Assembly: GCF_007474545.1 (NCBI RefSeq)
Contig: NZ_VKOG01000001.1
Location: 992,001 to 1,056,000 of the forward strand
DNA from: Chryseobacterium binzhouense
Lineage (GTDB): Bacteria; Bacteroidota; Bacteroidia; Flavobacteriales; Weeksellaceae
DNA: 64,000 nucleotides
Reading direction: 5' to 3'
Shown in pieces: positions 1 through 64,000 of the stretch. The position numbers and the translations under genes are program-made. A model generated the notes under the pieces. That model saw only the letters and a program-made list of their open reading frames with translations. It was not told the origin of the DNA and searched no databases. Each line of letters starts with the position of its first letter. Within the stretch, counting starts at the first letter, position 1.

Positions 1-2
1 CA

Positions 3-1061
3 AATGATCTAGCTAATAATAGTATTGCAATTTTTCATACGCGTTCATTTCAATCAATAACTACAAAAGTTCAATCAACATTTTGTCAGGTGACAACCCC
101 TGTGTCAAATACAGCTCCGGTAGTTAATGCCGGAAATGATTACACTATACCAGTTAATACACCTTTTAAATTAACGGGTTCTGCAACTGATGCACAGGCA
201 AATGCGCTTACCTATTGTTGGGAGCAAAATGACACTGGACCTGCGGGAAACTGGAATGTTCCGACAGGAAATGCACCTTTATTCAGATCATATTTACCAA
301 CGACAGTTCCACACCGTTACTTTCCAAGACTTCAGGATGTTTTGAACAATCAGGTAACAATAGGCGAGTTTTGGCCAAATTATGCAAGATCTATGGAGTT
401 TAGATTAACCGTTAGAGATAATAATGCCGGCTGTGGCGGAGTGGCAAATGATGATGTTATAATTACTGTTAATGGTACTTCTGGTCCTTTCAGAGTAACA
501 TCACCTTCTACAGCAGTATCATGGGCAGGTAACAGTTCTCAAACTGTAACATGGAATGTAGCAAACACAACTCTGGCGCCTGTAAACTGTGCAAATGTTA
601 GTATTTTACTTTCCACAGACGGAGGTCTTACTTATCCTATTACAATTCTGGCTTCAACACCAAATGATGGTTCTCAGGTAATTACTGTTCCAAATGTCAA
701 CACATCTCAGGCGAGAATTATGGTGGCAAGCGTAGGAAATGTTTTTTACCATATTAATCCGGCTACATTTAGTATTACCCAGACATTAAGTGTGGATGAA
801 GCTTCAATGGATGATGATGCATTTGTAATATATCCTAATCCGAGCAAAGGGATTTTAAATGTAAAATTCACTAAGCAGAACGATAACCATGATATCACTG
901 TTTATGATATGAGTGGTAAATTGGTTTTCAGAAAATTAAACAACACAGTAAACAAAGAAAGAATTGCAACATACAATTTAAGCAGTTTGATAAAAGGTGA
1001 ATATATAATCAGCATTAAATCTAAAACGATTGACAAATCAATAAAATGGATTAAAGAATAG
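3..1061 (+). CDS. Secreted metalloprotease (reprolysin-like), C-terminal part, T9SS substrate
   Basis: The reading frame is open to the left edge of the window, so this is only the C-terminal part of a larger gene; a GTG at 90 is not the true start. The part seen has Ig/fibronectin-like beta modules (around GNDYTIPVNT and the FRVTSPSTAVSWAGN region) and ends in a type A T9SS sorting domain starting near YPNPSKGIL, with the usual VYDMSGK and C-terminal K-rich strand. The segment from GNDYTIP through YFPRLQDVLN resembles the region after the catalytic domain in Bacteroidetes reprolysin-like (M12B) proteases; the catalytic HExxH motif would lie outside the window, so the protease assignment is inferred. 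A terminator follows at about 1088. Confidence 0.7.
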   Translation, partial: NDLANNSIAIFHTRSFQSITTKVQSTFCQVTTPVSNTAPVVNAGNDYTIPVNTPFKLTGSATDAQANALTYCWEQNDTGPAGNWNVPTGNAPLFRSYLPTTVPHRYFPRLQDVLNNQVTIGEFWPNYARSMEFRLTVRDNNAGCGGVANDDVIITVNGTSGPFRVTSPSTAVSWAGNSSQTVTWNVANTTLAPVNCANVSILLSTDGGLTYPITILASTPNDGSQVITVPNVNTSQARIMVASVGNVFYHINPATFSITQTLSVDEASMDDDAFVIYPNPSKGILNVKFTKQNDNHDITVYDMSGKLVFRKLNNTVNKERIATYNLSSLIKGEYIISIKSKTIDKSIKWIKE

Positions 1062-1087
1062 TTGATTTAAAATTAAAGCTAAACAGA

Positions 1088-1115
1088 AGAGAAGTATTTT
1101 TTGCTTCTCTTTTTC
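1088..1115 (+). terminator. Rho-independent terminator
   Basis: AGAGAAG (1088-1094) pairs with CTTCTCT (1104-1110) and is followed by a T run. It closes the metalloprotease gene. Confidence 0.7.
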
Positions 1116-1173
1116 ATTTTAAATGATCTCTAATTGAATTGATTTAGATTAAACTCTCCAACTTATTTTTCCT

Positions 1174-1181
1174 TATCTTTG
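1174..1181 (+). promoter_or_regulatory. Candidate -7 promoter element of the S1-domain gene
   Basis: TATCTTTG matches the Bacteroidetes -7 consensus TAnnTTTG exactly, 18 nt before the ATG at 1200. No TTG at ideal -33 spacing was found, so the call rests on the -7 box alone. Confidence 0.45.
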
Positions 1182-1199
1182 TCAGCTAAATAATCATTA

Positions 1200-2024
1200 A
1201 TGCAACCCGGAAAAACTCAGACTTTAAAAATTTCAGAAAAAAACAATTCAGGATGGATTTTAGAAGACAATAGCGGTGAAAAAGCTTTTTTGTCTAAGAT
1301 TTTCATTGATGAAGAAAAAGAAGTTGGAGAAGAAGTTGAAGTATTTATTTATCAGGATGATAATAAGCTGAAAGCAACAACAGAAATTCCGTTGGCGGAA
1401 GTAGGCGAGTTTGCGGTAATGAGCTGTGTGCAAAGCCTCCCTAGCGGAGCATTTATGGATTGGGGAATTATCAAGGATTTGTTTATTCCTTATAAGCAGC
1501 AGAAAACCAAAATTATTGAAGGTAAAAGATATCTGGTGTATTTGTACATAGATGAAGATTTTGAGTTAATTACCGGAACTACAAAGTTTAAACGGAATCC
1601 TCAATACGAAAATCTTCCATTTCAACAAGGGGATAAAGTGGATTTGATTATGATGAACGAAAGCGAACTGGGCTGGAATGTAGTCATTAATAAAAAATAC
1701 ATCGGTCTGATCTATGCCTCTGATGTTTTCAAAAAATTGTATCCGTTATCTGAAGAGCAGGGCTACATCAAAGAAATTCGTGAGGACGGAAAAATAGATG
1801 TTTCTCTTCAGCCTCAGGGTTTTGAAAATATTGATGAATTTAAGCAGAAAATTCTTACAAGACTTGAAGAAAATTTCGGATTACTTCATCTTTCAGATAA
1901 GTCTTCACCGGAGGATATCAAAGATGAGGTTCAGATGAGCAAAAAGAATTTCAAAAAAGCAATCGGCGGATTATATAAAGATAAATTAATAGAAATTCTT
2001 GACGATAAAATCAGGCTTCTGTGA
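1200..2024 (+). CDS. S1-like RNA-binding protein (CvfB family)
   Basis: This 274-residue protein has the tandem OB/S1-like layout of CvfB: an N-terminal S1-like segment, a second around LPSGAFMDWGIIKDLFIPY (a very typical CvfB stretch), a third around GWNVVINKKYIGLIYASDVF, and a C-terminal winged-helix-like segment (KKAIGGLYKDKLIEILDDKIRL). CvfB proteins are cytoplasmic RNA-binding proteins; in Staphylococcus aureus one modulates virulence gene expression, but the role in Bacteroidetes is not established. The start ATG follows a good -7 box. It stands alone and converges on nadE across a shared hairpin. Confidence 0.85.
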   Translation: MQPGKTQTLKISEKNNSGWILEDNSGEKAFLSKIFIDEEKEVGEEVEVFIYQDDNKLKATTEIPLAEVGEFAVMSCVQSLPSGAFMDWGIIKDLFIPYKQQKTKIIEGKRYLVYLYIDEDFELITGTTKFKRNPQYENLPFQQGDKVDLIMMNESELGWNVVINKKYIGLIYASDVFKKLYPLSEEQGYIKEIREDGKIDVSLQPQGFENIDEFKQKILTRLEENFGLLHLSDKSSPEDIKDEVQMSKKNFKKAIGGLYKDKLIEILDDKIRLL

Positions 2025-2046
2025 AAATTTTTCAGCATAAAAATAA

Positions 2047-2080
2047 AAAGGCTCAGATTGTATTGTCTAAGCCTTTATTT
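2047..2080. terminator. Bidirectional terminator between converging genes
   Basis: AAAGGCTCAGA (2047-2057) and TCTAAGCCTTT (2066-2076) form a stem with one mismatch. T-rich runs on both strands suit use by the S1 gene (+) and nadE (-). Confidence 0.65.
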
Positions 2081-2098
2081 TATTTCTAAGATTGGCTC

Positions 2099-2890
2099 TT
2101 AATTCCGCCATTCTTCATTGATGTCGCATATAGGAATAGGAACCATTTTATGTTTTGCAGCCTTATGCATTCTGTCGAAAATTATAAAAACTTCTTTATC
2201 CCGACCTTCATAATCATCAGCTGTTTTTGTGCCGTATTCTTTCTGAATTTTTTCCAGCTCCGGATAAGTTGCGCCAATTTGCTGCTCATCGGTTCGGTCT
2301 ACATCCCACAATCCGTCTGTAGGAATTGCATTTTTAATGCTTTCAGGAAGATTCAGCGCTTTTGCCAGTTCATAAACTTCCGTTTTATAAAGGTCAGCAA
2401 TTGGCGAAACATCTACGCCCCCATCACCGTATTTAGTATAAAATCCGATTCCGAAATCCTCTACTTTATTTCCTGTTCCGCACACCAAAAGTCCGTTAAT
2501 CTGCCCGTAGTAATATAATGTAAGCATTCTTAATCGTGATCTTGTATTGGCAAAAGCCAGTTTTTCATTGGGGAATTCGTCATCTTTTACATCAAAAATA
2601 TTGTGTAAAGCTTCAAAAGGAACGTTGAGATCTACCGTAAATCCTTCTACATTGGTAAAGTTTTCTTTAAGGAAATCAATCTGTTCCAGAGCTCTTGAGA
2701 TCTGATCTTCCTGCTGTCTGATCGGCATTTCAATAACCACAGTTTTCAGCCCTGTCATGGCACATAGTGTGGAAACAACACCGGAATCTACACCTCCGGA
2801 AACTCCTATAATATATCCTTGTGCGTTAGCTTTTTTTGCATAATCTTTCAGCCATTCAATGATGTGGTCTATAACCTTTTGTGTTTGCAT
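2099..2890 (-). CDS. nadE: NAD+ synthetase, ammonia-dependent
   Basis: NadE makes NAD+ from nicotinate adenine dinucleotide, ATP and ammonia, the last step of NAD synthesis, in the cytoplasm. The 263-residue protein has the PP-loop ATP-binding motif SGGVDS at residues 31-36, and later TGNKVEDFGIGFYTKYGDGGVDVSPIADL, typical of the NadE active site. There is no N-terminal nitrilase/glutaminase domain, so ammonia is expected as nitrogen donor. It lies near gldB, an association I recall from other flavobacteria. Start ATG at 2890. Confidence 0.93.
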   Translation of the reverse strand: MQTQKVIDHIIEWLKDYAKKANAQGYIIGVSGGVDSGVVSTLCAMTGLKTVVIEMPIRQQEDQISRALEQIDFLKENFTNVEGFTVDLNVPFEALHNIFDVKDDEFPNEKLAFANTRSRLRMLTLYYYGQINGLLVCGTGNKVEDFGIGFYTKYGDGGVDVSPIADLYKTEVYELAKALNLPESIKNAIPTDGLWDVDRTDEQQIGATYPELEKIQKEYGTKTADDYEGRDKEVFIIFDRMHKAAKHKMVPIPICDINEEWRN

Positions 2891-2942
2891 ATTTTATTTT
2901 TTAGGGCGAATCTTATGATTTCAATGCATTCGCTGTTATACT

Positions 2943-3476
2943 TTATTTTAAAAATTTTATTCTGTCAATTTCATACCAAAAACATTTGTCTCCTTCATCG
3001 GTGAAAGTTTCTTTCTCCTCGAAACCTAATTTTCTCAGCACATGATTGGATGCATCATTATTTACATCTGCATACGCATAAATTTTCTTAAGGTTCATGG
3101 TATTAAATCCAAAATTTAAAACGGCTGAAGAACTTTCAGTAGCATAGCCTTTTCCCCAATGTTCAGGTGTGAAGCGGTAACCAAGATCATAAATGTTTTT
3201 ATGATTATTGATTTCTTTAATCAGTTTAAGTCCGCTCCAGCCAATGAGCTGATGATTTTCTTTTTTAATGACAGCCCATCTTCCGATTCCGTTTTCATGG
3301 TATTGGGTTCGGATATTTTTTATCATTTCTACACTTTGGCTGATATCGGTAAGTGGCTTTATACCAACATATTTTACGACTTCAGGATTGCTGTCCATAG
3401 CAAAGAAACCTTCTGTATCTTCAGGAATTATTTCTCTTAAAAGAAGTCTTTCGGTTTCAATGAATATTTTTGCCAT
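2943..3476 (-). CDS. GNAT N-acetyltransferase, RimJ/RimL-like
   Basis: The 177-residue protein opens with FIETERLLLREI, the usual first strand of RimJ/RimL-type acetyltransferases, and carries the acetyl-CoA-binding segment GYRFTPEHWGKGYATESS (residues about 101-118) and the late LGFEEKETF strand. Members use acetyl-CoA to acetylate ribosomal protein N-termini, amino acids or small molecules; the substrate here cannot be read from sequence. It lies just upstream of nadE on the same strand with a gap of about 50 nt, so they may be co-transcribed. It is divergent from gldB. Confidence 0.85.
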   Translation of the reverse strand: MAKIFIETERLLLREIIPEDTEGFFAMDSNPEVVKYVGIKPLTDISQSVEMIKNIRTQYHENGIGRWAVIKKENHQLIGWSGLKLIKEINNHKNIYDLGYRFTPEHWGKGYATESSSAVLNFGFNTMNLKKIYAYADVNNDASNHVLRKLGFEEKETFTDEGDKCFWYEIDRIKFLK

Positions 3477-3486
3477 TAATTTTCCT

Positions 3487-3494
3487 TATTTTTG
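3487..3494 (+). promoter_or_regulatory. Candidate -7 promoter element of gldB
   Basis: TATTTTTG fits TAnnTTTG, 24 nt before the gldB ATG in the 42-nt gap between divergent genes. The nearest TTG (3470-3472) is only 14 nt upstream, closer than ideal. Confidence 0.4.
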
Positions 3495-3518
3495 TATACT
3501 TAATTCTATGTAAAAATA

Positions 3519-4505
3519 ATGAAGATTTTTAAAATTGCTATCCTTTCTCTTGTTTTAGTTTTAAGTTTAAATTCCTGTAAGAAAGATCAGGAAAAACAAT
3601 GGAAAGTAGAAATCAAAAATCCTGCTGAAAAAGTGGAAGTGACCGATATTTCCAAAATATTTTACGATCCTGATGTTCCGTTGGAAAAATTTAAGGCTCA
3701 GTTTCCGTGGTTTCAGGGAACAGTTTCGGATGAAGACTTTGCCAAAAACAAAGTAAACCAAACCGAAATAAAAATTTATAAAGAAGCAATTTCCAAAATT
3801 GATCAGGCGAAATTACAGAAAGAACTTCAGGATCTTTTTTCGCATATCAAATATTATTTTCCCGAATTTAAAACACCGAAAGTTTTCCTGTTTTCATCAA
3901 GTCTGCAGATGATTCAGGATCCTATTCTGTATGATGATAAAACCAATTTTCTGTTTATTGACGTATCAGGATTTATGGGGAATAAAAATCCTAATTATAC
4001 AGGTTTGGAAGAATATTTTCAAAAATCTATGAATCCGAATAATATTGTTCCTAAGATTTCTAGAGTTTTTGCGGAAAATATTGTTCCATTCTCTACAGAT
4101 CACCAGAAATTTATAGATTTACTGGTTTATAACGGCAAAATGATGATTCTCCAGGATGCTTTCCTTCCGGAAACTCCTGATCATCTGAAAATTGATTATG
4201 ATCAGAAACAATATCAATGGGCTTCTTCCAACGAACCCAACATTTACAATTATTTTGTGGAAAATAATTTAATATTTGGGGATGATCACCGTTTAATTGA
4301 CCGTTTCATCAATCCTGGACCTTTTTCCAAATTCTATACAGAAATTGATAATGAGTCTTCTCCAATGGTAGGAGTTTTTATAGGATGGCAGATTTGTAAA
4401 GAATTTTTAAATAAAAACCCTGAAATTAAATTGGCAGATTTCCTCAAAATGGATGCAACAGAAATTTTTAATAAATCAGGATATAAACCAAAATTAGAAG
4501 AGTAA
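3519..4505 (+). CDS. gldB: Gliding motility lipoprotein GldB
   Basis: The 328-residue protein has a lipoprotein signal ending LSLNSC (Cys20) and matches GldB over its length: the KIFYDPDVPLEKFKAQFPWFQGTVSD segment near residue 46 and the GVFIGWQICKEFL segment near the C-terminus are family hallmarks. GldB is needed for gliding and T9SS function in Flavobacterium johnsoniae, though its biochemical role is unclear. Here it is followed 34 nt later by gldC, the same order as in F. johnsoniae. Many Chryseobacterium-like bacteria keep gld genes for T9SS without gliding. Confidence 0.92.
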   Translation: MKIFKIAILSLVLVLSLNSCKKDQEKQWKVEIKNPAEKVEVTDISKIFYDPDVPLEKFKAQFPWFQGTVSDEDFAKNKVNQTEIKIYKEAISKIDQAKLQKELQDLFSHIKYYFPEFKTPKVFLFSSSLQMIQDPILYDDKTNFLFIDVSGFMGNKNPNYTGLEEYFQKSMNPNNIVPKISRVFAENIVPFSTDHQKFIDLLVYNGKMMILQDAFLPETPDHLKIDYDQKQYQWASSNEPNIYNYFVENNLIFGDDHRLIDRFINPGPFSKFYTEIDNESSPMVGVFIGWQICKEFLNKNPEIKLADFLKMDATEIFNKSGYKPKLEE

Positions 4506-4539
4506 ATGCAACTCACTAAAATATAAGAAAATAGATAAA

Positions 4540-4866
4540 ATGAGAAAAACTCAGATTACAATAGATGTAGAGCTGGACGAGAACCACATCCCTGAAAATA
4601 TGACATGGAACGCTCAAGATGGCGGTGTTGAGAAAGAACCAACAAAGGCAACCATGATTTCAGTTTGGGATGACAAAGCGATGGAAGCTTTAAGGATAGA
4701 TCTCTGGACCAAAGATATGCCCGTAGATCAGATGAAAATGTTTATCCATCAGATTTTGGTTTCTTTAGGAAATACTTACCAAAGAGCTACAGGTGAAGAA
4801 GATGTAGCACAGTGGATGGAACAGATGGCTGAAGAATTTGCGGTAAAATCTGCTATTAAAATGTAA
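4540..4866 (+). CDS. gldC: Gliding motility protein GldC
   Basis: The 108-residue soluble protein matches GldC: MRKTQITIDVELDENHIPE at the start, the EPTKATMISVWDDK core, and the WTKDMPVDQMKMF segment. It has no signal peptide, so it is likely cytoplasmic. GldC supports efficient gliding in F. johnsoniae but is less critical than GldB. It almost certainly shares a transcript with gldB 34 nt upstream. Confidence 0.92.
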   Translation: MRKTQITIDVELDENHIPENMTWNAQDGGVEKEPTKATMISVWDDKAMEALRIDLWTKDMPVDQMKMFIHQILVSLGNTYQRATGEEDVAQWMEQMAEEFAVKSAIKM

Positions 4867-4943
4867 ACAATGAATGTAACAGTCTACCAAAGTACCAATC
4901 ATTGGTGAACTGGTATATTGATACATTGCTAAATTATAAAATA

Positions 4944-6083
4944 ATGAATTTCAATACAAAAGTTATACACGGCGGGCAACATCATGAGTCTGCAACAGGT
5001 TCTGTAAATGTTCCTGTATTTTTAACCTCAACATTTGCACAAAAATCTCCGGGAGTACATTCAGGATATGAATATTCAAGAGCAGCAAACCCGACCAGAC
5101 AGGCTTTGGAAGACTCTTTGGCAAGCATCGAAAATGGTGCGAAAGGCTTGGCTTTCGGTTCTGGTTTGGCAGCAATCGACTGTGTTTTAAAATTATTGAA
5201 TCCGGGTGATGAAGTAGTTGCAGTAGACGATTTATACGGCGGTACTTACAGAATGTTTACAAGGCTTTTTGAAAAATATCAGTTGAAATTTACCTTTGTA
5301 AGCTTTGATGACGTTTCTAAAATTAATGATCTGATCACTGATAAAACTAAGTTGATCTGGGTTGAGACTCCAACGAATCCATTGATGAAATTGGTAGACA
5401 TCAAAGCGGTGGTAGAAATTGCAAAAGGAAAAGATATTCTGGTTGCGGTAGATAATACCTTTGCAACACCTTACCTGCAGAGACCCATTGATTTGGGAGC
5501 CGATATTGTGATGCACTCAGCAACAAAATATTTAGGAGGACATTCTGATGTAATCGCAGGAGCTTTGATTGCCAAAGATGCAGAATTGGGAGAAAAATTA
5601 CACTTCATTCAGTTTGCAAGTGGCGGAATTTTAGGACCTCATGATTCTTATTTGGTTTTGAGAGGGATTAAAACATTGGCTTTGAGGGTTCAGAGACATT
5701 CTGAAAACGGAATGGCTGTTGCAAAATATCTGGAATCTCATCCTGCTGTTGATAAAGTAATTTATCCCGGATTGGAATCTCATCCGCAGTATGAACTGGC
5801 AAAATCTCAGATGAAAGATTTCGGAGGAATGGTTTCTTTCACTTTTAAATCGGGTAAAAAAGAAGATGCGGTCAAATTTTTAGAAAGAGTAAAGGTTTTC
5901 ACTTTGGCAGAATCTTTAGGCGGAGTAGAATCTCTTGCCAATCATCCTGCTTTGATGACTCATGCATCTATTCCGGCGGAAAAACGTGCAGAATTAGGAA
6001 TTACAGATGATTTGGTTCGTTTAAGTGTTGGAATCGAAGATGCAGAGGATCTGATTGCAGATTTAGAAAGAGCATTTTCTTAG
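4944..6083 (+). CDS. PLP-dependent trans-sulfuration enzyme (cystathionine gamma-synthase/lyase)
   Basis: The 379-residue protein belongs to the Cys/Met metabolism PLP enzyme family. SATKYLGGHSDV holds the Schiff-base lysine (about Lys195), GSGLAAIDCVLKLL and YEYSRAANPTR are the substrate/PLP-phosphate segments, and the end (SLGGVESLANHPALMTHASIP...VRLSVGIED) is canonical. Gamma-synthase and gamma/beta-lyase activities cannot be separated by eye. A longer frame starts at 4902, but ATG 4944 (MNFNTKVIHGG) matches the family N-terminus; the bases before it belong to a short intergenic repeat. A terminator follows. Confidence 0.9.
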   Translation: MNFNTKVIHGGQHHESATGSVNVPVFLTSTFAQKSPGVHSGYEYSRAANPTRQALEDSLASIENGAKGLAFGSGLAAIDCVLKLLNPGDEVVAVDDLYGGTYRMFTRLFEKYQLKFTFVSFDDVSKINDLITDKTKLIWVETPTNPLMKLVDIKAVVEIAKGKDILVAVDNTFATPYLQRPIDLGADIVMHSATKYLGGHSDVIAGALIAKDAELGEKLHFIQFASGGILGPHDSYLVLRGIKTLALRVQRHSENGMAVAKYLESHPAVDKVIYPGLESHPQYELAKSQMKDFGGMVSFTFKSGKKEDAVKFLERVKVFTLAESLGGVESLANHPALMTHASIPAEKRAELGITDDLVRLSVGIEDAEDLIADLERAFS

Positions 6084-6090
6084 ATAAATA

Positions 6091-6130
6091 AAGCCTAAAC
6101 ATCCGTTTTTAGCGGATGTTTTAGGTTTAA
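6091..6130 (+). terminator. Rho-independent terminator
   Basis: CCTAAACATCCG pairs with CGGATGTTTTAGG (one bulged base) around a TTTTTAG loop just after the trans-sulfuration gene. Confidence 0.65.
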
Positions 6131-6143
6131 ATAATAATTATCA

Positions 6144-6590
6144 ATGAGAATTACAAGAAAGGCTGATATTAAAGATATAGATCAGTTAGCAGAGTTATTT
6201 GATCAGTACAGGAGTTTTTACCATAAGGATTCGGATATTCAGAAAGCTGCAATATTTTTAACAGAGAGAATTGAAAATAAAGATTCTGCAATTTTTGTAG
6301 CTGAATCTGAAGGAAATTTAGCTGGTTTTGTGCAGCTGTATCCGTTATTTTCCTCAACCAGAATGAAGCGTTATTGGTTGCTGAATGATTTGTTTGTAAA
6401 TGAATATTATCGTGGAAGTGGTTTTTCAAAAGCATTAATTGAAGAAGCAAAGGATTTGGCAAAATCAACAAATGCCTGCGGTATTCTTCTTGAAACCGGA
6501 AAATCTAACGACATCGGAAATAAATTATATCCAAGCTGTGGTTTTGAGTTATACGATGAAGTGAATTTCTACGAATGGACGACCGAATAA
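6144..6590 (+). CDS. GNAT family N-acetyltransferase
   Basis: The 148-residue protein begins RITRKADIKDIDQLAELFDQYRSFY, has the central strand-helix YWLLNDLFVNEYYRGSGFSKALIEEAKDLA (acetyl-CoA pyrophosphate loop at residues about 85-100), and ends with CGFELYDEVNFYEW. This matches a common small GNAT subgroup in Bacteroidetes; the substrate is not known. It starts 14 nt after the terminator of the previous gene. The DinB-like gene follows about 80 nt later across a short repeat. Confidence 0.83.
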   Translation: MRITRKADIKDIDQLAELFDQYRSFYHKDSDIQKAAIFLTERIENKDSAIFVAESEGNLAGFVQLYPLFSSTRMKRYWLLNDLFVNEYYRGSGFSKALIEEAKDLAKSTNACGILLETGKSNDIGNKLYPSCGFELYDEVNFYEWTTE

Positions 6591-6668
6591 TTATTTAACA
6601 ATATATCATTTAACAGGTTGCCAAAAATTGTTATACTGATACACTACTAAATTGCTAAATTCAATTTG

Positions 6669-7172
6669 ATGACTGATTTTCAAAAATACATCCAAAGATA
6701 TTTAGACTTAATTCCATCTGAAAGCTGGCTGGAAGAACTTAAAAACTGTGGAGAAAAAACGTTTAAAATTTATTCTGAAATTTCAGAAGAACAATCGCTT
6801 TTTGCTTATGCTGATGGAAAATGGACCCTGAAGGAATTGCTTTTGCATCTTTCGGATACGGAAAGGGTCTTTCAGTACAGAATTCTGGCTATTGCGAGAG
6901 GAGATCAGAATGAGTTGCCGGGTTTTGACGAAGAACTTTATGCTAACCAGTCTTTTGCAAACGAAAGAACACTGAATTCTTTGCTTGAAGAATATCAGCT
7001 GATCAGAAAATCTTCACAGATTTTACTGGAAAGTGCTCATTCTTCTGCATTGAAAAATATCGGAACAGCAAACGGAAACAGAATTTCCGCAGAAACCATA
7101 GGACAACTGATTGTGGGGCATAATATTCACCATTTGAATATTATTGAAGAGAGGTATTTACCAAGCTTATAA
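6669..7172 (+). CDS. DinB-like (DfsB/YfiT-type) putative metal-dependent hydrolase
   Basis: The 167-residue protein has the DinB four-helix-bundle signature: WTLKELLLHLSDTERVFQYRILAIARGD (first metal His at about residue 60) and IGQLIVGHNIHHLNIIEERY near the end with the other histidines. In characterised relatives these residues bind a divalent metal, sometimes for thiol-transferase or hydrolase activity; the substrate here is unknown. ATG 6669 is chosen over the TTG at 6666. No partner gene is evident. Confidence 0.85.
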   Translation: MTDFQKYIQRYLDLIPSESWLEELKNCGEKTFKIYSEISEEQSLFAYADGKWTLKELLLHLSDTERVFQYRILAIARGDQNELPGFDEELYANQSFANERTLNSLLEEYQLIRKSSQILLESAHSSALKNIGTANGNRISAETIGQLIVGHNIHHLNIIEERYLPSL

Positions 7173-7189
7173 GTAAAAATTTCTATTAA

Positions 7190-7564
7190 TTAAGTCGAAG
7201 CAGCTTTCTCCTTTTCTAACGCCATTTGCATTTTTTTGCATTCAGGACTTTGGTATTTTGATTCCCATTCTTCAAGAAGATAAAGAATCGGCAATAACGC
7301 CAAACCTTTTTCAGTTAAAGAATACTCAACCCGGGGAGGAATTTCTTTAAACTCTTCACGGATAATCAAACCATCAGTTTCCATTTCCCGAAGCTGATCT
7401 GTCAGAACTTTTCTGGAAATTACATTAATTCTCACAGCAAGTTCTCCAAAACGTAATTTTCTGTCTTTAATTACCAAAGCAATAATAGGTTTCCACTTAC
7501 TGCCCAATGCTGACATTGCTTTGCCGAGCGGACAGTTATATTTCATCATTTCATTTTTTTTCAT
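7190..7564 (-). CDS. HxlR family transcriptional regulator
   Basis: The 124-residue protein is a winged-helix regulator of the HxlR type: the N-terminal CPLGKAMSALGSKWKPIIALVI (Cys11 and the conserved GxKW segment) and LRFGELAVRINVISRKVLTDQLREMETDGLI are diagnostic. HxlR proteins often sense electrophiles or oxidants through the N-terminal cysteine and control a divergent oxidoreductase. Here the divergent neighbour is an Old Yellow Enzyme, and the gap between them holds a repeated GTTAC array and an inverted repeat, which makes a local regulatory pair likely. Confidence 0.9.
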   Translation of the reverse strand: MKKNEMMKYNCPLGKAMSALGSKWKPIIALVIKDRKLRFGELAVRINVISRKVLTDQLREMETDGLIIREEFKEIPPRVEYSLTEKGLALLPILYLLEEWESKYQSPECKKMQMALEKEKAAST

Positions 7565-7626
7565 AATCAGATATTTTTAAGGTACATACAACAGCTTGTT
7601 CTTACTCAGATTTTATTTTTAGTGAT

Positions 7627-7735
7627 GTTACATCTAATCGTTACTTTATGGTTACCATCACTGGTTACTGCAAAGTTACTACTTTTTTTTATTGAAAGAT
7701 ACAAATGTGAACTATTATTAGTTACTTTGTGTAAC
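7627..7735. promoter_or_regulatory. GTTAC operator array between HxlR gene and Old Yellow Enzyme gene
   Basis: GTTAC occurs at 7627, 7640, 7651, 7664 and 7675, spaced 13, 11, 13 and 11 nt, so the pairs repeat every 24 nt. A sixth copy at 7721 faces GTAAC at 7731, making a perfect GTTAC-N5-GTAAC inverted repeat. That repeat overlaps a near-consensus -7 box (TACTTTG) in front of the gene at 7759. Binding by the HxlR protein is inferred. Confidence 0.6.
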
Positions 7736-7758
7736 AATTAATATTTAAGCATAAATAA

Positions 7759-8820
7759 ATGAGTACAGAATCACTATTCAAGCCATTCCGATATAAAAAC
7801 CTGGAACTGAAGAACAGAATTGTCATGGCGCCTATGACCAGAGCTCAATCTGATAAAGGTGTTCCTACACAACAGATTGCAGATTATTACGCAAGAAGAG
7901 CAGCTTCTGAGGTGGGATTAATCCTTTCTGAGGGAACCGTGATTAACAGACCAGCCTCAAAAAATCTTCTAAATATTCCTGACTTTTATGGAAATGAAGC
8001 ATTAAACGGATGGAAAAACGTCATAGATGCAGTTCATGAGAATGGCGGAAAAATGGGACCGCAGATCTGGCATGTAGGTGATACAAGAATGTCTGAAGAA
8101 TATCCGGCTTTTGATATGGAGAAGGCTTCTTCAATGACTTTAGAGGATATTCACGATACCATTGCTCAGTTTGCTGCGTCAGCGAAGTCAGCTAAAGAAT
8201 TGGGATTTGATGTTTTGGAAATTCACGGAGCTCACGGCTATCTGATTGACCAGTTTTTCTGGGAAGTAACCAACACAAGAACTGATGAATATGGCGGAAA
8301 AACGCTTAAAGAAAGAAGCCGTTTTGCTGTAGATGTTGTAAAAGCGATCCGTAAGGCAGTTGGAGAAGATTTCACCATTATTATCCGTCTTTCTCAATGG
8401 AAGCAACAGGATTACTCAGTAAAACTTGCCAACACACCACAGGAAATGGAGGAATGGCTAATTCCTTTAAAAGAGGCAGGAGTAGATATCTTCCACTGTT
8501 CTCAAAGGAGATTCTGGGAACCTGAATTTGAAGGATTTGATCTGAATTTTGCAGGTTGGGCAAAGAAAATTACGGGGCAGCCAACTATTACTGTAGGTTC
8601 TGTGGGTCTTGAAGGAGATTTTATGGAAGCATTTTCAGGAAAAGGTACAGGAAAAGCCGATCTTTCTGAACTTACCCGAAGACTGGAAAGAGGTGATTTT
8701 GATCTTGTAGCGGTGGGAAGAGCGCTTTTGCAAGATCCTGAATGGGTAAAGAAACTCAAAGAAAATAAAATTGATGAGATAAAAGATTTCTCTGCTGAAA
8801 GTATGGCAATACTCTATTAA
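7759..8820 (+). CDS. NADH:flavin oxidoreductase (Old Yellow Enzyme family)
   Basis: The 353-residue FMN-binding TIM-barrel enzyme begins LFKPFRYKNLELKNRIVMAPMTRAQSDKGVPT, typical of OYE/NemA, and has FDVLEIHGAHGYLIDQFFWEVTNTRTDEYGG and the FMN-phosphate end segment GDFDLVAVGRALLQDPEWV. The family reduces activated alkenes, nitro-compounds or nitrate esters with NAD(P)H; the natural substrate is unknown. It is transcribed divergently from an HxlR regulator whose candidate operator overlaps this promoter, suggesting induction by electrophilic compounds. A strong terminator follows. Confidence 0.9.
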   Translation: MSTESLFKPFRYKNLELKNRIVMAPMTRAQSDKGVPTQQIADYYARRAASEVGLILSEGTVINRPASKNLLNIPDFYGNEALNGWKNVIDAVHENGGKMGPQIWHVGDTRMSEEYPAFDMEKASSMTLEDIHDTIAQFAASAKSAKELGFDVLEIHGAHGYLIDQFFWEVTNTRTDEYGGKTLKERSRFAVDVVKAIRKAVGEDFTIIIRLSQWKQQDYSVKLANTPQEMEEWLIPLKEAGVDIFHCSQRRFWEPEFEGFDLNFAGWAKKITGQPTITVGSVGLEGDFMEAFSGKGTGKADLSELTRRLERGDFDLVAVGRALLQDPEWVKKLKENKIDEIKDFSAESMAILY

Positions 8821-8858
8821 ATTTAAAGCATAATTTTACCTATAATTTTTTTGATTTT

Positions 8859-8890
8859 AACCGTTTTCAAGTTTTTGAGAACGGTTTTTT
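8859..8890 (+). terminator. Rho-independent terminator
   Basis: AACCGTTTTCAA pairs with TTGAGAACGGTT (one G-U pair), followed by TTTT. Confidence 0.75.
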
Positions 8891-9074
8891 CGTAGGAATA
8901 TAGATATTGATATTTTTTACTGAAACCATTTTCGGGGTTTAATAATATTCTAAACAAAGTATAAGTAAGAAAAAATGATTGTTTTATTACTTTTTAGATT
9001 ATTTTTAAAAAAAGTTTATCATGTTTCCAACCAAGATTAAAATTCCTGCATCTATTAAAGTATAAAGCCAGACT

Positions 9075-9593
9075 ATGGAACAAAAACTACTAATAGAATG
9101 CCAGCAAAACGACCGCAATGCACAGCGCAGGGTTTATGAAAAAATGGCGGGCAAACTATACTCGGTTTGCAAGCGCTACCTGAAGAATGATGAAGATGTT
9201 GAAGAGGTACTCGCAGATACTTTTTACAAAATTTTCACCAAACTCAATCAGCTGAATAATCATGAAATTTTCGAAGCCTGGGCAAAAAAAATTGCGGTGA
9301 ACGAATGTCTGCAAAAATTGAGAAGTATGAAAGCACTGAATGTTTCTTTGGAAGAAGAGTTTATCGAATCAGCGGATTCTCCTACAGACAGTATTTCTTT
9401 CGAGAAAGATATTTTGAGGCTTCTCAATTTTCTTCCGGAAGGTTGTCGGGCGATTTTTAATCTCTTTGCAATTGAAGGTTATCCACACAAAGAAATTGCA
9501 GCGATGCTTTCAATCAGTGAAGGAACTTCAAAATCCCAGCTGAATTTTGCGAGAAAAAAACTTCAGGAACTCTTGGTTAGTCACAACATTTAA
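9075..9593 (+). CDS. ECF-type RNA polymerase sigma factor
   Basis: The 172-residue protein has the two-domain layout of ECF sigma factors: region 2 at about residues 10-80 (YEKMAGKLYSVCKRYLKNDEDVEEVLADTFYKIF) and region 4 at about 115-165 (LPEGCRAIFNLFAIEGYPHKEIAAMLSISEGTSKSQLNFARKKL), the helix-turn-helix that reads the -35 region. It is followed after 10 nt by an anti-sigma-like membrane protein, so the two are very likely co-expressed. Its regulon may include the barrel and macroglobulin genes downstream, but no shared promoter motif was identified by eye. Confidence 0.92.
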   Translation: MEQKLLIECQQNDRNAQRRVYEKMAGKLYSVCKRYLKNDEDVEEVLADTFYKIFTKLNQLNNHEIFEAWAKKIAVNECLQKLRSMKALNVSLEEEFIESADSPTDSISFEKDILRLLNFLPEGCRAIFNLFAIEGYPHKEIAAMLSISEGTSKSQLNFARKKLQELLVSHNI

Positions 9594-9603
9594 ACTTTAT
9601 ACA

Positions 9604-11952
9604 ATGGAAAATAATCACGATATAGATAAAAAATTCAATAAGGCTTCTCAATCTCTGGAAGAGCCTGTTACTTTTCAGGGTTTTGATAAAGTCTGGGCTA
9701 AAGTTGAAGAAAAATTAGATAAAAAAGAAGACAAAAAGAGAATCCTTCCAATTTGGTTTCCTTACGGAATTGCTGCGAGTTTAATTATCGGTTTGGGTGC
9801 ATTTTATTTTATTAATAAAAATGATGTTTCTGAAATTGAAAAACCAGCTATCGTTCAAAATACAGTTTCACCTAAAACGAATTCAAACGTTCAGACGATT
9901 GACAGTACGGTGAAATCGAATATTGAAAAGGAAATTGATGCTCAAAAACAAGTACAAAATCCTGAAATTTTGGCTTATGAAGATGTAAATATTACAAATT
10001 TTGATAAAGGATTGAAATTAATAGAAAAAGGATTAATTACTACAAGCGAGAGCAAATATATTAAGCCGGCAGAAATTAATCTAATATTTCCTCAAGTTCC
10101 TGTAGATAGTGGTTTTAAAGAAAAGAATATTGAGGAGGTTTTAGTTTTAGGATATAGTAAAACGGCAACTAAATCTTCATCTGTTTCTTCTTCAGCAGGG
10201 AGCGGAAATCTTATTGCAAGTAATTCACCGAGTGCAGGATTTTTAAATTCTATAAGTGGAGCAGCTCCGGGAGTATCAATAAGTTCTTCTTCTGGAACTC
10301 CGGGATCTTCCAAAAATGCTATTCTTATTCGGGGAGCTGCATCAATTAAAGAACATTCAGAACCATTATATGTCATTAACGGTGAAATCGCAAGCGGCGA
10401 AAAATTTAAAAAACTAAAACCGGAAAATATCAAGGAAGTTTCAATAATTAAAGATGCGACAGCAACTTCTATTTATGGGAGCAGAGCCACAAACGGCGTT
10501 ATTGTAATCTCCACAAAAGATGCTTTAAAATCAAAGAATAAAAAGTTTAATAAATTTTTAAATAAACTTTTTCCCAAAGCTAAAACGGATATCACAGATA
10601 AGCCAGAAGAAAAAGAGGAAATACTCCCAAAAGCCGGACAATTGACTGCAGGAGAAGCAAACGATTTTTCTAAATGGAGCTATTGGATGGATATTGCTGT
10701 GCCTGCTTTAGAAAGATATAAAGACGAGTGGAAATTTTTTCCTGAAAAAAGAATATCTGTACAATTGGTAAATAAAAATAAAAAACCGATTGTTGGAGAA
10801 AAGCTAAAATTGATTAATGATAAAAATGAAGTTGTTTGGGAATCCATTACAGATAATCTAGGAAATGCAGAATTATGGATTAATCCAATGAATGGTTCTG
10901 ATCAGAATCCAGAAAAATATATTTTGAAAGATCAATCAAATAATATAATCAGTAATAATCCCAAAGAATTCAAAAACGGACAAAACCTTATAGTTCTTGA
11001 CAAACCATGTCTTGAAAAAAGAGCTTTAGATTTAGCTTTTGTAGTTGATGCAACAGGTTCGATGGGTGATGAAATTGCTTATTTACAGGCTGAACTTTTG
11101 GATGTTCTTAAAAAGGTTGAATCTAATCTTAAAAACACAGAGGTAAGATATGGTTCTGTTTTTTACAGAGATAGAGGGGATGAGTATGTAACCAAAAAAT
11201 TTGAATTTAATGATGATGCGAATCAGCTTTTGAAATTTATTAAAGAGCAGAATGCTTCAGGTGGAGGTGATTTCCCTGAAGCTGTGGTTGAAGCAATGGA
11301 TGTTTCTGTGAATGAGCTGAAATGGAGCAATGAAAATTCCACTAAAATCATGTTTTTAATTCTTGATGCACCTCCACATCAATCAGAAGAAAATATTGAT
11401 AAACTTTTTAAATATATAAAAACTGCTGCTCAGAAAGGAATTACCATCATTCCCCTTTCTGCAAGTGATATTGATAAACAGACAGAATATCTCATGAGGA
11501 CTTTTGCATTGATGACGAACGGCACTTATACATTTCTGACCAATCACAGTGGAATTGGGAACAATCATATTGAGCCTACTGTAGAATCTTATGAGGTAGA
11601 AAAGTTAAACGATCTCTTTCTAAGACTTATTTTACAACGGGCATCGCTCACCGAATGCGATAAAAATATCTCTCAGAATTATCTGAACAAAAAATTGGAA
11701 ACAGAAGCGGGTAGCCAGGTTGAGCATCAGATAAAAATTTTTCCGAATCCAACCAATGGTCCCGTAAACATTATTTCGGAACTACCAATACATGAATTAT
11801 TTGTTTATGATTTAGCAGGAAAAATTATCATGAACAAAGAGAAGCTTTCCGGAAAAAGTGCGATTGATATTTCATCTTATCCTCAAAGTGTTTATCTCAT
11901 TAGAGCCAAAACAGAAAAAGGATGGGAAACATTTAAAATCATTAAAAACTAA
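9604..11952 (+). CDS. Anti-sigma-like membrane protein with TonB-plug-like, vWA and T9SS sorting domains
   Basis: This 782-residue protein has an unusual mix of parts. Residues 1-48 are charged and resemble Bacteroidetes anti-sigma cytoplasmic segments; residues about 50-70 form one membrane helix. Residues about 177-305 look like a TonB-receptor plug: IEEVLVLGY, then ILIRGAASIKEHSEPLYVING, then SIIKDATATSIYGSRATNGVIVISTK. A beta domain (about 362-430) leads to a vWA domain starting near 475 with MIDAS-type DATGS (Asp482, Thr484, Ser486). The end, from about residue 710 (IFPNPTNG), is a T9SS type A sorting domain. ATG 9604 is chosen because an upstream frame from 9547 overlaps the sigma gene. 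A T9SS tail on a protein anchored by an uncleaved N-terminal helix is topologically odd. A perfect terminator follows. Confidence 0.85.
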   Translation: MENNHDIDKKFNKASQSLEEPVTFQGFDKVWAKVEEKLDKKEDKKRILPIWFPYGIAASLIIGLGAFYFINKNDVSEIEKPAIVQNTVSPKTNSNVQTIDSTVKSNIEKEIDAQKQVQNPEILAYEDVNITNFDKGLKLIEKGLITTSESKYIKPAEINLIFPQVPVDSGFKEKNIEEVLVLGYSKTATKSSSVSSSAGSGNLIASNSPSAGFLNSISGAAPGVSISSSSGTPGSSKNAILIRGAASIKEHSEPLYVINGEIASGEKFKKLKPENIKEVSIIKDATATSIYGSRATNGVIVISTKDALKSKNKKFNKFLNKLFPKAKTDITDKPEEKEEILPKAGQLTAGEANDFSKWSYWMDIAVPALERYKDEWKFFPEKRISVQLVNKNKKPIVGEKLKLINDKNEVVWESITDNLGNAELWINPMNGSDQNPEKYILKDQSNNIISNNPKEFKNGQNLIVLDKPCLEKRALDLAFVVDATGSMGDEIAYLQAELLDVLKKVESNLKNTEVRYGSVFYRDRGDEYVTKKFEFNDDANQLLKFIKEQNASGGGDFPEAVVEAMDVSVNELKWSNENSTKIMFLILDAPPHQSEENIDKLFKYIKTAAQKGITIIPLSASDIDKQTEYLMRTFALMTNGTYTFLTNHSGIGNNHIEPTVESYEVEKLNDLFLRLILQRASLTECDKNISQNYLNKKLETEAGSQVEHQIKIFPNPTNGPVNIISELPIHELFVYDLAGKIIMNKEKLSGKSAIDISSYPQSVYLIRAKTEKGWETFKIIKN

Positions 11953-11968
11953 TAAAAGATGATTTCAC

Positions 11969-12003
11969 AAAAAAAGAAATTTCTTCGGGGATTTCTTTTT
12001 TTT
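11969..12003 (+). terminator. Rho-independent terminator between anti-sigma-like gene and barrel gene
   Basis: AAAAAAGAAAT and ATTTCTTTTTT form a perfect 11-bp stem around TTCTTCGGGG, followed by Ts. It would uncouple the barrel/macroglobulin pair from the sigma pair or set their ratio. Confidence 0.75.
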
Positions 12004-12026
12004 CTCTATTTTTAGACATATTATCT

Positions 12027-14798
12027 ATGATGAAAAAAGTTTATCTGTTTTTACCTGTATTTATGGTTCAGTTTGTCTATGCGCAGGATTCTCAACGTTA
12101 TTTTTCGGGTACATTTTATAATGAAAAAAAGAAACCTCAGAATTTTCTAAAGGTTTTTAATAAGAATAAAGGAGTTTATGAATTAACCGATGAGAAGGGT
12201 TTTGCGATTATTCAGGCTGATGTAAGCGATACCTTGGTCTGGAATAACGGCAAAAATATCCAGGTGGTTTATAATGTCTATGAACTAAAAAATATTCTCG
12301 AAAGACAGATAAACAGGAAATATGTAGAAAGTATCAGTTCCAAAGATTATGACAATCTGATTAAAAAGCCTGAATCGGATAAATTCAGCGTTGAGAAATC
12401 TTATGATTCTATTAGGAATTATTCAGATTACAGTCTTTCTGCGGTCAGAAAACTGAAATTAAAATCAGATTCTACCTACAAACTTAAAAGGCAGCCTGAA
12501 AAATTTCTCGTTTTTAACGGGAGTTTCAGCAGTTCATTAGATATAAAAAACAGAAACCGTATTCCTAACACTCAGAACAGATATGTTCAGGGAAGATCAG
12601 AAAATGGGTTTTTAGTTTGGAAAGGTCCAGAGACAGGTGAAATGTTCAGTTTCGGACCGGATATTTCAACTTTAGGCTATAACGGACAGCCTTATGAATA
12701 TGATGTTAACGGACAATTAATCAATTTGTCCAACGGAATTTCTCCTGCAAAAGCTTACAATAACAATCTCTTTAGAACTACAGTTGGTTACAGCAATCAG
12801 CTGAACGTCAATGCAATTATTAGGAGTAACGGTTACAGCGAAAATGCAAGACTTTCTTTGAATATTGTACAGCAAAAAGATCAGATGTATTTTATAGATC
12901 AATTTGATATTGTAAATTCTTTTAAGGCGAAATTCAGCACTGAACTTTTAAAGTTTAAAATCAATGCAGGATTTAATTATGAAGAAAATAAAGCAACCAA
13001 TACCAACAGAATCGGACTTTTCAACAGGGTGTATCAAAATTCTCTTTTAACGCCGGTTTCATTTTCAAATCAGCAAAATGCTTTTTTAAGTAATGGCTTA
13101 CAGAGAAGTTACAGTCCAACTGCAGACAACCCTGAATTTCTTTTTAAGCAGGATAATAAATACAATTATTACGAAAATGTGCGACAACTTAATTTTGATG
13201 TAAGTAGACAATGGAGAGGTTTTAAACTCAATATCAGTCAGGCTTATGACGATCAGGAAATTGCGCATCGTGATGTTTATAAGATTTCAACAACTGGTTT
13301 TCAAAACGGATTATACAATATAAGAAATCAGAAAAATGAATTTTACAATTCAAATATTTCAGCGAATTATGATTTGCAGGGTGGAGATTTGACGAATAAA
13401 TTCAGTCTAAATCATATCTTAAATGACCGGAAAATCAATATTGGTCATAGTTTAGATACAAATTATTTTTATCAGCGAACTTCTCAGGATTATATTTTTA
13501 ATTATAATTTGGATTTCGAAGATTATAATAATATAGAATTCGGGGTTAATCTGGGAAACTCATTTTATATTTCAAACACTTCTATAAAAAACAATTATTG
13601 GCTGCCAAAAGTAAATGCTTACTTCACTTTTAAAGATGTTTTAGGTTGGAATAATTTGGATATTCAATTCATGGGAGCGCATACTCAGTTATCTACTGAA
13701 GCTGAAATTGCAAAATCATATTCATCATATACTACTACACAGTTTTCTGCACAAAACGCATATCAATATTTTCCCATTAAAGAAGTTCAGACCTTTAATA
13801 ATCTCTTGAATATTAATATCAAAGAGTCTAAAACAGGTTTTAAAATTATTTTATTTAATCCACGACTCAGTTTGATTGCAGAATATTTCAACCGAAAAAT
13901 TTACGATGATGTATTTCCTGTCTTTGAAAACCAGAATTTAGTCTTAAAAAATCTTGCAGACCATACATATGACGGGTATGAAGTTAATTTTAATTACGAT
14001 AACATCATTCGTAGTCAAAGTATCAGTCTAAGCAGTAAAGCCTCATTCTTTAAATACCGGGATATGGTGAATCGTGTTAAATCAGGATATAATAATCTGA
14101 TGATTTCAGGCTTCACTGATATTTATAAAACTTTGACTGAGGGTGAGGTTTTAGGTGCAGTTGCGGGAAGTTATTATGAAAGAAATACAGATGGAAATGT
14201 AATCATTGATAACCATGGTTATCCGGTAAAAGCTTCAGGAACGAAAATTATTGCAGACCCGACTCCGGATTTTGTGATGAAATTTTCCCATAGTCTCACC
14301 TATAAAATGTTTGCTTTGGATGTGAATTGGGAATGGAAAAAAGGTGGTCAAATCTGGAACGGAACTCAGGCTGTTCTTGATTATTATGGTCGTTCTCAAA
14401 CTTCGGCAGACGAAAGAAATATTAAAAATTATGTTTTCGAAGGGGTTAATTCTAATGGAAATGTCAATCAAATTCCTGTTGATTTTTATAATCCTAATTT
14501 GTCAGTCAACGAGAATCGCTGGACGAGATATGGTTTTCTTGGTGTTGCGGAATATTATGTGCAAAAATCTGATTATATAAGAATAAATGATATTGCACTT
14601 TCTGCCTATTTTGATGTTGGAAATTTGAGAAGAGCTTTGGGCGTGAGTTTTTATGTTAACAATATTTTTATTTGGCAGGCAAATACTGGTGTGGATTCTA
14701 ACCAGAATTTTTATGATTTTGATAACAGCAGAGGTTTGGATTTTTTCAATCTTCCGTCTTTTAAAACGTATGGTTGTACGGTTTCTTTTAAATTCTAA
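12027..14798 (+). CDS. SusC-like outer-membrane beta-barrel lacking a plug domain
   Basis: The 923-residue protein has a signal peptide ending VQFVYAQ, then an Ig-like carboxypeptidase-regulatory-like domain (about 25-110: SGTFYNEKKKPQNFLKVFNK...LTDEKGFAIIQAD), a short linker, and a long run of amphipathic strands to the C-terminal SFKTYGCTVSFKF, as in SusC/RagA barrels. SusC-type motifs such as QSADERNIKNYVFEGV and NRWTRYG are present late. The plug signatures (EVVVVGYG, RG.GS, EPLYVIDG, EVLKDASAAAIYG) that should lie between the N-terminal domain and the barrel are absent; a match occurs instead in each neighbouring protein. The next gene starts within 50 nt, so the two are probably one operon. 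No ligand can be inferred. Confidence 0.8.
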   Translation: MMKKVYLFLPVFMVQFVYAQDSQRYFSGTFYNEKKKPQNFLKVFNKNKGVYELTDEKGFAIIQADVSDTLVWNNGKNIQVVYNVYELKNILERQINRKYVESISSKDYDNLIKKPESDKFSVEKSYDSIRNYSDYSLSAVRKLKLKSDSTYKLKRQPEKFLVFNGSFSSSLDIKNRNRIPNTQNRYVQGRSENGFLVWKGPETGEMFSFGPDISTLGYNGQPYEYDVNGQLINLSNGISPAKAYNNNLFRTTVGYSNQLNVNAIIRSNGYSENARLSLNIVQQKDQMYFIDQFDIVNSFKAKFSTELLKFKINAGFNYEENKATNTNRIGLFNRVYQNSLLTPVSFSNQQNAFLSNGLQRSYSPTADNPEFLFKQDNKYNYYENVRQLNFDVSRQWRGFKLNISQAYDDQEIAHRDVYKISTTGFQNGLYNIRNQKNEFYNSNISANYDLQGGDLTNKFSLNHILNDRKINIGHSLDTNYFYQRTSQDYIFNYNLDFEDYNNIEFGVNLGNSFYISNTSIKNNYWLPKVNAYFTFKDVLGWNNLDIQFMGAHTQLSTEAEIAKSYSSYTTTQFSAQNAYQYFPIKEVQTFNNLLNINIKESKTGFKIILFNPRLSLIAEYFNRKIYDDVFPVFENQNLVLKNLADHTYDGYEVNFNYDNIIRSQSISLSSKASFFKYRDMVNRVKSGYNNLMISGFTDIYKTLTEGEVLGAVAGSYYERNTDGNVIIDNHGYPVKASGTKIIADPTPDFVMKFSHSLTYKMFALDVNWEWKKGGQIWNGTQAVLDYYGRSQTSADERNIKNYVFEGVNSNGNVNQIPVDFYNPNLSVNENRWTRYGFLGVAEYYVQKSDYIRINDIALSAYFDVGNLRRALGVSFYVNNIFIWQANTGVDSNQNFYDFDNSRGLDFFNLPSFKTYGCTVSFKF

Positions 14799-14847
14799 TT
14801 GAATGTCACCAAAACCAAAAGTATTTTCAAACTTAAAACGAAATTCA

Positions 14848-17800
14848 ATGAGATTCAATATTTTATCTTACATAATCCCTGTTTTAATTCTACTTTCAAG
14901 TCCTTTTTGTAAAGCGCAAAATAAATTCAGCGACTTCAAAAAGGAAAAAACATACATACAGACCAACCATGTTTTTTACAAACCGGGAGAGGAAATGTAT
15001 TTTAAAATTTATATTGTTCAGGCAGAAAACCAACTTCCGACAGAGCAATCTAAAGTTGTCAATTTTGAAATTGTCGATCCTAGCGGAACGGTGGTGAAAA
15101 AATCTAAGTATGAAATTAAAAATGGTCATGCAGAAGGATATTTCTATTTCGATAATGACATGAAAGGCGGAATTTACAAGGTAAGAGCTTTTACAGCCTG
15201 GATGCAGAATGAAGCTGGAAAAAATGTTTTTGAAAAAGAAATTACACTTCAGAAAATTGTTTCTCCACGAATTTTAATGAAACTTGATTTTCCTAAAAAA
15301 GGTTATGGAGCCGGAGATGAGGTTTTGGCAGATTTTTCAATAAGAAGTTTAAGCAATCTCCCGATTCCATTTTACGAGGCTAATTTTACAGTAATGCATC
15401 AAGGCGAAAAAATTACTGAAGGTAATTTAATTACTGATAAAGAAGGAAAATACTTGTTGAAATTTCAGCTTCCTGACGTTTTGAAATCTCCTGACGCTCT
15501 TTTGAATATTAAAGTTAATTTTGACGGTTTCACAGAATCTATTTCCAGAAATATTCCAATAGTTTTAAATAATCTTGATTTAAAATTTATGCCTGAAGGC
15601 GGAACTTTTATCAATGGAATCGAACAAAACATCGCTTTTAAAGTTTTGGATGAATTTGAAAAGCCTGTAGACGCTGTTTTAGGGATTTATAACCAGAATA
15701 ATCAGAAAATTTCTGAAGTTTCAGCCTACAATTTCGGGATGGGAAGCTTTTATTTAACTCCAAAAAATAGTGAAACGTATTATGCAAAAATTTTAAAACC
15801 GGAGAATATCAGTCAGATTTATCAGCTTCCTGCCGCAAAAGATGATGGAATTGTTTTTAATGCTAAAAAAGAAAATCAAATTATCCGTTTGATCGTCAAC
15901 TCGACCTCCGAAAGAAACATTTTAATCTCCGGGAATTTTCGTGAGAAAGAAATTTACACTAAAAACTTAAGCTTAAAAAAGGGCTTAAATCAAATTGATA
16001 TTTCTGAAAAAGAATTCCCAATCGGAATCTGCAGGTTTACGATTTCAGAGAATAATATACCACTTGCCGAAAGAATTGTTTTTACGAATGAAAGTAAGCA
16101 GATGAAAGTAAAGGTTACTCCGGTCAAGAAAAATTATTTACCGAGAGAAAAAGCGATTGTTAATATTGAAACTTCCGATGAAAATAACAATCCAATCCCT
16201 GCAAATCTTGCCATATCAGTGATTGACGATAAATTGTGGACTTATGCAGATGATAAACAAAATCATATTCTGTCATGGCTTTTAATGGATTCTGAATTGC
16301 GAGGGAAAATTGAAAGACCTCAATTTTATTTTGATAAAAAAGAAGAAAAAGCGGTAAAAAGTTTGTACTTGGTTATGTTAACAAACGGTTATCGATACTT
16401 TGAAATGAATTCTGAAGTGAAAAAGACAGGAAACTACAAATATCTTCCTGAAAAGAAAAACCCGATTTACGGCATCGTTGAAGATGAAAATAAAAAGCCT
16501 GTGAAAGCAGAAGTTTATTTGGTCAGCAGTAATTCCAAAATAAAAAAACAGATTACTTCCGAAAACGGATTGTTTTATTTTTCAGATTTGAATCGGAATG
16601 AATATTATTTTGTTATTGCAAAATCTGCAGATCAAAAACAGAAAGTAAAAGTGAGAATGTTATCTTATAAACTCAATATAAATCCTTTAGTAAAGCAATC
16701 TTTAGAAAATATTGATGTAGATGAGATTATTAAAGAAGCAGAGATTAACGAGAAAAAGCCTTCAATTTCTCAAGAAATAGAAGGTTTGCGGAAAACTTTA
16801 CCTTCAGTGAATTCTAAATCGGATACAATTAATAAAGAACAAAAAATTGAGGAAGTTGTAGTTGTCGGTTACAAAACGGTAAAAAAAAGTGTAGCAACTT
16901 CATCAATTGTGAATTTAAACCAACGACCGAACTCAAATGTTCTCAATATAGCTCAAGGGCAATTAGCTGGAGTCAATATTTCTACAGGAACAGGGCAACC
17001 AGGTACAACACCGTCAATTGTTGTAAGAGGACTTGGTTCTTTAAGTGGAAATACTGAGCCTTTATATGTAATTGATGGTTTTCCAACAAATACTAATGCT
17101 TTTAGAATCCTAAATCCGAACGATATCAATTCGATGGAAGTTTTGAAAGATGCAGTAGCCACATCAGTCTTTGGTAACCGCGGCTCAAACGGAGTAATCA
17201 TCATAAACACAAAAAAAGACAGAAACTCAAACCTAAAATTCAATATCACGCCCCAAAGTTATTTTGCGGTAAAAAATATTCCAAATGACAGTTTAGTCAG
17301 TTATGAATATTCACGGCAGTTTTCATATCCTGTTTATGAGTCAACCAATACCGGATATCGTCATGATTACAGGGAAACTTTATATTGGAATCCAGTTGTT
17401 GAAACTGATAAAACCGGAAAAGCTCAGATTGAATTTTATCAGTCTGATGCCAATTCAGCTTTCAGAATTATGACGGAAGGAATTTCCGCAAACGGATTAG
17501 TCGGAAGAGACGAAACGACTTATGCTGCGCAAAGTTTAATTTCCATTGATGCTAAAATTCCGCAATATTTAACACGGACAGACCAAATGACAGTTCCTGT
17601 TGTTGTCAAAAATAATTCTTCGGAAATCCGAACTTTGAAAATGGATGTGATCGTTCCTAATAATATTAAATTGATGAAAGCTGACAGTTTAATTACTTTA
17701 AAACCTTTGGAATCCGGAAGATTATTTGTAACCATGCAGACCGATAAACTGATTAATTCTAATATTCAATTTGCTGTAAAGTCTGGAGAATCCAGAGAAA

Positions 17801-19374
17801 CAATGATTTTGCCTTTGAAAGTTGAGGAAAAAGGTTTTCCGTATCATTTTTCAATAATAAATAATAAAAATGAAAATTTTAAAATTAATATTCCGGAATA
17901 TATCAACGGAAGTTTTGTGTCGTCTTATTACGTTTATGAAAATTCGGCATTGCAGATGTTTGAAGATTTAGAAAGAATAAAGCAAGAACCTTACGGATGT
18001 TTTGAGCAGCTCTCATCAACGGTGTATCCTAATATTTTTATTCTGGATTATTTGAAGTCTACGAAAAAAATTGATCCGAATACTGAACTTAACGTTATTA
18101 AAAATATGAAAAAAGGATATCAGAAAATGCTATCCTATAAAAATAAAGATGGCGGTTTTTCATATTTTGGAGGTAATGAATCTGATGTTGCGTTGTCTGC
18201 ATTTGCTTTGTTAGAATTCAGAGATTTGAAAAAATATGTGAATGTAGATACAAAATTAATTCAGAATTTAAGTTCATTTATTTTATCAAAAAAGAATGCA
18301 AACGGACTTTTTGAAGTGAGAAAAAGCTACGAAATGACAACTGTCTATTCCGAGTATTCATGGTCGAGAAATATGTATGTTTTGTACGCGCTTTCTAAAC
18401 TCGGATTTAAAAATGAACTGCTTCAAAACTATGATTACAGCTTAAAAAGAGTTTTAGCAACAAAAGATTCATATCAATTGGCTTTGATGGCAAATACAGC
18501 AAAAAGTCTCGGAAAAAATGAAGATTATACTCATCTCATTGAAATTCTTAATAAACAGTATGCTGATAAAAATATAAACGTAAAAACTACTTTCACAGGT
18601 TCAGCAGGGATTTCAGCCAATGCAGAAACGCTTTCGCTTTATATGATAGCATTGCAGAAAAATGAGAAAAATAATCAGCTGAAAATCGCTGAAGTTGCGG
18701 ATGAATTGATTAATTATAATGGTTATTACGGCTTTGGTTCAACTCAGGCAACATCTTTGGCATTAGAATCATTATCCGATTTCTTTGCTAAAAATGAGAA
18801 GCTCTACGGAACTGATCAACCTACTATTAAGGTAAATAATGTAGTTGTTTCAGATAAAAACAACAGCTTTGCATCAGCTTTCAGAAAAGGAGAAAATGAT
18901 TTGAAAGTTGACTATAGCTATGAAAAAGGTTTACCATACAAATTAGATTATCAATATTATACTTTAGAAGCTCCAAAGAGTGAAAATATTCCGATAATCT
19001 TAGAGACAAAGCTGAAATCTCAGGTTTCTAAAGTAGGAGAGACCAACAGAATGACAGTGACGATAAAAAATAAAATCAATAGTCAATTGCCGATGACAAC
19101 AGCAAAAATCGGAATTCCTGCAGGCTTAACTCTTCAAAATGCTTTGATGAAAGATTTAATTGATAAAAAGCAGGTTTCCTATTACGAAATTTTTGATAAT
19201 TATCTTGTTTTGTATTGGGAACATTTCGATAGCAATGAAACGAAAACAATTAATCTTGATTTAAAGGTAGAATTTGCTGGAGAATATACAGGAAAAGCAA
19301 GTAATGTATATCTTTACTACATGCCGGAATCTAAGTTTTGGAATGAAGGAATCAAGGCGGTAATATATCCGTAA
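14848..19374 (+). CDS. Alpha-2-macroglobulin family protein with embedded TonB-plug domain
   Basis: The protein is 1508 residues from ATG 14848, which gives a clean signal peptide (MRFNILSYIIPVLILL...CKAQ); ATG 14803 in the same frame adds 15 residues. MG-type beta domains occupy the first half, including YIQTNHVFYKPGEEMYFKIYI. A carboxypeptidase-regulatory domain (about 545-600) and a complete TonB-plug sequence (about 667-790: EEVVVVGYKTVKKS, VVRGLGSLSGNTEPLYVIDG, MEVLKDAVATSVFGNRGSNGVIIINTK) are inserted before the MG10/A2M region. The thioester domain follows with PYGCFEQ (Cys1051, Gln1054), so the thioester pair is intact. There is no lipobox, unlike many bacterial macroglobulins. Macroglobulins trap proteases through the thioester; outer-membrane docking through the plug is my inference. 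Confidence 0.88.
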   Translation: MRFNILSYIIPVLILLSSPFCKAQNKFSDFKKEKTYIQTNHVFYKPGEEMYFKIYIVQAENQLPTEQSKVVNFEIVDPSGTVVKKSKYEIKNGHAEGYFYFDNDMKGGIYKVRAFTAWMQNEAGKNVFEKEITLQKIVSPRILMKLDFPKKGYGAGDEVLADFSIRSLSNLPIPFYEANFTVMHQGEKITEGNLITDKEGKYLLKFQLPDVLKSPDALLNIKVNFDGFTESISRNIPIVLNNLDLKFMPEGGTFINGIEQNIAFKVLDEFEKPVDAVLGIYNQNNQKISEVSAYNFGMGSFYLTPKNSETYYAKILKPENISQIYQLPAAKDDGIVFNAKKENQIIRLIVNSTSERNILISGNFREKEIYTKNLSLKKGLNQIDISEKEFPIGICRFTISENNIPLAERIVFTNESKQMKVKVTPVKKNYLPREKAIVNIETSDENNNPIPANLAISVIDDKLWTYADDKQNHILSWLLMDSELRGKIERPQFYFDKKEEKAVKSLYLVMLTNGYRYFEMNSEVKKTGNYKYLPEKKNPIYGIVEDENKKPVKAEVYLVSSNSKIKKQITSENGLFYFSDLNRNEYYFVIAKSADQKQKVKVRMLSYKLNINPLVKQSLENIDVDEIIKEAEINEKKPSISQEIEGLRKTLPSVNSKSDTINKEQKIEEVVVVGYKTVKKSVATSSIVNLNQRPNSNVLNIAQGQLAGVNISTGTGQPGTTPSIVVRGLGSLSGNTEPLYVIDGFPTNTNAFRILNPNDINSMEVLKDAVATSVFGNRGSNGVIIINTKKDRNSNLKFNITPQSYFAVKNIPNDSLVSYEYSRQFSYPVYESTNTGYRHDYRETLYWNPVVETDKTGKAQIEFYQSDANSAFRIMTEGISANGLVGRDETTYAAQSLISIDAKIPQYLTRTDQMTVPVVVKNNSSEIRTLKMDVIVPNNIKLMKADSLITLKPLESGRLFVTMQTDKLINSNIQFAVKSGESRETMILPLKVEEKGFPYHFSIINNKNENFKINIPEYINGSFVSSYYVYENSALQMFEDLERIKQEPYGCFEQLSSTVYPNIFILDYLKSTKKIDPNTELNVIKNMKKGYQKMLSYKNKDGGFSYFGGNESDVALSAFALLEFRDLKKYVNVDTKLIQNLSSFILSKKNANGLFEVRKSYEMTTVYSEYSWSRNMYVLYALSKLGFKNELLQNYDYSLKRVLATKDSYQLALMANTAKSLGKNEDYTHLIEILNKQYADKNINVKTTFTGSAGISANAETLSLYMIALQKNEKNNQLKIAEVADELINYNGYYGFGSTQATSLALESLSDFFAKNEKLYGTDQPTIKVNNVVVSDKNNSFASAFRKGENDLKVDYSYEKGLPYKLDYQYYTLEAPKSENIPIILETKLKSQVSKVGETNRMTVTIKNKINSQLPMTTAKIGIPAGLTLQNALMKDLIDKKQVSYYEIFDNYLVLYWEHFDSNETKTINLDLKVEFAGEYTGKASNVYLYYMPESKFWNEGIKAVIYP

Positions 19375-19396
19375 TTTTAAAGATTTAATTATATAG

Positions 19397-19432
19397 AAGT
19401 GGCTGTTTTAAAACTAAAATCAGCCACTTTAA
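19397..19432 (+). terminator. Rho-independent terminator
   Basis: AAGTGGCTG pairs with CAGCCACTT, extended by TTTTA/TAAAA inner pairs, then a T-rich tail. Ends the macroglobulin operon. Confidence 0.75.
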
Positions 19433-19459
19433 TTTAAAGGCTAAGATTTTAAAATAAAT

Positions 19460-19479
19460 TTTCAAAAATTATTGAAAAT
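19460..19479. promoter_or_regulatory. Candidate GbsR operator, copy 1
   Basis: The 20-bp sequence tttcaaaaattattgaaaat contains the inverted repeat TTTCAA-N6-TTGAAA. It overlaps the -33 TTG of the gbsR-type promoter, and an identical copy lies at 20064. Confidence 0.6.
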
Positions 19480-19501
19480 TCAAAAAGTATTGTTATCTTT
19501 G
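19472..19501 (+). promoter_or_regulatory. Promoter of the GbsR/MarR-type gene
   Basis: TTG (19472-19474), 19 nt, then TATCTTTG (19494-19501): an exact Bacteroidetes promoter. The start codon is 24 nt downstream. Confidence 0.65.
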
Positions 19502-19525
19502 TAATAGAAATTTAAATATAAAAAG

Positions 19526-20029
19526 ATGCAGCTTTCAGAAGCCAAAGAAAAATATATTCAAACTTGGGGAACATTTGCAACCAATTGGGGAATCAATCGT
19601 ACAATGGCACAGGTTCACGCTTTGCTTTTGGCAAGTGGAAATGCACTTTCTACGGATGAGGTGATGGAGCAACTTGAAATTTCCCGAGGAAATGCCAATA
19701 TGAATTTACGAGCTTTAATGGACTGGGGAATTGTAAGAAAAGAATTTGTAAAAGGTGAACGAAAAGAATATTTTGTTGCTGAAAAAGATGTATGGTTTTT
19801 GTTTAAACAAATTACCAAAGAAAGAAGAAAACGGGAAATTGAACCTGTTATTTCTTTTCTGGAAGAACTGAAAAATATTGAAGATAAAGATTCTGAAGAA
19901 GCAAAGGAATTTATTAAGCTGATGAACGATTTTAGCACTGTAACGGGAAAAATCAACAATATAATGGATCTGGCTATTAAAAGTGATGATCATTGGCTGG
20001 TTGGAAAAATCACTAACTTATTAAAATAG
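19526..20029 (+). CDS. GbsR/MarR family transcriptional regulator
   Basis: The 167-residue protein has the GbsR-type winged helix: WGINRTMAQVHALLLASGNALSTDEVMEQLEISRGNANMNLRALMDWGIVRK, followed by a long dimerisation helix. Bacillus GbsR represses choline import and use, but Bacteroidetes members sit with other genes and their ligands are unknown. The promoter overlaps one copy of a 20-bp palindromic site repeated before the next gene, consistent with autoregulation and control of the downstream DCC/SRPBCC/epimerase genes. Confidence 0.9.
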   Translation: MQLSEAKEKYIQTWGTFATNWGINRTMAQVHALLLASGNALSTDEVMEQLEISRGNANMNLRALMDWGIVRKEFVKGERKEYFVAEKDVWFLFKQITKERRKREIEPVISFLEELKNIEDKDSEEAKEFIKLMNDFSTVTGKINNIMDLAIKSDDHWLVGKITNLLK

Positions 20030-20063
20030 AAAGGACTAAAATCCTTTTTTATTTCATAAAAAC

Positions 20064-20083
20064 TTTCAAAAATTATTGAAAAT
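20064..20083. promoter_or_regulatory. Candidate GbsR operator, copy 2
   Basis: The sequence is identical to 19460-19479 over 20 bp, and lies about 90 nt before the DCC oxidoreductase ATG. Confidence 0.6.
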
Positions 20084-20092
20084 ATTATAATT

Positions 20093-20155
20093 ATGAAAAA
20101 TTTAATCATTCATTTGTTTCTGATTTTATATTTCGGAATTAATACAAAACATTAA
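20093..20155 (+). CDS. Possible 20-residue hydrophobic peptide
   Basis: An ATG ten bases after operator copy 2 opens a frame ending at TAA 20155; the middle (LIIHLFLILYFGI) is hydrophobic. It could be a leader, a gene remnant or chance; nothing beyond position supports it. Confidence 0.2.
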   Translation: MKNLIIHLFLILYFGINTKH

Positions 20156-20169
20156 AAAAACAAATAATC

Positions 20170-20982
20170 ATGAAAACTCTCAACAACCACACGCTCATCT
20201 ACGATAACGAATGTCCATTGTGTAATCTTTATTCAAAAGGTTTTATAAAAAGTGGAATGCTGAGTGAAAATGGAAGGGAAGCCTTTACTGAACTAAGCTT
20301 AAGCAACGAAAAACTCATTGATCTCAACCGTGCAAAAAACGAAATCGCATTAGTTGATTATAAAAAAAATACGGTAATCTACGGGTTAGACAGTCTTTTG
20401 CTTATTATCGGGAATTCGTTTCCGACATTAGAAAAAATTGCCAGAATAAAGCCTTTATATTGGTTTTTCAAGAAATTATATTCTTTCGTTTCTTATAACA
20501 GAAAACAGATTATTCCTTCTGCTAAAGATCATTCTGTGAAAGCTTGTGTTCCAGATTTTAGCCTCAAATACAGATTAGCTTATATTACTTTCGTTACATT
20601 TTTTTCTTCCTATATTCTGAGTGCTTTCAGTGGAAATTTAGGGTTAAACCTGCAACAGAATTTTGGCAGAGAACTCTTCATTTGTTTGAGTCAGATTATT
20701 TGGCAGACCATATTTTTAAAATCATATTTAAAAGAAAAATTCTGGGATTATCTTGGAAATATGATGACCGTTTCTCTTATCGGAACTTTGCTGCTGATTC
20801 CAGGTTTACTTTTCAGCTTTAATTCATTATCAGCAATAGTTTATTTTGGAATTGTAGTTTTCATTATGTTTTTAGAGCATTTAAGAAGGTGTAAAGTTTT
20901 ACAATTAAATTTTCTTCCCACTATTTCGTGGATGATTTTCAGAATAACAGTTTTGGTCATCCTTATATTGATTAATTATTAA
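20170..20982 (+). CDS. DCC family (DUF393) thiol-disulfide oxidoreductase with membrane domain
   Basis: The 270-residue protein starts with the DCC motif LIYDNECPLC (Cys15, Cys18, preceded by Asp12), giving a thioredoxin-like N-terminal domain, and then has four or five hydrophobic helices from about residue 130 to the end. DCC proteins are predicted thiol oxidoreductases with few tested members. Six bases separate its stop from the SRPBCC start, so they are co-transcribed, and a TIGR01777 epimerase follows. Such a DCC/SRPBCC/epimerase grouping recurs in Bacteroidetes as I recall. Confidence 0.85.
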   Translation: MKTLNNHTLIYDNECPLCNLYSKGFIKSGMLSENGREAFTELSLSNEKLIDLNRAKNEIALVDYKKNTVIYGLDSLLLIIGNSFPTLEKIARIKPLYWFFKKLYSFVSYNRKQIIPSAKDHSVKACVPDFSLKYRLAYITFVTFFSSYILSAFSGNLGLNLQQNFGRELFICLSQIIWQTIFLKSYLKEKFWDYLGNMMTVSLIGTLLLIPGLLFSFNSLSAIVYFGIVVFIMFLEHLRRCKVLQLNFLPTISWMIFRITVLVILILINY

Positions 20983-20988
20983 AGTAAA

Positions 20989-21312
20989 ATGTCAAAAATT
21001 CACTTAAAAACAATCATAAAAGCTGATATTGAGACCGTTTTCGATTTGGCGAGGGATATTGATCTCCATCAAAAGTCAGCTTCACAAACCAATGAAACAG
21101 CAGTTGCAGGAAAAACTTCAGGACTTATTGAGGAAGGTGAAAGCGTGACTTGGAGAGCTAAACATTTAGGTTTTTACCAAACGCACACATCAAAAATTAT
21201 TGAAATGCAAAAACCTCATCAATTCACGAGAAATCAACTTATAAAATCAATTGCCGAAAATGAATTTGAAAAAAGGAAAGTGCAAAGCAATCGTGCAAAT
21301 ATTAATTACTAG
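20989..21312 (+). pseudogene. SRPBCC (START-like) protein, C-terminally damaged
   Basis: The first 80 residues or so (MSKIHLKTIIKADIETVFDLARDIDLHQKSASQTNETAVAGKTSG...MQKPHQFT) match small SRPBCC lipid-binding-like proteins of about 150 residues. After HQFT the expected fold is lost and the frame ends early at 107 residues in an unrelated Lys/Asn-rich tail. The bases up to 21365 can be read in another frame as GKCKAIVQILITRDAEISQ...TFN, which looks like the end of a different protein. A deletion joining two genes is the simplest reading. Confidence 0.6.
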
Positions 21313-21368
21313 AGATGCCGAAATATCTCAAGACGACAAACCATTAATCTATATAACTTTTAATTAAA

Positions 21369-22265
21369 ATGAAAATAATCATCGCAGCCGGAACTGGTTT
21401 CTTAGGCAAAAATCTTGAAGAATATTTTATGCAAAAAGGAGATCAGGTTTATATTTTAACCAGAAATCCAAAACGTAAAAACGAAATTTTCTGGGATGCA
21501 AAAACTTTAGGGGAATGGAAAAATTTACTTGAAAATTCCGATGTTCTTATAAATCTTGCAGGAAAATCTGTAGATTGCCGATATACAGACAAAAATAAGA
21601 AGGAGATATATTCTTCACGTATTGAAAGTACTAAAGTTTTGCAGCAGGCGGTCGATTTATGTACCAATAAACCTAAAATTTGGTTAAACGCAAGTTCAGC
21701 AACGATTTATATTCATTCAGAAAAACAGTTAAATACAGAAGAAAATGGTATTATCGGGGACGATTTTTCTATGAACATTTGTAAAAGCTGGGAAAGTGAA
21801 TTTTTCAGATCCAAAACAGAATATGTAAGAAAGGTGGCTCTGCGAACTTCAATTGTTTTAGGAAACAACGGCGGCGCTTTTCCAAAGCTTAATATCCTGA
21901 CTAAAATTGGTTTGGGTGGTAAACAGGGAAGGGGAAATCAGAAAATAAGCTGGATACATATTGACGATTTTTGCAGAGCAGTTGAGTTTGTTATTGCAAA
22001 CGAAGATCTTACGGGTGAAATCAATATAACTGCGCCCAATCCTTTATCTAACAATGATTTTATGAGAAATTTAAGAAAGGAAATGAAAGTTCCTTTTGGG
22101 CTAAATGCTGCGGTTTGGCAATTGGAAATCGCCTCTTCGGTCATGGGAACTGAAACCGAGTTATTACTAAAAAGCAGAAATGTATATCCGGAAAAGTTGA
22201 TTAAAAACGGTTTCAGTTTCAATTATCCGGATGTTGGAAAAGCTTTGAAAAACCTTATTAAATAA
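21369..22265 (+). CDS. TIGR01777 family (SDR39U1/YfcH-like) epimerase
   Basis: The 298-residue Rossmann protein starts MKIIIAAGTGFLGKNLEEYF (a GxGFxG NAD(P)-binding loop; the first Gly of the usual GATGFIG is Ala-Gly here) and has the TIGR01777 hallmarks DVLINLAGKSVDCRYTDKNKKEIYSSRIEST, ISWIHIDDFCRAV and ITAPNPLSNNDFMR. The substrate is unknown for the family. It is the last gene of the GbsR-DCC-SRPBCC group. A paralogue lies at 47932-48852 on the other strand. Confidence 0.88.
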   Translation: MKIIIAAGTGFLGKNLEEYFMQKGDQVYILTRNPKRKNEIFWDAKTLGEWKNLLENSDVLINLAGKSVDCRYTDKNKKEIYSSRIESTKVLQQAVDLCTNKPKIWLNASSATIYIHSEKQLNTEENGIIGDDFSMNICKSWESEFFRSKTEYVRKVALRTSIVLGNNGGAFPKLNILTKIGLGGKQGRGNQKISWIHIDDFCRAVEFVIANEDLTGEINITAPNPLSNNDFMRNLRKEMKVPFGLNAAVWQLEIASSVMGTETELLLKSRNVYPEKLIKNGFSFNYPDVGKALKNLIK

Positions 22266-22449
22266 GTTTTATATAGGTTTAAGCCGAATCTGATTTTGTT
22301 TTGGGAAATTGAGAAAAAAACAAAACCGAATGAAATTGAGCCAGATTCTGCAGGGTTTGAATTAATTTGAGACAGCCTTAATTGATGAAAAAACCGTAGG
22401 GCGTAACATCCAATATTTTTCCTTAAATTCGCATAAAAATTTTAAGCTA

Positions 22450-23838
22450 ATGAATTACGATATTATTGTCATCGGGAGTGGTCCCGGTGGATATGTTACA
22501 GCAATCAGAGCGGCGCAGTTGGGTTTCAAGACTGCAATTATCGAAAAAGAAAACTTAGGGGGAATCTGCCTGAATTGGGGTTGTATTCCAACAAAAGCTT
22601 TATTGAAATCTGCTCAGGTTTTTCATTATATTAATCATGCTGAAGATTATGGATTAAATAAAGTAGAAGCTAGTTTTGAGTTTCCAAACGTAATTCAGAG
22701 AAGTCGTGGGGTTGCCTCAAAAATGAGCAAGGGAATTGAATTCCTGATGAAGAAAAATAAAATTGATGTAATTCTTGGTACAGCTAAAGTTCAGAAAGGT
22801 AAAAAAGTTTCTGTAACGGATAAAGAAGGAAAAGTAACCGAGTATACAGGTACTCATATCATTATCGCTACAGGTGCGCGTTCAAGAGAATTGCCAAATC
22901 TTCCACAGGACGGTAAAAAAGTAATCGGATACAGACAGGGATTATCTCTTCCTGAGCAGCCAAAATCTATGATCGTAGTAGGTTCCGGAGCTATCGGGGT
23001 AGAGTTTGCTGATTTCTATAACACAATGGGAACAAAAGTTACTGTTGTTGAATTTATGCCAAACATTGTTCCTGTAGAAGATGAGGAGATTTCAAAACAC
23101 TTGGAAAAATCTCTGAAAAAATCAGGAATTGAGATCATGACCAATGCTTCTGTAGAAAGTGTTGATACAAGCGGAGAAGGTGTAAAGGCTAAAGTGAAAA
23201 CAGCTAAAGGAGAAGTTACTCTGGAAGCAGACATTTTACTTTCAGCAGTTGGTATTGCTGCAAATATTGAAAATATCGGACTTGAAGAAGTGGGAATTCA
23301 GACAGATAAAGGAAGAGTTTTGGTAAACGAATGGTACGAAACTTCAGTTCCTGGATATTATGCAATCGGAGATATTATTCCAACTCAAGCTTTGGCTCAC
23401 GTTGCTTCTGCGGAAGGAATTACCTGTGTTGAAAAGATCAAAGGAATGCATGTTGAAAAAATTGATTACGGCAATATTCCCGGATGTACTTACTGTCATC
23501 CTGAAGTGGCTTCTGTTGGTCTTACAGAAAAGCAGGCAAAAGAAAAAGGTTATGAAATCAAAGTGGGTAAATTTCCTCTTTCTGCAAGTGGAAAAGCAAC
23601 AGCAAACGGCAATACAGACGGTTTTGTAAAAGTAATTTTCGATGCTAAATACGGAGAATGGTTAGGCTGTCACATGATTGGAGAAGGAGTTACAGATATG
23701 GTTGCTGAAGCAGTTGTCGCAAGAAAATTAGAAACGACAGGTCACGAGATCATCAAGTCTATTCACCCGCACCCTACAGTTTCAGAAGCAATTATGGAAG
23801 CTGCTGCAGCTGCTTATGGCGAGGTAATTCATATTTAA
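22450..23838 (+). CDS. lpdA: Dihydrolipoyl dehydrogenase
   Basis: This 462-residue flavoprotein is the E3 subunit of 2-oxoacid dehydrogenase complexes, re-oxidising dihydrolipoamide with NAD+. The N-terminal FAD site GSGPGG (residues 9-14), the redox disulfide GGICLNWGC (Cys40, Cys45), the NAD site VVGSGAIGVEFADF, and the C-terminal HPHPTVSEAIMEA His-Glu pair are all present. No E1/E2 genes are adjacent, which is common in Bacteroidetes. It converges on an aldehyde dehydrogenase. Confidence 0.95.
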   Translation: MNYDIIVIGSGPGGYVTAIRAAQLGFKTAIIEKENLGGICLNWGCIPTKALLKSAQVFHYINHAEDYGLNKVEASFEFPNVIQRSRGVASKMSKGIEFLMKKNKIDVILGTAKVQKGKKVSVTDKEGKVTEYTGTHIIIATGARSRELPNLPQDGKKVIGYRQGLSLPEQPKSMIVVGSGAIGVEFADFYNTMGTKVTVVEFMPNIVPVEDEEISKHLEKSLKKSGIEIMTNASVESVDTSGEGVKAKVKTAKGEVTLEADILLSAVGIAANIENIGLEEVGIQTDKGRVLVNEWYETSVPGYYAIGDIIPTQALAHVASAEGITCVEKIKGMHVEKIDYGNIPGCTYCHPEVASVGLTEKQAKEKGYEIKVGKFPLSASGKATANGNTDGFVKVIFDAKYGEWLGCHMIGEGVTDMVAEAVVARKLETTGHEIIKSIHPHPTVSEAIMEAAAAAYGEVIHI

Positions 23839-23873
23839 TAAATAGTTTTGACCTATTTTCAGGGAAAAAATAG

Positions 23874-23906
23874 AAGGAGAATCAATAATGGTTCTCCTTT
23901 TTTATG
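23874..23906. terminator. Bidirectional terminator
   Basis: AAGGAGAA and TTCTCCTT form an 8-bp stem with T runs on both sides, between converging lpdA and aldehyde dehydrogenase genes. Confidence 0.7.
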
Positions 23907-23923
23907 GACCTGTATTTATTTAT

Positions 23924-25285
23924 CTAAAACATTTTTTTGATCCAGTGAAGTTTTTTCTCAGAGTAAGGAGGGTATTTGATGTTGGGTTCGCCCCAGTTGA
24001 CTCTTTCAAGAATAGCTTTCTGATGCGAGAAAGTTTCAAAACCAAACTTACCGTGATAGCTTCCGATTCCGGAATTTCCGACACCTCCAAAAGGGAGATT
24101 TTTATTGCCTAAATGCATAATCACATCGTTGATACAGCCACCGCCAAAAGAAATTTTTTGGGTGAAATGCTGTTTTTCTTCCGAATTGTTGCTGAATAAA
24201 TATGCTGAAAGAGGTTTTTCTTTTTCAAGAATATCATTAAGAGCAATATTAAAGTTACTGAATGTTAAAACCGGAAGTATAGGTCCGAAAATTTCTTCCT
24301 GCATTATATCATCTTCCCAATTTGTATTTGAAAGAATTGTGGGTTCAATATAGAGATTTTCACGATCATAATTTCCGCCATAATAGATTTTTTCTGTATC
24401 TACTAAGCTAAGAAGTCTGTCAAAATTTTTATCGTTTATGATTCTTGTATAGTGTTCTGCATTAGGCTGATAATTAAATTGCTTAATATATTTTACCAGA
24501 GTTTCCATAAACTGTTCCTGTATAGATTCTTCTACCAAAACATAATCAGGGGCAACACAGGTTTGTCCTGCATTCAGAAATTTTCCCCAGACAATTCTTT
24601 TGGCTGCAACTTCAAGATTGGCGTCTTTGGTGACAATTGCGGGAGATTTTCCTCCAAGCTCCAGAGTAACAGGTGTAAGGTTTTTTGCAGCGGCTTCATA
24701 GACTATTTTTCCGATCTTGGTACTTCCTGTGAAAAATATTTTGTCAAATTGCAGTTTTAGAAGTTCAGTAGTTTCATCAACTCCGCCTTCGAAAACATAC
24801 AGATATTCAGGAGGGAAGTTTTCGTTGATAATTTTTGCCATCAGTTTCATGGTATTTTCTGCAATTTCGCTTGGCTTCAGAATACAGCAGTTTCCGGCAG
24901 CCATTGCAGCGATAAGAGGGGAAAGTGATAATTGATAAGGGTAATTCCATGCTCCGATAACAAGTATATTGCCTAAAGGCTCAGGATAAATTCTGCTTTT
25001 TCCAATTTGGTTGGTGAGATTGGTGCTTACTTTTTTTGGCTTGGAAAGTGATTTTAAATTTTTCAGATAATATTTAATATCATTCAGAATAAATGAAATT
25101 TCAGTAGTAAAGGTATCAAACCTGGATTTTCCAAAATCTTTTTTGATTGCTTCATATAAAGAATCCTCATTCTTTTGAATCAAATCTTGCATTTTCTCCA
25201 GATACATCTTTCTGAAATTAAGATTTTTTGTTTTATGTGTTTTAAAAAAGTCTTTTTGAAGCTGTACTATTTCTGAAATATTCAT
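23924..25285 (-). CDS. Aldehyde dehydrogenase (class 3-like)
   Basis: The 453-residue protein lacks a long N-terminal extension and ends in a membrane-proximal PPYSEKKLHWIKKMF tail, both features of class-3/fatty-aldehyde-type ALDHs. Visible motifs are LVIGAWNYPYQLSLSPLIAAMAAGNC, the NAD loop FTGSTKIGKIVYEAA, the general base region VTLELGGKSPAIV (Glu), and the nucleophile region FLNAGQTCVAPDYVLV (Cys). It oxidises aldehydes to acids with NAD(P)+; the substrate is probably a medium or long aliphatic aldehyde by family resemblance. Confidence 0.92.
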   Translation of the reverse strand: MNISEIVQLQKDFFKTHKTKNLNFRKMYLEKMQDLIQKNEDSLYEAIKKDFGKSRFDTFTTEISFILNDIKYYLKNLKSLSKPKKVSTNLTNQIGKSRIYPEPLGNILVIGAWNYPYQLSLSPLIAAMAAGNCCILKPSEIAENTMKLMAKIINENFPPEYLYVFEGGVDETTELLKLQFDKIFFTGSTKIGKIVYEAAAKNLTPVTLELGGKSPAIVTKDANLEVAAKRIVWGKFLNAGQTCVAPDYVLVEESIQEQFMETLVKYIKQFNYQPNAEHYTRIINDKNFDRLLSLVDTEKIYYGGNYDRENLYIEPTILSNTNWEDDIMQEEIFGPILPVLTFSNFNIALNDILEKEKPLSAYLFSNNSEEKQHFTQKISFGGGCINDVIMHLGNKNLPFGGVGNSGIGSYHGKFGFETFSHQKAILERVNWGEPNIKYPPYSEKKLHWIKKMF

Positions 25286-25464
25286 AAATATAAATTTAGA
25301 TAATCAGAAGCAATTTTTCTGCCTAAAAAATTTAAGAATATAATTCAGTAAATTCCATTACAGCATTAAAGTTATTATTGCCGGGTTAAAATTAGATAAA
25401 ACTGCTGTGGCATTGTGTTTGCTCCCAAAAGAATATTGAGTTAACAACGAAAAATAGAATCATT

Positions 25465-25965
25465 ATGAAAAAACTATTATTATTAGGAGCTTTTGCATTA
25501 TTTGGAACAATCAATGCACAAAGCGGCTTTAAGCTTGGTGGTCATATTGGTGCTCCTGTAGGAGATGCCTCAAAAGTTTCAAGCTTCACACTTGGAGTAG
25601 ATGCTGCTTATATGTGGAACATTATAAGAGGACTGGATGTAGGAATTGCATCAGGATATTCTCACTTTTTCGGAAAAGACAGATGGGATGATTTTGGTTT
25701 TATTCCGCTTGCTGCATCAGGAAAATACAAATTTGCAAGTGTTCCTTTGTTTGTAGGTCTTGATCTGGGAGGTGCTATTTCAACCAAAGATGGTGTAGAC
25801 AGCGGCTTGTATGTTTATCCTAAAGTTGGTTATCAGATGTCTAATGCAGAATTGTATCTGGGATATCAGAATATCGGAAGTGAAAGAAGAGATTTTGACA
25901 GAGACAGAAGGATAGATTCAAATTTTGGTGCAATTAATTTGGGTATCAACTTTTTCCTTAAGTAA
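25465..25965 (+). CDS. Small outer-membrane beta-barrel protein
   Basis: The 166-residue protein has a signal peptide ending TINAQ and then alternating strands (FKLGGHIGAPVGDASKVSSFTLGVDAAYMW...LGINFFLK) ending in a terminal aromatic strand, as in small OmpW/OmpA-type barrels. The function is unknown. A strong terminator follows, so it is probably a single-gene unit. Confidence 0.75.
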   Translation: MKKLLLLGAFALFGTINAQSGFKLGGHIGAPVGDASKVSSFTLGVDAAYMWNIIRGLDVGIASGYSHFFGKDRWDDFGFIPLAASGKYKFASVPLFVGLDLGGAISTKDGVDSGLYVYPKVGYQMSNAELYLGYQNIGSERRDFDRDRRIDSNFGAINLGINFFLK

Positions 25966-25990
25966 AATATTTTTTTAGTTATCATATCAT

Positions 25991-26020
25991 ACTCCAATTG
26001 CAAAGTTGGAGTTTTTTTTA
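25991..26020 (+). terminator. Rho-independent terminator
   Basis: ACTCCAA (25991-25997) pairs with TTGGAGT (26006-26012), followed by eight Ts. Confidence 0.8.
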
Positions 26021-26139
26021 TTTTATTTTTAAATTTTATACAATTAAGTCTCGTTAAAGCGATTTTAGTCCATAAAACCTCAGTATTGGTGAGTGATATT
26101 AATCATGTTAACAAATTTTAATATTGCAAATATCACTTA

Positions 26140-26147
26140 TAAATTTG
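26140..26147 (+). promoter_or_regulatory. Candidate -7 promoter element
   Basis: TAAATTTG matches TAnnTTTG 30 nt before the ATG at 26177. TGCAAAT and ATTTGCA flank the region as a 7-bp inverted repeat overlapping the box, so it could be regulated. Confidence 0.45.
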
Positions 26148-26176
26148 CAGTCAGAAAATATTAAATAATTTAAAAC

Positions 26177-26791
26177 ATGAAAAAAATATTATTAGCAGCT
26201 GCAGTAGTAGCTTTTGGTTTATCAAACGCTCAAATCGCAAAAGGAACTACTTATGTATCAGGAGTAGTTGGATATTCTTCTACAGAAAATAACAATGATG
26301 ATACTAAAGTAGAAAACTTCGCAGTTGTCCCAACAGTGGGTTATTTTGTTGCACCAAACTTGGCAGTAGGTTTAGGAGTTGGTTATGCATCAGCTAGTGA
26401 GAAAGAAACTTTTCAAAATGGTTTCGATAAATATACTCAGTCTGCATTTGTAGTTGAGCCTTTCGTAAGAAAATACTGGACTTTAGGAGATAAATTGTAT
26501 ATCTTCGGTCAGCTTTCAGTTCCTATGCAGTTTGGGAATGAAAAAATGGAAGAAAACTTAAACAACACTACAGTTTCAAACAAAGTAAACTATAACTCAT
26601 TTGGTGTTTCTGTAAAACCAGGTTTAGATTATTTCTTAAACAAAAACTGGACTATTGAAGCAACTATCGGAGAGTTCGGTTACAATACATCAAAATATGA
26701 TGTTGACGGAGCAAAAAATGTAAACAACTTCAACTTCGGATTGAACCTTGCTAACGTTGGTATCGGTGTGAAATATGTTTTTGCTAAGTAA
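26177..26791 (+). CDS. Outer-membrane beta-barrel protein (porin-like family)
   Basis: The 204-residue protein has a signal peptide (MKKILLAAAVVAFGLSNAQ) and a barrel of alternating strands: VPTVGYFVAPNLAVGLGVGYASASEKETF, FVEPFVRKYWTLGDKLYIFGQLSVP, and a terminal VGIGVKYVFAK. This is the common OMP_b-brl type of Chryseobacterium surface proteins. The function is unknown. It looks like an abundant single-gene unit with its own promoter and terminator. Confidence 0.8.
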   Translation: MKKILLAAAVVAFGLSNAQIAKGTTYVSGVVGYSSTENNNDDTKVENFAVVPTVGYFVAPNLAVGLGVGYASASEKETFQNGFDKYTQSAFVVEPFVRKYWTLGDKLYIFGQLSVPMQFGNEKMEENLNNTTVSNKVNYNSFGVSVKPGLDYFLNKNWTIEATIGEFGYNTSKYDVDGAKNVNNFNFGLNLANVGIGVKYVFAK

Positions 26792-26842
26792 TAAATAATT
26801 TCTGAACATTTGTTTAGAAGTAATCATTACATTAAATAATAT

Positions 26843-26878
26843 AATAGTCTGGTAATTTTTGCCAGACTATTTTATTTT
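26843..26878 (+). terminator. Rho-independent terminator
   Basis: AATAGTCTGG and CCAGACTATT form a perfect 10-bp stem followed by TTATTTT. Confidence 0.8.
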
Positions 26879-27218
26879 GCTATTGTTTAAATCAACTTGA
26901 TTTTGCATTAATTATAATGCTTTTTTAATGTAAAAGGTTGTCAGGATTCTTTTATATACTAACTATTTCTAAGTTTGCAAAGGCGTTTGACTTCGTCGAA
27001 TCTTCAATTTCACTCAGCAAATAACTCAGAGGGTTTTCAATGATGACAAATTACGAACAACCATTAAAATAAAAGGAATAATGAATATTGAAAATGAATT
27101 ATTTTTTCACAAAAGTTTTTAAATGGAAATATTTATCATCCAGAGACAAAAAATATCAGTAATTTTATCATAAAACATTTTTTTATCTTAGTTTTTTCTA
27201 CATCATCAAATTAAGTTT
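26879..27218. other. AT-rich intergenic region
   Basis: About 340 bp without a gene. It holds a fragment near 26985-27020 (GACTTCGTCGAATCTTC then TTTCACTCAGC) that resembles a decayed copy of the GAGCGTAGTCGAAGTG-type repeat seen intact at 62074-62090. Nothing else was recognised. Confidence 0.4.
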
Positions 27219-27847
27219 ATGAAATTAAGCATAGAAAATAATTTAGCTAAGTCAGATCCTGTTCTTGAAAAGATTATTTCCCAAATACCCAGTATTATTA
27301 TCAATTCCACAAATAATATTTTTCACGATGTAATAAGCTGTATTATAGAGCAGCAAATCCATTACCGAAGTACTAAAAAAGTCTTTGAAAAAGCTTTGGA
27401 GCGAGCAGGAATTGAATTTTTAACTATAGAGAATTTTCATTTAATTGAAAAACATTCTCTTTCAAAAATCAGACTCTCAATGGGAAAGTATGAGACTATG
27501 ATGGCTTTTATAGAATATTGGAATGCAAATACAAAAGACTTTAGTAAATTATCTGACGAAGAAATAAGAAAAGAGTATCTGCTGTAAAAGGAATTGGCAG
27601 ATGGACTATTGATATGATTTTGCTTTACACTCTGCAGAGACCAGATGTTTTTCCCTATGATGATTTCCATCTAAAAAATATCATGGTTTCACTTTATAAT
27701 CTAGATCCTAAAATTAAACTGAAAACACAAATGTTGTCAATAGCACAACATTGGGGAAATCAAAAGTCATTAGCTGTATTATATCTACTTAGCTGGAAAA
27801 ACTTACAAAAACAATACAATGCGAAGAGCCAGAACCGAAATATCTAA
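27219..27847 (+). pseudogene. DNA-3-methyladenine glycosylase 2 (AlkA-like, HhH-GPD), frameshifted
   Basis: The first frame (27219-27587) covers the N-terminal part (FHDVISCIIEQQIHYRSTKKVFEKALERAG...SDEEIRKEYLL stop). Shifting frame just before that stop gives AVKGIGRWTIDMILLYTLQRPDVFPYDDFHLKNIM, the helix-hairpin-helix GPD segment with the catalytic-type Asp in PYDD. The two halves together match one short AlkA-like glycosylase that removes alkylated bases. A single indel near 27575-27587 explains the break; there is no obvious slippery heptamer. The 3' end overlaps the TetR start by about 29 nt. Confidence 0.75.
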
Positions 27848-28433
27848 AGAAAACCGTAAACAATTTATTTTAGATTGTGCAGAAGAGCTAATTCTTGCAG
27901 AGGGTTTATCAAGTTTAAGTTTAATAAAAGTATCTAAAAAAACCAAGCTTGCCGTTGGTACTATTTATCTTTATTTTAGTAGCAAAGAGGATATCATTGC
28001 AAATCTTACAATTAAATCCAGAGAAATTTTACTTGAAAAGTTTATACAATATACCAGCGAAAAAGAAAATGCCATTGAAAAAATAGCTGAACTTCTTAAG
28101 GCATTTTATTCTTTTTATAAAGAAAAGCCTTTCTATAATCAGCTGGTGTCCTTCTATGAAACCAATTCAGGTCTTGAAGAAACTGAAGAATTAAAAGCAG
28201 CAAGCTTCAATATAACAAAACTAGTGTCAGATATTATAAGAGAAGGAAAAAAAGAAAATATCATTCAAAAAGATTTAAACGAAATGGAATTTTCGTTCTG
28301 GCTTTGGGCAACTACCATCGGTGTTATTCAGCTTTTAGAAATAAAAGGGAATATAGTGACTGATACATTAAAACAATCTGAATCTGAATTTTATAAAAAC
28401 CATATTAAAATGATAATCAGTTCTTTAGGTTAA
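27819..28433 (+). CDS. TetR/AcrR family transcriptional regulator
   Basis: The 204-residue protein has the TetR N-terminal helix-turn-helix: FILDCAEELILAEGLSSLSLIKVSKKTKLAVGTIYLYFSSKEDIIANL (residues about 17-65), and a helical C-terminal ligand domain with no recognised ligand. Its start overlaps the damaged glycosylase. Just downstream lies a perfect 20-bp inverted repeat covering the promoter of the AhpD-like gene, which this regulator may bind. Confidence 0.88.
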   Translation: MRRARTEISKENRKQFILDCAEELILAEGLSSLSLIKVSKKTKLAVGTIYLYFSSKEDIIANLTIKSREILLEKFIQYTSEKENAIEKIAELLKAFYSFYKEKPFYNQLVSFYETNSGLEETEELKAASFNITKLVSDIIREGKKENIIQKDLNEMEFSFWLWATTIGVIQLLEIKGNIVTDTLKQSESEFYKNHIKMIISSLG

Positions 28434-28440
28434 TAGTTTA

Positions 28441-28485
28441 AAAATACAAAAATAAATGAATGTAGTTCATTTATTTTTGTATTTT
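28441..28485. promoter_or_regulatory. Perfect 20-bp inverted repeat overlapping promoter of AhpD-like gene
   Basis: aaaatacaaaaataaatgaa (28441-28460) is exactly complementary to 28466-28485 around a 5-nt centre, TGTAG. The right arm contains two TAnnTTTG boxes (28472-28479 and 28480-28487). It could be a TetR operator, a terminator for the tetR gene, or both. Confidence 0.65.
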
Positions 28486-28508
28486 TGTTCTTATTAAAAC
28501 TTAAAGAA

Positions 28509-29024
28509 ATGAAAGAAACAAAAATTAGATTATTTCAAGAAGCTGAAAAATTAGGAATGTTTGTAGTTGGTCAAAAAAGACCAGACATTTTTAATGCCTT
28601 TTTGAATCTGGCTCATGAGGTTATGCATCCCGAAAGTGCTTTTAGTCCCTTAATTAGAGAGTTGCTGGGTTCCTATGTATCAAAGAAGTTCGGGTGTAGT
28701 TTTTGTCATTTAGGACATTTAGAAACAGCTTTTGCTATTGGCGGAGATAAAGTAAGAACGCTTGTAGACAATCCGTCAGAAGAATTAAAACCAGTATATT
28801 CACTGGCTGATAAAATAGTTGATAACGCTGTAAAAGAACAAGACGTAGTAGATTTTCTTAATTTAGGCTATACTGAAAAGCACTATGAAGATATTGTTTT
28901 TGTATGCGCTTTATTTGGATTTGCTAATCGAATGGTTACCGGCTTTGGAATTGAATACAATCCAACACGAGATGAATCGTCTTCTCGCTATTTAGCAAGA
29001 GGATATAAAATGATAAATAATTAA
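28509..29024 (+). CDS. Carboxymuconolactone decarboxylase/AhpD-like protein
   Basis: The 171-residue helical protein has the AhpD-type redox motif FGCSFCHLGH (Cys63, Cys66, His67, His70), spaced as in alkylhydroperoxidase AhpD-fold enzymes, so a thiol-based peroxidase or reductant role is plausible. ATG 28509 is chosen over a TTG at 28485 that lies inside the palindrome. The upstream TetR gene and operator-like palindrome suggest induction by a toxic compound or peroxide. Confidence 0.8.
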   Translation: MKETKIRLFQEAEKLGMFVVGQKRPDIFNAFLNLAHEVMHPESAFSPLIRELLGSYVSKKFGCSFCHLGHLETAFAIGGDKVRTLVDNPSEELKPVYSLADKIVDNAVKEQDVVDFLNLGYTEKHYEDIVFVCALFGFANRMVTGFGIEYNPTRDESSSRYLARGYKMINN

Positions 29025-29290
29025 ACTGACTCTGGTAATTTTCATAATGCTTATATTTCTTACATTAGAATAAGCTTAACCAAATCTAGACAAAGCCGCT
29101 TCGCTTATTAACAGTAATTTACATAATCCTTAATTGATAAGTGTAACGGCTTTGTATATTAGGATAAAGAATATTATAGTGCTAGTTTCTTTATTCCTGC
29201 CTTATCATTCTGATCTATAGTCTCACTTTATTGTATAAATGATATTGACAATATATGATGCATATCATAATAATTTTATTAATATTTTAG
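29025..29290. other. Intergenic region with two hairpins
   Basis: GCTTAT...ATAAGC (29049-29075) and a larger imperfect stem, ACAAAGCCG (from 29090) with CGGCTTTGT (to 29155), lie between the AhpD-like gene and the efflux operon. TATGAT-GCAT-ATCATA near 29255 is a small inverted repeat. No gene was seen. The hairpins may terminate the upstream transcript. Confidence 0.4.
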
Positions 29291-29308
29291 TTTAACAATT
29301 TTGTCAAA
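29291..29308. promoter_or_regulatory. Candidate TetR operator, copy 1
   Basis: TTTAACA-ATTT-TGTCAAA, an imperfect inverted repeat overlapping the -33 TTG of the efflux operon promoter. A second copy with identical arms starts exactly 50 bp downstream. Confidence 0.6.
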
Positions 29309-29330
29309 ACATTTGTTTGGTATAAATTTG
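29301..29330 (+). promoter_or_regulatory. Promoter of the TetR-TolC-HlyD-RND operon
   Basis: TTG (29301-29303), 19 nt, TAAATTTG (29323-29330): an exact match to the Bacteroidetes promoter, 20 nt before the tetR ATG. Confidence 0.7.
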
Positions 29331-29340
29331 CACAAATTTG

Positions 29341-29358
29341 TTTAACAAAAATGTCAAA
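29341..29358. promoter_or_regulatory. Candidate TetR operator, copy 2
   Basis: TTTAACA-AAAA-TGTCAAA has the same arms as copy 1 and spans the tetR ATG (29351-29353). Confidence 0.6.
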
Positions 29359-29944
29359 TCAAAATAAGAAAGATCAAACTCAGGAATTAATAAAAGATAC
29401 TGCCAAGAATTTGTTTTTCGTACAGGGAAAGTTCAATTCAACGACACAGGAAATTGCAGATGAAGCAGGAGTAAACAGAACTTTGATTAATTACTATTTC
29501 AGATCAAGAGATAACCTCATTCAGATTATTTTTAACGAAGCACAACGTGTGGAAAAAGAAAAATCTGAAATCATTATGAATTCTGATCTGCCACTCAAGC
29601 AGAAAATCAGCGAGTTTATAGAAGGAAGTCTGTCAACAAGCCTGCAATATCCATATCTTGAAACTTATATTGTTTCTCAAATCAATAAAGGAACCTGTCA
29701 TCAAAAAGATATTGAAGAGAGAGATCTGAAAAGGCTGTATGACGATATTGAAAAGGAAATGGATAAAGGCAATATCGAAAAAATGGCTCCCGTTCAGTTT
29801 CTGATCAATATGGTTTCGCTACTGGTTTTTCCAAGTGCAGTGAGACCTTTATTCATGGAAAATCTTATGCTTAGCGAAAGTGAATTTAATAAAATTATTT
29901 CCGAGCGAAAAGAAATTATCATCAATATGCTTTTTAAGAATTAA
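29351..29944 (+). CDS. TetR/AcrR family regulator of efflux operon
   Basis: The 197-residue protein has the TetR helix-turn-helix (ELIKDTAKNLFFVQGKFNSTTQEIADEAGVNRTLINYYFRSRDNLIQII, residues about 12-60). It is the first gene of an operon with an outer-membrane channel, adaptor and RND pump, and its promoter carries two operator-like sites, so it most likely represses itself and the pump. The inducer is unknown. Its C-terminal domain resembles other Bacteroidetes regulators placed before RND operons. Confidence 0.88.
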   Translation: MSNQNKKDQTQELIKDTAKNLFFVQGKFNSTTQEIADEAGVNRTLINYYFRSRDNLIQIIFNEAQRVEKEKSEIIMNSDLPLKQKISEFIEGSLSTSLQYPYLETYIVSQINKGTCHQKDIEERDLKRLYDDIEKEMDKGNIEKMAPVQFLINMVSLLVFPSAVRPLFMENLMLSESEFNKIISERKEIIINMLFKN

Positions 29945-30013
29945 TTTTTAAAGTAAATGAAACAGTATTCCGTCATTTAATAATAACATAGAAAAATAAA
30001 CGAAGTATAAATT

Positions 30014-31366
30014 ATGAACAGAAAACGTATAACTGCTAAAAAACTCAAAATAGGAGTTGCTGCAGCATTTATGTTGTTTACCTCTTCTTCTGCATTTGCC
30101 CAGCAGCAGGTTTCTTTACAGGAAGCCATCAAACAGGCTCTTCAGAATAAAGCGGAAGCCAAAAAGGCAGCTTTGCAGGTAAAAAAAGCAGAGTACAAGA
30201 TCAATGAAGCAAAGGCAGGAGCCTTGCCTCAGATAAGTGCTAATGCGGGTTTAACGTATAATCCCATCATTCAGGAGTCTTTGCTTGAATTTGGAGGTCA
30301 GCGTTTACGAGCACAGTTGGGTCAGCCTTGGGTTTCTCAGGCAGTCGTGCAGGTTCAGCAGGCAATTTTTGACCAAAGAGTTTTCACCGGACTGAAAGCA
30401 GCAAAATCAACCAGAGAATTTTATATCCTCAATGCACAGCTTACCAACGAACAGCTTATAGAAAATGTTGCAACCGCTTACTATCAGGTTTTTGTACAGG
30501 AAGAAAATCTTAAAACCATTGAAGCCAGCTACGCTAATACCGAAAGAGTACGCAATATCATCAAAAGTCTGGTAGATAATGGTCTGGCTAAAGGAATTGA
30601 TTTGGACAGAACCAATGTGCAGCTTACCAATATAGGTTCTAATAAGCAGCAATTGATCAATGCAGTTGAACTTTCAAAAAATGCGCTGAAGTTTTATATG
30701 GGAATCCCTATTGACACAGCAATTGAACTGGAAGAGAAAACGATAGAACCACAGCCTCAGCTTTTAGAAAATACAGTAAATCTGAATAACAGAACCGAGC
30801 TGAAAGTCCTTAACAAAAACAGAGAACTTTTGGTATTCAATAAAAAGGCAACGGAAGCATATCTTTATCCAACTGTCGGACTGCAGGCAAATTACGGATG
30901 GGCAGGAATGGGTTCTAAATTTCCTTTAACCAATGGTTTCAACAACGGAGTTTTGTGGAGCGATTATTCTGCAATCGGATTGAATATCAATATTCCGATT
31001 TTTACAGGAGGATCTACCAAATCTAAAATCCAACAGGCGGAAATTGATATTCAGGATCTGGATCAGGATATTCAGAACACGCAGCAAAGTCTTGATCTTG
31101 ATTATAAAAATGCAGTTACCAATATTGAAAACTCTTTAATCAATATCGAAAGCATGAAGAGTAATGTAGCACTTGCCGAGAAAGTACAGAAAGATACACA
31201 GGCAAACTACCAATATGGCCTTGCTCCTCTTACAGAAGTTTTGGATGCTGAAAATGCACTTACCCAGGCAAAACAGAACTACGCCAATGCACTTTTGGAC
31301 TATAAGCAGGCAGAAATTAAATTAATAAAAGCTAAAGGAGAACTCAATACACTACAAAACCCATAA
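30014..31366 (+). CDS. TolC family outer-membrane efflux protein
   Basis: The 450-residue protein has a signal peptide ending SAFAQ and the duplicated alpha-helical/beta-strand pattern of TolC proteins: VSLQEAIKQALQNKAEAKKAALQVKKAEYKINEAKAGALPQISANAGLTY, and a second half with VGLQANYGWAG and the long helix to the C-terminus. It forms the outer-membrane exit duct of a tripartite pump with the adaptor 8 nt downstream and the RND permease after that. Confidence 0.92.
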   Translation: MNRKRITAKKLKIGVAAAFMLFTSSSAFAQQQVSLQEAIKQALQNKAEAKKAALQVKKAEYKINEAKAGALPQISANAGLTYNPIIQESLLEFGGQRLRAQLGQPWVSQAVVQVQQAIFDQRVFTGLKAAKSTREFYILNAQLTNEQLIENVATAYYQVFVQEENLKTIEASYANTERVRNIIKSLVDNGLAKGIDLDRTNVQLTNIGSNKQQLINAVELSKNALKFYMGIPIDTAIELEEKTIEPQPQLLENTVNLNNRTELKVLNKNRELLVFNKKATEAYLYPTVGLQANYGWAGMGSKFPLTNGFNNGVLWSDYSAIGLNINIPIFTGGSTKSKIQQAEIDIQDLDQDIQNTQQSLDLDYKNAVTNIENSLINIESMKSNVALAEKVQKDTQANYQYGLAPLTEVLDAENALTQAKQNYANALLDYKQAEIKLIKAKGELNTLQNP

Positions 31367-31373
31367 TTAAACA

Positions 31374-32435
31374 ATGAAAAAAACTTTAATATACATTATC
31401 GTAGCTGCTGTACTGATAGGTTTGGCAGCATGGAAAATTGCTGATAATAAGAAGAAACAGGAAACAGAAGTAAAAGAAGTAGCAAAACAGGTTGATAAAA
31501 TCAATGTAAATGTAGTTACTGTTTCCAGAGAAAATATCAATACAGATTACTCAGCCAACGGAACTTTTATTCCAAAGCAGGAAATGAATCAGTCAGCTGA
31601 TATTTCCGGACGTATTGTAAGCGTGATGGTAAAAGAAGGAGCAAGAGTTGGTGCAGGTCAGGTTTTGGCTACAATAAAAAGAGACGCTATTGAAGTAGAT
31701 GTTACTCAGGCTCAGAATAACTTACAAAACGCGATTATTGACAATCAACGTTACGAAAACGCTTTCAAAACAGGCGGTGTTACCAAACAGCAGCTTGATA
31801 ACTCCAGATTACAGCTTAAAAATGCACAGGCTGCAGTAAGAGCACAAGGTGTGAGAGTAAATGATACAAGCATCAGAGCGGGTATCAGCGGAACAATCAA
31901 CAAAAGAATGGTAGAGCCGGGAAGCGTAGTTGCTCCGGGAACTCCTTTATTTGAAATTGTGAATATCAATACTTTAAAACTTTCAGTTTTAGTAGATGAA
32001 AGCCAGATTGGAAGAATTTCATTAGGTCAGGATGTTGCTATTAATGTCAATGTTTTACCAGAAGAATCTTTCAGCGGAAGAATTACTTTCATTGCTCCGA
32101 AAAGTGATGCTTCTCTGAATTTCCCGGTTGAAATTGAAGTTCAGAACAGAGGAAATCTGAAAGCAGGGATGTACGCGACAGCAATATTCAAAACCAATAA
32201 CGGAGCTGAAACACAAAATATGCTTACCGTTCCTGCAGAAGCATTTGTAAACGGAGTAAGTTCAGGGCAGCTATTTGTTGTAAATAATGGAACTGCGAAA
32301 CTCATTAAAGTTCAGACCGGAAAAGTGTATGGTGATAAAGTACAGATTTTAAGCGGACTTAACGGTGGTGAACAAGTGGTAACAAGTGGACAGATCAATC
32401 TGGACAACGGTTCAAAAATCAATATCGTAAAGTAA
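31374..32435 (+). CDS. RND efflux periplasmic adaptor (HlyD/AcrA family)
   Basis: The 353-residue protein has an N-terminal hydrophobic anchor (LIYIIVAAVLIGLAAW) without a lipobox Cys, then barrel-sandwich and hairpin domains: QSADISGRIVSVMVKEGARVGAGQVLATIKRDAIEVDVTQAQNNL and SIRAGISGTINKRMVEPGSVVAPGTPLFEI. It bridges the inner-membrane RND pump and the TolC duct. Only 7-8 nt separate it from its neighbours, indicating one operon. Confidence 0.92.
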   Translation: MKKTLIYIIVAAVLIGLAAWKIADNKKKQETEVKEVAKQVDKINVNVVTVSRENINTDYSANGTFIPKQEMNQSADISGRIVSVMVKEGARVGAGQVLATIKRDAIEVDVTQAQNNLQNAIIDNQRYENAFKTGGVTKQQLDNSRLQLKNAQAAVRAQGVRVNDTSIRAGISGTINKRMVEPGSVVAPGTPLFEIVNINTLKLSVLVDESQIGRISLGQDVAINVNVLPEESFSGRITFIAPKSDASLNFPVEIEVQNRGNLKAGMYATAIFKTNNGAETQNMLTVPAEAFVNGVSSGQLFVVNNGTAKLIKVQTGKVYGDKVQILSGLNGGEQVVTSGQINLDNGSKINIVK

Positions 32436-32441
32436 GAGAAG

Positions 32442-35400
32442 ATGAAGTTAGCAGAAATATCCATTAAAAGACCATCCCTTGTCATCGTATTGTTTACGAT
32501 TCTTACATTGGGAGGTTTATTAAGCTACTCCATGATGGGGTACGAGCTGATTCCGAAGTTTGAAACCAATATGGTAACCATTTCTACGGTATATCCGGGA
32601 GCTTCACCGAGCGAGGTAGAAACTTCGGTAACCAGAAAGATTGAAGATGCTGTTGGTTCTTTGGAAAATGTAAAAAAAGTTGAATCATCTTCCTATGAGA
32701 GTTTGTCGGTAATTATGGTTCAGCTGAATACCGGAGCCGATGTAAACTATGCTTTGAATGATGCTCAGAGAAAGGTAAATGCGATTCTGGCAGATCTTCC
32801 GGAAGATGCAGATCCGCCTTCTTTGCAGAAATTCTCATTAGATGATTTACCAATCATGACTTTGAGTATTACCAGTGGTAAACTAAATAATAAAGAGCTT
32901 TATGATCTTTTAGATAAAAAAATAGAGCCTATTTTCTCAAGAGTAAATGGTGTTGCTCAGGTTGACCTTATTGGCGGACAGGAGAGAGAAATTCAGGTAA
33001 ATCTGGATGAAAAGAAAATGCAGGGGTACGGCATTGCTATTGGAGATGTGCAGCAGGCAATTTTATCTTCCAATTTAGATTTCCCTACCGGAGCACTGAA
33101 AACAAGAACTTCAAGATCAACGATCAGACTTTCAGGAAAGTACCGTAACATTGAAGAGATGAATAATCTTGTGGTTTCCAATAAAAACGGAGCACAGGTT
33201 CGTTTGTCTGATATTGCTATGGTTTTTGATACTCAAAAAGATGTAGAAAAAGTAGCACGTTTTAATCAGAATCCTACGATTTTACTTCAGGTAAAAAAAC
33301 AGTCTGATGCCAATGCGGTTTCTGTTTCGGAAGCTATTCAAAAAACAATTGCTCAGGTTCAGGAAGATTACAAAAATCAGTCACTTAAAGTGAATATCGT
33401 TGATGACAGCACCAATTTCACGTTAGATGCAGCAGATCACGTAATATTTGATTTATTTCTTGCCATTATTCTGGTAGCGGTTGTAATGCTTTTATTCCTT
33501 CACAATATCAGAAACGCATTTATTGTAATGGTTTCTATTCCGGTATCATTGATTGCAACGGTTATTGGAATGTATTTGATGGGATATACTCTTAACTTAA
33601 TGAGTTTACTTGGTCTTTCGCTTGTGGTGGGTATTCTTGTGGATGATGCCATTGTGGTATTGGAAAATGTTTACCGTCACATGGAGATGGGGAAAAGCAG
33701 AATCCGTGCAGCATATGACGGAGCTTCAGAAATTGGCTTTACGGTAACGGCAATTACTTTGGTAATCGTTGTAGTATTCCTTCCGATAGCAATGAGTTCA
33801 GGATTAGTTTCTGATATTCTTGCGCAGTTCTGCGTAACGGTGGTAATTGCAACAATGTTCTCATTATTGGCATCATTTACCATTATTCCTTGGTTATCTT
33901 CAAGATTTGGTAAATTAGTTCATTTGACAGGTAAGAATCCTTTCGAGAAATTCATTCTCTGGTTTGAAAAGCAATTAGAAAAGTTTACTCAGTGGATCAG
34001 CGGAATTCTGGAATGGTGTCTTAAAACAACTTTAAGAAGAGTAATGACTGTGATCGTGACTTTCATTATTTTAATTTCTTCATTTATGCTGGTAGCGTTC
34101 GGATTTATTGGAGGTGAATTTTTCCCTAAAATGGACAGAGGACAGTTTCTTGTTCAGATGGAATTGCCAAAAGATGCTTCTGTAGAAAAAACCAATCAGG
34201 TAACTTTGGAAGTTGAAAAGTATCTCCGAAATGATAAAGATGTAGTAGATATGATTACCACAGTAGGTCAGCAGTCTTCCGGATTTGGTGGAGTTCAGGC
34301 TACTTTGTATCAGTCAGAAATTCAGGTTATCTTAGTGGATAAATCAGAACGTAACGAAAGTACCGATATTAAATCTGCCAAAATCAAGAGAGCTTTAGAA
34401 GAAAAATTTACAGGAGTTGAGTTCAAAACAGCGCCAATCGGTTTAATGGGGGCAGACAATGCGCCAATTGAGTTGGTGGTAACTGCTCAGGATAACGAAA
34501 CGGCGAATAAAGAAGCCAACAGAATTTTGGAATTGCTTAAAAAAGTACCGGGATCTGTTGATGCAGAATTATCTACCGATTCCGGAAATCCTGAAGTTCA
34601 GGTAAATATCGACAGAGATAAAATGTCTTCTTTAGGATTAAATCTTGCAAGTGTAGGACAGACTATGCAGACGGCATTCAGCGGAAATACAGATGGGAAA
34701 TTCAGAGCTGGTGAATATGAATATGATATTAACATCCGTTTTGGTGATGCCAACAGACAATCTATTGAGGATGTAAGAAATTTAATTTTCACCAATCCTC
34801 AGGGAGAACAGGTAAGACTAAGTCAGTTTGCTGAAGTGAAAATGGGATCTGGACCAAGTTTGCTTGAACGTAGAGATAAATCACCTTCTGTAAAAGTAAA
34901 ATCTAAAGTAGTGGGTCGTCCTGTAGGAGATGTAGCGAATGAATGGGCAGCTCAGTTTATGGATAACGAAAAAACAAAACCTGCTGGTGTAAGTTATATT
35001 TGGAGTGGAGATATGGAGAACCAGACAGAAGGTTTCGGTACTTTAGGAATCGCTTTATTGGCAGCTATTGTATTGGTATATCTGGTAATGGTATCGCTGT
35101 ATGATTCATTTGTGTATCCTTTTGTGGTATTATTTTCTATTCCTCTGGCGTTAATTGGAGTAATGGTAATTCTTGCTATCACAGGAAATTCTTTGAATAT
35201 CTTCACCATGCTCGGAATGATTATGTTGATCGGTTTAGTAGCGAAAAATGCAATTATGATTGTCGACTTTGCCAATATGAGAAAAGCAGCGGGGGCAAAT
35301 ACACATGATGCGTTGATTCAGGCAAACCACGCCCGTCTTCGTCCGATTTTGATGACAACAATTGCGATGATTTTCGGGATGATTCCGATTGCTATTGCAA

Positions 35401-35630
35401 AAGGAGCGGGAGCTGAAATGAATAATGGTTTGGCATGGGTAGTAATCGGTGGTTTAACATCATCTTTATTCCTTACATTGATTATTGTACCGGTAGTTTA
35501 TTCATTGTTTGATTCTATCTTAAGAAGAATGGGTAAACATGAAAAAGTAGACTACGATGCGGAAATGAAGGCAGATTATGAACACAGAGAACTGAGTGAG
35601 GATGGTTTTACTCCTAAACACGTAGATTAA
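32442..35630 (+). CDS. RND efflux permease (HAE1/AcrB family)
   Basis: The 1062-residue inner-membrane transporter has 12 predicted membrane helices and two large periplasmic loops. IKRPSLVIVLFTILTLGG opens the first helix; GLSLVVGILVDDAIVVLENVYRHMEMG holds the proton-relay Asp pair; the second half has MIMLIGLVAKNAIMIVDFANMRK and ARLRPILMTTIAMIFGMIPIA. These fit drug/detergent RND pumps rather than metal pumps. Expelled compounds cannot be predicted. A terminator closes the operon. Confidence 0.93.
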   Translation: MKLAEISIKRPSLVIVLFTILTLGGLLSYSMMGYELIPKFETNMVTISTVYPGASPSEVETSVTRKIEDAVGSLENVKKVESSSYESLSVIMVQLNTGADVNYALNDAQRKVNAILADLPEDADPPSLQKFSLDDLPIMTLSITSGKLNNKELYDLLDKKIEPIFSRVNGVAQVDLIGGQEREIQVNLDEKKMQGYGIAIGDVQQAILSSNLDFPTGALKTRTSRSTIRLSGKYRNIEEMNNLVVSNKNGAQVRLSDIAMVFDTQKDVEKVARFNQNPTILLQVKKQSDANAVSVSEAIQKTIAQVQEDYKNQSLKVNIVDDSTNFTLDAADHVIFDLFLAIILVAVVMLLFLHNIRNAFIVMVSIPVSLIATVIGMYLMGYTLNLMSLLGLSLVVGILVDDAIVVLENVYRHMEMGKSRIRAAYDGASEIGFTVTAITLVIVVVFLPIAMSSGLVSDILAQFCVTVVIATMFSLLASFTIIPWLSSRFGKLVHLTGKNPFEKFILWFEKQLEKFTQWISGILEWCLKTTLRRVMTVIVTFIILISSFMLVAFGFIGGEFFPKMDRGQFLVQMELPKDASVEKTNQVTLEVEKYLRNDKDVVDMITTVGQQSSGFGGVQATLYQSEIQVILVDKSERNESTDIKSAKIKRALEEKFTGVEFKTAPIGLMGADNAPIELVVTAQDNETANKEANRILELLKKVPGSVDAELSTDSGNPEVQVNIDRDKMSSLGLNLASVGQTMQTAFSGNTDGKFRAGEYEYDINIRFGDANRQSIEDVRNLIFTNPQGEQVRLSQFAEVKMGSGPSLLERRDKSPSVKVKSKVVGRPVGDVANEWAAQFMDNEKTKPAGVSYIWSGDMENQTEGFGTLGIALLAAIVLVYLVMVSLYDSFVYPFVVLFSIPLALIGVMVILAITGNSLNIFTMLGMIMLIGLVAKNAIMIVDFANMRKAAGANTHDALIQANHARLRPILMTTIAMIFGMIPIAIAKGAGAEMNNGLAWVVIGGLTSSLFLTLIIVPVVYSLFDSILRRMGKHEKVDYDAEMKADYEHRELSEDGFTPKHVD

Positions 35631-35656
35631 ATTTATAACAGCCATTAATTAACCTT

Positions 35657-35686
35657 AAAACCGTATCAGAAATGATGCGGTTTTTC
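35657..35686 (+). terminator. Rho-independent terminator of the efflux operon
   Basis: AAAACCGTATC and GATGCGGTTTT form a stem with one mismatch around AGAAAT, followed by Ts. Confidence 0.75.
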
Positions 35687-35778
35687 TATTTATGTATAAG
35701 AAAAGTGATTCATAAAAATTATACATTTAGTAAAGAAAGTAATTTCAGCAGAATTTCGTAGAAAAGTTCAATCATTTT

Positions 35779-35796
35779 ATTGGTATTCGTACCAAT
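35779..35796. other. ATTGGTA-TTCG-TACCAAT hairpin
   Basis: Perfect 7-bp stem with a TTCG loop between the efflux terminator and the DnaJ-gene terminator, followed on the plus strand by CAATAAAAAAA. Role unknown; it may be a second transcription end signal. Confidence 0.4.
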
Positions 35797-35800
35797 CAAT

Positions 35801-35831
35801 AAAAAAAGCTTCCAGAATCCTCTGAAAGCCT
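35801..35831 (-). terminator. Rho-independent terminator of the DnaJ/KTSC gene
   Basis: Read on the minus strand: AGGCTTTCAGA, then TCTGGAAGCT, then TTTTTTT. Confidence 0.7.
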
Positions 35832-35854
35832 TAATTTGTTTCTTGAAAAAAAAA

Positions 35855-36301
35855 TTAATCTGCCATTACTTCGCCTGATTTTCTGTACAGAAAATTTCCG
35901 TAGATATGTCTTCTTGCAAAACGGCTTGGAGAATCAGAATTAACCATTTTAATATACGTATTTCTGGGTACTCCGATGTATTCAAACATTTTCCCATTCA
36001 AATGCTGTACTTTCAGAATTGATTTTTCCAGATAAAAATCTGTAATGATTGATTTTGTAATGGTTTCTGTATATTCCTCTTTGTACTTTTCCTGAGTTTC
36101 TTCGTTAATGCTTACCAGAAAATGGTAGGCTTCAATCACAGATTTGCTTTTCTCCTCTGCTTCAATTTTTCCTGCCTCATTATTGATAAATTTATCAGGA
36201 TGAGTATCCTTCATTACATTTCTGTAAATATTTTTAAGTTCCTTCAGTGTAACATTTTTATCAACTTCTAGAAGCTTTCTGTATTCGCCTAATTTTTTCA
36301 T
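35855..36301 (-). CDS. J-domain protein with C-terminal KTSC domain
   Basis: The 148-residue protein has a DnaJ J-domain at residues 1-70 (YRKLLEVDKNVTLKELKNIYRNVMKDTHPDKFIN, with the HPD tripeptide that stimulates DnaK) and a C-terminal KTSC domain (SILKVQHLNGKMFEYIGVPRNTYIKMVNSDSPSRFARRHIYGNF). The KTSC domain is thought to bind nucleic acid or act in lysyl-tRNA-synthetase-like contexts. This pairing is widespread in Bacteroidetes. It stands alone with its own terminator. Confidence 0.88.
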   Translation of the reverse strand: MKKLGEYRKLLEVDKNVTLKELKNIYRNVMKDTHPDKFINNEAGKIEAEEKSKSVIEAYHFLVSINEETQEKYKEEYTETITKSIITDFYLEKSILKVQHLNGKMFEYIGVPRNTYIKMVNSDSPSRFARRHIYGNFLYRKSGEVMAD

Positions 36302-36620
36302 ATGGTTGAATCCTTATTTCGGAATGCAAAATTAAGCTTTTTTAATTGATAAACTGTAAGTTATGTATTTTATTAATAATGTGTTTCTAGAGTCTTAGAT
36401 ATTGTAATGTATAATTAACGTAAATTTAATATTACGGGAATAATTTTTTATAAATGATACTTTTTTCAGAAAAAAAACCAATATACCACAATTTTGAATT
36501 AAATTTGCAAACCACCTTAAAGTTCTAGTATTCTTAAAAGAGATTGTCCGTTTTCTAAACGGTCTCATCATATATCACCATTTCACAAGCTTTATTTGCA
36601 CGACATAAAAACGAAATGTG
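36302..36620. other. Intergenic region with promoter and 5'-UTR hairpin
   Basis: AT-rich gap of about 320 bp between divergent genes. TAAATTTG at 36500-36507 is the only exact -7 box seen. A hairpin at 36540-36566 (GAGA and CCGTTT pairing with AAACGG and TCTC, a 4-nt bulge on the left arm) would lie in the leader of the regulator gene. No gene was seen. Confidence 0.4.
36500..36507 (+). promoter_or_regulatory. Candidate -7 promoter element of TPR/LuxR gene
   Basis: TAAATTTG fits TAnnTTTG, about 114 nt before ATG 36621, leaving a leader long enough to hold the 36540-36566 hairpin. Confidence 0.4.
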
Positions 36621-38051
36621 ATGATAAAATTTAAGCTGTTATTTTTACTGATACTTTTTTTTGCTAAAGTAAATTCGCAGAATTCTTGTGTGATATTGGA
36701 TTCTTTGATGATGAAAGAGCCTGATAAAATGCTGGCTGATAATATTTCCAGACAAAAAATCATCAACTGGAATCTATTGATGATGAAAAAGGCTCAAAAA
36801 GAAAATTGCAAAAAGGCAATAGTTTGGGGGAATATTAATCTGGGAGTACAACATTACAATCTGGCAAAACCGGATATAAGTCTTACATATCTTAATAAGG
36901 CTAAAACGCTTGCAGATGAAATATCTGCTGATAATGAGACTTATAGCAGGATTTTTCAGGAGTTTTCACAAACTTATTATACATTGGGAATGTACGATGT
37001 TAGTTTAAAATACAATTCCAAAGCAATGTATTATGGAAGAAAAATTACAAATATTAAATATAAAAACTGGTTTTTAAGTTTTGTTTACAATTCTCGTGCA
37101 AGTAATCTGATACAATCAAAAAAAGATTCTGCTCTGTTTTATCTACATAAGGCATCAGCTGCTTTAAAAAATCCCGTAACATATTCAGCTTTAGCAGGAT
37201 ATTATATTAATAACAATATTCATACAGATTCTGCCAGGTTTTATTTGAATAATGCTGAAAAACTTTTTAAAGAAAAAAAAGTTAATCCTTACAATTTATC
37301 TGTATTGTATTATCGTTATGCCTGTTTATATGCAAATGAAAAAAACAACGAAAAATCTCTCGAATATCTGGAAAAATCTCTCGATTTAGCATCCAACGGT
37401 AAGAACAGACAGCATCTTTTAAACGTATATAACCTGCTTGGAGAGATGTACAGAAAAACTGGCGATATTGATAAAGAGAAAAAAATACTGGAGGAGTACA
37501 AAAAATTTAATGATTCTTATAAAGATGCCCAGGCAAAAAGTGTTGATATAACAATACAGAATTTAGAAAAAGAATTGTCAGAGAAACAAGATAAACAAAC
37601 TAAAAAAATAATTATTATTTCTTCAGTTTTATTATTAATCTTGTCATTATTACTTCTTTATTATAGTAAAAACAAAAGAAGATCTGTTAAATTGGAAAAT
37701 ACTATTGATGAAGTCTTTACAGTTGCTGAAAAAAAAGAAGAAGTACTGCCTTCTGTTACCTTGGATGAACTGTATGAATCTGCAAAATCAAGAGATCCTA
37801 ACTTTTATAATAAATTTCAAATCTTTTATCCCGAATTTTTCAAAAAACTTACAGAGTTCAATTCTGATTTACAAAAAAATGAACTTCATATTCTGGCTTA
37901 TATTTATTTAAATTTTGAAACAAAACAGATCGCTGATATTCTTCATTTGTCTACAAAAACTATTCAGAATAAAAAATATAATATCAGAAAAAAGCTCAAT
38001 ATGCAGACTAATGAAGATATGTATATATGGTTAAAGGTCTTTTATCAATAA
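36621..38051 (+). CDS. Membrane-anchored TPR protein with C-terminal LuxR-type helix-turn-helix
   Basis: From ATG 36621 (a GTG lies just before) the 476-residue protein has a signal peptide (FKLLFLLILFFAKVNSQ), about 300 residues of TPR-type helices (periplasmic by topology), one membrane helix (IIIISSVLLLILSLLLLYY, about residues 330-348), and a cytoplasmic C-terminal LuxR-type HTH (ELHILAYIYLNFETKQIADILHLSTKTIQNKKYNIRKKLNM). This layout matches Bacteroidetes one-component regulators that sense in the periplasm and bind DNA while membrane-bound. It precedes a run of secreted surface proteins that it may control. Confidence 0.85.
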   Translation: MIKFKLLFLLILFFAKVNSQNSCVILDSLMMKEPDKMLADNISRQKIINWNLLMMKKAQKENCKKAIVWGNINLGVQHYNLAKPDISLTYLNKAKTLADEISADNETYSRIFQEFSQTYYTLGMYDVSLKYNSKAMYYGRKITNIKYKNWFLSFVYNSRASNLIQSKKDSALFYLHKASAALKNPVTYSALAGYYINNNIHTDSARFYLNNAEKLFKEKKVNPYNLSVLYYRYACLYANEKNNEKSLEYLEKSLDLASNGKNRQHLLNVYNLLGEMYRKTGDIDKEKKILEEYKKFNDSYKDAQAKSVDITIQNLEKELSEKQDKQTKKIIIISSVLLLILSLLLLYYSKNKRRSVKLENTIDEVFTVAEKKEEVLPSVTLDELYESAKSRDPNFYNKFQIFYPEFFKKLTEFNSDLQKNELHILAYIYLNFETKQIADILHLSTKTIQNKKYNIRKKLNMQTNEDMYIWLKVFYQ

Positions 38052-38178
38052 AATTACAGAGTTTTTTGATTACGTAACTGTCTAACTTTCAGTATTTTAT
38101 TTTGTAGGGTAGATTAGGGGTAGGCGTTTTTTTTGTTTTCATATTCTGCTTTTATTTCTTTGCATCAGATATACACAG

Positions 38179-38817
38179 ATGCACAGTTGGAAAAAAAATA
38201 TTACGGCAACAAAACATTACACTGTTTTTACAACAGTTGTAGTGTTTTTTGTTTTTTTGTTTCCTGCTTCATTATTTTCACAAAAGGCTAATCCCGACTC
38301 ACTTACTCAAAATAAAGAATTAAAACCGGCTGCAAAAGAAAAACTTACTTCCGATAGAAATGCCATAGTAAAATCTCAGGATTCTAATCCTGTCTTGTAT
38401 GTAAAGGAAGGGGTTACAGTGTATAATTTTGATAATATCAATAATATACGTATTGTAGAAATTCGGGAAAATTCTGAAAAACCTGTAAGAGTTGCTAAGA
38501 TTTCGGTTCATAAAAAACAGAAAAAGAAAGAACATATTAGAATAGCCGTAAAAAAGGCTACTGTACCGAATAAGTTTACTTATAAATCATTTCCCAATCA
38601 TTCTCGTTTTACTGTAGAAAGTTTAGTAAAAAACGTTGCTGTAATCATCAGTAATAGCTCCAATCATAAGAATGTTTCTGGTCTTGCTACTATATATACT
38701 CCTTTTATTGCTTTTTATGCAATTCCAGAAAGTAATTTTGGGGAGAATTCTTTTTTATATTACAATATAGTCTCACAAAATAATTTTGCGAGACCTCCTC
38801 CTGTGAAGATTTCATAA
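38179..38817 (+). CDS. Hypothetical secreted protein
   Basis: The 212-residue protein has a hydrophobic N-terminal helix ending ASLFSQ (signal peptide or anchor) and a basic, lysine-rich middle (HKKQKKKEHIRIAVKK). No domain was recognised. Position after the regulator and before the paralogous surface proteins suggests it belongs to the same locus. The lack of beta-repeats sets it apart from its neighbours. Confidence 0.6.
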   Translation: MHSWKKNITATKHYTVFTTVVVFFVFLFPASLFSQKANPDSLTQNKELKPAAKEKLTSDRNAIVKSQDSNPVLYVKEGVTVYNFDNINNIRIVEIRENSEKPVRVAKISVHKKQKKKEHIRIAVKKATVPNKFTYKSFPNHSRFTVESLVKNVAVIISNSSNHKNVSGLATIYTPFIAFYAIPESNFGENSFLYYNIVSQNNFARPPPVKIS

Positions 38818-38894
38818 AAACGATCATTTTTTAATTATTCAACATACTAATATGTTGATGAGTTATTTATTGTTTAAAAATTAAAAATAATTAA

Positions 38895-40091
38895 ATGAAA
38901 TCTCAGATCTTTATCTTATTATCACTTGCTGTATCTTCATATGCATATTCTCAAACAGGAAGAGTAGGTATCAATACCGAAAATCCGCAAAATACCTTTC
39001 ATATAGATGGGGGAAAAGATAATCCTCTAACCGGAACACCATCGGATGCTCAGCAAGCAAACGATATAATTATTACCAACGATGGCAAAATTGGAATCGG
39101 AATGACAGTTCCAAAAAATTTGCTGAATATCAGCAAAAAAGGAAATGCAACAGGGATAGTAACTCCTTTTGTAGATGGAATTACCATTACAGCTGATACA
39201 AATAGCCCTGGTTGGTCTGGTCCCGGTTTATATTTAGAGGGCGCAAATGCTACAGCAGGACAAAAGCTTTTTAAATTAAATTATACCAGAAATACAGCCG
39301 GAAACTCTTTCTTAAACTTTCAGGCAGTAGCAGATGATGCTTCTAACAGTACTAGACAAATTATGTCTGTATACCATAACGGCAATGTCGGGATTGGTGG
39401 CAATCCTAATACTACGCCTGCAGCAGAGAGACTTGATGTGGTTGAAGGTAATGTAAGAGTAAGAACCATAAATACTAATGTAGGTGCAACTACCGACAAA
39501 GCAGTAGTAGCAGATGCTACCGGAGTTTTAAAAACAGTAAGCCTACCGGCAGGAGCACTTATAGGTGATATAAAGCCAGGTTTTCAAACCGGAGATCATT
39601 CTGGCTGGGTAAGATTAGACGGCAGATTAAAAAGCAGTTTATCTGCATCTCAGCAAACGGCAGCAACTTCTTTAGGTTTCGGAACAAATTTACCCAATGC
39701 AACAAATTCTTATTTATCCCAAAACGGCACAACACTCGGAAGTATCAGCAGTGCCAACACCAAAGTGATTAATCAAAATAATCTTCCCAATGTAACTTTG
39801 GGTGGGAACACCAATACTGTACAGCCTGCTATAAGATATGATATTAAAAATGGTTCGGGAGCTAATCAGGCACAAATTGCTAATGGTCCATCAGTTACTT
39901 TTCTGGCTGCTGACGGCACCAATGGTATAGGGGTTTATAATGACGATGTGGTTAATAATAATATTTTATCTCAAAATTCTCATAACCACACGATCACTAC
40001 TGAAAGTATAAATGGGGGAGTAACACAGCAGGCACTTAATATTCAGCCACAGACAATGAGCGTTAATATGTTTGTTTATCTAGGACAATAA
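38895..40091 (+). CDS. Secreted protein with phage tail-collar-like C-terminal region
   Basis: The 398-residue protein has a signal peptide ending SSYAYSQ, an N-terminal module RVGINTENPQNTFHIDGG that recurs in the next two genes, a middle beta region (GLYLEGANATAGQKLFKLNYTRNTAGNSFLNF) and a C-terminal part (GDIKPGFQTGDHSGWVRLDGR...TNLPNATNSYLSQNGTTLG...NNLPNVTLGG) resembling tail-collar/microcystin-dependent-type domains of phage tail fibres and adhesins. A surface or fibre role is inferred. No T9SS tail was seen. Confidence 0.65.
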   Translation: MKSQIFILLSLAVSSYAYSQTGRVGINTENPQNTFHIDGGKDNPLTGTPSDAQQANDIIITNDGKIGIGMTVPKNLLNISKKGNATGIVTPFVDGITITADTNSPGWSGPGLYLEGANATAGQKLFKLNYTRNTAGNSFLNFQAVADDASNSTRQIMSVYHNGNVGIGGNPNTTPAAERLDVVEGNVRVRTINTNVGATTDKAVVADATGVLKTVSLPAGALIGDIKPGFQTGDHSGWVRLDGRLKSSLSASQQTAATSLGFGTNLPNATNSYLSQNGTTLGSISSANTKVINQNNLPNVTLGGNTNTVQPAIRYDIKNGSGANQAQIANGPSVTFLAADGTNGIGVYNDDVVNNNILSQNSHNHTITTESINGGVTQQALNIQPQTMSVNMFVYLGQ

Positions 40092-40111
40092 TTTAATGAA
40101 AAAATACTTAC

Positions 40112-40138
40112 ACTATCCCTGTCAACCACAGGGATAGT
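40112..40138. other. Perfect 10-bp hairpin between paralogous surface genes
   Basis: ACTATCCCTG and CAGGGATAGT pair around TCAACCA. There is no T run on the plus strand; on the minus strand it is followed by TATTTTTT. It may be an attenuator or processing site. Confidence 0.45.
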
Positions 40139-40165
40139 ATGATAACACAAAATTTATAACACAAA

Positions 40166-41092
40166 ATGAAAAAAACAATTTTATCACTATCAATAGTGAT
40201 ATCAGGAATTCTTTCTTCTCAGGTAGGAATCAACGAAAACAATCCATCTGCAACATTAGACATCAAATCCAAAGGAAACACCAGCGCAACAAAAGCTTTG
40301 GAAATCAATAATTCTGATGCCAAAGAACTGGTCACCGTATTAGACAATGGCAATGTAGGAATAAATGTTCCGACACCAACAGCAAAACTGCATACCGATG
40401 GAGGAGTACGATATGAAAATCTACCACAGATAAGTACAGGTATTACTCCTATTGCAATAGATGCCAATGGCTATGTAGGCACTTATGTGCCATCGGTACT
40501 TTATTCTTATCTTACTATTGACAACACTCAAGCTGTAGATAGTTTTCCTTTGGCCAGTAATACTTCATTTACTCTACTACCTTTTCTCACTTCAGGAATC
40601 CAAAATAATCCTTTGGGTGTTTCCATAGGAACAGACACAAATTCTATGCTTACCAGAACCAATGGAACTAATATTATGGGAGTAAATGCACGTTATATTA
40701 CGATTCCAATTCCGGGTGTTTATAAAATTAATTTAAATTATTATACCTCTTGTTCAGGAAATAGGACAGGAAATAGTGGCGGTGTAAATCTCTTAGGAAT
40801 AGGAACAGGTATCTACAAAGCGAATTCAGGAAGCACTAACTATTCAGAACTTACTACCATTCGATATAATGCTTTGCCAAGAAGAACAGATGCAGGAGCT
40901 TTGGCGACAGGATATTATAATTATCCATTTGCTCACAATATTTTTTCTATTGTAGAAACTACTACAGCCAATGAAAAAGTGGCGTTTTTTGTGAATTGGG
41001 GAACTGGTGATCAGTATAGTGGTGACTCCTGTACATTTCCTGCACCTGCTGGTTTGGATAAGAGGGTAACATTAATTATTTCAAAACTGTAG
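40166..41092 (+). CDS. Hypothetical secreted protein, tandem paralogue 1
   Basis: The 308-residue protein has a signal peptide (MKKTILSLSIVISGILSSQ) followed by VGINENNPSATLDIKSKGNTSATKALEINNSDAKELVTVLDNGNVGIN, which is clearly paralogous to the start of the next protein. Its C-terminal half is beta-rich and ends TLIISKL. No known enzyme motif was seen. The adjacent gene starts 3 nt after its stop, so they are translated from one message. Confidence 0.65.
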   Translation: MKKTILSLSIVISGILSSQVGINENNPSATLDIKSKGNTSATKALEINNSDAKELVTVLDNGNVGINVPTPTAKLHTDGGVRYENLPQISTGITPIAIDANGYVGTYVPSVLYSYLTIDNTQAVDSFPLASNTSFTLLPFLTSGIQNNPLGVSIGTDTNSMLTRTNGTNIMGVNARYITIPIPGVYKINLNYYTSCSGNRTGNSGGVNLLGIGTGIYKANSGSTNYSELTTIRYNALPRRTDAGALATGYYNYPFAHNIFSIVETTTANEKVAFFVNWGTGDQYSGDSCTFPAPAGLDKRVTLIISKL

Positions 41093-41095
41093 AAG

Positions 41096-42076
41096 ATGAG
41101 AAATGTTAATATTATAGCCTGTTTTTTTCTATTTGGATTTACATTTGCACAAAATGATAAAGTAGGAATTGGTACAGAGACTCCGTCTGCAATGTTGGAT
41201 ATTGTTACAAAAGGAAATAATGATGCTGCGAAAGCTTTAGAGATTAATAATTCTTCTAATACAGAGCTTTTAAAAGTAACGAATGACGGGAAAGTAGGAA
41301 TTAATATAGGTGCAAATATTCCTGATGCACTCCTTCACATTAATTCCCAAGGAATAAAAAATATCAGACACCAGAATTTACCTGTACTTAACGAAACAGA
41401 TTATACACCTCCTTTTAACAATTTAGGTGTATCTTCTAACGGTAACGCCGTAGGAATTCCTACCACAGTAAAATATCTCTATTACCAAAATGGAAGTGCA
41501 TTTCCTGCAACCTATAACAATACTAATAATACAGGTGGATTTTCATTGTCAAATACAAATCAATACATTAATTTACCCATACGAAATGATGCTGGTCTAA
41601 AAGGTGATACTATCGGAATGACCTTTGGTACAGATACAAACGCTACCATCAATGGTCAGTCGGTAAGCAACGTGCAGTATATTACGATTCCGGAGCCGGG
41701 TGTTTATTTGTTTGAATTTTATGGTACAGCAAGATGTAACAGATTTAATGATACCCAAAACTACACATTCAACGGACAAATTGAAGTCAATACCATTTTT
41801 GCTTCTGCAAGCGGAACGATTTATACTACAGACACTATTTTTAGAGGCAGACTAGATGGGATGAGGAATGATAGTGGCAGTACTTTTAACACATCATACA
41901 GTTTAGCAAATCCTCAAACTCTTACTGTAGCCTACCAGACAACACAGGCAAATCAAAAAGTAGCGTTGTTTTTTAATTATGCAGGTGGTGATAATGACTT
42001 CAGTAAAGACGAGTGTCTATTCAATATTCCTGCAGGTTCAAACTTCAGTTATTATTTTATTATAACAAGATTATAA
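41096..42076 (+). CDS. Hypothetical secreted protein, tandem paralogue 2
   Basis: The 326-residue protein has a signal peptide ending GFTFAQ, then KVGIGTETPSAMLDIVTKGNNDAAKALEINNSSNTELLKVTNDGKVGIN, sharing order and wording with the preceding gene. Its C-terminal half (YITIPEPGVYLFEFYGTARCNRF...DECLFNIPAGSNFSYYFIITRL) also aligns with that gene (YITIPIPGVYKINLNYYTSCSGN...DSCTFPAPAGLDKRVTLIISKL). The pair is a tandem duplication; function is unknown, probably surface-exposed. Confidence 0.65.
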   Translation: MRNVNIIACFFLFGFTFAQNDKVGIGTETPSAMLDIVTKGNNDAAKALEINNSSNTELLKVTNDGKVGINIGANIPDALLHINSQGIKNIRHQNLPVLNETDYTPPFNNLGVSSNGNAVGIPTTVKYLYYQNGSAFPATYNNTNNTGGFSLSNTNQYINLPIRNDAGLKGDTIGMTFGTDTNATINGQSVSNVQYITIPEPGVYLFEFYGTARCNRFNDTQNYTFNGQIEVNTIFASASGTIYTTDTIFRGRLDGMRNDSGSTFNTSYSLANPQTLTVAYQTTQANQKVALFFNYAGGDNDFSKDECLFNIPAGSNFSYYFIITRL

Positions 42077-43020
42077 ATTTCAAAACAACATATTCTAGTT
42101 AAATGAAATTCTATTAAAATAAAAATTAAAGAATAGTTCTTTTAACGAAAAAAACAAAAAAAATGAAAAACAAAATTTTTATACTTATTCTAAGTATGAT
42201 GAGCGTAATTGGATATGCTCAGTGTGTCCCATCTGCCACCAATCCTGATTCAGACGGTGACGGAATTGCAAATGTCTGTGATTTAGATGATGATAATGAT
42301 GGGATTTTAGATACAGTAGAATGTCCTACTGTAAATAATAAACCTCTTTTTCACCTTTTTGATTACACCCCTACAAATTTAGCTGATCCTTTATGGCTTT
42401 ATAAACAGACAAATGGTATTGCTTCAGCATATGTTTGTGCGAGTGGTACAGGTTGTAGCACAGCACCAAATGGACAACCTTATTTAAATGCTAATGTAAC
42501 AGGAACTGTTGATAACTTAGCGTATGATGATGGTAAATATTATATCATAAATTCTGCTGGTAATTTGCTTTATTCTGCCAACATCATAACAGGAAACTTT
42601 GTCAACCTAGGGAATGCAAATATTGGCAGCGGTTATAAAAATCTGGGTTATGATAATGGTGTATTTTACCATTGGAAGAGGATTGGTACAACCAACAATA
42701 TAGAACTATATCGTACAACCAATCCCGTATCTGTTCCATGGACTTCTTTAGGTACAATAGTAGGAGGTACATATACTTTTGGAACCGGAGGTTTCAATTA
42801 TTTATTGAAAGATATTGCTGTTAATGATGGTGTTTTCTATTTTTTGTATGACGGTACTGATGTCCCTACTGATGAGTCGTACAGTAGTGTTCGCTCTATA
42901 GTTTATTCAAACAGTGCTCCTACGACTGCTGCTTCTAGTTGGCAAAATTTAGGTTCTGCCAATTTTGGTGTAGATGTTTACAATATAGCTTATGGCTCTG
43001 AAGATGTATTAACTCTCTGT

Positions 43021-43553
43021 GATACTGATGGTGACGGAATCCCTAATCATTTAGACTTAGACTCTGATAATGATGGTTGTCCGGATGCAATTGAAGGTGG
43101 TGCGGCTTTCACATCTACTAATCTTGTCAACTCTTCAATGTCGGGAGGTAACTCTGGTGCTACAAGCGGCACTTTCAATCAACCAATTACTCAGAATTTA
43201 GGTAATACCGTCAATACAACTTCCTCTTCAACGCGTTATGGTGTACCTACTGTTGCAGATTCAGGACAGACTTTAGGAACTTCACAAACTGCGAATCCTG
43301 TTTTAGCGGCAGGAACTGCAGGAACAAATCAAACTATAACTTCAGGAAGCACACCAACAGCGTTATCGTTAACAGGTGCTACAGGAAGCGTTCAATGGCA
43401 GCTTTCTAATGACAATACTACATTTACAAACATTTCAGGAGCAACTAATACAACTTATGCTCCGGGAACATTAACGGCTACAAGATATTACCGTGCAATT
43501 GTTACCAGTGTTGGTGGATGTACTTCGATAAGCAATACGGTAACAATTACCGT
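43021..43553 (+). repeat. Internal tandem module, copy 1
   Basis: This unit (TSP3, Ser/Thr/Gly linker, Ig-like) recurs 1287 bp downstream with no length change and only scattered substitutions; long stretches are identical, for example around the [19 protein letters not shown] codons. Confidence 0.85.
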
Positions 43554-44307
43554 AAATAATCCTTGTTTAATTTCTGCAACTAATCCTGACTCAGATGGAG
43601 ATGGTATTGCTGATGCATGCGATTTAGATGATGATAATGATGGAATTTTAGATTGTGAAGAAAATCTTTTAAATAGACCAGTTAATGAATTTTTTAAGAT
43701 TAACGGTAATGCTCAGATGGTTAATAGTACAGAGGTACGATTGACACAAAATGCACAGGCACAATCAGGACAACTGTGGTCTTATGGAAAAACAGATTTT
43801 ACAAAAAGTTTTACAATTTCTTTTCAGGCTTATTTAGGTGCTGATAATGATGGTGCTGATGGAGTTGCTATTGTTTTTCACAATGATCCGGCAGGAGTTA
43901 ATGCTACTGGTCAGATAGGATCTGGTATTGGGGCAAGAGGTATTCAAAACGGAATAGTTTTAGAACTTGATACGTTTGAAAATTGGTGGGAGCCAATTTC
44001 AGATATTACTGCAGACCATGGTCATATATGGCGATCTAGTAATCAAGCTTCATTATCAACCCCTGTCGCTTTGCCAAATTTAGAAAATGGTGCATGGCAT
44101 GCGGTAATTTTAACTTGGAATCGTTCAACAAATACGCTTTCTTATACTGTAAATGGCACATTGGCAGGATCTTATACAGGAGATATTATTAATTCTATCT
44201 TTGGAGGAGCTAATAAAGTATATTTTGGTTTCACGGGATCAACCGGAGTTTTTACCAATGAGCAAAAAGTAAGGTTTTCTCAAACCTGTTCCTTACCTTT
44301 TGAACTT

Positions 44308-44840
44308 GATACCGATGGTGACGGTATTCCTAATCATTTAGATTTAGACTCAGATAACGATGGCTGTCCGGATGCAATTGAAGGTGGTGCGGCTTTCACA
44401 TCTACTAATCTTGTTAACTCTTCAATGTCGGGAGGGAACTCTGGTGCTACAAGCGGCACTTTCAATCAGCCGGTTACTCAGAATTTAGGAAATACGGTCA
44501 ATACAACCTCAACCTCTACAAGCTATGGTGTGCCTACTGTTGCAGGTTCTGGACAGACAATTGGAACTGCGCAAACGGCTAATCCCGTTTTGGTGGCAGG
44601 AACAGCCTGAGCCAATCAGACCATAATTTCAGGAAATACGCCAACAGCGCTTTCATTAACAGGAGCTACAGGAAGCATCCAATGGCAGGTTTCTACCAAC
44701 AATACATTATTTACAAATATTTCAGGAGCGACCAATGCTACTTACGCTCCGGGAGCATTAACGGCTACGAGATATTACCGGGCAATTGTTACCAGCGCAG
44801 GTGGCTGTACGGCAATAAGTAACACGGTAACTGTCAATAT
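44308..44840 (+). repeat. Internal tandem module, copy 2
   Basis: Second copy of the 43021-43553 unit. It contains the TGA at 44608-44610 where copy 1 has GGA. Confidence 0.85.
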
Positions 44841-46310
44841 TACAACGCTTTGTAGCGTGAGCACTTTACAGCCAACAGTTTCCGGTACGCTTACCAATAC
44901 CTGTCCTGCCAATTTTGCAGATTTGAACACAACGTATTCAGGAACTCTGCCTCCAGACTCAGAGATGAAATGGTTTACGAATAATACCCATAGCGGAACA
45001 GCATTAACATCGGTGCAGGTTTCAAAAGCAACTGCAGGAACTTACTATGCATTCTTCTATGATACAGTAAACAATTGTTACAGCAATGCTTCTGCGCCTG
45101 TAACAGTTACGATAACTCCTTGTTGTCCGTCTTTTACAAGTTACAGTACGACGGGCTGGTCTGCAAGAGTATTTGATGCTCCTGCCGGAACTGATGCTTG
45201 GACAGAGATCTCAAATGCTAATAACTTTCCTACGAGCAGCTATTCTCAGGTAGCTACATTTAATTATAATGTAAAAGCAGGAACCAGTGATGCTTACAGT
45301 ATAGATTTTCAAACATTAGGTACAGGTTTAATGCCTTCTAATCCACAAATTCAAAATTATGTCGGAACTCAGATCAACAATGATCCAAGCTGGCCGGTTG
45401 GTGATCCCAGAATTAATGAAGATTATGCTGTTTTATTTAGTAAAACGGTTGCGAGTGGAGAAGAAGGAACTTATCAATATGATTTAACGTATGGTGATGA
45501 TCATATCTTTATTTATAAAAACGGTGTGAAAATTAATCAAATGGATAATGCTTACTATCTGTATCCTTTTGTCAATTTTGCAACGGTAAACTTAGCGGTG
45601 GGTGATGTTATTTCTGTTCTGATGGTAGAGGAGTTTGAGTTCAATACAGAAGTACAGATATTTGCCAATAAAATTCCGACAGTACAAAATATCACCAATA
45701 CCTGTCCATCTACAACGGTTAATCTGAATGATGCCTATACAGGAAATACTGCACCCGGAGCAAATCTTGTATGGTTCAACAATAATACGCATAGCGGAAC
45801 GGCTTTAACGGCAGCACAAGTTGCCAATGCTGGTGCAGGAACTTATTATGCTTTTTATTCTAATGGTTCAGGATGTTACAGTCCAGCTTCCAATGCAGTA
45901 ACGGTCACTATTAATAGTTGTGTTTGCTACAGAGATCCTGTAAATAACGGAAGCGGAACAGAAACAAAAATGGGAATTACATTATTAAAAAGAGCAGGAA
46001 GTAATGATCCAAGTAATTGGCCAATGGTAAGAAAATCGGGACATATCGCTCTGGAATCTAATACACAAGGTTTTGTAGTGACAAGAATTGCTAAGGCAGA
46101 TTTAGGAAATATTACCAATCCACAGGAAGGAATGATGGTGTATGACACAACAGATAAATGTCTGAAAATATATTCTGACAATGCCTGGAAATGTTTCAGC
46201 ACGCCTGCTTGCCCTGATGAAAGCCCAATTCCGCCTGTAGTTAATCCCAATACTTCTCCTCAAACTTAAATCTTAATTGGATTGATTTAAATTATTAATA
46301 CAACAAAAAA

Positions 46311-46847
46311 ATGAAAAAAATATATTCAACAATTTGTCTGGTCATAGCATCTCTTTGCTTTTCACAGGTAATTATAGGTAACAATATAGGAACGACCAAC
46401 GACAAAACATCCGTTTTATTAGAATTTGCTGACCAAAATAAAGGTATCATACTACCTTACAACCGAACATTACCTTCTGGTTCTGGCTTGGTGGAAGGAA
46501 CAATTCTCTTAGATGCTACAGATCCGGTCAATGCTAAGGTAAAATATTATAATGGCACTTGGCAGGATTTGAGCAGTGGTAACGGAGCAAATGTAAGTTC
46601 TTATTTGTCGATACAACCTTCTACAATAGAAGATACAACAAAAGGTGCAATTATAGGTGCTCCAACATCTTCAGCAAACGGTGTACTTATCTTGGAATCT
46701 GCCAACAAAGCAATGGTTTTACCAATGGTAGAAGATACAGACAATATTCCTGATCCTGCTCCTGGAATGATGGTGTACATCAACAAAGCAGGAGCTAAAA
46801 GATTAGCGATTTTTAATGGTTCTAAATGGACTTTTTGGAAATCATAA
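46311..46847 (+). CDS. Hypothetical secreted protein sharing C-terminal module with preceding gene
   Basis: The 178-residue protein has a signal peptide (IYSTICLVIASLCFSQ) and a C-terminal segment NKAMVLPMVEDTDNIPDPAPGMMVYINKAGAKRLAIFNGSKWTFW, which parallels QGFVVTRIAKADLGNITNPQEGMMVYDTTDKCLKIYSDNAWKCF in the large lectin protein. It lies 41 nt after that gene and before a strong terminator, so it is the last gene of the surface-protein operon. The function is unknown. Confidence 0.7.
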   Translation: MKKIYSTICLVIASLCFSQVIIGNNIGTTNDKTSVLLEFADQNKGIILPYNRTLPSGSGLVEGTILLDATDPVNAKVKYYNGTWQDLSSGNGANVSSYLSIQPSTIEDTTKGAIIGAPTSSANGVLILESANKAMVLPMVEDTDNIPDPAPGMMVYINKAGAKRLAIFNGSKWTFWKS

Positions 46848-46863
46848 TTGTATTAAAGCTTAA

Positions 46864-46898
46864 TAAAAAAGAGGATAAATATTTATCCTCTTTTTTTG
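46864..46898 (+). terminator. Rho-independent terminator of the surface-protein locus
   Basis: AAAAGAGGATAAAT and ATTTATCCTCTTTT are perfectly complementary, followed by Ts; on the minus strand it is also A/T-flanked and may serve the converging gene. Confidence 0.85.
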
Positions 46899-46946
46899 TT
46901 ATCAGTTGAATAAACTGACGTATTAATCGTTTGATTTTCAATGTAA

Positions 46947-47345
46947 TTATATAAAAGTCTTTTTTGAACGTTGATATTCTGCAAAAGCTTTATAACTTTC
47001 AGAAAATCCGAAATGATAAATAGCATCAGCATATACAAATATCATTACATATAAAGGAATTTCCTGAAGAGGAGAAAAATTTGAAGAAAATATAAATGAA
47101 ACTGCCATAATGACGGCGAGTGAGAAAAGAATGAGAGACACCGTTCTTGCCCATTTTTTACCAATGAAAACCAGATACATCAGTCCACAGGTAAGTATAA
47201 AGCGGATAATCTGCGAAATAAGTTTTAAAAGCTTAAATTCCGGAACAACAGATTGATAAATATAAATAGAGTAGAGACTGACCAAAAGTATACTGATGAT
47301 GACAGCAATTGTTCTTTTCCTGCCTCGTTGCTGTAGTGATGTCAA
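46947..47345 (-). CDS. Hypothetical membrane protein (four helices)
   Basis: The 132-residue protein has four hydrophobic stretches (IAVIISILLVSLYSIYIY; LISQIIRFILTCGLMYLVFIG; VSLILFSLAVIMAVSFIF; EIPLYVMIFVYADAIYHFG). No ATG fits; TTG 47345, 12 nt after the upstream stop, is the likely start. It appears to be in one operon with the two upstream minus-strand genes. No domain was recognised. Confidence 0.6.
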   Translation of the reverse strand: MTSLQQRGRKRTIAVIISILLVSLYSIYIYQSVVPEFKLLKLISQIIRFILTCGLMYLVFIGKKWARTVSLILFSLAVIMAVSFIFSSNFSPLQEIPLYVMIFVYADAIYHFGFSESYKAFAEYQRSKKTFI

Positions 47346-47357
47346 AAGATATAATAT

Positions 47358-47927
47358 TTAATTTCCGATGTATGAAAGTTTCGATCCTTCTATAAAAGTT
47401 TCCAAAGGCATTTCTTTTGTTGCAGCATTATTAATGAGTTCAAAATAATACACTGAATTTATTTTAAGACGATGATCTCTGAAATCAGTTTTAAATCTTT
47501 TTACTTTTATATTTTTGTTGCCACTGCTAATCTCTGAAGCATTACTTAGTTCAATATTATTGACATCAAAGGCAGCTCGGGGATCTTTCTGTAGCTTCAA
47601 AAACCTTCTTTGGGTTTTGTCTGTATTTTCATCAAGAAATTTCTGCATTTGGTAATCGGTCATAAGCTGTGGATAGATAAGCCCTTGTTTCAGGACAGAA
47701 GTAATGATCTTATCTTTGTTATCATAGTAAACCGTTTTGTTGTCAAAAACAACCGCTTTTTCCTGCATATTGATCTTTCCGGAAAATCTTTGATAGTTTT
47801 TCTTTTTATAATGATTTTTAAAATGTTCCACTGCTTTTATGTCATTTATAACGTCTGTCTTTTGAGCGTAAAAGCATAAAGACAGCAATATAAACACTAT
47901 CATCATACATTTGTTTTTCATAACCAT
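47358..47927 (-). CDS. Hypothetical secreted protein
   Basis: The 189-residue protein has a signal peptide (MIVFILLSLCFYAQ) and then a mixed charged sequence with GKINMQEKAVVFDNKTVYYDNKDK and KRFKTDFRDHRLKINSVYYFEL. No known domain was recognised. It lies 4 nt after the TIGR01777 gene's stop and 12 nt before the small membrane-protein gene, so all three are probably co-transcribed. Confidence 0.6.
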   Translation of the reverse strand: MVMKNKCMMIVFILLSLCFYAQKTDVINDIKAVEHFKNHYKKKNYQRFSGKINMQEKAVVFDNKTVYYDNKDKIITSVLKQGLIYPQLMTDYQMQKFLDENTDKTQRRFLKLQKDPRAAFDVNNIELSNASEISSGNKNIKVKRFKTDFRDHRLKINSVYYFELINNAATKEMPLETFIEGSKLSYIGN

Positions 47928-47931
47928 TGTA

Positions 47932-48852
47932 TTACTTTTTATGTTCTTGTTTATTTAATAAATCTTCCAATGTTTCTTTCAGATTCGGAAACTTGAATTC
48001 ATAGCCTGCTTTTTGTATTTTTTCAGATGATGCTCTAGACCCTTCCAGTAAGACATTTGAAAGTTCACCAAAAATTAATTTCAGCATAAAACCCGGAACA
48101 TTCGGCATAAACAATGGTCTTTTCAGCACATTTGCAATCGTTTTTGTAAATGTTTTATTGGTTGCATGTTGCGGTGATGAAGCGTTAAAAGCTCCTTCCA
48201 TATCAGGGTTTTTTAAGGCAAATTCATAAATTCCGCAAATATCGTCAATGTGTATCCAAGGCATATATTGTTTCCCGCTTCCAATAGGTGAACCAAAGCC
48301 TAATTGTATCGGGATCATCATTTTACTGAGTGCGCCATCATTTTTAGATAAAACAACAGCAGTACGGATTTTCACAACCCGTTCTGCCATATTTTCGGTT
48401 TTGAACTGGTCTGCAGCATTTTCCCATACAATAACGACGTTGCTGAGAAAATCGTGTCCGGGAGGATCATTTTCGGTAAATATTTTTTCGGAAGTTATGG
48501 TGCCGTAATAATTAATCCCGGATGCAGAAATAAATGATTTTAGTCTGATGTTTTTTTGCTTTAAGTATTCCAGAATAAGATTTGCAGATTTCACCCTGCT
48601 CTCAATAAGTTCTGTTTTACGGTCTTCACTCCATCTTTTTTCAGAAATATTGGCTCCTGCAAGGTGGATGATGTGATCTACATTTTCAAAAGCTTTTTCA
48701 TCTGCAATATTATTTTCCAGATCCCATTCAAACTCATTTTCAGCCTCTTTTTTTCGGGTAAGAAATCTTATAGAATAGCTGTTTTCCAGTTTTTTTGAAA
48801 GTGCTCTTGCAATAGCTCCGCTGGCTCCTGTAATGAGTACAATTTCTTTCAT
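47932..48852 (-). CDS. TIGR01777 family (SDR39U1/YfcH-like) epimerase
   Basis: The 306-residue Rossmann protein has the NAD(P) loop ITGASGAIARALSKKL, then VDHIIHLAGANISEKRWSEDRKTELIESRVKSA, ASGINYYG, and the C-terminal GAFNASSPQHATNKTFTKTIANVLKRP, all family hallmarks. It is paralogous to 21369-22265, which has an atypical first loop. The substrate is unknown for the family. The CxxC-protein gene ends 7 nt upstream. Confidence 0.88.
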   Translation of the reverse strand: MKEIVLITGASGAIARALSKKLENSYSIRFLTRKKEAENEFEWDLENNIADEKAFENVDHIIHLAGANISEKRWSEDRKTELIESRVKSANLILEYLKQKNIRLKSFISASGINYYGTITSEKIFTENDPPGHDFLSNVVIVWENAADQFKTENMAERVVKIRTAVVLSKNDGALSKMMIPIQLGFGSPIGSGKQYMPWIHIDDICGIYEFALKNPDMEGAFNASSPQHATNKTFTKTIANVLKRPLFMPNVPGFMLKLIFGELSNVLLEGSRASSEKIQKAGYEFKFPNLKETLEDLLNKQEHKK

Positions 48853-48859
48853 TGTGAAA

Positions 48860-49204
48860 TTAATTTTTAACGATTAAAACAAAATCTTCTTCCAGTATTT
48901 TGTATCCCTGGTCGTAAATAAATTTGTATTCCGAACCGTTTTTATAAATTTTTAAATTGGTAAAGTAATTAAAATCAAAACCTAAGCCATCAAGCTTCTT
49001 TTTCGGAATTTTTGTTTTCCCTTCTGTATTGATTTCGCTCAGGATTCTGTAGTTTTTGCGCAGTTTATTGTTTACGTTGCGCATCAGGTTGGTAGAATCT
49101 TTATTTTGTTTGTTATTGTAAGCGTTTCTGCATGCATCGTTGCAGAATTTTTTATCAGATCTTCCGATAATTTTTTCGCCGCATTCCATACATTCCATAA
49201 TCAT
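48860..49204 (-). CDS. Small Cys4 zinc-ribbon protein
   Basis: From ATG 49204 (overlapping the upstream stop as TAATG) the 114-residue protein starts with two CxxC-type pairs: MECMECGEKIIGRSDKKFCNDACRNAYNN, a putative zinc site, followed by a basic helix and a C-terminal beta part (LDGLGFDFNYFTNLKIYKNGSEYKFIYDQGYKIL). It is probably a nucleic-acid or protein-binding factor; similar short proteins occur in flavobacteria without assigned role. An in-frame extension upstream exists but overlaps the HPP gene. Confidence 0.7.
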   Translation of the reverse strand: MIMECMECGEKIIGRSDKKFCNDACRNAYNNKQNKDSTNLMRNVNNKLRKNYRILSEINTEGKTKIPKKKLDGLGFDFNYFTNLKIYKNGSEYKFIYDQGYKILEEDFVLIVKN

Positions 49205-49800
49205 TAATTTTTCAATTTGTGTTGATGTTTTTTCCTCAGCATATTTTTTATTCTGCTGTGATTTGGGTAAGTTCTGTTTTGGGTTAAATTGTTGAATACC
49301 AATGCAACTGCCAAAAGTATAATACATCCCGAAAGAACAGGAGAAAGTACATACCAGTATCCCAGGTCAGGAATTTTTCCTGTTGAACTTACCGCAATAA
49401 GTGCTGTAGCGCCACCTGGAGGATGCAGAGTCTTTGTATACTGCATAATGACGATAGAGGAGGCTACCGCAAGGGGAGCAGACAGCCAGATAATATCCGG
49501 AACAAACTGATAAACAGTAACTCCTGCCAAAGCAGATAATACATGACCGCCGATCAGATTTCTCGGCTGTGCGAGCGGACTCTGGATCGCTCCATAAATC
49601 AGTACGCTGGATGCACCGAAAGACCCGATAAGAAATATATTTTCCTGCTCAAATAAATATTGCGACTGAAGAAATGCAATAATGCCAATTCCGAAAAATG
49701 CGCCTAAAAATGACCATAAATGTTCTTTTTTGTCAATCAGCGTTTCACGGTAAATTACATATTTTGAAACTCTTAATGTTCTTTTTATCGTTTTTTTCAC
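49204..49800 (-). CDS. HPP family integral membrane protein
   Basis: The 198-residue protein has four membrane helices and the family motif TLHPPGGATALIAV, plus GSFGASSVLIYGAIQSPLAQPRNLIGGH. HPP proteins have been linked to nitrite transport in plastids and cyanobacteria; in Bacteroidetes the role is not established. The start is GTG at 49800, no ATG being available. It leads the minus-strand operon ending near 46947. Confidence 0.85.
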   Translation of the reverse strand: MKKTIKRTLRVSKYVIYRETLIDKKEHLWSFLGAFFGIGIIAFLQSQYLFEQENIFLIGSFGASSVLIYGAIQSPLAQPRNLIGGHVLSALAGVTVYQFVPDIIWLSAPLAVASSIVIMQYTKTLHPPGGATALIAVSSTGKIPDLGYWYVLSPVLSGCIILLAVALVFNNLTQNRTYPNHSRIKNMLRKKHQHKLKN

Positions 49801-49977
49801 AACTTTATTTGAGCTTTAAAAATACAAAAATATCCGTTTGTAAACGGCTAATTTAAAGAAATAAAAAAATATGCAGATTAAAATTTCTTACGCTGTAATT
49901 CCACAACGGGTATTTAACAGTTTAAAAAAATCAAAAGATTTTCATTTTCCAAAAAAAAGTCTCACATTTGCGCCATC

Positions 49978-50059
49978 AATGGGGTGCTGCAATAGCGGCT
50001 GAGATGATACCCGGGAATTTTTTTCACACCTGATTCGGATAATGCCGACGTAGGGATTT
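49978..50059 (+). ncRNA. TPP riboswitch (THI element)
   Basis: The conserved segments are in order: GGGGTGCT, then GGCTGAGATGATACCCG, then ACCTGATTCGGATAATGCCGACGTAGGGA. Together they match the thiamine pyrophosphate aptamer, including the CTGAGA and CTGATTCGGATAATGCC consensus. It lies 44 nt before the PnuT-type gene, so binding of TPP should turn that gene off. Confidence 0.92.
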
Positions 50060-50066
50060 TTTGATT

Positions 50067-50076
50067 TATCATCTCA
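50067..50076 (+). promoter_or_regulatory. Candidate riboswitch expression platform
   Basis: TATCATCTCA is the exact reverse complement of TGAGATGATA (50000-50009) inside the TPP aptamer. Pairing would disrupt ligand binding, giving an on/off switch just before the start codon at 50103. Confidence 0.5.
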
Positions 50077-50102
50077 TCATTTAATTTATATAAGTTAATT
50101 TG

Positions 50103-50693
50103 ATGCAGGAAATTTTACAGCAGACTACATGGCAGGAATGGCTCGGTGTTGTCTTTTCAGTATTTCAGGTGTTATTGGCACGAAAAAATAACTCCAATAA
50201 CTATCTTTTCGGAATTGCCGGAATTTCACTTTCGCTTTATGTGATGTTTTTCGCAAAACTTTACGCAGAGTTTACCTTAAATCTCTATTACCTCGTCATG
50301 AGCATTTACGGATGGCTGTACTGGAAATTTGGTAAAAAACAAAAAGAAACAGCGATTTCAGAAACCACCAATCATGAGAAAATAATTACGGCAGCAATTG
50401 TAATTGGGACATTCTGCCTTTTCTGGTATTTTCTAACCCGGTTTACAGATTCAGATGTTCCAATTTGGGATTCTTTGGTCAGTGCTTTTGCGTGGGCAGG
50501 AATGTGGCTCATGGCACGAAGAAAAATAGAAAACTGGATTTTACTGAATATGAGCAACATCATTGCAATTCCGTTGTTGATCCACAAAGGTCTTTACTTG
50601 TATGCTGCTTTAACGGCTTTTTTATTCATCGTGGCGATCTTTGGTTACTTAGAATGGCGGAAAATTATTAAATCGAAAGTGGTCGTTGCGTAA
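50103..50693 (+). CDS. pnuT: PnuC/PnuT-type vitamin transporter, probably thiamine (PnuT)
   Basis: The 196-residue membrane protein has about seven helices and PnuC-family features (GVVFSVFQVLLARKNNSNNYLFGIAGISLSLYVMF, YYLVMSIYGWLYW, and late NIIAIPLLIHKGLYLYAALTAFLFIVAIFGYLEWRK). Bacteroidetes members placed behind a THI element are classed as PnuT thiamine transporters; the riboswitch immediately upstream is the reason for calling thiamine rather than nicotinamide riboside. ATG 50103 is preferred over TTG 50100. Confidence 0.85.
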   Translation: MQEILQQTTWQEWLGVVFSVFQVLLARKNNSNNYLFGIAGISLSLYVMFFAKLYAEFTLNLYYLVMSIYGWLYWKFGKKQKETAISETTNHEKIITAAIVIGTFCLFWYFLTRFTDSDVPIWDSLVSAFAWAGMWLMARRKIENWILLNMSNIIAIPLLIHKGLYLYAALTAFLFIVAIFGYLEWRKIIKSKVVVA

Positions 50694-50944
50694 TCTTTAA
50701 ATGAATAAAATAATTAAACGCAAAGATTTAAATAAGAATCAAAGATTGCGACACGTCGCTTGATGAAGCTTCAAAATAGATGCACGTTTAAAATTAATTT
50801 TATTGATTATCCTTTGCTGACTGGAATAAGCAGAGTGTAAAATAAATGTTTGCGTTTAAAATAATTAAAGTCAAACACGGGTTTTATTAATCATAAAAAT
50901 TTTCAAGAGAATGATTAAAATCCATCCATACTAATTTAAAAGAT

Positions 50945-51955
50945 ATGTTGAGACCTCAGGAAATCAGAATTAAAATGCAACAAGTTTCAGAAGTTCCTGC
51001 TGAAATTATTGAGCAAATTCATCAGGAAAGACTGCTTCAGATCTGGGTTCCGAAAATATATGGCGGATTGGGATTGCGCTTGAATCAAGGTTTAAAAGTG
51101 CTTTTTAACTGGTCAAAAATTGATGGAAGTCTGGGTTGGATGTTAACTTTATGTTCGGGAGCCAATTTTTTTTCAAGAAATTTAAAGCCTCATATCGCAA
51201 GTAAACTTTTTTCGGATCATAAAACCTGCTTCGGCGGAAGCGGAATGATTGGCGGAACAGCCGAAAAAGAAACTGACGGAACTTTTTTAATCAACGGACT
51301 GTGGCATTTTGCAACCGGAGCACCTCATTTAAGCCATTTTACATTAAATGCAAAGCTTACGGATAATGAAATTCCTTTGCTGGATGAATCAGGAAATAAA
51401 ATGATTCGGTCATTTATTATTTCTAAAAATCAGGCTGAAATTATCCCGAACTGGCAATCAATGGGAATGAAAGCAACTGGAACCTATTCTTTTAAGGTTG
51501 AAAATGTAAAAGTTACAGAAGATTATAGTTTTGTGTACGATGAGTTTTTTACGGATGATGTTCTAGATAGAATTCCGTTCAGGATTTTTGCTGATCTGAC
51601 TTTATTGGTCAACTATCTTGGCATGGCTTCTCACTTTGCAGAAGAAGCTCTTAAAATTAGACCTCATCTAAATTTGGATTTATTCAATAAGAAAATAGAA
51701 GAAGCAATGAAAAAGGCTGTTGAATTTGCAGATGAAATTGAATCTCTGCTTACTAATTCTAAGTTGGTTATTTCTGAAAAACAGTCTGAAGTTCATGATT
51801 ACTCTTCATCTTTAGTGGAAAGCTTATCGCATCAGATTCTTGAAATTTATTTTCAGCTGGGAATAAGAGCAAGTCACACAGATTCTGCAGTTTACCAGGT
51901 TTTTTGTGATTATTTTACAGCAACGCAGCATGCCAATTTCAGGAGGGAGTTTTGA
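50945..51955 (+). CDS. Acyl-CoA dehydrogenase-like flavoprotein
   Basis: The 336-residue protein has the ACAD/monooxygenase fold in reduced form: an N-terminal helical part, GSGMIGGTAEKETDGTFLINGLWHFATGAPHLSHFTLNAKL as the FAD/beta domain, and a helical C-terminus. It resembles the flavin-dependent hydroxylase-like subgroup (HsaA/DszC style) more than true fatty-acid dehydrogenases. No acyl-CoA or fatty-acid genes are adjacent, so the substrate is open. The 250-bp gap before it has AT-rich text and short ACGCAAAGATTTAAA-type repeats but no seen gene. Confidence 0.75.
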   Translation: MLRPQEIRIKMQQVSEVPAEIIEQIHQERLLQIWVPKIYGGLGLRLNQGLKVLFNWSKIDGSLGWMLTLCSGANFFSRNLKPHIASKLFSDHKTCFGGSGMIGGTAEKETDGTFLINGLWHFATGAPHLSHFTLNAKLTDNEIPLLDESGNKMIRSFIISKNQAEIIPNWQSMGMKATGTYSFKVENVKVTEDYSFVYDEFFTDDVLDRIPFRIFADLTLLVNYLGMASHFAEEALKIRPHLNLDLFNKKIEEAMKKAVEFADEIESLLTNSKLVISEKQSEVHDYSSSLVESLSHQILEIYFQLGIRASHTDSAVYQVFCDYFTATQHANFRREF

Positions 51956-52023
51956 TGTTTATAATTGAAAAATATTTAAAATTATTAGACTTTCAGATTT
52001 TTTCATGAAACTTAATATGTTAT

Positions 52024-52572
52024 TTATTCAACTTTACTTTCTAATTCAATTATTTCAGGATACTTTATCGAATAAAGAATTTTGTATTGATCTCCTTTCT
52101 GGAATTGGTTTCCATCATTAAAAATCCCCTTTTGATAAATTTCATTTTCGGAGGTTTTATATCTGAAAATTGCCCAAATTTTCCAGCCTCCTCTTGTATA
52201 TCTGCTTTCAAGGTCTATTACTTCGGCAATCGTTTCATCATTTGGTTGTGTATAGAGTATTTCTTTTATTCTTTTTTCAGTGAAATGTCCGGTAACAATA
52301 ATTGAGAAGATAATTCCAACGACACTTAATGTTATTATTCCGGTATTTTTTATCGTTTGGTTCAGCCACAGAAATTTATTTGAAAAGAATTTTGATTTAT
52401 TAAAAGTGTAAAATTTCCCAAAAATTGAAAAAATTACTATAAGCCAACCAAAAAAGAAAGTAAAATAACTTATCATCCTTAAAAGATCACTGTCTTTATA
52501 TCCCAAAAAATAAGTTACTGAAAATCCAATTAGGATTAATAAAATTCCAAAAACTATAGTTTTATTTTTCAC
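52024..52572 (-). CDS. DUF3592-like membrane protein
   Basis: The 182-residue protein has three membrane segments (IVFGILLILIGFSVTYFLGY; MISYFTFFFGWLIVIFSIFG; NTGIITLSVVGIIFSIIVTG) and a C-terminal beta domain (AEVIDLESRYTRGGWKIWAIFRYKTSENEIYQKGIFN...GDQYKILYSIKYPEIIEL) like DUF3592. The role is unknown. It begins the AT-rich minus-strand island. Confidence 0.65.
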   Translation of the reverse strand: MKNKTIVFGILLILIGFSVTYFLGYKDSDLLRMISYFTFFFGWLIVIFSIFGKFYTFNKSKFFSNKFLWLNQTIKNTGIITLSVVGIIFSIIVTGHFTEKRIKEILYTQPNDETIAEVIDLESRYTRGGWKIWAIFRYKTSENEIYQKGIFNDGNQFQKGDQYKILYSIKYPEIIELESKVE

Positions 52573-52653
52573 TTTAATATATTGAGAACTTTTTAAAATT
52601 GTCGGAATGTGACTTAAATAAACTGTTTAAAAGTGTTATAAATTTTTTTTAAT

Positions 52654-53337
52654 CTACTTTTGAGAATATTTTATTGGAGGCAGTTTTTCATATTTCTCAA
52701 TGTATTCCCAAATGTACTCCATATTAGGTAGGAAATATCCATCTTTTTCTAAATTGGCAAGTTCATTGTCTTTTATATTTCTAATGTCAAATGGTTCAAG
52801 TTTATTTTCCCGTAAGATTTCTAGACCTCTTGAAATCTCATTCTCTATTTTTGTACTTTTTGTCCAAGGATAATAGTTTATGAATATTTTTAATCGATCA
52901 AATGCAAAAATTGTTCTTTTAGTTTTTGACCAAAAAGTTTTATCATATTTTTTATTTAATTTGTTAATTTTTACGTCGTCTATAATATTGTTGAATATTT
53001 GAGGTCTAAAGAAAATGTCAATTTCAATATCGCCGAAACTCATAAAACCCTCTGCTACTTTATTCCAATTATAAAATATTCTTATTGTTCTTCCGTTTTC
53101 GGTCTTTATTAAGCCTTCATATTTGTCTATTTGCTCTTTTTGAAAATTTCTAAACTTTAAATCTTCAAAAATTTTTTTTGAAAAAATTTTGTTATGTACA
53201 TTTTTCCCGACGTAATCATTTACATCAATTATTATACAAATGAATATCCAAAAAATTATAAAACAAATTAACGAAAAGACTAGTTTTTTTGATGAGAAAT
53301 ATATTGCAGGAAAAATAAGAATAAATGAAATAATCAT
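52654..53337 (-). CDS. Hypothetical protein with N-terminal membrane helices
   Basis: The 227-residue protein has two hydrophobic segments at the N-terminus and a soluble remainder with no recognised domain. AT-rich codon use (many ATT/AAA/TTT) matches its island neighbours more than the flanking core genes. Confidence 0.5.
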   Translation of the reverse strand: MIISFILIFPAIYFSSKKLVFSLICFIIFWIFICIIIDVNDYVGKNVHNKIFSKKIFEDLKFRNFQKEQIDKYEGLIKTENGRTIRIFYNWNKVAEGFMSFGDIEIDIFFRPQIFNNIIDDVKINKLNKKYDKTFWSKTKRTIFAFDRLKIFINYYPWTKSTKIENEISRGLEILRENKLEPFDIRNIKDNELANLEKDGYFLPNMEYIWEYIEKYEKLPPIKYSQK

Positions 53338-53458
53338 GTTTATTATGTACTGATGAAAATCAACATAATATTTACCGTTTTTAATTTTTTAATGGTGATT
53401 AACTTGTTTTCCATAAAGTTTATAAGAGTTGTAATTCTGTTTTTTGGGTAAACACTTA

Positions 53459-54082
53459 TTATTTGCAGTTTCTTTTTATTATTTCAATTTCTTTTGCCAT
53501 TTTCTGTTCCCAATTTTTTCCATTTCTTTTTTCAAGATACGGTTTTACAATTTCTGCATATTTTTCTTGAGCATTAATTTCACGTTCCATTACAATACAA
53601 CCTGTATTTACGAATATTAATCCATATCTTTTGTTGATACTGTCAATTTTATTTTCAGTATTTTGATTACATTCCGAAATTGTTAAACCTCCTGCATATC
53701 TGTACGTAACTCGATCATTTTTAATATCCAGATTTGCTTTATTAACGTATTCTTTTTCTAATTTGAGATACTCATTTTTCATCGTTTTATATCCTGAAAT
53801 ACCTTCAAATATTATAAAGGCTAAAAATACTGTATTAACTAGAGCAAAAATTCCTAAAAATTTATTTTTAAAATTCAGATTTTTAAAGTTTAAAGTCGAA
53901 ATGAGGGCTGTAGAAATCGCAATTATAACTAAAATAATGATTATGTATTCAAATTCATATTTATTAAAATTGAACAAAAAATTAAATTTTGTTGGATAAT
54001 TAATTCCATAAAACGTTATAATATTTGAAAAAAATATTAAAGTCAGAATTATAATATTTATTATTGTGAATTTTTTTGTCAC
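53459..54082 (-). CDS. Hypothetical protein with three membrane helices
   Basis: The 207-residue protein has three hydrophobic segments in its first 110 residues (ITIINIIILTLIFFSNIITFYG; YIIIILVIIAISTALI; FLGIFALVNTVFLAFIIF) and a soluble C-terminus (YRYAGGLTISECNQN...CIVMEREINAQEKYAEIVKPYLEKRNGKNWEQKMAKEIE). No domain was recognised. Upstream lies the first cassette-like boundary. Confidence 0.5.
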   Translation of the reverse strand: MTKKFTIINIIILTLIFFSNIITFYGINYPTKFNFLFNFNKYEFEYIIIILVIIAISTALISTLNFKNLNFKNKFLGIFALVNTVFLAFIIFEGISGYKTMKNEYLKLEKEYVNKANLDIKNDRVTYRYAGGLTISECNQNTENKIDSINKRYGLIFVNTGCIVMEREINAQEKYAEIVKPYLEKRNGKNWEQKMAKEIEIIKRNCK

Positions 54083-54161
54083 GGCATTTTTTTATGGCTT
54101 TATCTACAGCCGTTTTCGGCTTTGTTCAGACATGAAGTTGAAATATAATGTTGATATTATT

Positions 54162-54219
54162 ACTAAATTTCAATTGAAAAACTACACTTGAGTTTGTACT
54201 TCAGTCGCTACGTAAAACT
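54162..54219. repeat. Cassette-like boundary element A
   Basis: The segment AATTGAAAAACTACACTTGA and following bases match element B (54868 onwards) at about 24 of 29 positions, then both carry ACG(T/C)AAAAC. It abuts the stop of the gene at 54222. Confidence 0.5.
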
Positions 54220-54221
54220 TG

Positions 54222-54794
54222 CTACTGATTGTTATTCTTTTTAGTTCCATCATTATTTATAAATGTAAACTCGTGGTCTTGATTGATAATTTCTCCGCCT
54301 ACTTGCAAAAAAAATTCAAACAAACCTAGCCAATCCTCAAAGTCATTTTCTTTTTCAGTATCCCATCTAATTAAACCATATTCATTTCTGCCATCACTTT
54401 TATCTATTACAACACCAAATTTATTATGAAGTGAAACTTTTGTTCCTAATAAGAACTCTTGGTTTCTTTTCCACTTGTCAGTAATACGAAAAACATTGCG
54501 CCCAATTTTTTGTCCTTTATCACCAAGCAAAATTTCCCATTCTTTTGTTGGTGTGAACCATTCCCAAATTCTTGTGAAGTCTGCAACATTATCTCCTTCA
54601 ATTTCATATAGCTCTTCAATAAATTCGTTCTTGAATTTAATGAGTTCGTCATCATTTTTTTTATCTAAAATATCAATCAGAAAATTTTCTGCTTTATGCA
54701 ACTCGTCAAACAATTCAAACAGCTCCCATTTTTTCCAATAGTCAATTTTGGAAATTCCGTCAGATTTACGTTTTTGAAAAAATCGTTTGTGCAT
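54222..54794 (-). CDS. Hypothetical protein in cassette-like unit
   Basis: From ATG 54794 (an upstream frame extends through the repeat and is not used) the 190-residue protein starts MHKRFFQKRKSDGISKIDYWKKWELFELFDELHKAENFL and has WIWFT...GRNVFRITDKWKRNQEFLLGTKVSLHNKFGVVIDK, a beta-barrel-like segment suggestive of a small binding domain, ending acidic/Asn-rich. No family was recognised. It sits between boundary elements A and B. Confidence 0.55.
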   Translation of the reverse strand: MHKRFFQKRKSDGISKIDYWKKWELFELFDELHKAENFLIDILDKKNDDELIKFKNEFIEELYEIEGDNVADFTRIWEWFTPTKEWEILLGDKGQKIGRNVFRITDKWKRNQEFLLGTKVSLHNKFGVVIDKSDGRNEYGLIRWDTEKENDFEDWLGLFEFFLQVGGEIINQDHEFTFINNDGTKKNNNQ

Positions 54795-54816
54795 AATGTT
54801 GATTTTTAAGCTTGCT

Positions 54817-54922
54817 AACGGTTGGCGGGTTTCGGAGCAGAAACTTTCAATTTTAGCACTAAAATTTAATTGGAAAACTGAACTTGAATTTTGCACTAAA
54901 CCCGCCATTACGCAAAACCGTT
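54817..54922. repeat. Cassette-like boundary element B (imperfect palindrome)
   Basis: AACGGTT-GGCGGGTTT (54817-54832) faces AAACCCGCC (54898-54906) and AACCGTT (54916-54922), the right side interrupted by nine bases. The centre contains the AATTGGAAAACTGAACTTGA sequence shared with element A. Confidence 0.6.
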
Positions 54923-55227
54923 GTGCTTGTTGCACAACTCAAATATACGTTAAAACTCTTATATTTAAGAAATTACTGAAATTTACTGCCCAAAAAGTGA
55001 AAAAGTAAAGCTCAGATACTGAACCTTCCAAAAGCAAAGTTTGTGCTTCTTCGGAATCTCGCAATACGTCCTTCATATCCTTGAATTAAGCGCCTCAAAA
55101 TTCTAAAAAATTTCCTACTGAAAATACAGAACCTCTTTTAAAGCCATTTAAAAGAGGTTGTATACTTTTAATGATTTTTTAAAAATGAAGGTTGTGCAAC
55201 GGTTACCGATGTTATGCACTGTTTTTT
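54923..55227. other. Intergenic region with perfect hairpin
   Basis: About 300 bp with no supported gene. AACCTCTTTTAAA (55130-55142) and TTTAAAAGAGGTT (55147-55159) form a perfect 13-bp stem with a GCCA loop. A minus-strand frame at about 54960-55100 reads DMKDVLRDSEEAQTLLLEGSVSELYF, possibly a remnant; no start or domain was found. Confidence 0.4.
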
Positions 55228-55890
55228 TTAAATTATTGTTATTACAAATGGGAAATCAACTTCTCCAATTTTTGTCGGATTTTGATTTCCTTTTGTCAAT
55301 TCTACAACTTGTTTTTTTGTTTGTTCAAATATATAGGTTGCACCTACAATTTCTTCTCTAAAATATTCGTGAATGTAAATTGAAATGTCTATAATAATTT
55401 GCAGAAATAAATAGCCACTCGCACTTTCGTCAATACTTGCAGCGAAAAGATACAATACTCCTTCTTCTGATTTTAATAATGATTGATTAAACTTTAAAAC
55501 TGCTTCCTCACGTGTTAATGGTCTTTTAACAATACCTCCATATTTATATTTTGGTATAAGTCTGTTTATTCTTTTTATGTCAAGTTCAAAGTCAATTATA
55601 TTTCTGCAAGTTTCAAGAATATGTAATTGTCTTTTGCATTGAAATTGTATTTGTCCCGGTTGAACAAATAAATTTTCCTGCATTTGGAAAACTTGTACAC
55701 CATCTTTATTTGCACCGTGTCCGATAAGCAATATAACTAAATAATCATTTTCATTTAAAAAATCAAGATTGTTGAGTGTATCTAATTCGGGTTCTTCATA
55801 AATAAATATTTCTTTGTTAAAGTCAAATGCTCCTCCTGCATTGCTACAAAAAAAGTCAATATATAATTGAATGATTTTTCGGTCATTCAA
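55228..55890 (-). CDS. Caspase-like (peptidase C14-type) protein with in-frame stop near N-terminus
   Basis: The 220-residue frame has a caspase-like His/Cys pair: DYLVILLIGHGANKDG (His58) and ILETCRN (Cys95), counting from TTG 55890. Upstream in the same frame, ATG 55944 reads MKKSILIIKGHSKTDI then TAA (55894-55896), then continues; KSILIIKGHSK looks like the missing first core strand. So the full gene is 55228-55944 with a nonsense codon at position 17, or translation truly starts at TTG 55890. Bacterial caspase-like proteins often act in cell-suicide or defence systems; no partner sensor gene is adjacent. It lies between elements B and C. Confidence 0.65.
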   Translation of the reverse strand: MNDRKIIQLYIDFFCSNAGGAFDFNKEIFIYEEPELDTLNNLDFLNENDYLVILLIGHGANKDGVQVFQMQENLFVQPGQIQFQCKRQLHILETCRNIIDFELDIKRINRLIPKYKYGGIVKRPLTREEAVLKFNQSLLKSEEGVLYLFAASIDESASGYLFLQIIIDISIYIHEYFREEIVGATYIFEQTKKQVVELTKGNQNPTKIGEVDFPFVITII

Positions 55891-55973
55891 TAATTAAATG
55901 TCTGTTTTGCTGTGTCCTTTGATTATTAAAATTGATTTCTTCATTTCGGTTTATGTCGGTCTTAAAATAGTGC

Positions 55974-56174
55974 ATAACGGAAAAAGTATTGGCGAAGTGC
56001 GGGCTAAATTGGACGAAAAGTTCAATTTCGACCAATCTTAGCCGATATTTTTTCCATGAAGTAAACTAACTAAAAAACTACGAAATGGAAAAATAGCGGC
56101 GACAAAAAAATGCACAAAAGTTCAACTATAAATTCAACCCCGCATTTTGCCAATGCTATGTTATCTGTAGTGCC
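55974..56174. repeat. Cassette-like boundary element C (imperfect palindrome)
   Basis: ATTGGC-4 nt-TGCGGG (55988-56003) faces CCCGCA-4 nt-GCCAAT (56139-56154), with ATAAC/GTTAT outer pairs. Its right edge, ATGTTATCTGTAGTGCC (56158-56174), matches 57237-57253 inverted. Confidence 0.6.
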
Positions 56175-56182
56175 AATTTCTG

Positions 56183-57199
56183 TCAATTTTTTTGTAAGAT
56201 TTTTTTAATTGCATCCGAAATTTCAAAAATTTTGCCTTTATAATTATTGCTCAAAAGTATTATATCGAAGTTCTTTTCTAAATCCGAAATTAAAATTGCT
56301 TCGTAATTTCCTGCTCTTCCATCGTGAGAATGTTCAATCATTTCTTTATTAACAAATTTTGCTTCACCTAAAGCAGATTGCGTATCTTCTTGCTTAAATC
56401 GTTGACCTAATTCAAACAAAGAATTTTTATTTATTAGCTTTTTCGAATGTAGAGATTTTAAAAATTTTAGCAGTTCTGTTGTTGTAATAAAAGTTCCTCC
56501 AATTAAGAAATCGGGATTATCTTCAACAAGTTTATTATTAAATCCTTTTGCAATAAAATTTACATCAACGATTGGGGTGATTTCTGCAGATTTCATTTTG
56601 CTCGGTTTGAAAATATATTTTTTCACATATTGTTTATATGACATTCCTGTAATTTTTTCGACAATAAACTGTCTTAAAAATACATTGTTCATATTGTAAT
56701 CATATTTTGTTCCAGGGACAAAATCAAGTGTGTCAATTAATTTTAAATCTGCAAAAACATCTGGATTACTCTTAATTTTTTTCCAATTTACGTTTGGAAG
56801 TCCACTTGTATACTGTAATAAATCTTTTATGGTAACTTGACTTGACCATTTTGGTAATTCTGGAAAGAACTTGGAAACTTTATTGTTTAAATTCAGTTTT
56901 CCTTTTTGCTTTAACTGTTGTAAAGCAACCGCACTAAATTCTTTGGTTATTGATCCAATATTAAATTTATAATTAGGTGTTAATTTGATATTTTTACTAG
57001 CATCAACAAACCCAAAAGAAGAATTATAAATTATTTTGTCATTTTTAGCCACAAGAATATTACCATTAAACATCTCATTTTTACTCGACCACTCCATCAA
57101 AGAGTCGATTTTGTATTGAATTTTTTCTTGTGAATAAATTTTATTTGTAAAAAGTAGAAGAAGTATAAATAATAAAAACTTGTATTTAATATTGAGCAT
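56183..57199 (-). CDS. Serine hydrolase, beta-lactamase/PBP-C-like
   Basis: The 338-residue secreted protein (signal peptide ending KIYSQ) has the SxxK motif GSITKEF (Ser83, Lys86), the PGTKYDYNMNN region where family members have YxN (Tyr168 kept, the usual Asn position is Met170), and a late HSHDGRAG (HxG-like). The family includes class C beta-lactamases, DD-peptidases and esterases; the substrate is unknown. It is flanked by 17-bp inverted repeats (56158-56174 and 57237-57253) and AT-rich DNA, suggesting recent acquisition. Confidence 0.82.
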   Translation of the reverse strand: MLNIKYKFLLFILLLLFTNKIYSQEKIQYKIDSLMEWSSKNEMFNGNILVAKNDKIIYNSSFGFVDASKNIKLTPNYKFNIGSITKEFSAVALQQLKQKGKLNLNNKVSKFFPELPKWSSQVTIKDLLQYTSGLPNVNWKKIKSNPDVFADLKLIDTLDFVPGTKYDYNMNNVFLRQFIVEKITGMSYKQYVKKYIFKPSKMKSAEITPIVDVNFIAKGFNNKLVEDNPDFLIGGTFITTTELLKFLKSLHSKKLINKNSLFELGQRFKQEDTQSALGEAKFVNKEMIEHSHDGRAGNYEAILISDLEKNFDIILLSNNYKGKIFEISDAIKKILQKN

Positions 57200-57236
57200 A
57201 TTTTTATTTTTAATTATTTGTACGTAATGCTTTTAT

Positions 57237-57253
57237 GGCATTACAGATAACAT
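57237..57253. repeat. Right inverted repeat flanking serine hydrolase
   Basis: GGCATTACAGATAACAT is the reverse complement of 56158-56174 with one mismatch. It marks the right edge of the third cassette-like unit and the end of the island. Confidence 0.55.
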
Positions 57254-57468
57254 CCAAATTTACGCAATTACCAATAATTATAAACAATTACTAATTTATT
57301 TTTATTCATCTAATATTCAAAAAAATATCCATTTTCAAACGACTACAAACGAATTTAAATAGTTTTCTACCGAATAAATTTCCCAGGCTGATGAATCTTT
57401 GCAACAGAGATTTGAGAAAACAAGTGAACGTCTCTTATCTGAATTGTTAATCTAAAAAAAATAAAGTT

Positions 57469-57801
57469 ATGTCACTAAGAAACAAAGTAACCTTAATCGG
57501 GTTCACAGGAAAAGAAGTTGAAAAGGTAAACTTCGAAAACGGAGGAATGAAAATTTCAGTTTCCCTTGCTACAAACGACCATTATACAAATGCAAAGGGT
57601 GAAAAAGTAGAAGAAACGCAATGGCATAATCTGGTTGCTTTCGGAAAGACTGCGGAGATTTTTCAGAAATATGTTACCAAAGGAAAAGAAATCGCTATTG
57701 AAGGGAAACTGACGTACAGATCATACGAAGATAAAGATGGTGTGAAAAGATATATTACTGAGATAAGAGTGGATGAACTTCTGCTTTTAGGCAGCAAATA
57801 A
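57469..57801 (+). CDS. ssb: Single-stranded DNA-binding protein
   Basis: The 110-residue protein is a typical single-domain bacterial SSB: NKVTLIGFTGKEVEKVNFENGGMKISVSLATNDHYTNAKGEKVEETQWHNLVAFGKTAEIFQKYVTKGKEIAIEGKL (OB fold). The usual acidic C-terminal tip that binds partner proteins is missing (ends DELLLLGSK), so it may be a short variant or a second SSB. The HRDC gene follows 15 nt later. Confidence 0.9.
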   Translation: MSLRNKVTLIGFTGKEVEKVNFENGGMKISVSLATNDHYTNAKGEKVEETQWHNLVAFGKTAEIFQKYVTKGKEIAIEGKLTYRSYEDKDGVKRYITEIRVDELLLLGSK

Positions 57802-57816
57802 TTCCTCAACTTTAAA

Positions 57817-58284
57817 ATGACCGAGATGAATGTAAAAGTTTTAAAAATCAGAATTGCTGATGAATTTCTGTTGCAGGATCAGAAGATGATTGATAATTTT
57901 CTGAACAATCACGAGATTATAAAAGTGGAAACCGCTTTCGTACACGAAGAAAACTTTTGGTCAGTGGTTTTGTATTTCAACGAATATAAGACAGAGATCA
58001 GTAAAAACACGGTGAAAGATTCTAAAGCAATGAAATATTCTGCGGATGATGAAATGCTGACCAGTGATGAAATTGAAATTCTGGAAGCCCTGAAACTATG
58101 GCGTTCCGAAAAAGCCAAAGAACAAAATCTTCCGTCCTACTTTATTGCGACCAATAAAGAACTGATATCTGTGGCTAAATTTAAGCCTGCCAAAAAACAG
58201 GAATTATTGGAAATAAAAGGATTTGGTAAACATAAAATCGAAAATTATGGCGAAGAAATTCTTGAAATATTAGAAAGTGTATAA
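57817..58284 (+). CDS. HRDC domain protein
   Basis: The 155-residue protein has a beta-rich N-terminal half and a C-terminal HRDC domain (EILEALKLWRSEKAKEQNLPSYFIATNKELISVAKFKPAKKQELLEIKGFGKHKIENYGEEILEIL, residues about 88-152). HRDC domains bind nucleic acids and are common in RecQ and RNase D; stand-alone forms are of unknown function. It follows ssb directly, suggesting a DNA-maintenance context. Confidence 0.85.
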   Translation: MTEMNVKVLKIRIADEFLLQDQKMIDNFLNNHEIIKVETAFVHEENFWSVVLYFNEYKTEISKNTVKDSKAMKYSADDEMLTSDEIEILEALKLWRSEKAKEQNLPSYFIATNKELISVAKFKPAKKQELLEIKGFGKHKIENYGEEILEILESV

Positions 58285-58317
58285 TATGATTCAAAAAAGC
58301 ATAAGTGATTACAGGAT

Positions 58318-58347
58318 GCCGGAGAAATTATAATCTCTGGCTTTTTA
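58318..58347 (+). terminator. Rho-independent terminator
   Basis: GCCGGAGA and TCTCTGGC (one G-U pair) followed by TTTTTATTA. Confidence 0.7.
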
Positions 58348-58373
58348 TTAATTTAAAAGTCTTTTCAAATCCT

Positions 58374-58381
58374 TATTTTTG
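58374..58381 (+). promoter_or_regulatory. Candidate -7 promoter element of hisS
   Basis: TATTTTTG matches TAnnTTTG, 41 nt before the hisS ATG. No good TTG was seen at -33. Confidence 0.4.
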
Positions 58382-58422
58382 CAGTCTATATCATTTATAA
58401 AACATCAATTATCATTCATACA

Positions 58423-59790
58423 ATGAAGCCGAGCTTAGCAAAAGGAACAAGAGATTTTACATCTTTGGAAGTATCCAGAAGAAAATATATTATCAATATT
58501 TTACAGAAAAATTTTGAATTGTTTGGTTTTCAGCCTTTGGAAACCCCAAGCTTTGAAAATCTTTCAACTTTAACAGGAAAATACGGAGAGGAAGGAGACC
58601 GCTTGATTTTTAAAATTTTGAATTCCAGTATAAATGAAGCCAAAGAAGATAAAAAAATGCAGATGCTGAATGATTTTCAGAAAGCTTTAGACAAGCCTTT
58701 TAGTTCAGAAAATCTTACGGATAAAGCCCTTCGTTACGATTTAACCGTACCTTTTGCGAGATTTGTAGCGATGAATCATGGGAAACTTACTTTTCCGTAC
58801 AAGCGCTATCAAATCCAGCCCGTTTGGAGAGCAGACCGCCCGCAAAAAGGAAGATTCAGAGAATTTTATCAGTGTGATGCCGATGTGGTGGGAAGTGAAA
58901 GTCTTTGGCAGGAAGTAGAATTGGTGCAATTATATTTAAAATCTTTTGCAGAGCTTAAAGTTTCCGTAACGATTCACATCAACAACAGAAAAATTCTTTC
59001 CGGATTAGCGGAGTTTGCCGGAATTACAGATAAATTAATTGATTTTACGGTTGCATTAGACAAGTTGGATAAAATAGGGAAAGATGGAGTAGTGAAGGAG
59101 CTTTTAGAAAGAGGAATTTCTCAGGAATCTATTGATAAACTGGATTTCTTATTTACTCAATCTGATGATGCTCTGGAGAATCTTCTTCAATTAAAAGAAA
59201 AATTTGCAGGAAACGAAATCGGCTTAAAAGGTGTTGAAGAATTGGAATTTGTCATTACTCAATCATTAAATCTTGGTGTTGATATTCAGAATCTTGTTTT
59301 TGATATTACTTTAGCCCGAGGTTTAGATTATTACACCGGGGCAATTTTCGAGGTGAAAGCAGATGAAGCGCAGATGGGTTCTATTGGAGGTGGTGGAAGA
59401 TATGATAATCTTACGGAAGTTTTCGGAGTGAAAAACGTTCCGGGAATCGGGATTTCTTTTGGTCTGGACCGTATTTATCTGGTGATGGAAGAGCTGAATC
59501 TTTTTCCTGAAGAAGCAGCATCAAATGTAGAATATCTCTTTGCAAATTTTGGAGGCGAAGAAACTTTGGAAGCACTAAAGCTCATCATACAGCTGAGAGA
59601 GAAGGGTATTTCTGCTGAACTTTATCCTGAAAATGCAAAAATAGTAAAGCAGTTTACGTATGCTGAAAAAAAGGGTATCAAAAATCTGGTGTTTTTGGGT
59701 GAAGAAGAGATAAAAAACAAAACAGTTACTTTTAAAAATCTTGAAGCAGGAGAGCAGAAAACAGTTTCTCTGCAGGATTTTTTAGGATAA
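58423..59790 (+). CDS. hisS: Histidine-tRNA ligase
   Basis: The 455-residue class II synthetase charges tRNA-His. Motifs 2 and 3 are clear (FRVQ/A-type [23 protein letters not shown] and [35 protein letters not shown]), with [15 protein letters not shown] between and the C-terminal anticodon-binding domain from about residue 360 ([31 protein letters not shown]...[24 protein letters not shown]). Length is typical for Bacteroidetes. Single-gene unit with its own terminator. Confidence 0.95.
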
Positions 59791-59816
59791 TTGATCTGAA
59801 ACTGAACACATATTAC

Positions 59817-59848
59817 AAATCGCCGGTCTTTACGCTGGCGATTTTTTA
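59817..59848 (+). terminator. Rho-independent terminator
   Basis: AAATCGCC and GGCGATTT form a stem followed by TTT, downstream of hisS. Confidence 0.8.
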
Positions 59849-59922
59849 TTATCTGAAGTAAAACATCAGTTTAAAAACTCTGCATGAAGTTTGTACTGTT
59901 TCATCATCACAAAAAATATAAT

Positions 59923-60915
59923 ATGAGTAACAGTATTTTAAAAAAAGAACATGAATTGGGTTTGGGAGGCGTTGCGATCGGAACGGCTTTTGAAAAATTA
60001 ACAGACGAGCAGTCACACGAAATTTTGGAAAAAGCCTGGGATGAAGGAATAAGATATTATGATACCTCCCCATGGTACGGTCTTACTAAGAGTGAGAGAA
60101 GGTTTGGTGATTTTTTAAAGGAAAAAAACAGGGAAGATTTTGTTTTTTCAACAAAAGTAGGAAGGCTTTTCACAGAAGTGCCTTCTTCTGAAGTTCCTGA
60201 AACCATGTGGCAGGATCCGCTTAATTTTGATTTTGAGCACAATTATACAGCAGACGCAATTAAAAGATCCATAGCTGACAGTTTACAGAGAACAGGTCTT
60301 GGCTATATTGATATTGTTTATATTCACGATCTGTCCGAGGATCAGGTAGGTGATAGGTATCCGTACTTTATGGATCAGGCAAAAAAAGGAGCTTTCAAAG
60401 TCTTATCTGAATTGCGCGATGAAGGGATAATAAAAGCTTGGGGAATGGGCGTTAATAAAATAGAACCGATTTTAGATTGTCTGGAATTTGCGGATCCCGA
60501 TATCTGCCTTTCAGCAACTCAATACTCTATTCTGGAACATGAGGACGCTGTTGACAGATTACTTCCGGTAGTAAAAAAGGCTGGGATCAAACTTGTTTCG
60601 GGAGCAGGATACAATTCAGGATTCATCAATGGCAGAAACCGTTATAATTATAAAGAGGTTATTCCTAAAGGGATGACCGAAAAAAGAGACAAAATAGCAG
60701 CAATAGCTTCTAAATATAATATTGATATTGTAGATGCAGCTCTACAGTTTGTGCTCGCAGCCGATGAATTCGTTTCTATCATTCCCGGTGCAAGCAAACC
60801 CGATCAGGTTTCCGATAATATCAGTGCATGGAAAAAAGAAATCCCTCAAGAATTCTGGCGTGAGATTCAGGAACAAGGTCTTGTTTATGAAAAAGCACAG
60901 TTGCCATTATACTGA
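59923..60915 (+). CDS. Aldo/keto reductase
   Basis: From ATG 59923 the 330-residue protein starts SNSILKKEHELGLGGVAIGTAFEKLTDEQSHEILEKAWDEGIRYYDTSPWYGLTKSERRFGDFL, with the AKR tetrad Asp/Tyr region visible (DTSPWYG), and ends GASKPDQVSDNISAWKKEIPQEFW (coenzyme loop). It resembles D-threo-aldose/L-fucose dehydrogenase-type AKRs. A longer frame from 59884 adds a HHHKK-containing stretch unlike the family. No sugar gene is adjacent; substrate unknown. Terminator follows. Confidence 0.87.
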   Translation: MSNSILKKEHELGLGGVAIGTAFEKLTDEQSHEILEKAWDEGIRYYDTSPWYGLTKSERRFGDFLKEKNREDFVFSTKVGRLFTEVPSSEVPETMWQDPLNFDFEHNYTADAIKRSIADSLQRTGLGYIDIVYIHDLSEDQVGDRYPYFMDQAKKGAFKVLSELRDEGIIKAWGMGVNKIEPILDCLEFADPDICLSATQYSILEHEDAVDRLLPVVKKAGIKLVSGAGYNSGFINGRNRYNYKEVIPKGMTEKRDKIAAIASKYNIDIVDAALQFVLAADEFVSIIPGASKPDQVSDNISAWKKEIPQEFWREIQEQGLVYEKAQLPLY

Positions 60916-60934
60916 TTTTAATGAAACGAAAACT

Positions 60935-60961
60935 TACCTCTTTCCGAAGGGGTATTTTTTT
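60935..60961 (+). terminator. Rho-independent terminator
   Basis: TACCTCTT and AAGGGGTA (8 bp, one G-U) around TCCG, then TTTTTTT. Confidence 0.75.
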
Positions 60962-61035
60962 AAATAAAACTTAGAATGATCTCCAGCAAAACCAAAATCT
61001 AATTTCATGGTTTAATATAAAAACACCTGATTGAT

Positions 61036-61800
61036 TTATGGCTCTTTGCTCATCCACGCATTCATATATTCTCTGTTGAGTCTTGCAATATTATCAAGCG
61101 AAATATGTTTTGGGCATTCAACTTCGCAGGCTCCGATTACAGAACAGTTTCCGAAACCTTCATCATCCATAGCTTTTACCATATTCAAAACCCGTCTTTT
61201 AGCTTCGGTTCTGCCTTGTGGAAGGAGAGCAAAATGAGAAACTTTTGCACCTACAAAAAGCATTGCAGCACCATTCGGACAGCAGGCAACACAGGCTCCG
61301 CAACTGATGCATGCGGCAGCATCCATGGCTTTGTCTGCATCTTCTTTAGGAACAGCAATTGCATTGGCATCTAAAGTATTTCCAGAAGTATTTACAGATA
61401 TAAATCCTCCTGCAGCCATAATTCTGTCAAACGAACTTCTGTCTGTGATAAGATCTTTAATGATAGGGAATGCCGCACTTCTCCAAGGTTCAATTACGAT
61501 AGTTTCACCATCTTTAAACATTCTCATGTGCAATTGACAGGTGGTAATCCCTGTATCAGGTCCGTGTGCTCTTCCGTTGATATACAATGAGCATGTCCCA
61601 CAAATGCCTTCTCTGCAATCGTGATCAAAAGCTATCGGCTCTTCATTTCTGGTAATCAGTTGTTCATTTAAAATGTCAAGCATCTCAAGAAAAGAAGCAT
61701 CCGTTGAAATATCAGAGACTTGATATATCTGAAATTTTCCTTTTGTTTTGGAATTTTTCTGCCGCCATATTTTAAGCGTAAGATTAAGATTTCTCTTCAT
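61036..61800 (-). CDS. Succinate dehydrogenase/fumarate reductase iron-sulfur subunit (orphan)
   Basis: The 254-residue protein has all Fe-S ligands of SdhB/Frd[29 protein letters not shown] ([2Fe-2S]), [14 protein letters not shown] ([4Fe-4S]) and [11 protein letters not shown] ([3Fe-4S]). It would pass electrons between the flavoprotein and quinone, but neither an SdhA nor an SdhC-type gene is within the window's flanks on either side. It may be a second copy with a separate use, or assemble with subunits encoded elsewhere. Confidence 0.9.
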
Positions 61801-62179
61801 AAGATTGTTGTGATTTGTTAGTTATATAATAATCTGATAATCAGGATAAAATACAGTTTTTATTCCTGATATTTGGATCTGTATTAATATAAAACCCCAG
61901 TTCGGGATAAGAAATAAATTTTAATAATTGATTTATAGAATCATTATTAATTTATCTCAAAGAAAAACAGAAGATTTTTTTACTTATTGAAAGTCGTTAA
62001 GCTAAACAAAGGCACTTCGTTTATTGAAAAAAGACAAAAATGGTATTACTTTGATAAGTTAAAGTTTATATTGAGCGTAGTCGAAGTGCCTTTGTGTATA
62101 TTACAGAATTACAGATAATTTCAGAATAATTTACACGCAAAATTAAAAGCTGTAATTAAACTGAAAAAACAAAATAGTT
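61801..62179. other. Intergenic region with long-loop inverted repeat
   Basis: About 380 bp without a gene. The only structure found is the 14-bp inverted repeat at 62006-62095 (listed separately). Otherwise AT-rich. Confidence 0.5.
62006..62095. repeat. 14-bp inverted repeat with GAGCGTAGTCGAAGTG-type motif
   Basis: ACAAAGGCACTTCG (62006-62019) and CGAAGTGCCTTTGT (62082-62095) are exact reverse complements, 62 nt apart; the right copy is preceded by TGAGCGTAGT. The motif resembles a dispersed repeat of flavobacterial genomes as I recall. Confidence 0.55.
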
Positions 62180-62368
62180 TTAATTTTTGTGACTTCGATC
62201 TTGATTGATTTGTGCAGTATCAGAAACTTCCTGTAAGGTACGAATGCTATCACTTTGAGGATTGTTAACCGATTGTTTTTTGTTTTCCTTATCAATATAC
62301 TGAGTTTCAGATTTTGTACATGAAGCAGCGAAGGAAATAATGATCATTACTGATAATAACTTTTTCAT
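62180..62368 (-). CDS. Small hypothetical lipoprotein
   Basis: From ATG 62368 the 62-residue protein has a lipobox (MKKLLSVMIIISFAASC, Cys17) and a short polar, Ser/Asn/Gln-rich tail. A longer upstream frame does not look like coding sequence. No function can be inferred beyond probable outer-membrane attachment. Confidence 0.6.
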   Translation of the reverse strand: MKKLLSVMIIISFAASCTKSETQYIDKENKKQSVNNPQSDSIRTLQEVSDTAQINQDRSHKN

Positions 62369-62644
62369 AGGTAAATATTTATTGTTTTTATTTCTGATAT
62401 TTAATCGCATGATATTGATGATGAATGTTTTACAGTCACAGCGATACAATATAGAGGATTTGGTATTCCAAATGTAATCAATATCTTCTATAGATCTTAT
62501 GACAGCGATCATAAGAAATTTACCACTACTGATGAGATATGCTTTGGGTCATAATTTAAACAACGGTTATATTGATAGTTTTACAAAAAATATGTTGTGT
62601 TCTTTTTTGTAATGGTGAAGCGGACAACATTATAAACCGGTATA

Positions 62645-63106
62645 ATGATTAAAGCCTATATTCTCGTTCTTTCGTTTTTGTGTGTAAATTTTTGCTTCTG
62701 CCAACAGCTTAGTATAAAAATTCTGGAGGATGCCGCAGAAAATGAATTTCTGTTGCTTGATGAATTGATGAGGAATCATCAGTACACCAGAGAATACGAT
62801 CCTGAAGAGACAAAGTACAGAGTTTACAGCAACAGTTCTAAAGATACAGAAAAGCTCGTTGTTCTGACAGTAATTGCTGTAAAAGATAAAACGTGTAAAA
62901 ATATAGTGAGTGCAGTTTCCGGAAAAAAGACAGATATGAGGGACCTTAGAAAACAACTGTCGGATTCAGAATATATTTTTCAGGGAGAAAAAAGTCTTAC
63001 AGATCAGATAAAGCTTCTGCATTATTCTAAAAATAATAAAGGAATATCTTTTACAGAAGAAATTACGCAATCTGGTGGTTATCAGATTTTATTTACCTGC
63101 AGATAA
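62645..63106 (+). CDS. Hypothetical secreted protein
   Basis: The 153-residue protein has a signal peptide (AYILVLSFLCVNFCFCQ) and a mixed soluble part with DPEETKYRVYSNSSKDTEKLVVLTVIAVKDKTCKNIVSAV; two Cys residues (in DKTCKN and the last LFTCR) could form a disulfide. No domain was recognised. It is followed 100 nt later by another small gene on the same strand. Confidence 0.6.
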   Translation: MIKAYILVLSFLCVNFCFCQQLSIKILEDAAENEFLLLDELMRNHQYTREYDPEETKYRVYSNSSKDTEKLVVLTVIAVKDKTCKNIVSAVSGKKTDMRDLRKQLSDSEYIFQGEKSLTDQIKLLHYSKNNKGISFTEEITQSGGYQILFTCR

Positions 63107-63207
63107 GCTTATAACTGATTTATGTTTACCGTAACAGGCATTTGTTTTTACTAAAAGCATTTGTATGGCATACATTCTGTAATATAACAGCCAAGCAAAT
63201 ATTATTT

Positions 63208-63591
63208 ATGGAACAAATCAACATTAAGGTAGCATTCTGCCTGCAGTGCGGAGGCTATCATTCATCGGCACCTGCTGATTTTAGCCAGGTTAATGATCCT
63301 GAAGTTACTGATCATTTTTTCTATCATGGGGAACCGTGGTTTACATTAAATAAGGAGACTTTCGAAAAGACTCTGCTGCTTGAAGACACAGTAGTAAAAA
63401 CATTGAGCTTATCAAACCATAAAATAAACGATAAAAAATACTGTAAGTGCACACGGTCGCCAAAACCTGTCAATAAAATACAGGTCTATTCATTTCCTGT
63501 GTCTGACGAAATTTTAATGAATAAAAATCAGGTTTCGGATAGTGAGCTTTATTTTACAGAAGTGTACAGATTATGCTATAATTTTCATTAA
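63208..63591 (+). CDS. Hypothetical small cytoplasmic protein
   Basis: From ATG 63208 (a TTG frame from 63142 lacks support) the 127-residue protein is soluble and Cys-containing (AFCLQCGGYHSS; KYCKCTRSPKP). The CxxC pairs might bind a metal, but no family was recognised. A strong terminator lies about 80 nt downstream. Confidence 0.5.
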   Translation: MEQINIKVAFCLQCGGYHSSAPADFSQVNDPEVTDHFFYHGEPWFTLNKETFEKTLLLEDTVVKTLSLSNHKINDKKYCKCTRSPKPVNKIQVYSFPVSDEILMNKNQVSDSELYFTEVYRLCYNFH

Positions 63592-64000
63592 TTTTTTTAT
63601 ATTCTAATTTTAATGAGAATCTAAAGAAAGATTTAAATTATTACAATTACATTAATTGAGGTTTATACTCGAAATAATCCGTCTTGTAAAACGATACAGG
63701 ACGGATTATTTTATTTGAAAATGCTTAACACGTATTGCGGAAGTTATTCTAGAATCTATAAACTTTTAATCTCTTTTGTGTAAATTAATCTTTACTACAG
63801 CTTAAATTTTTTGTAAGAGAAAGTCATATTTATGAATCTTCAGAATTTCTTTTTTTATGATCAGACTAATACACATTATTTGTTTCAAAAATTAATAATT
63901 TTTAGAAATAGGTTATTGTTTTTATGTTGAAAATCAGTATTTTACTATAGTATTAAGTTAATAAAAGCTAAAAACGTTAAAATTATCAAAAAACTTTAAT
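63592..64000. other. AT-rich region to the end of the window
   Basis: About 400 bp with no supported gene. Besides the terminator at 63672-63716 I see only low-complexity AT-rich text. Confidence 0.5.
63672..63716 (+). terminator. Rho-independent terminator
   Basis: AATAATCCGTC-TTGT pairs with ACA-GGACGGATTATT, one mismatch, then TTATTT. Confidence 0.8.

Follow-up and report, generated by a model that had tools for sequence, protein, structure and literature searches.

The window analysed in this study is the whole stretch of 64,000 nucleotides from Chryseobacterium binzhouense (contig NZ_VKOG01000001.1, positions 992,001 to 1,056,000), and it contains a succession of four genes on the + strand, encoding an ECF sigma factor, an anti-sigma-like plug protein, a barrel and an alpha-2-macroglobulin (A2M). 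These genes and the features within them, in positions of the window, are as follows:

9075..9593, + strand: ECF sigma factor gene, the first of the cluster (Pfam Sigma70_r2, Sigma70_r4_2)
9604..11952, + strand: second plug-bearing (anti-sigma-like) protein (Pfam Plug, VWA, Por_Secre_tail; TIGR04056 positions 75-210)
12027..14798, + strand: predicted plugless SusC/RagA-type barrel protein, 923 aa, with signal peptide, N-terminal extension and barrel (TIGR04056 214-981)
12474..14795, + strand: barrel region, residues 150-923, aligning to the entire post-plug part of SusC BT_2264
14848..19374, + strand: predicted A2M with a SusC-type plug, 1508 aa (MG2, Plug, A2M and TED above Pfam cut-offs)
14950..15228, + strand: MG2 domain, A2M residues 35-127 (PF01835, E 1e-8)
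16465..16722, + strand: CarboxypepD_reg-like domain before the A2M plug, about residues 540-625, placed by alignment
16846..16872, + strand: Ton-box-like motif IEEVVVVGY, A2M residues 667-675
16885..17196, + strand: TonB-dependent receptor plug domain, A2M residues 680-783 (PF07715, E 2.8e-13)
17377..17634, + strand: A2M domain downstream of the plug, residues 844-929 (PF00207, E 2.2e-8)
17956..18780, + strand: thioester domain TED, A2M residues 1037-1311 (PF07678, E 3e-24)
17989..18009, + strand: thioester motif PYGCFEQ, starting at A2M residue 1048, inside TED

The A2M open reading frame has a further in-frame ATG upstream, at 14803, and the closest named match to its thioester part, at 90%, is in C. 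echinoideorum (among the best 80 of 127 relatives). No SusD family member was matched beside the barrel when six window genes were scanned with Pfam profiles, and TonB_C has four matches in the same genome, three of them above the cut-off.

Against TIGR04056 (SusC/RagA), the window barrel covers only model positions 214-981, scoring 69 bits (E 2.8e-19), which is far under the family cut-off of 368 bits, and it matches no Pfam family, Plug included, even at E up to 1. In a profile of 40 rows of barrel orthologues, positions 150-922 align with residues 161-984 of SusC BT_2264 and positions 22-94 with a solved SusC N-terminal extension (E 0.0015). Pfam Plug was absent from all 40 barrel ORFs examined (39 genes, one split in two) and from six further barrels, L204 in that set being a repeat of L143. 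Neither the Ton-box pattern VVVxGY nor the plug motifs quoted in the sequence-only reading has a match in the window barrel, which may still carry a divergent Ton box. In the barrel proteins of the Chitinophagaceae, only a signal peptide and some 58 residues precede the barrel, too little space for a plug. The gene product is, by these comparisons, predicted to be a SusC-type outer-membrane barrel without a plug of its own.

Alpha-2-macroglobulin is related to the protease traps of animal immunity. The product of the gene downstream of the barrel is predicted to be a thioester A2M, as MG, A2M and TED domains are present together with the CxEQ motif; the C-F-E-Q columns of the thioester are invariant in 36/36 aligned rows, and bMG10 in the window copy matches under the cut-off. 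This protein supplies TIGR04056 model positions 74-258 (Ton box and plug), so that the two halves of the model are complementary between barrel and A2M, both in the window and in the Chitinophagaceae. Its residues 662-813 align with RagA 75-232 and its residues 663-912 with BT_2264 19-291, and the quoted plug motifs lie within residues 667-788. Across the family, Pfam Plug was found in 40/40 A2M mid-sections, a set from which L147 and L148 were excluded for having no plug by the local profile (they were scanned whole instead), and CarboxypepD_reg in 29 of the 40, the window copy having no match. The Ton-box-like stretch ahead of the plug is also kept, V146 being invariant and E145 conserved in at least 90% (alignment A5).

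The sequence-only reading had claimed a barrel gene without plug hallmarks and an A2M with a full plug sequence, and both statements are borne out, the former by profile searches that find no Plug in the window barrel or in those of its relatives, the latter by PF07715 (E 2.8e-13) and TIGR04056 74-258. Its further claim, that the plug stands in place of a membrane anchor, needs to be corrected: the plug is internal, and the ordinary signal peptide of the window A2M lacks a lipobox. A pattern search of 75 A2Ms gave no convincing lipobox (one spurious match lies in an N-terminal reading-frame extension), and a Pfam scan found no T9SS tail in the A2M. The domain order, in which the CarboxypepD_reg-like domain, a linker and the plug precede PF00207, where a bait region is expected, suggests instead that the plug occupies about the equivalent place of the A2M bait region.

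A scan of the whole genome (3.6 Mb) with TIGR04056 gave 17 matches in total. The top plug-only matches are the A2M (159 bits) and the protein upstream of the barrel (128 bits), and these two lie here, together with the sole long plugless barrel match of the genome (63 bits), within 7.3 kb, a clustering beyond chance. Six weaker partial matches (25-50 bits) occur elsewhere in the genome, and one SusC gene (C3) lies in two frames.

The pairing of the two genes was followed in 77 named loci, drawn from the best 80 of 127 relatives, and in a survey of 149 Chryseobacterium-type genomes queried with the barrel block and a thioester-domain profile; the two sets share many genomes, so their counts are not additive. 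By the local plug profile, the A2M carries a plug in 77/77 named loci. A plugless barrel stands directly upstream on the same strand in 75 of them (broken in L191, L220 and L226), and in the remaining two, L198 and L222, the sequence begins inside or just before the A2M. The genus survey found both genes in 77 genomes, the barrel only in 0, the A2M only in 4 and neither in 68 (Fisher p 4e-38, relatedness ignored). The four A2M-only genomes comprise one cut at a contig start (G021) and three with tails whose open frames run to 71-94 aa (G001, G012, G848); G001 retains fragments of both genes, which indicates that the two members of the pair can disappear together. In all 77 genomes with both genes these share contig and strand, their matched parts being 3.2-4.4 kb apart, and frames are broken in G003, G786, G810 and G832. 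Intact copies of barrel and A2M were thus never found apart in the 77 named loci or the 149 genomes, in agreement with the gene-pair association expected from the sequence-only reading.

Beyond Chryseobacterium, the pair occurs in Cloacibacterium, Epilithonimonas, Chitinophaga, Niastella and several MAGs, and the bacteria that carry it live in soil and water. A related thioester domain (E up to 1e-20) was present in 26/395 genomes sampled over the order and in 6/395 sampled over the phylum. The split of barrel and plug is a real and conserved observation and no artefact. It has been considered whether the arrangement might be a functionless and decaying remnant of a SusC gene that recombination had divided, for which the broken copies (L105, L191, L220, L226, G786, G810, G832) could be cited. 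As 72 of the 75 visible named-locus barrels, from Chryseobacterium to Chitinophaga, are a single open frame, and the thioester columns are invariant, this is extremely improbable.

A second alternative is that the A2M plug serves by itself as a docking or TonB-binding module outside the barrel, and that something else links the two genes, for instance shared regulation or assembly. Of the 21 loci that do not belong to the main genus set (L203, L204, L207-L225), all 21 have the A2M and 20 the barrel, whereas the next commonest gene reaches 8; such strict pairing, where no other gene is common to all, argues against a docking module. So do the two related A2Ms that are free of a plug, those of G540 (L147) and G654 (L148), which have no barrel match in the stretches read (19.5 and 13.1 kb) and in which Pfam Plug is absent when they are scanned whole. 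In L147, two CarboxypepD_reg domains stand between the MG part and PF00207, in place of the CarboxypepD_reg-like domain and plug. These loci form a natural control, though two cases are few. The short MG protein of G037 (L149), also considered as a plug carrier, has no Plug by Pfam.

Covariation of plug and barrel was measured as a partial rank correlation of inter-locus distances, with the remainder of the A2M partialled out. Broken (L105, L191, L220, L226) and truncated (L107, L198, L222) loci were excluded, as were those without a plug or of another type (L147, L148, L149), and identical A2M thioester parts were collapsed, reducing 110 loci to 92. Over all 92 loci the plug-barrel value was 0.57, with other A2M segments reaching up to 0.50; for the 68 genus loci the values were 0.75 and up to 0.45, and for the 24 loci outside the genus the plug-barrel value of 0.34 lay beneath several other segments (up to 0.74). 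In the clade of the window, whose 17 loci were chosen by plug and barrel clustering, the value was 0.76 and nine other A2M segments reached at most 0.13 (0/500 permutations), whereas in the 51-locus main genus group it was 0.15, with other segments at 0.00-0.49 (9/500 permutations). The 17 loci are monophyletic in a plug-free A2M tree (support 1.0) and, with one extra locus, also in the sigma-factor tree. Plug-barrel covariation is strong in the window clade, where the plug tracks the adjacent barrel more closely than the remainder of its own chain, and not special elsewhere, and given the 0.15 in the 51-locus group and the 0.34 outside the genus, the 0.75 for the 68 loci leans on one clade and on the two-clade split. 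This result cuts both ways for the docking module, as the window clade speaks against it and the 51 of 68 genus loci without special covariation speak for it.

Individual comparisons illustrate both aspects. Set against L134, the A2Ms of L154 and L139 are mostly 80-100% identical with a plug of only 24-72%, and their barrels are mostly 80-100% identical with residues about 400-680 at only 37-75%; the diverged plug and barrel block form two cassettes with conserved sequence between them, and the control pair L155 and L134 is mostly 90-100% identical throughout. An earlier view of L139 and L154 as independent double replacements was withdrawn, since their barrel blocks are 73% alike and may derive from one event. 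Between the window and L136, plug bins are 38-78% and barrel bins 68-95% identical with no diverged block, so even in the window clade divergence of a plug need not be accompanied by a corresponding block in the barrel. At 63%, the closest relative of the L154 plug is that of a SusC-length frame (1001 aa) in the genome that matches L154 fully, which suggests that plugs are exchangeable and that the fit need not be tight. A donor SusC as the source of both plug and barrel block was not supported; the L154 barrel block has matches in 77/149 genomes, each time in a frame just upstream of the A2M. In a tree of 206 plugs, A2M, anti-sigma and SusC plugs fall mostly in separate groups (8 label changes, compared with an average of 81 after shuffling).

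The protein at 9604-11952, which the sequence-only reading left outside its span, is a second possible source of a plug for the barrel. It consists of an N-terminal part, a TM helix (9754-9813), a Ton-box-like motif and plug (about 10129-10515), vWA and a T9SS C-terminal tail. It has no match to any anti-sigma family in Pfam or NCBIfam, and is called anti-sigma-like for its position after the ECF sigma gene and its layout. The layout resembles that of the Dma anti-sigma factors of Bacteroides, described as ending in a beta-barrel (PMC13088901), in that the gene follows a sigma gene and its product has a short N-terminal segment and a single TM helix, connected by a linker to a domain of outer-membrane type; the difference is that the domain here is a plug, often with vWA domains and in the window copy with a T9SS tail, and that the protein has no C-terminal beta-barrel. 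Under this explanation the anti-sigma-like plug would close the barrel and let an anti-sigma factor of the inner membrane sense the outer membrane, with a secondary or competing role left for the A2M plug. A SusC-type plug protein directly upstream of the barrel in the window is compatible with this, as is the description of Dma as anti-sigma factors that span both membranes (PMC13088901). The distribution of the genes argues otherwise. The N-terminal part of the protein has no match in 16/16 loci L210-L225 (22 kb each; L222 14.7 kb), where the A2M is retained in 16/16 and the barrel in 15/16, and within the same genus the sigma gene and the anti-sigma-like protein stand in loci both with and without the barrel/A2M pair. 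Its plug, moreover, does not covary with the barrel (partial -0.09 over the 68 loci, against 0.75 for the A2M plug). Closure of the barrel by this protein is accordingly regarded as very unlikely. Its orphan plug also occurs in 15/15 loci selected for having no barrel match (L109-L123), which counts further against this explanation; as these plugs have no adjacent plugless barrel, an orphan plug alone is no proof of a barrel partner, and to that extent they favour the docking module, which on balance is still unlikely.

The most likely reading is that the A2M plugs the barrel in trans. This had been the simplest idea of the sequence-only reading, and it is supported by co-occurrence, by the complementary model halves and by covariation in the window clade, but not by covariation elsewhere, which is not special. 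Judged from the sequences, the A2M plug is probably seated in the neighbouring barrel; that barrel and A2M together make a natural two-chain, TonB-dependent outer-membrane gate is held with moderate confidence, and TonB gating of the two-chain pore is only slightly favoured. In such a gate, the barrel would be a complete SusC-type pore with its plug supplied by a separate chain, and a periplasmic A2M would insert its plug into the barrel from below. In known structures of TonB-dependent transporters both ends of the plug point to the periplasm, and a plug flanked by macroglobulin domains would accordingly imply a periplasmic A2M body. Once seated, the plug would keep the A2M against the outer membrane's inner face and shut the pore, with the body, including the thioester, staying in the periplasm beneath it. 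TonB would then pull the Ton box of the A2M, opening the pore and disturbing the A2M at its bait-region position, and the opening of the gate or the cutting of the plug linkers could ready the thioester for binding incoming material. That the trap is triggered by displacement or cleavage of the plug is a tentative proposal and rather doubtful. Slightly more doubtful is the specific form in which the plug itself is the bait, and its displacement or cleavage by TonB, a protease or a protein toxin fires the thioester, so that the intruder is bound covalently at its passage.

It may also be that the seated plug is an anchor only, which tethers the A2M to the outer membrane without transport or use of TonB. 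This would suit an A2M without a lipobox and the finding of no SusD among the six scanned window genes, and there is a parallel in the E. coli A2M, described as held by an inner-membrane anchor (PMC4498604). Retention of the Ton-box-like stretch and of an entire barrel is not readily explained by a tether, and an anchor without gating is considered rather unlikely.

As described in the literature, a TonB-dependent transporter is a single chain that includes both the barrel and the plug lodged in it, and it is debated whether this plug comes out during transport (PMC11658791). The two-chain gate proposed here, being natural, would make this question directly testable, because exit and return of the plug could be tracked as the association of two proteins. 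If the proposal is true, bacterial A2Ms would also be permanently stationed at an outer-membrane pore and possibly have a trigger other than a free bait loop; a plug carried by a relative of protease traps suggests that the trap doubles as a gate of the pore. Among the matches listed for the open PMC literature, considered at the level of abstract openings, there was no paper on a macroglobulin joined to a TonB plug, nor on a SusC barrel that lacks a plug and receives one in trans.

Compared with the SusC/RagA transporters (TIGR04056; BT_2264, Bt1763, RagA), the barrel is homologous over the whole post-plug part and the Ton box and plug are of the same type, with the order of extension, Ton box and plug preserved within the A2M; here, in contrast, plug and Ton box are on another polypeptide, and no SusD was found in the six window genes. 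The cork and barrel of FhuA have reportedly been produced as separate chains in the laboratory, and that experiment shares with this locus the separation of plug and barrel, but was engineered from a one-chain protein, whereas the arrangement here is natural and the plug lies within another protein. The IEEVVVVGY of the A2M resembles the Ton box DEVVVTG of Bt1763, reported to be required for growth on levan (PMC7782687). With regard to the bacterial A2Ms, a role has been suggested and not established, and the bait region of E. coli ECAM (YfhM) is described as a disordered loop whose cleavage frees the thioester arm (PMC4498604). The window protein shares with ECAM the MG, A2M and thioester domains, CxEQ and a signal peptide; it differs in having no lipobox and in that a TonB plug, preceded by a CarboxypepD_reg-like domain, is carried about where the bait region is inferred to lie.

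The second plug-bearing product of the window, called anti-sigma-like from its place after the ECF sigma gene and from its layout, is as follows:

9604-11952, + strand, anti-sigma-like protein with a TM helix and a SusC-type plug

The C-terminal part of this protein varies by species, consisting of a vWA domain with a T9SS tail or of a YfbK-type vWA domain, or else the protein ends with the plug. No covariation with the plugless SusC-like barrel was found for its plug. At a locus from a different genus (L145:7623-8093, genome G196), a 156-aa ORF lies directly 5' of the barrel. Two of its stretches match Plug, and the ORF could be a variant of this second plug protein.

The alpha-2-macroglobulin (A2M) has been lost at three loci of relatives (L108, G012:C45 and G848:C8), where just its C-terminal tail is left, in open frames of 71–94 aa; these tails are deletion scars. 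In one of the three cases, genome G001, the barrel's first 89 residues are retained as well. The barrel of genome G003 is split by a 295-aa ORF on the opposite strand (L105:9380-10267), and the adjoining A2M is a single open frame. In genome G007, a 758-aa SusC-like barrel ORF (L124:7018-9294), followed by a SusD gene, had no Pfam match, and could be a normal SusC whose reading frame is broken.

The A2M plug of Chryseobacterium caseinilyticum (L154:9470-9997) shares 63% identity with the plug of a 1001-aa frame, the length of a SusC, elsewhere in its own genome (G821:C22), whereas the nearest other A2M plug among the matches listed shares 51%. It appears from these identities that plugs are exchanged between SusC genes and the A2M.
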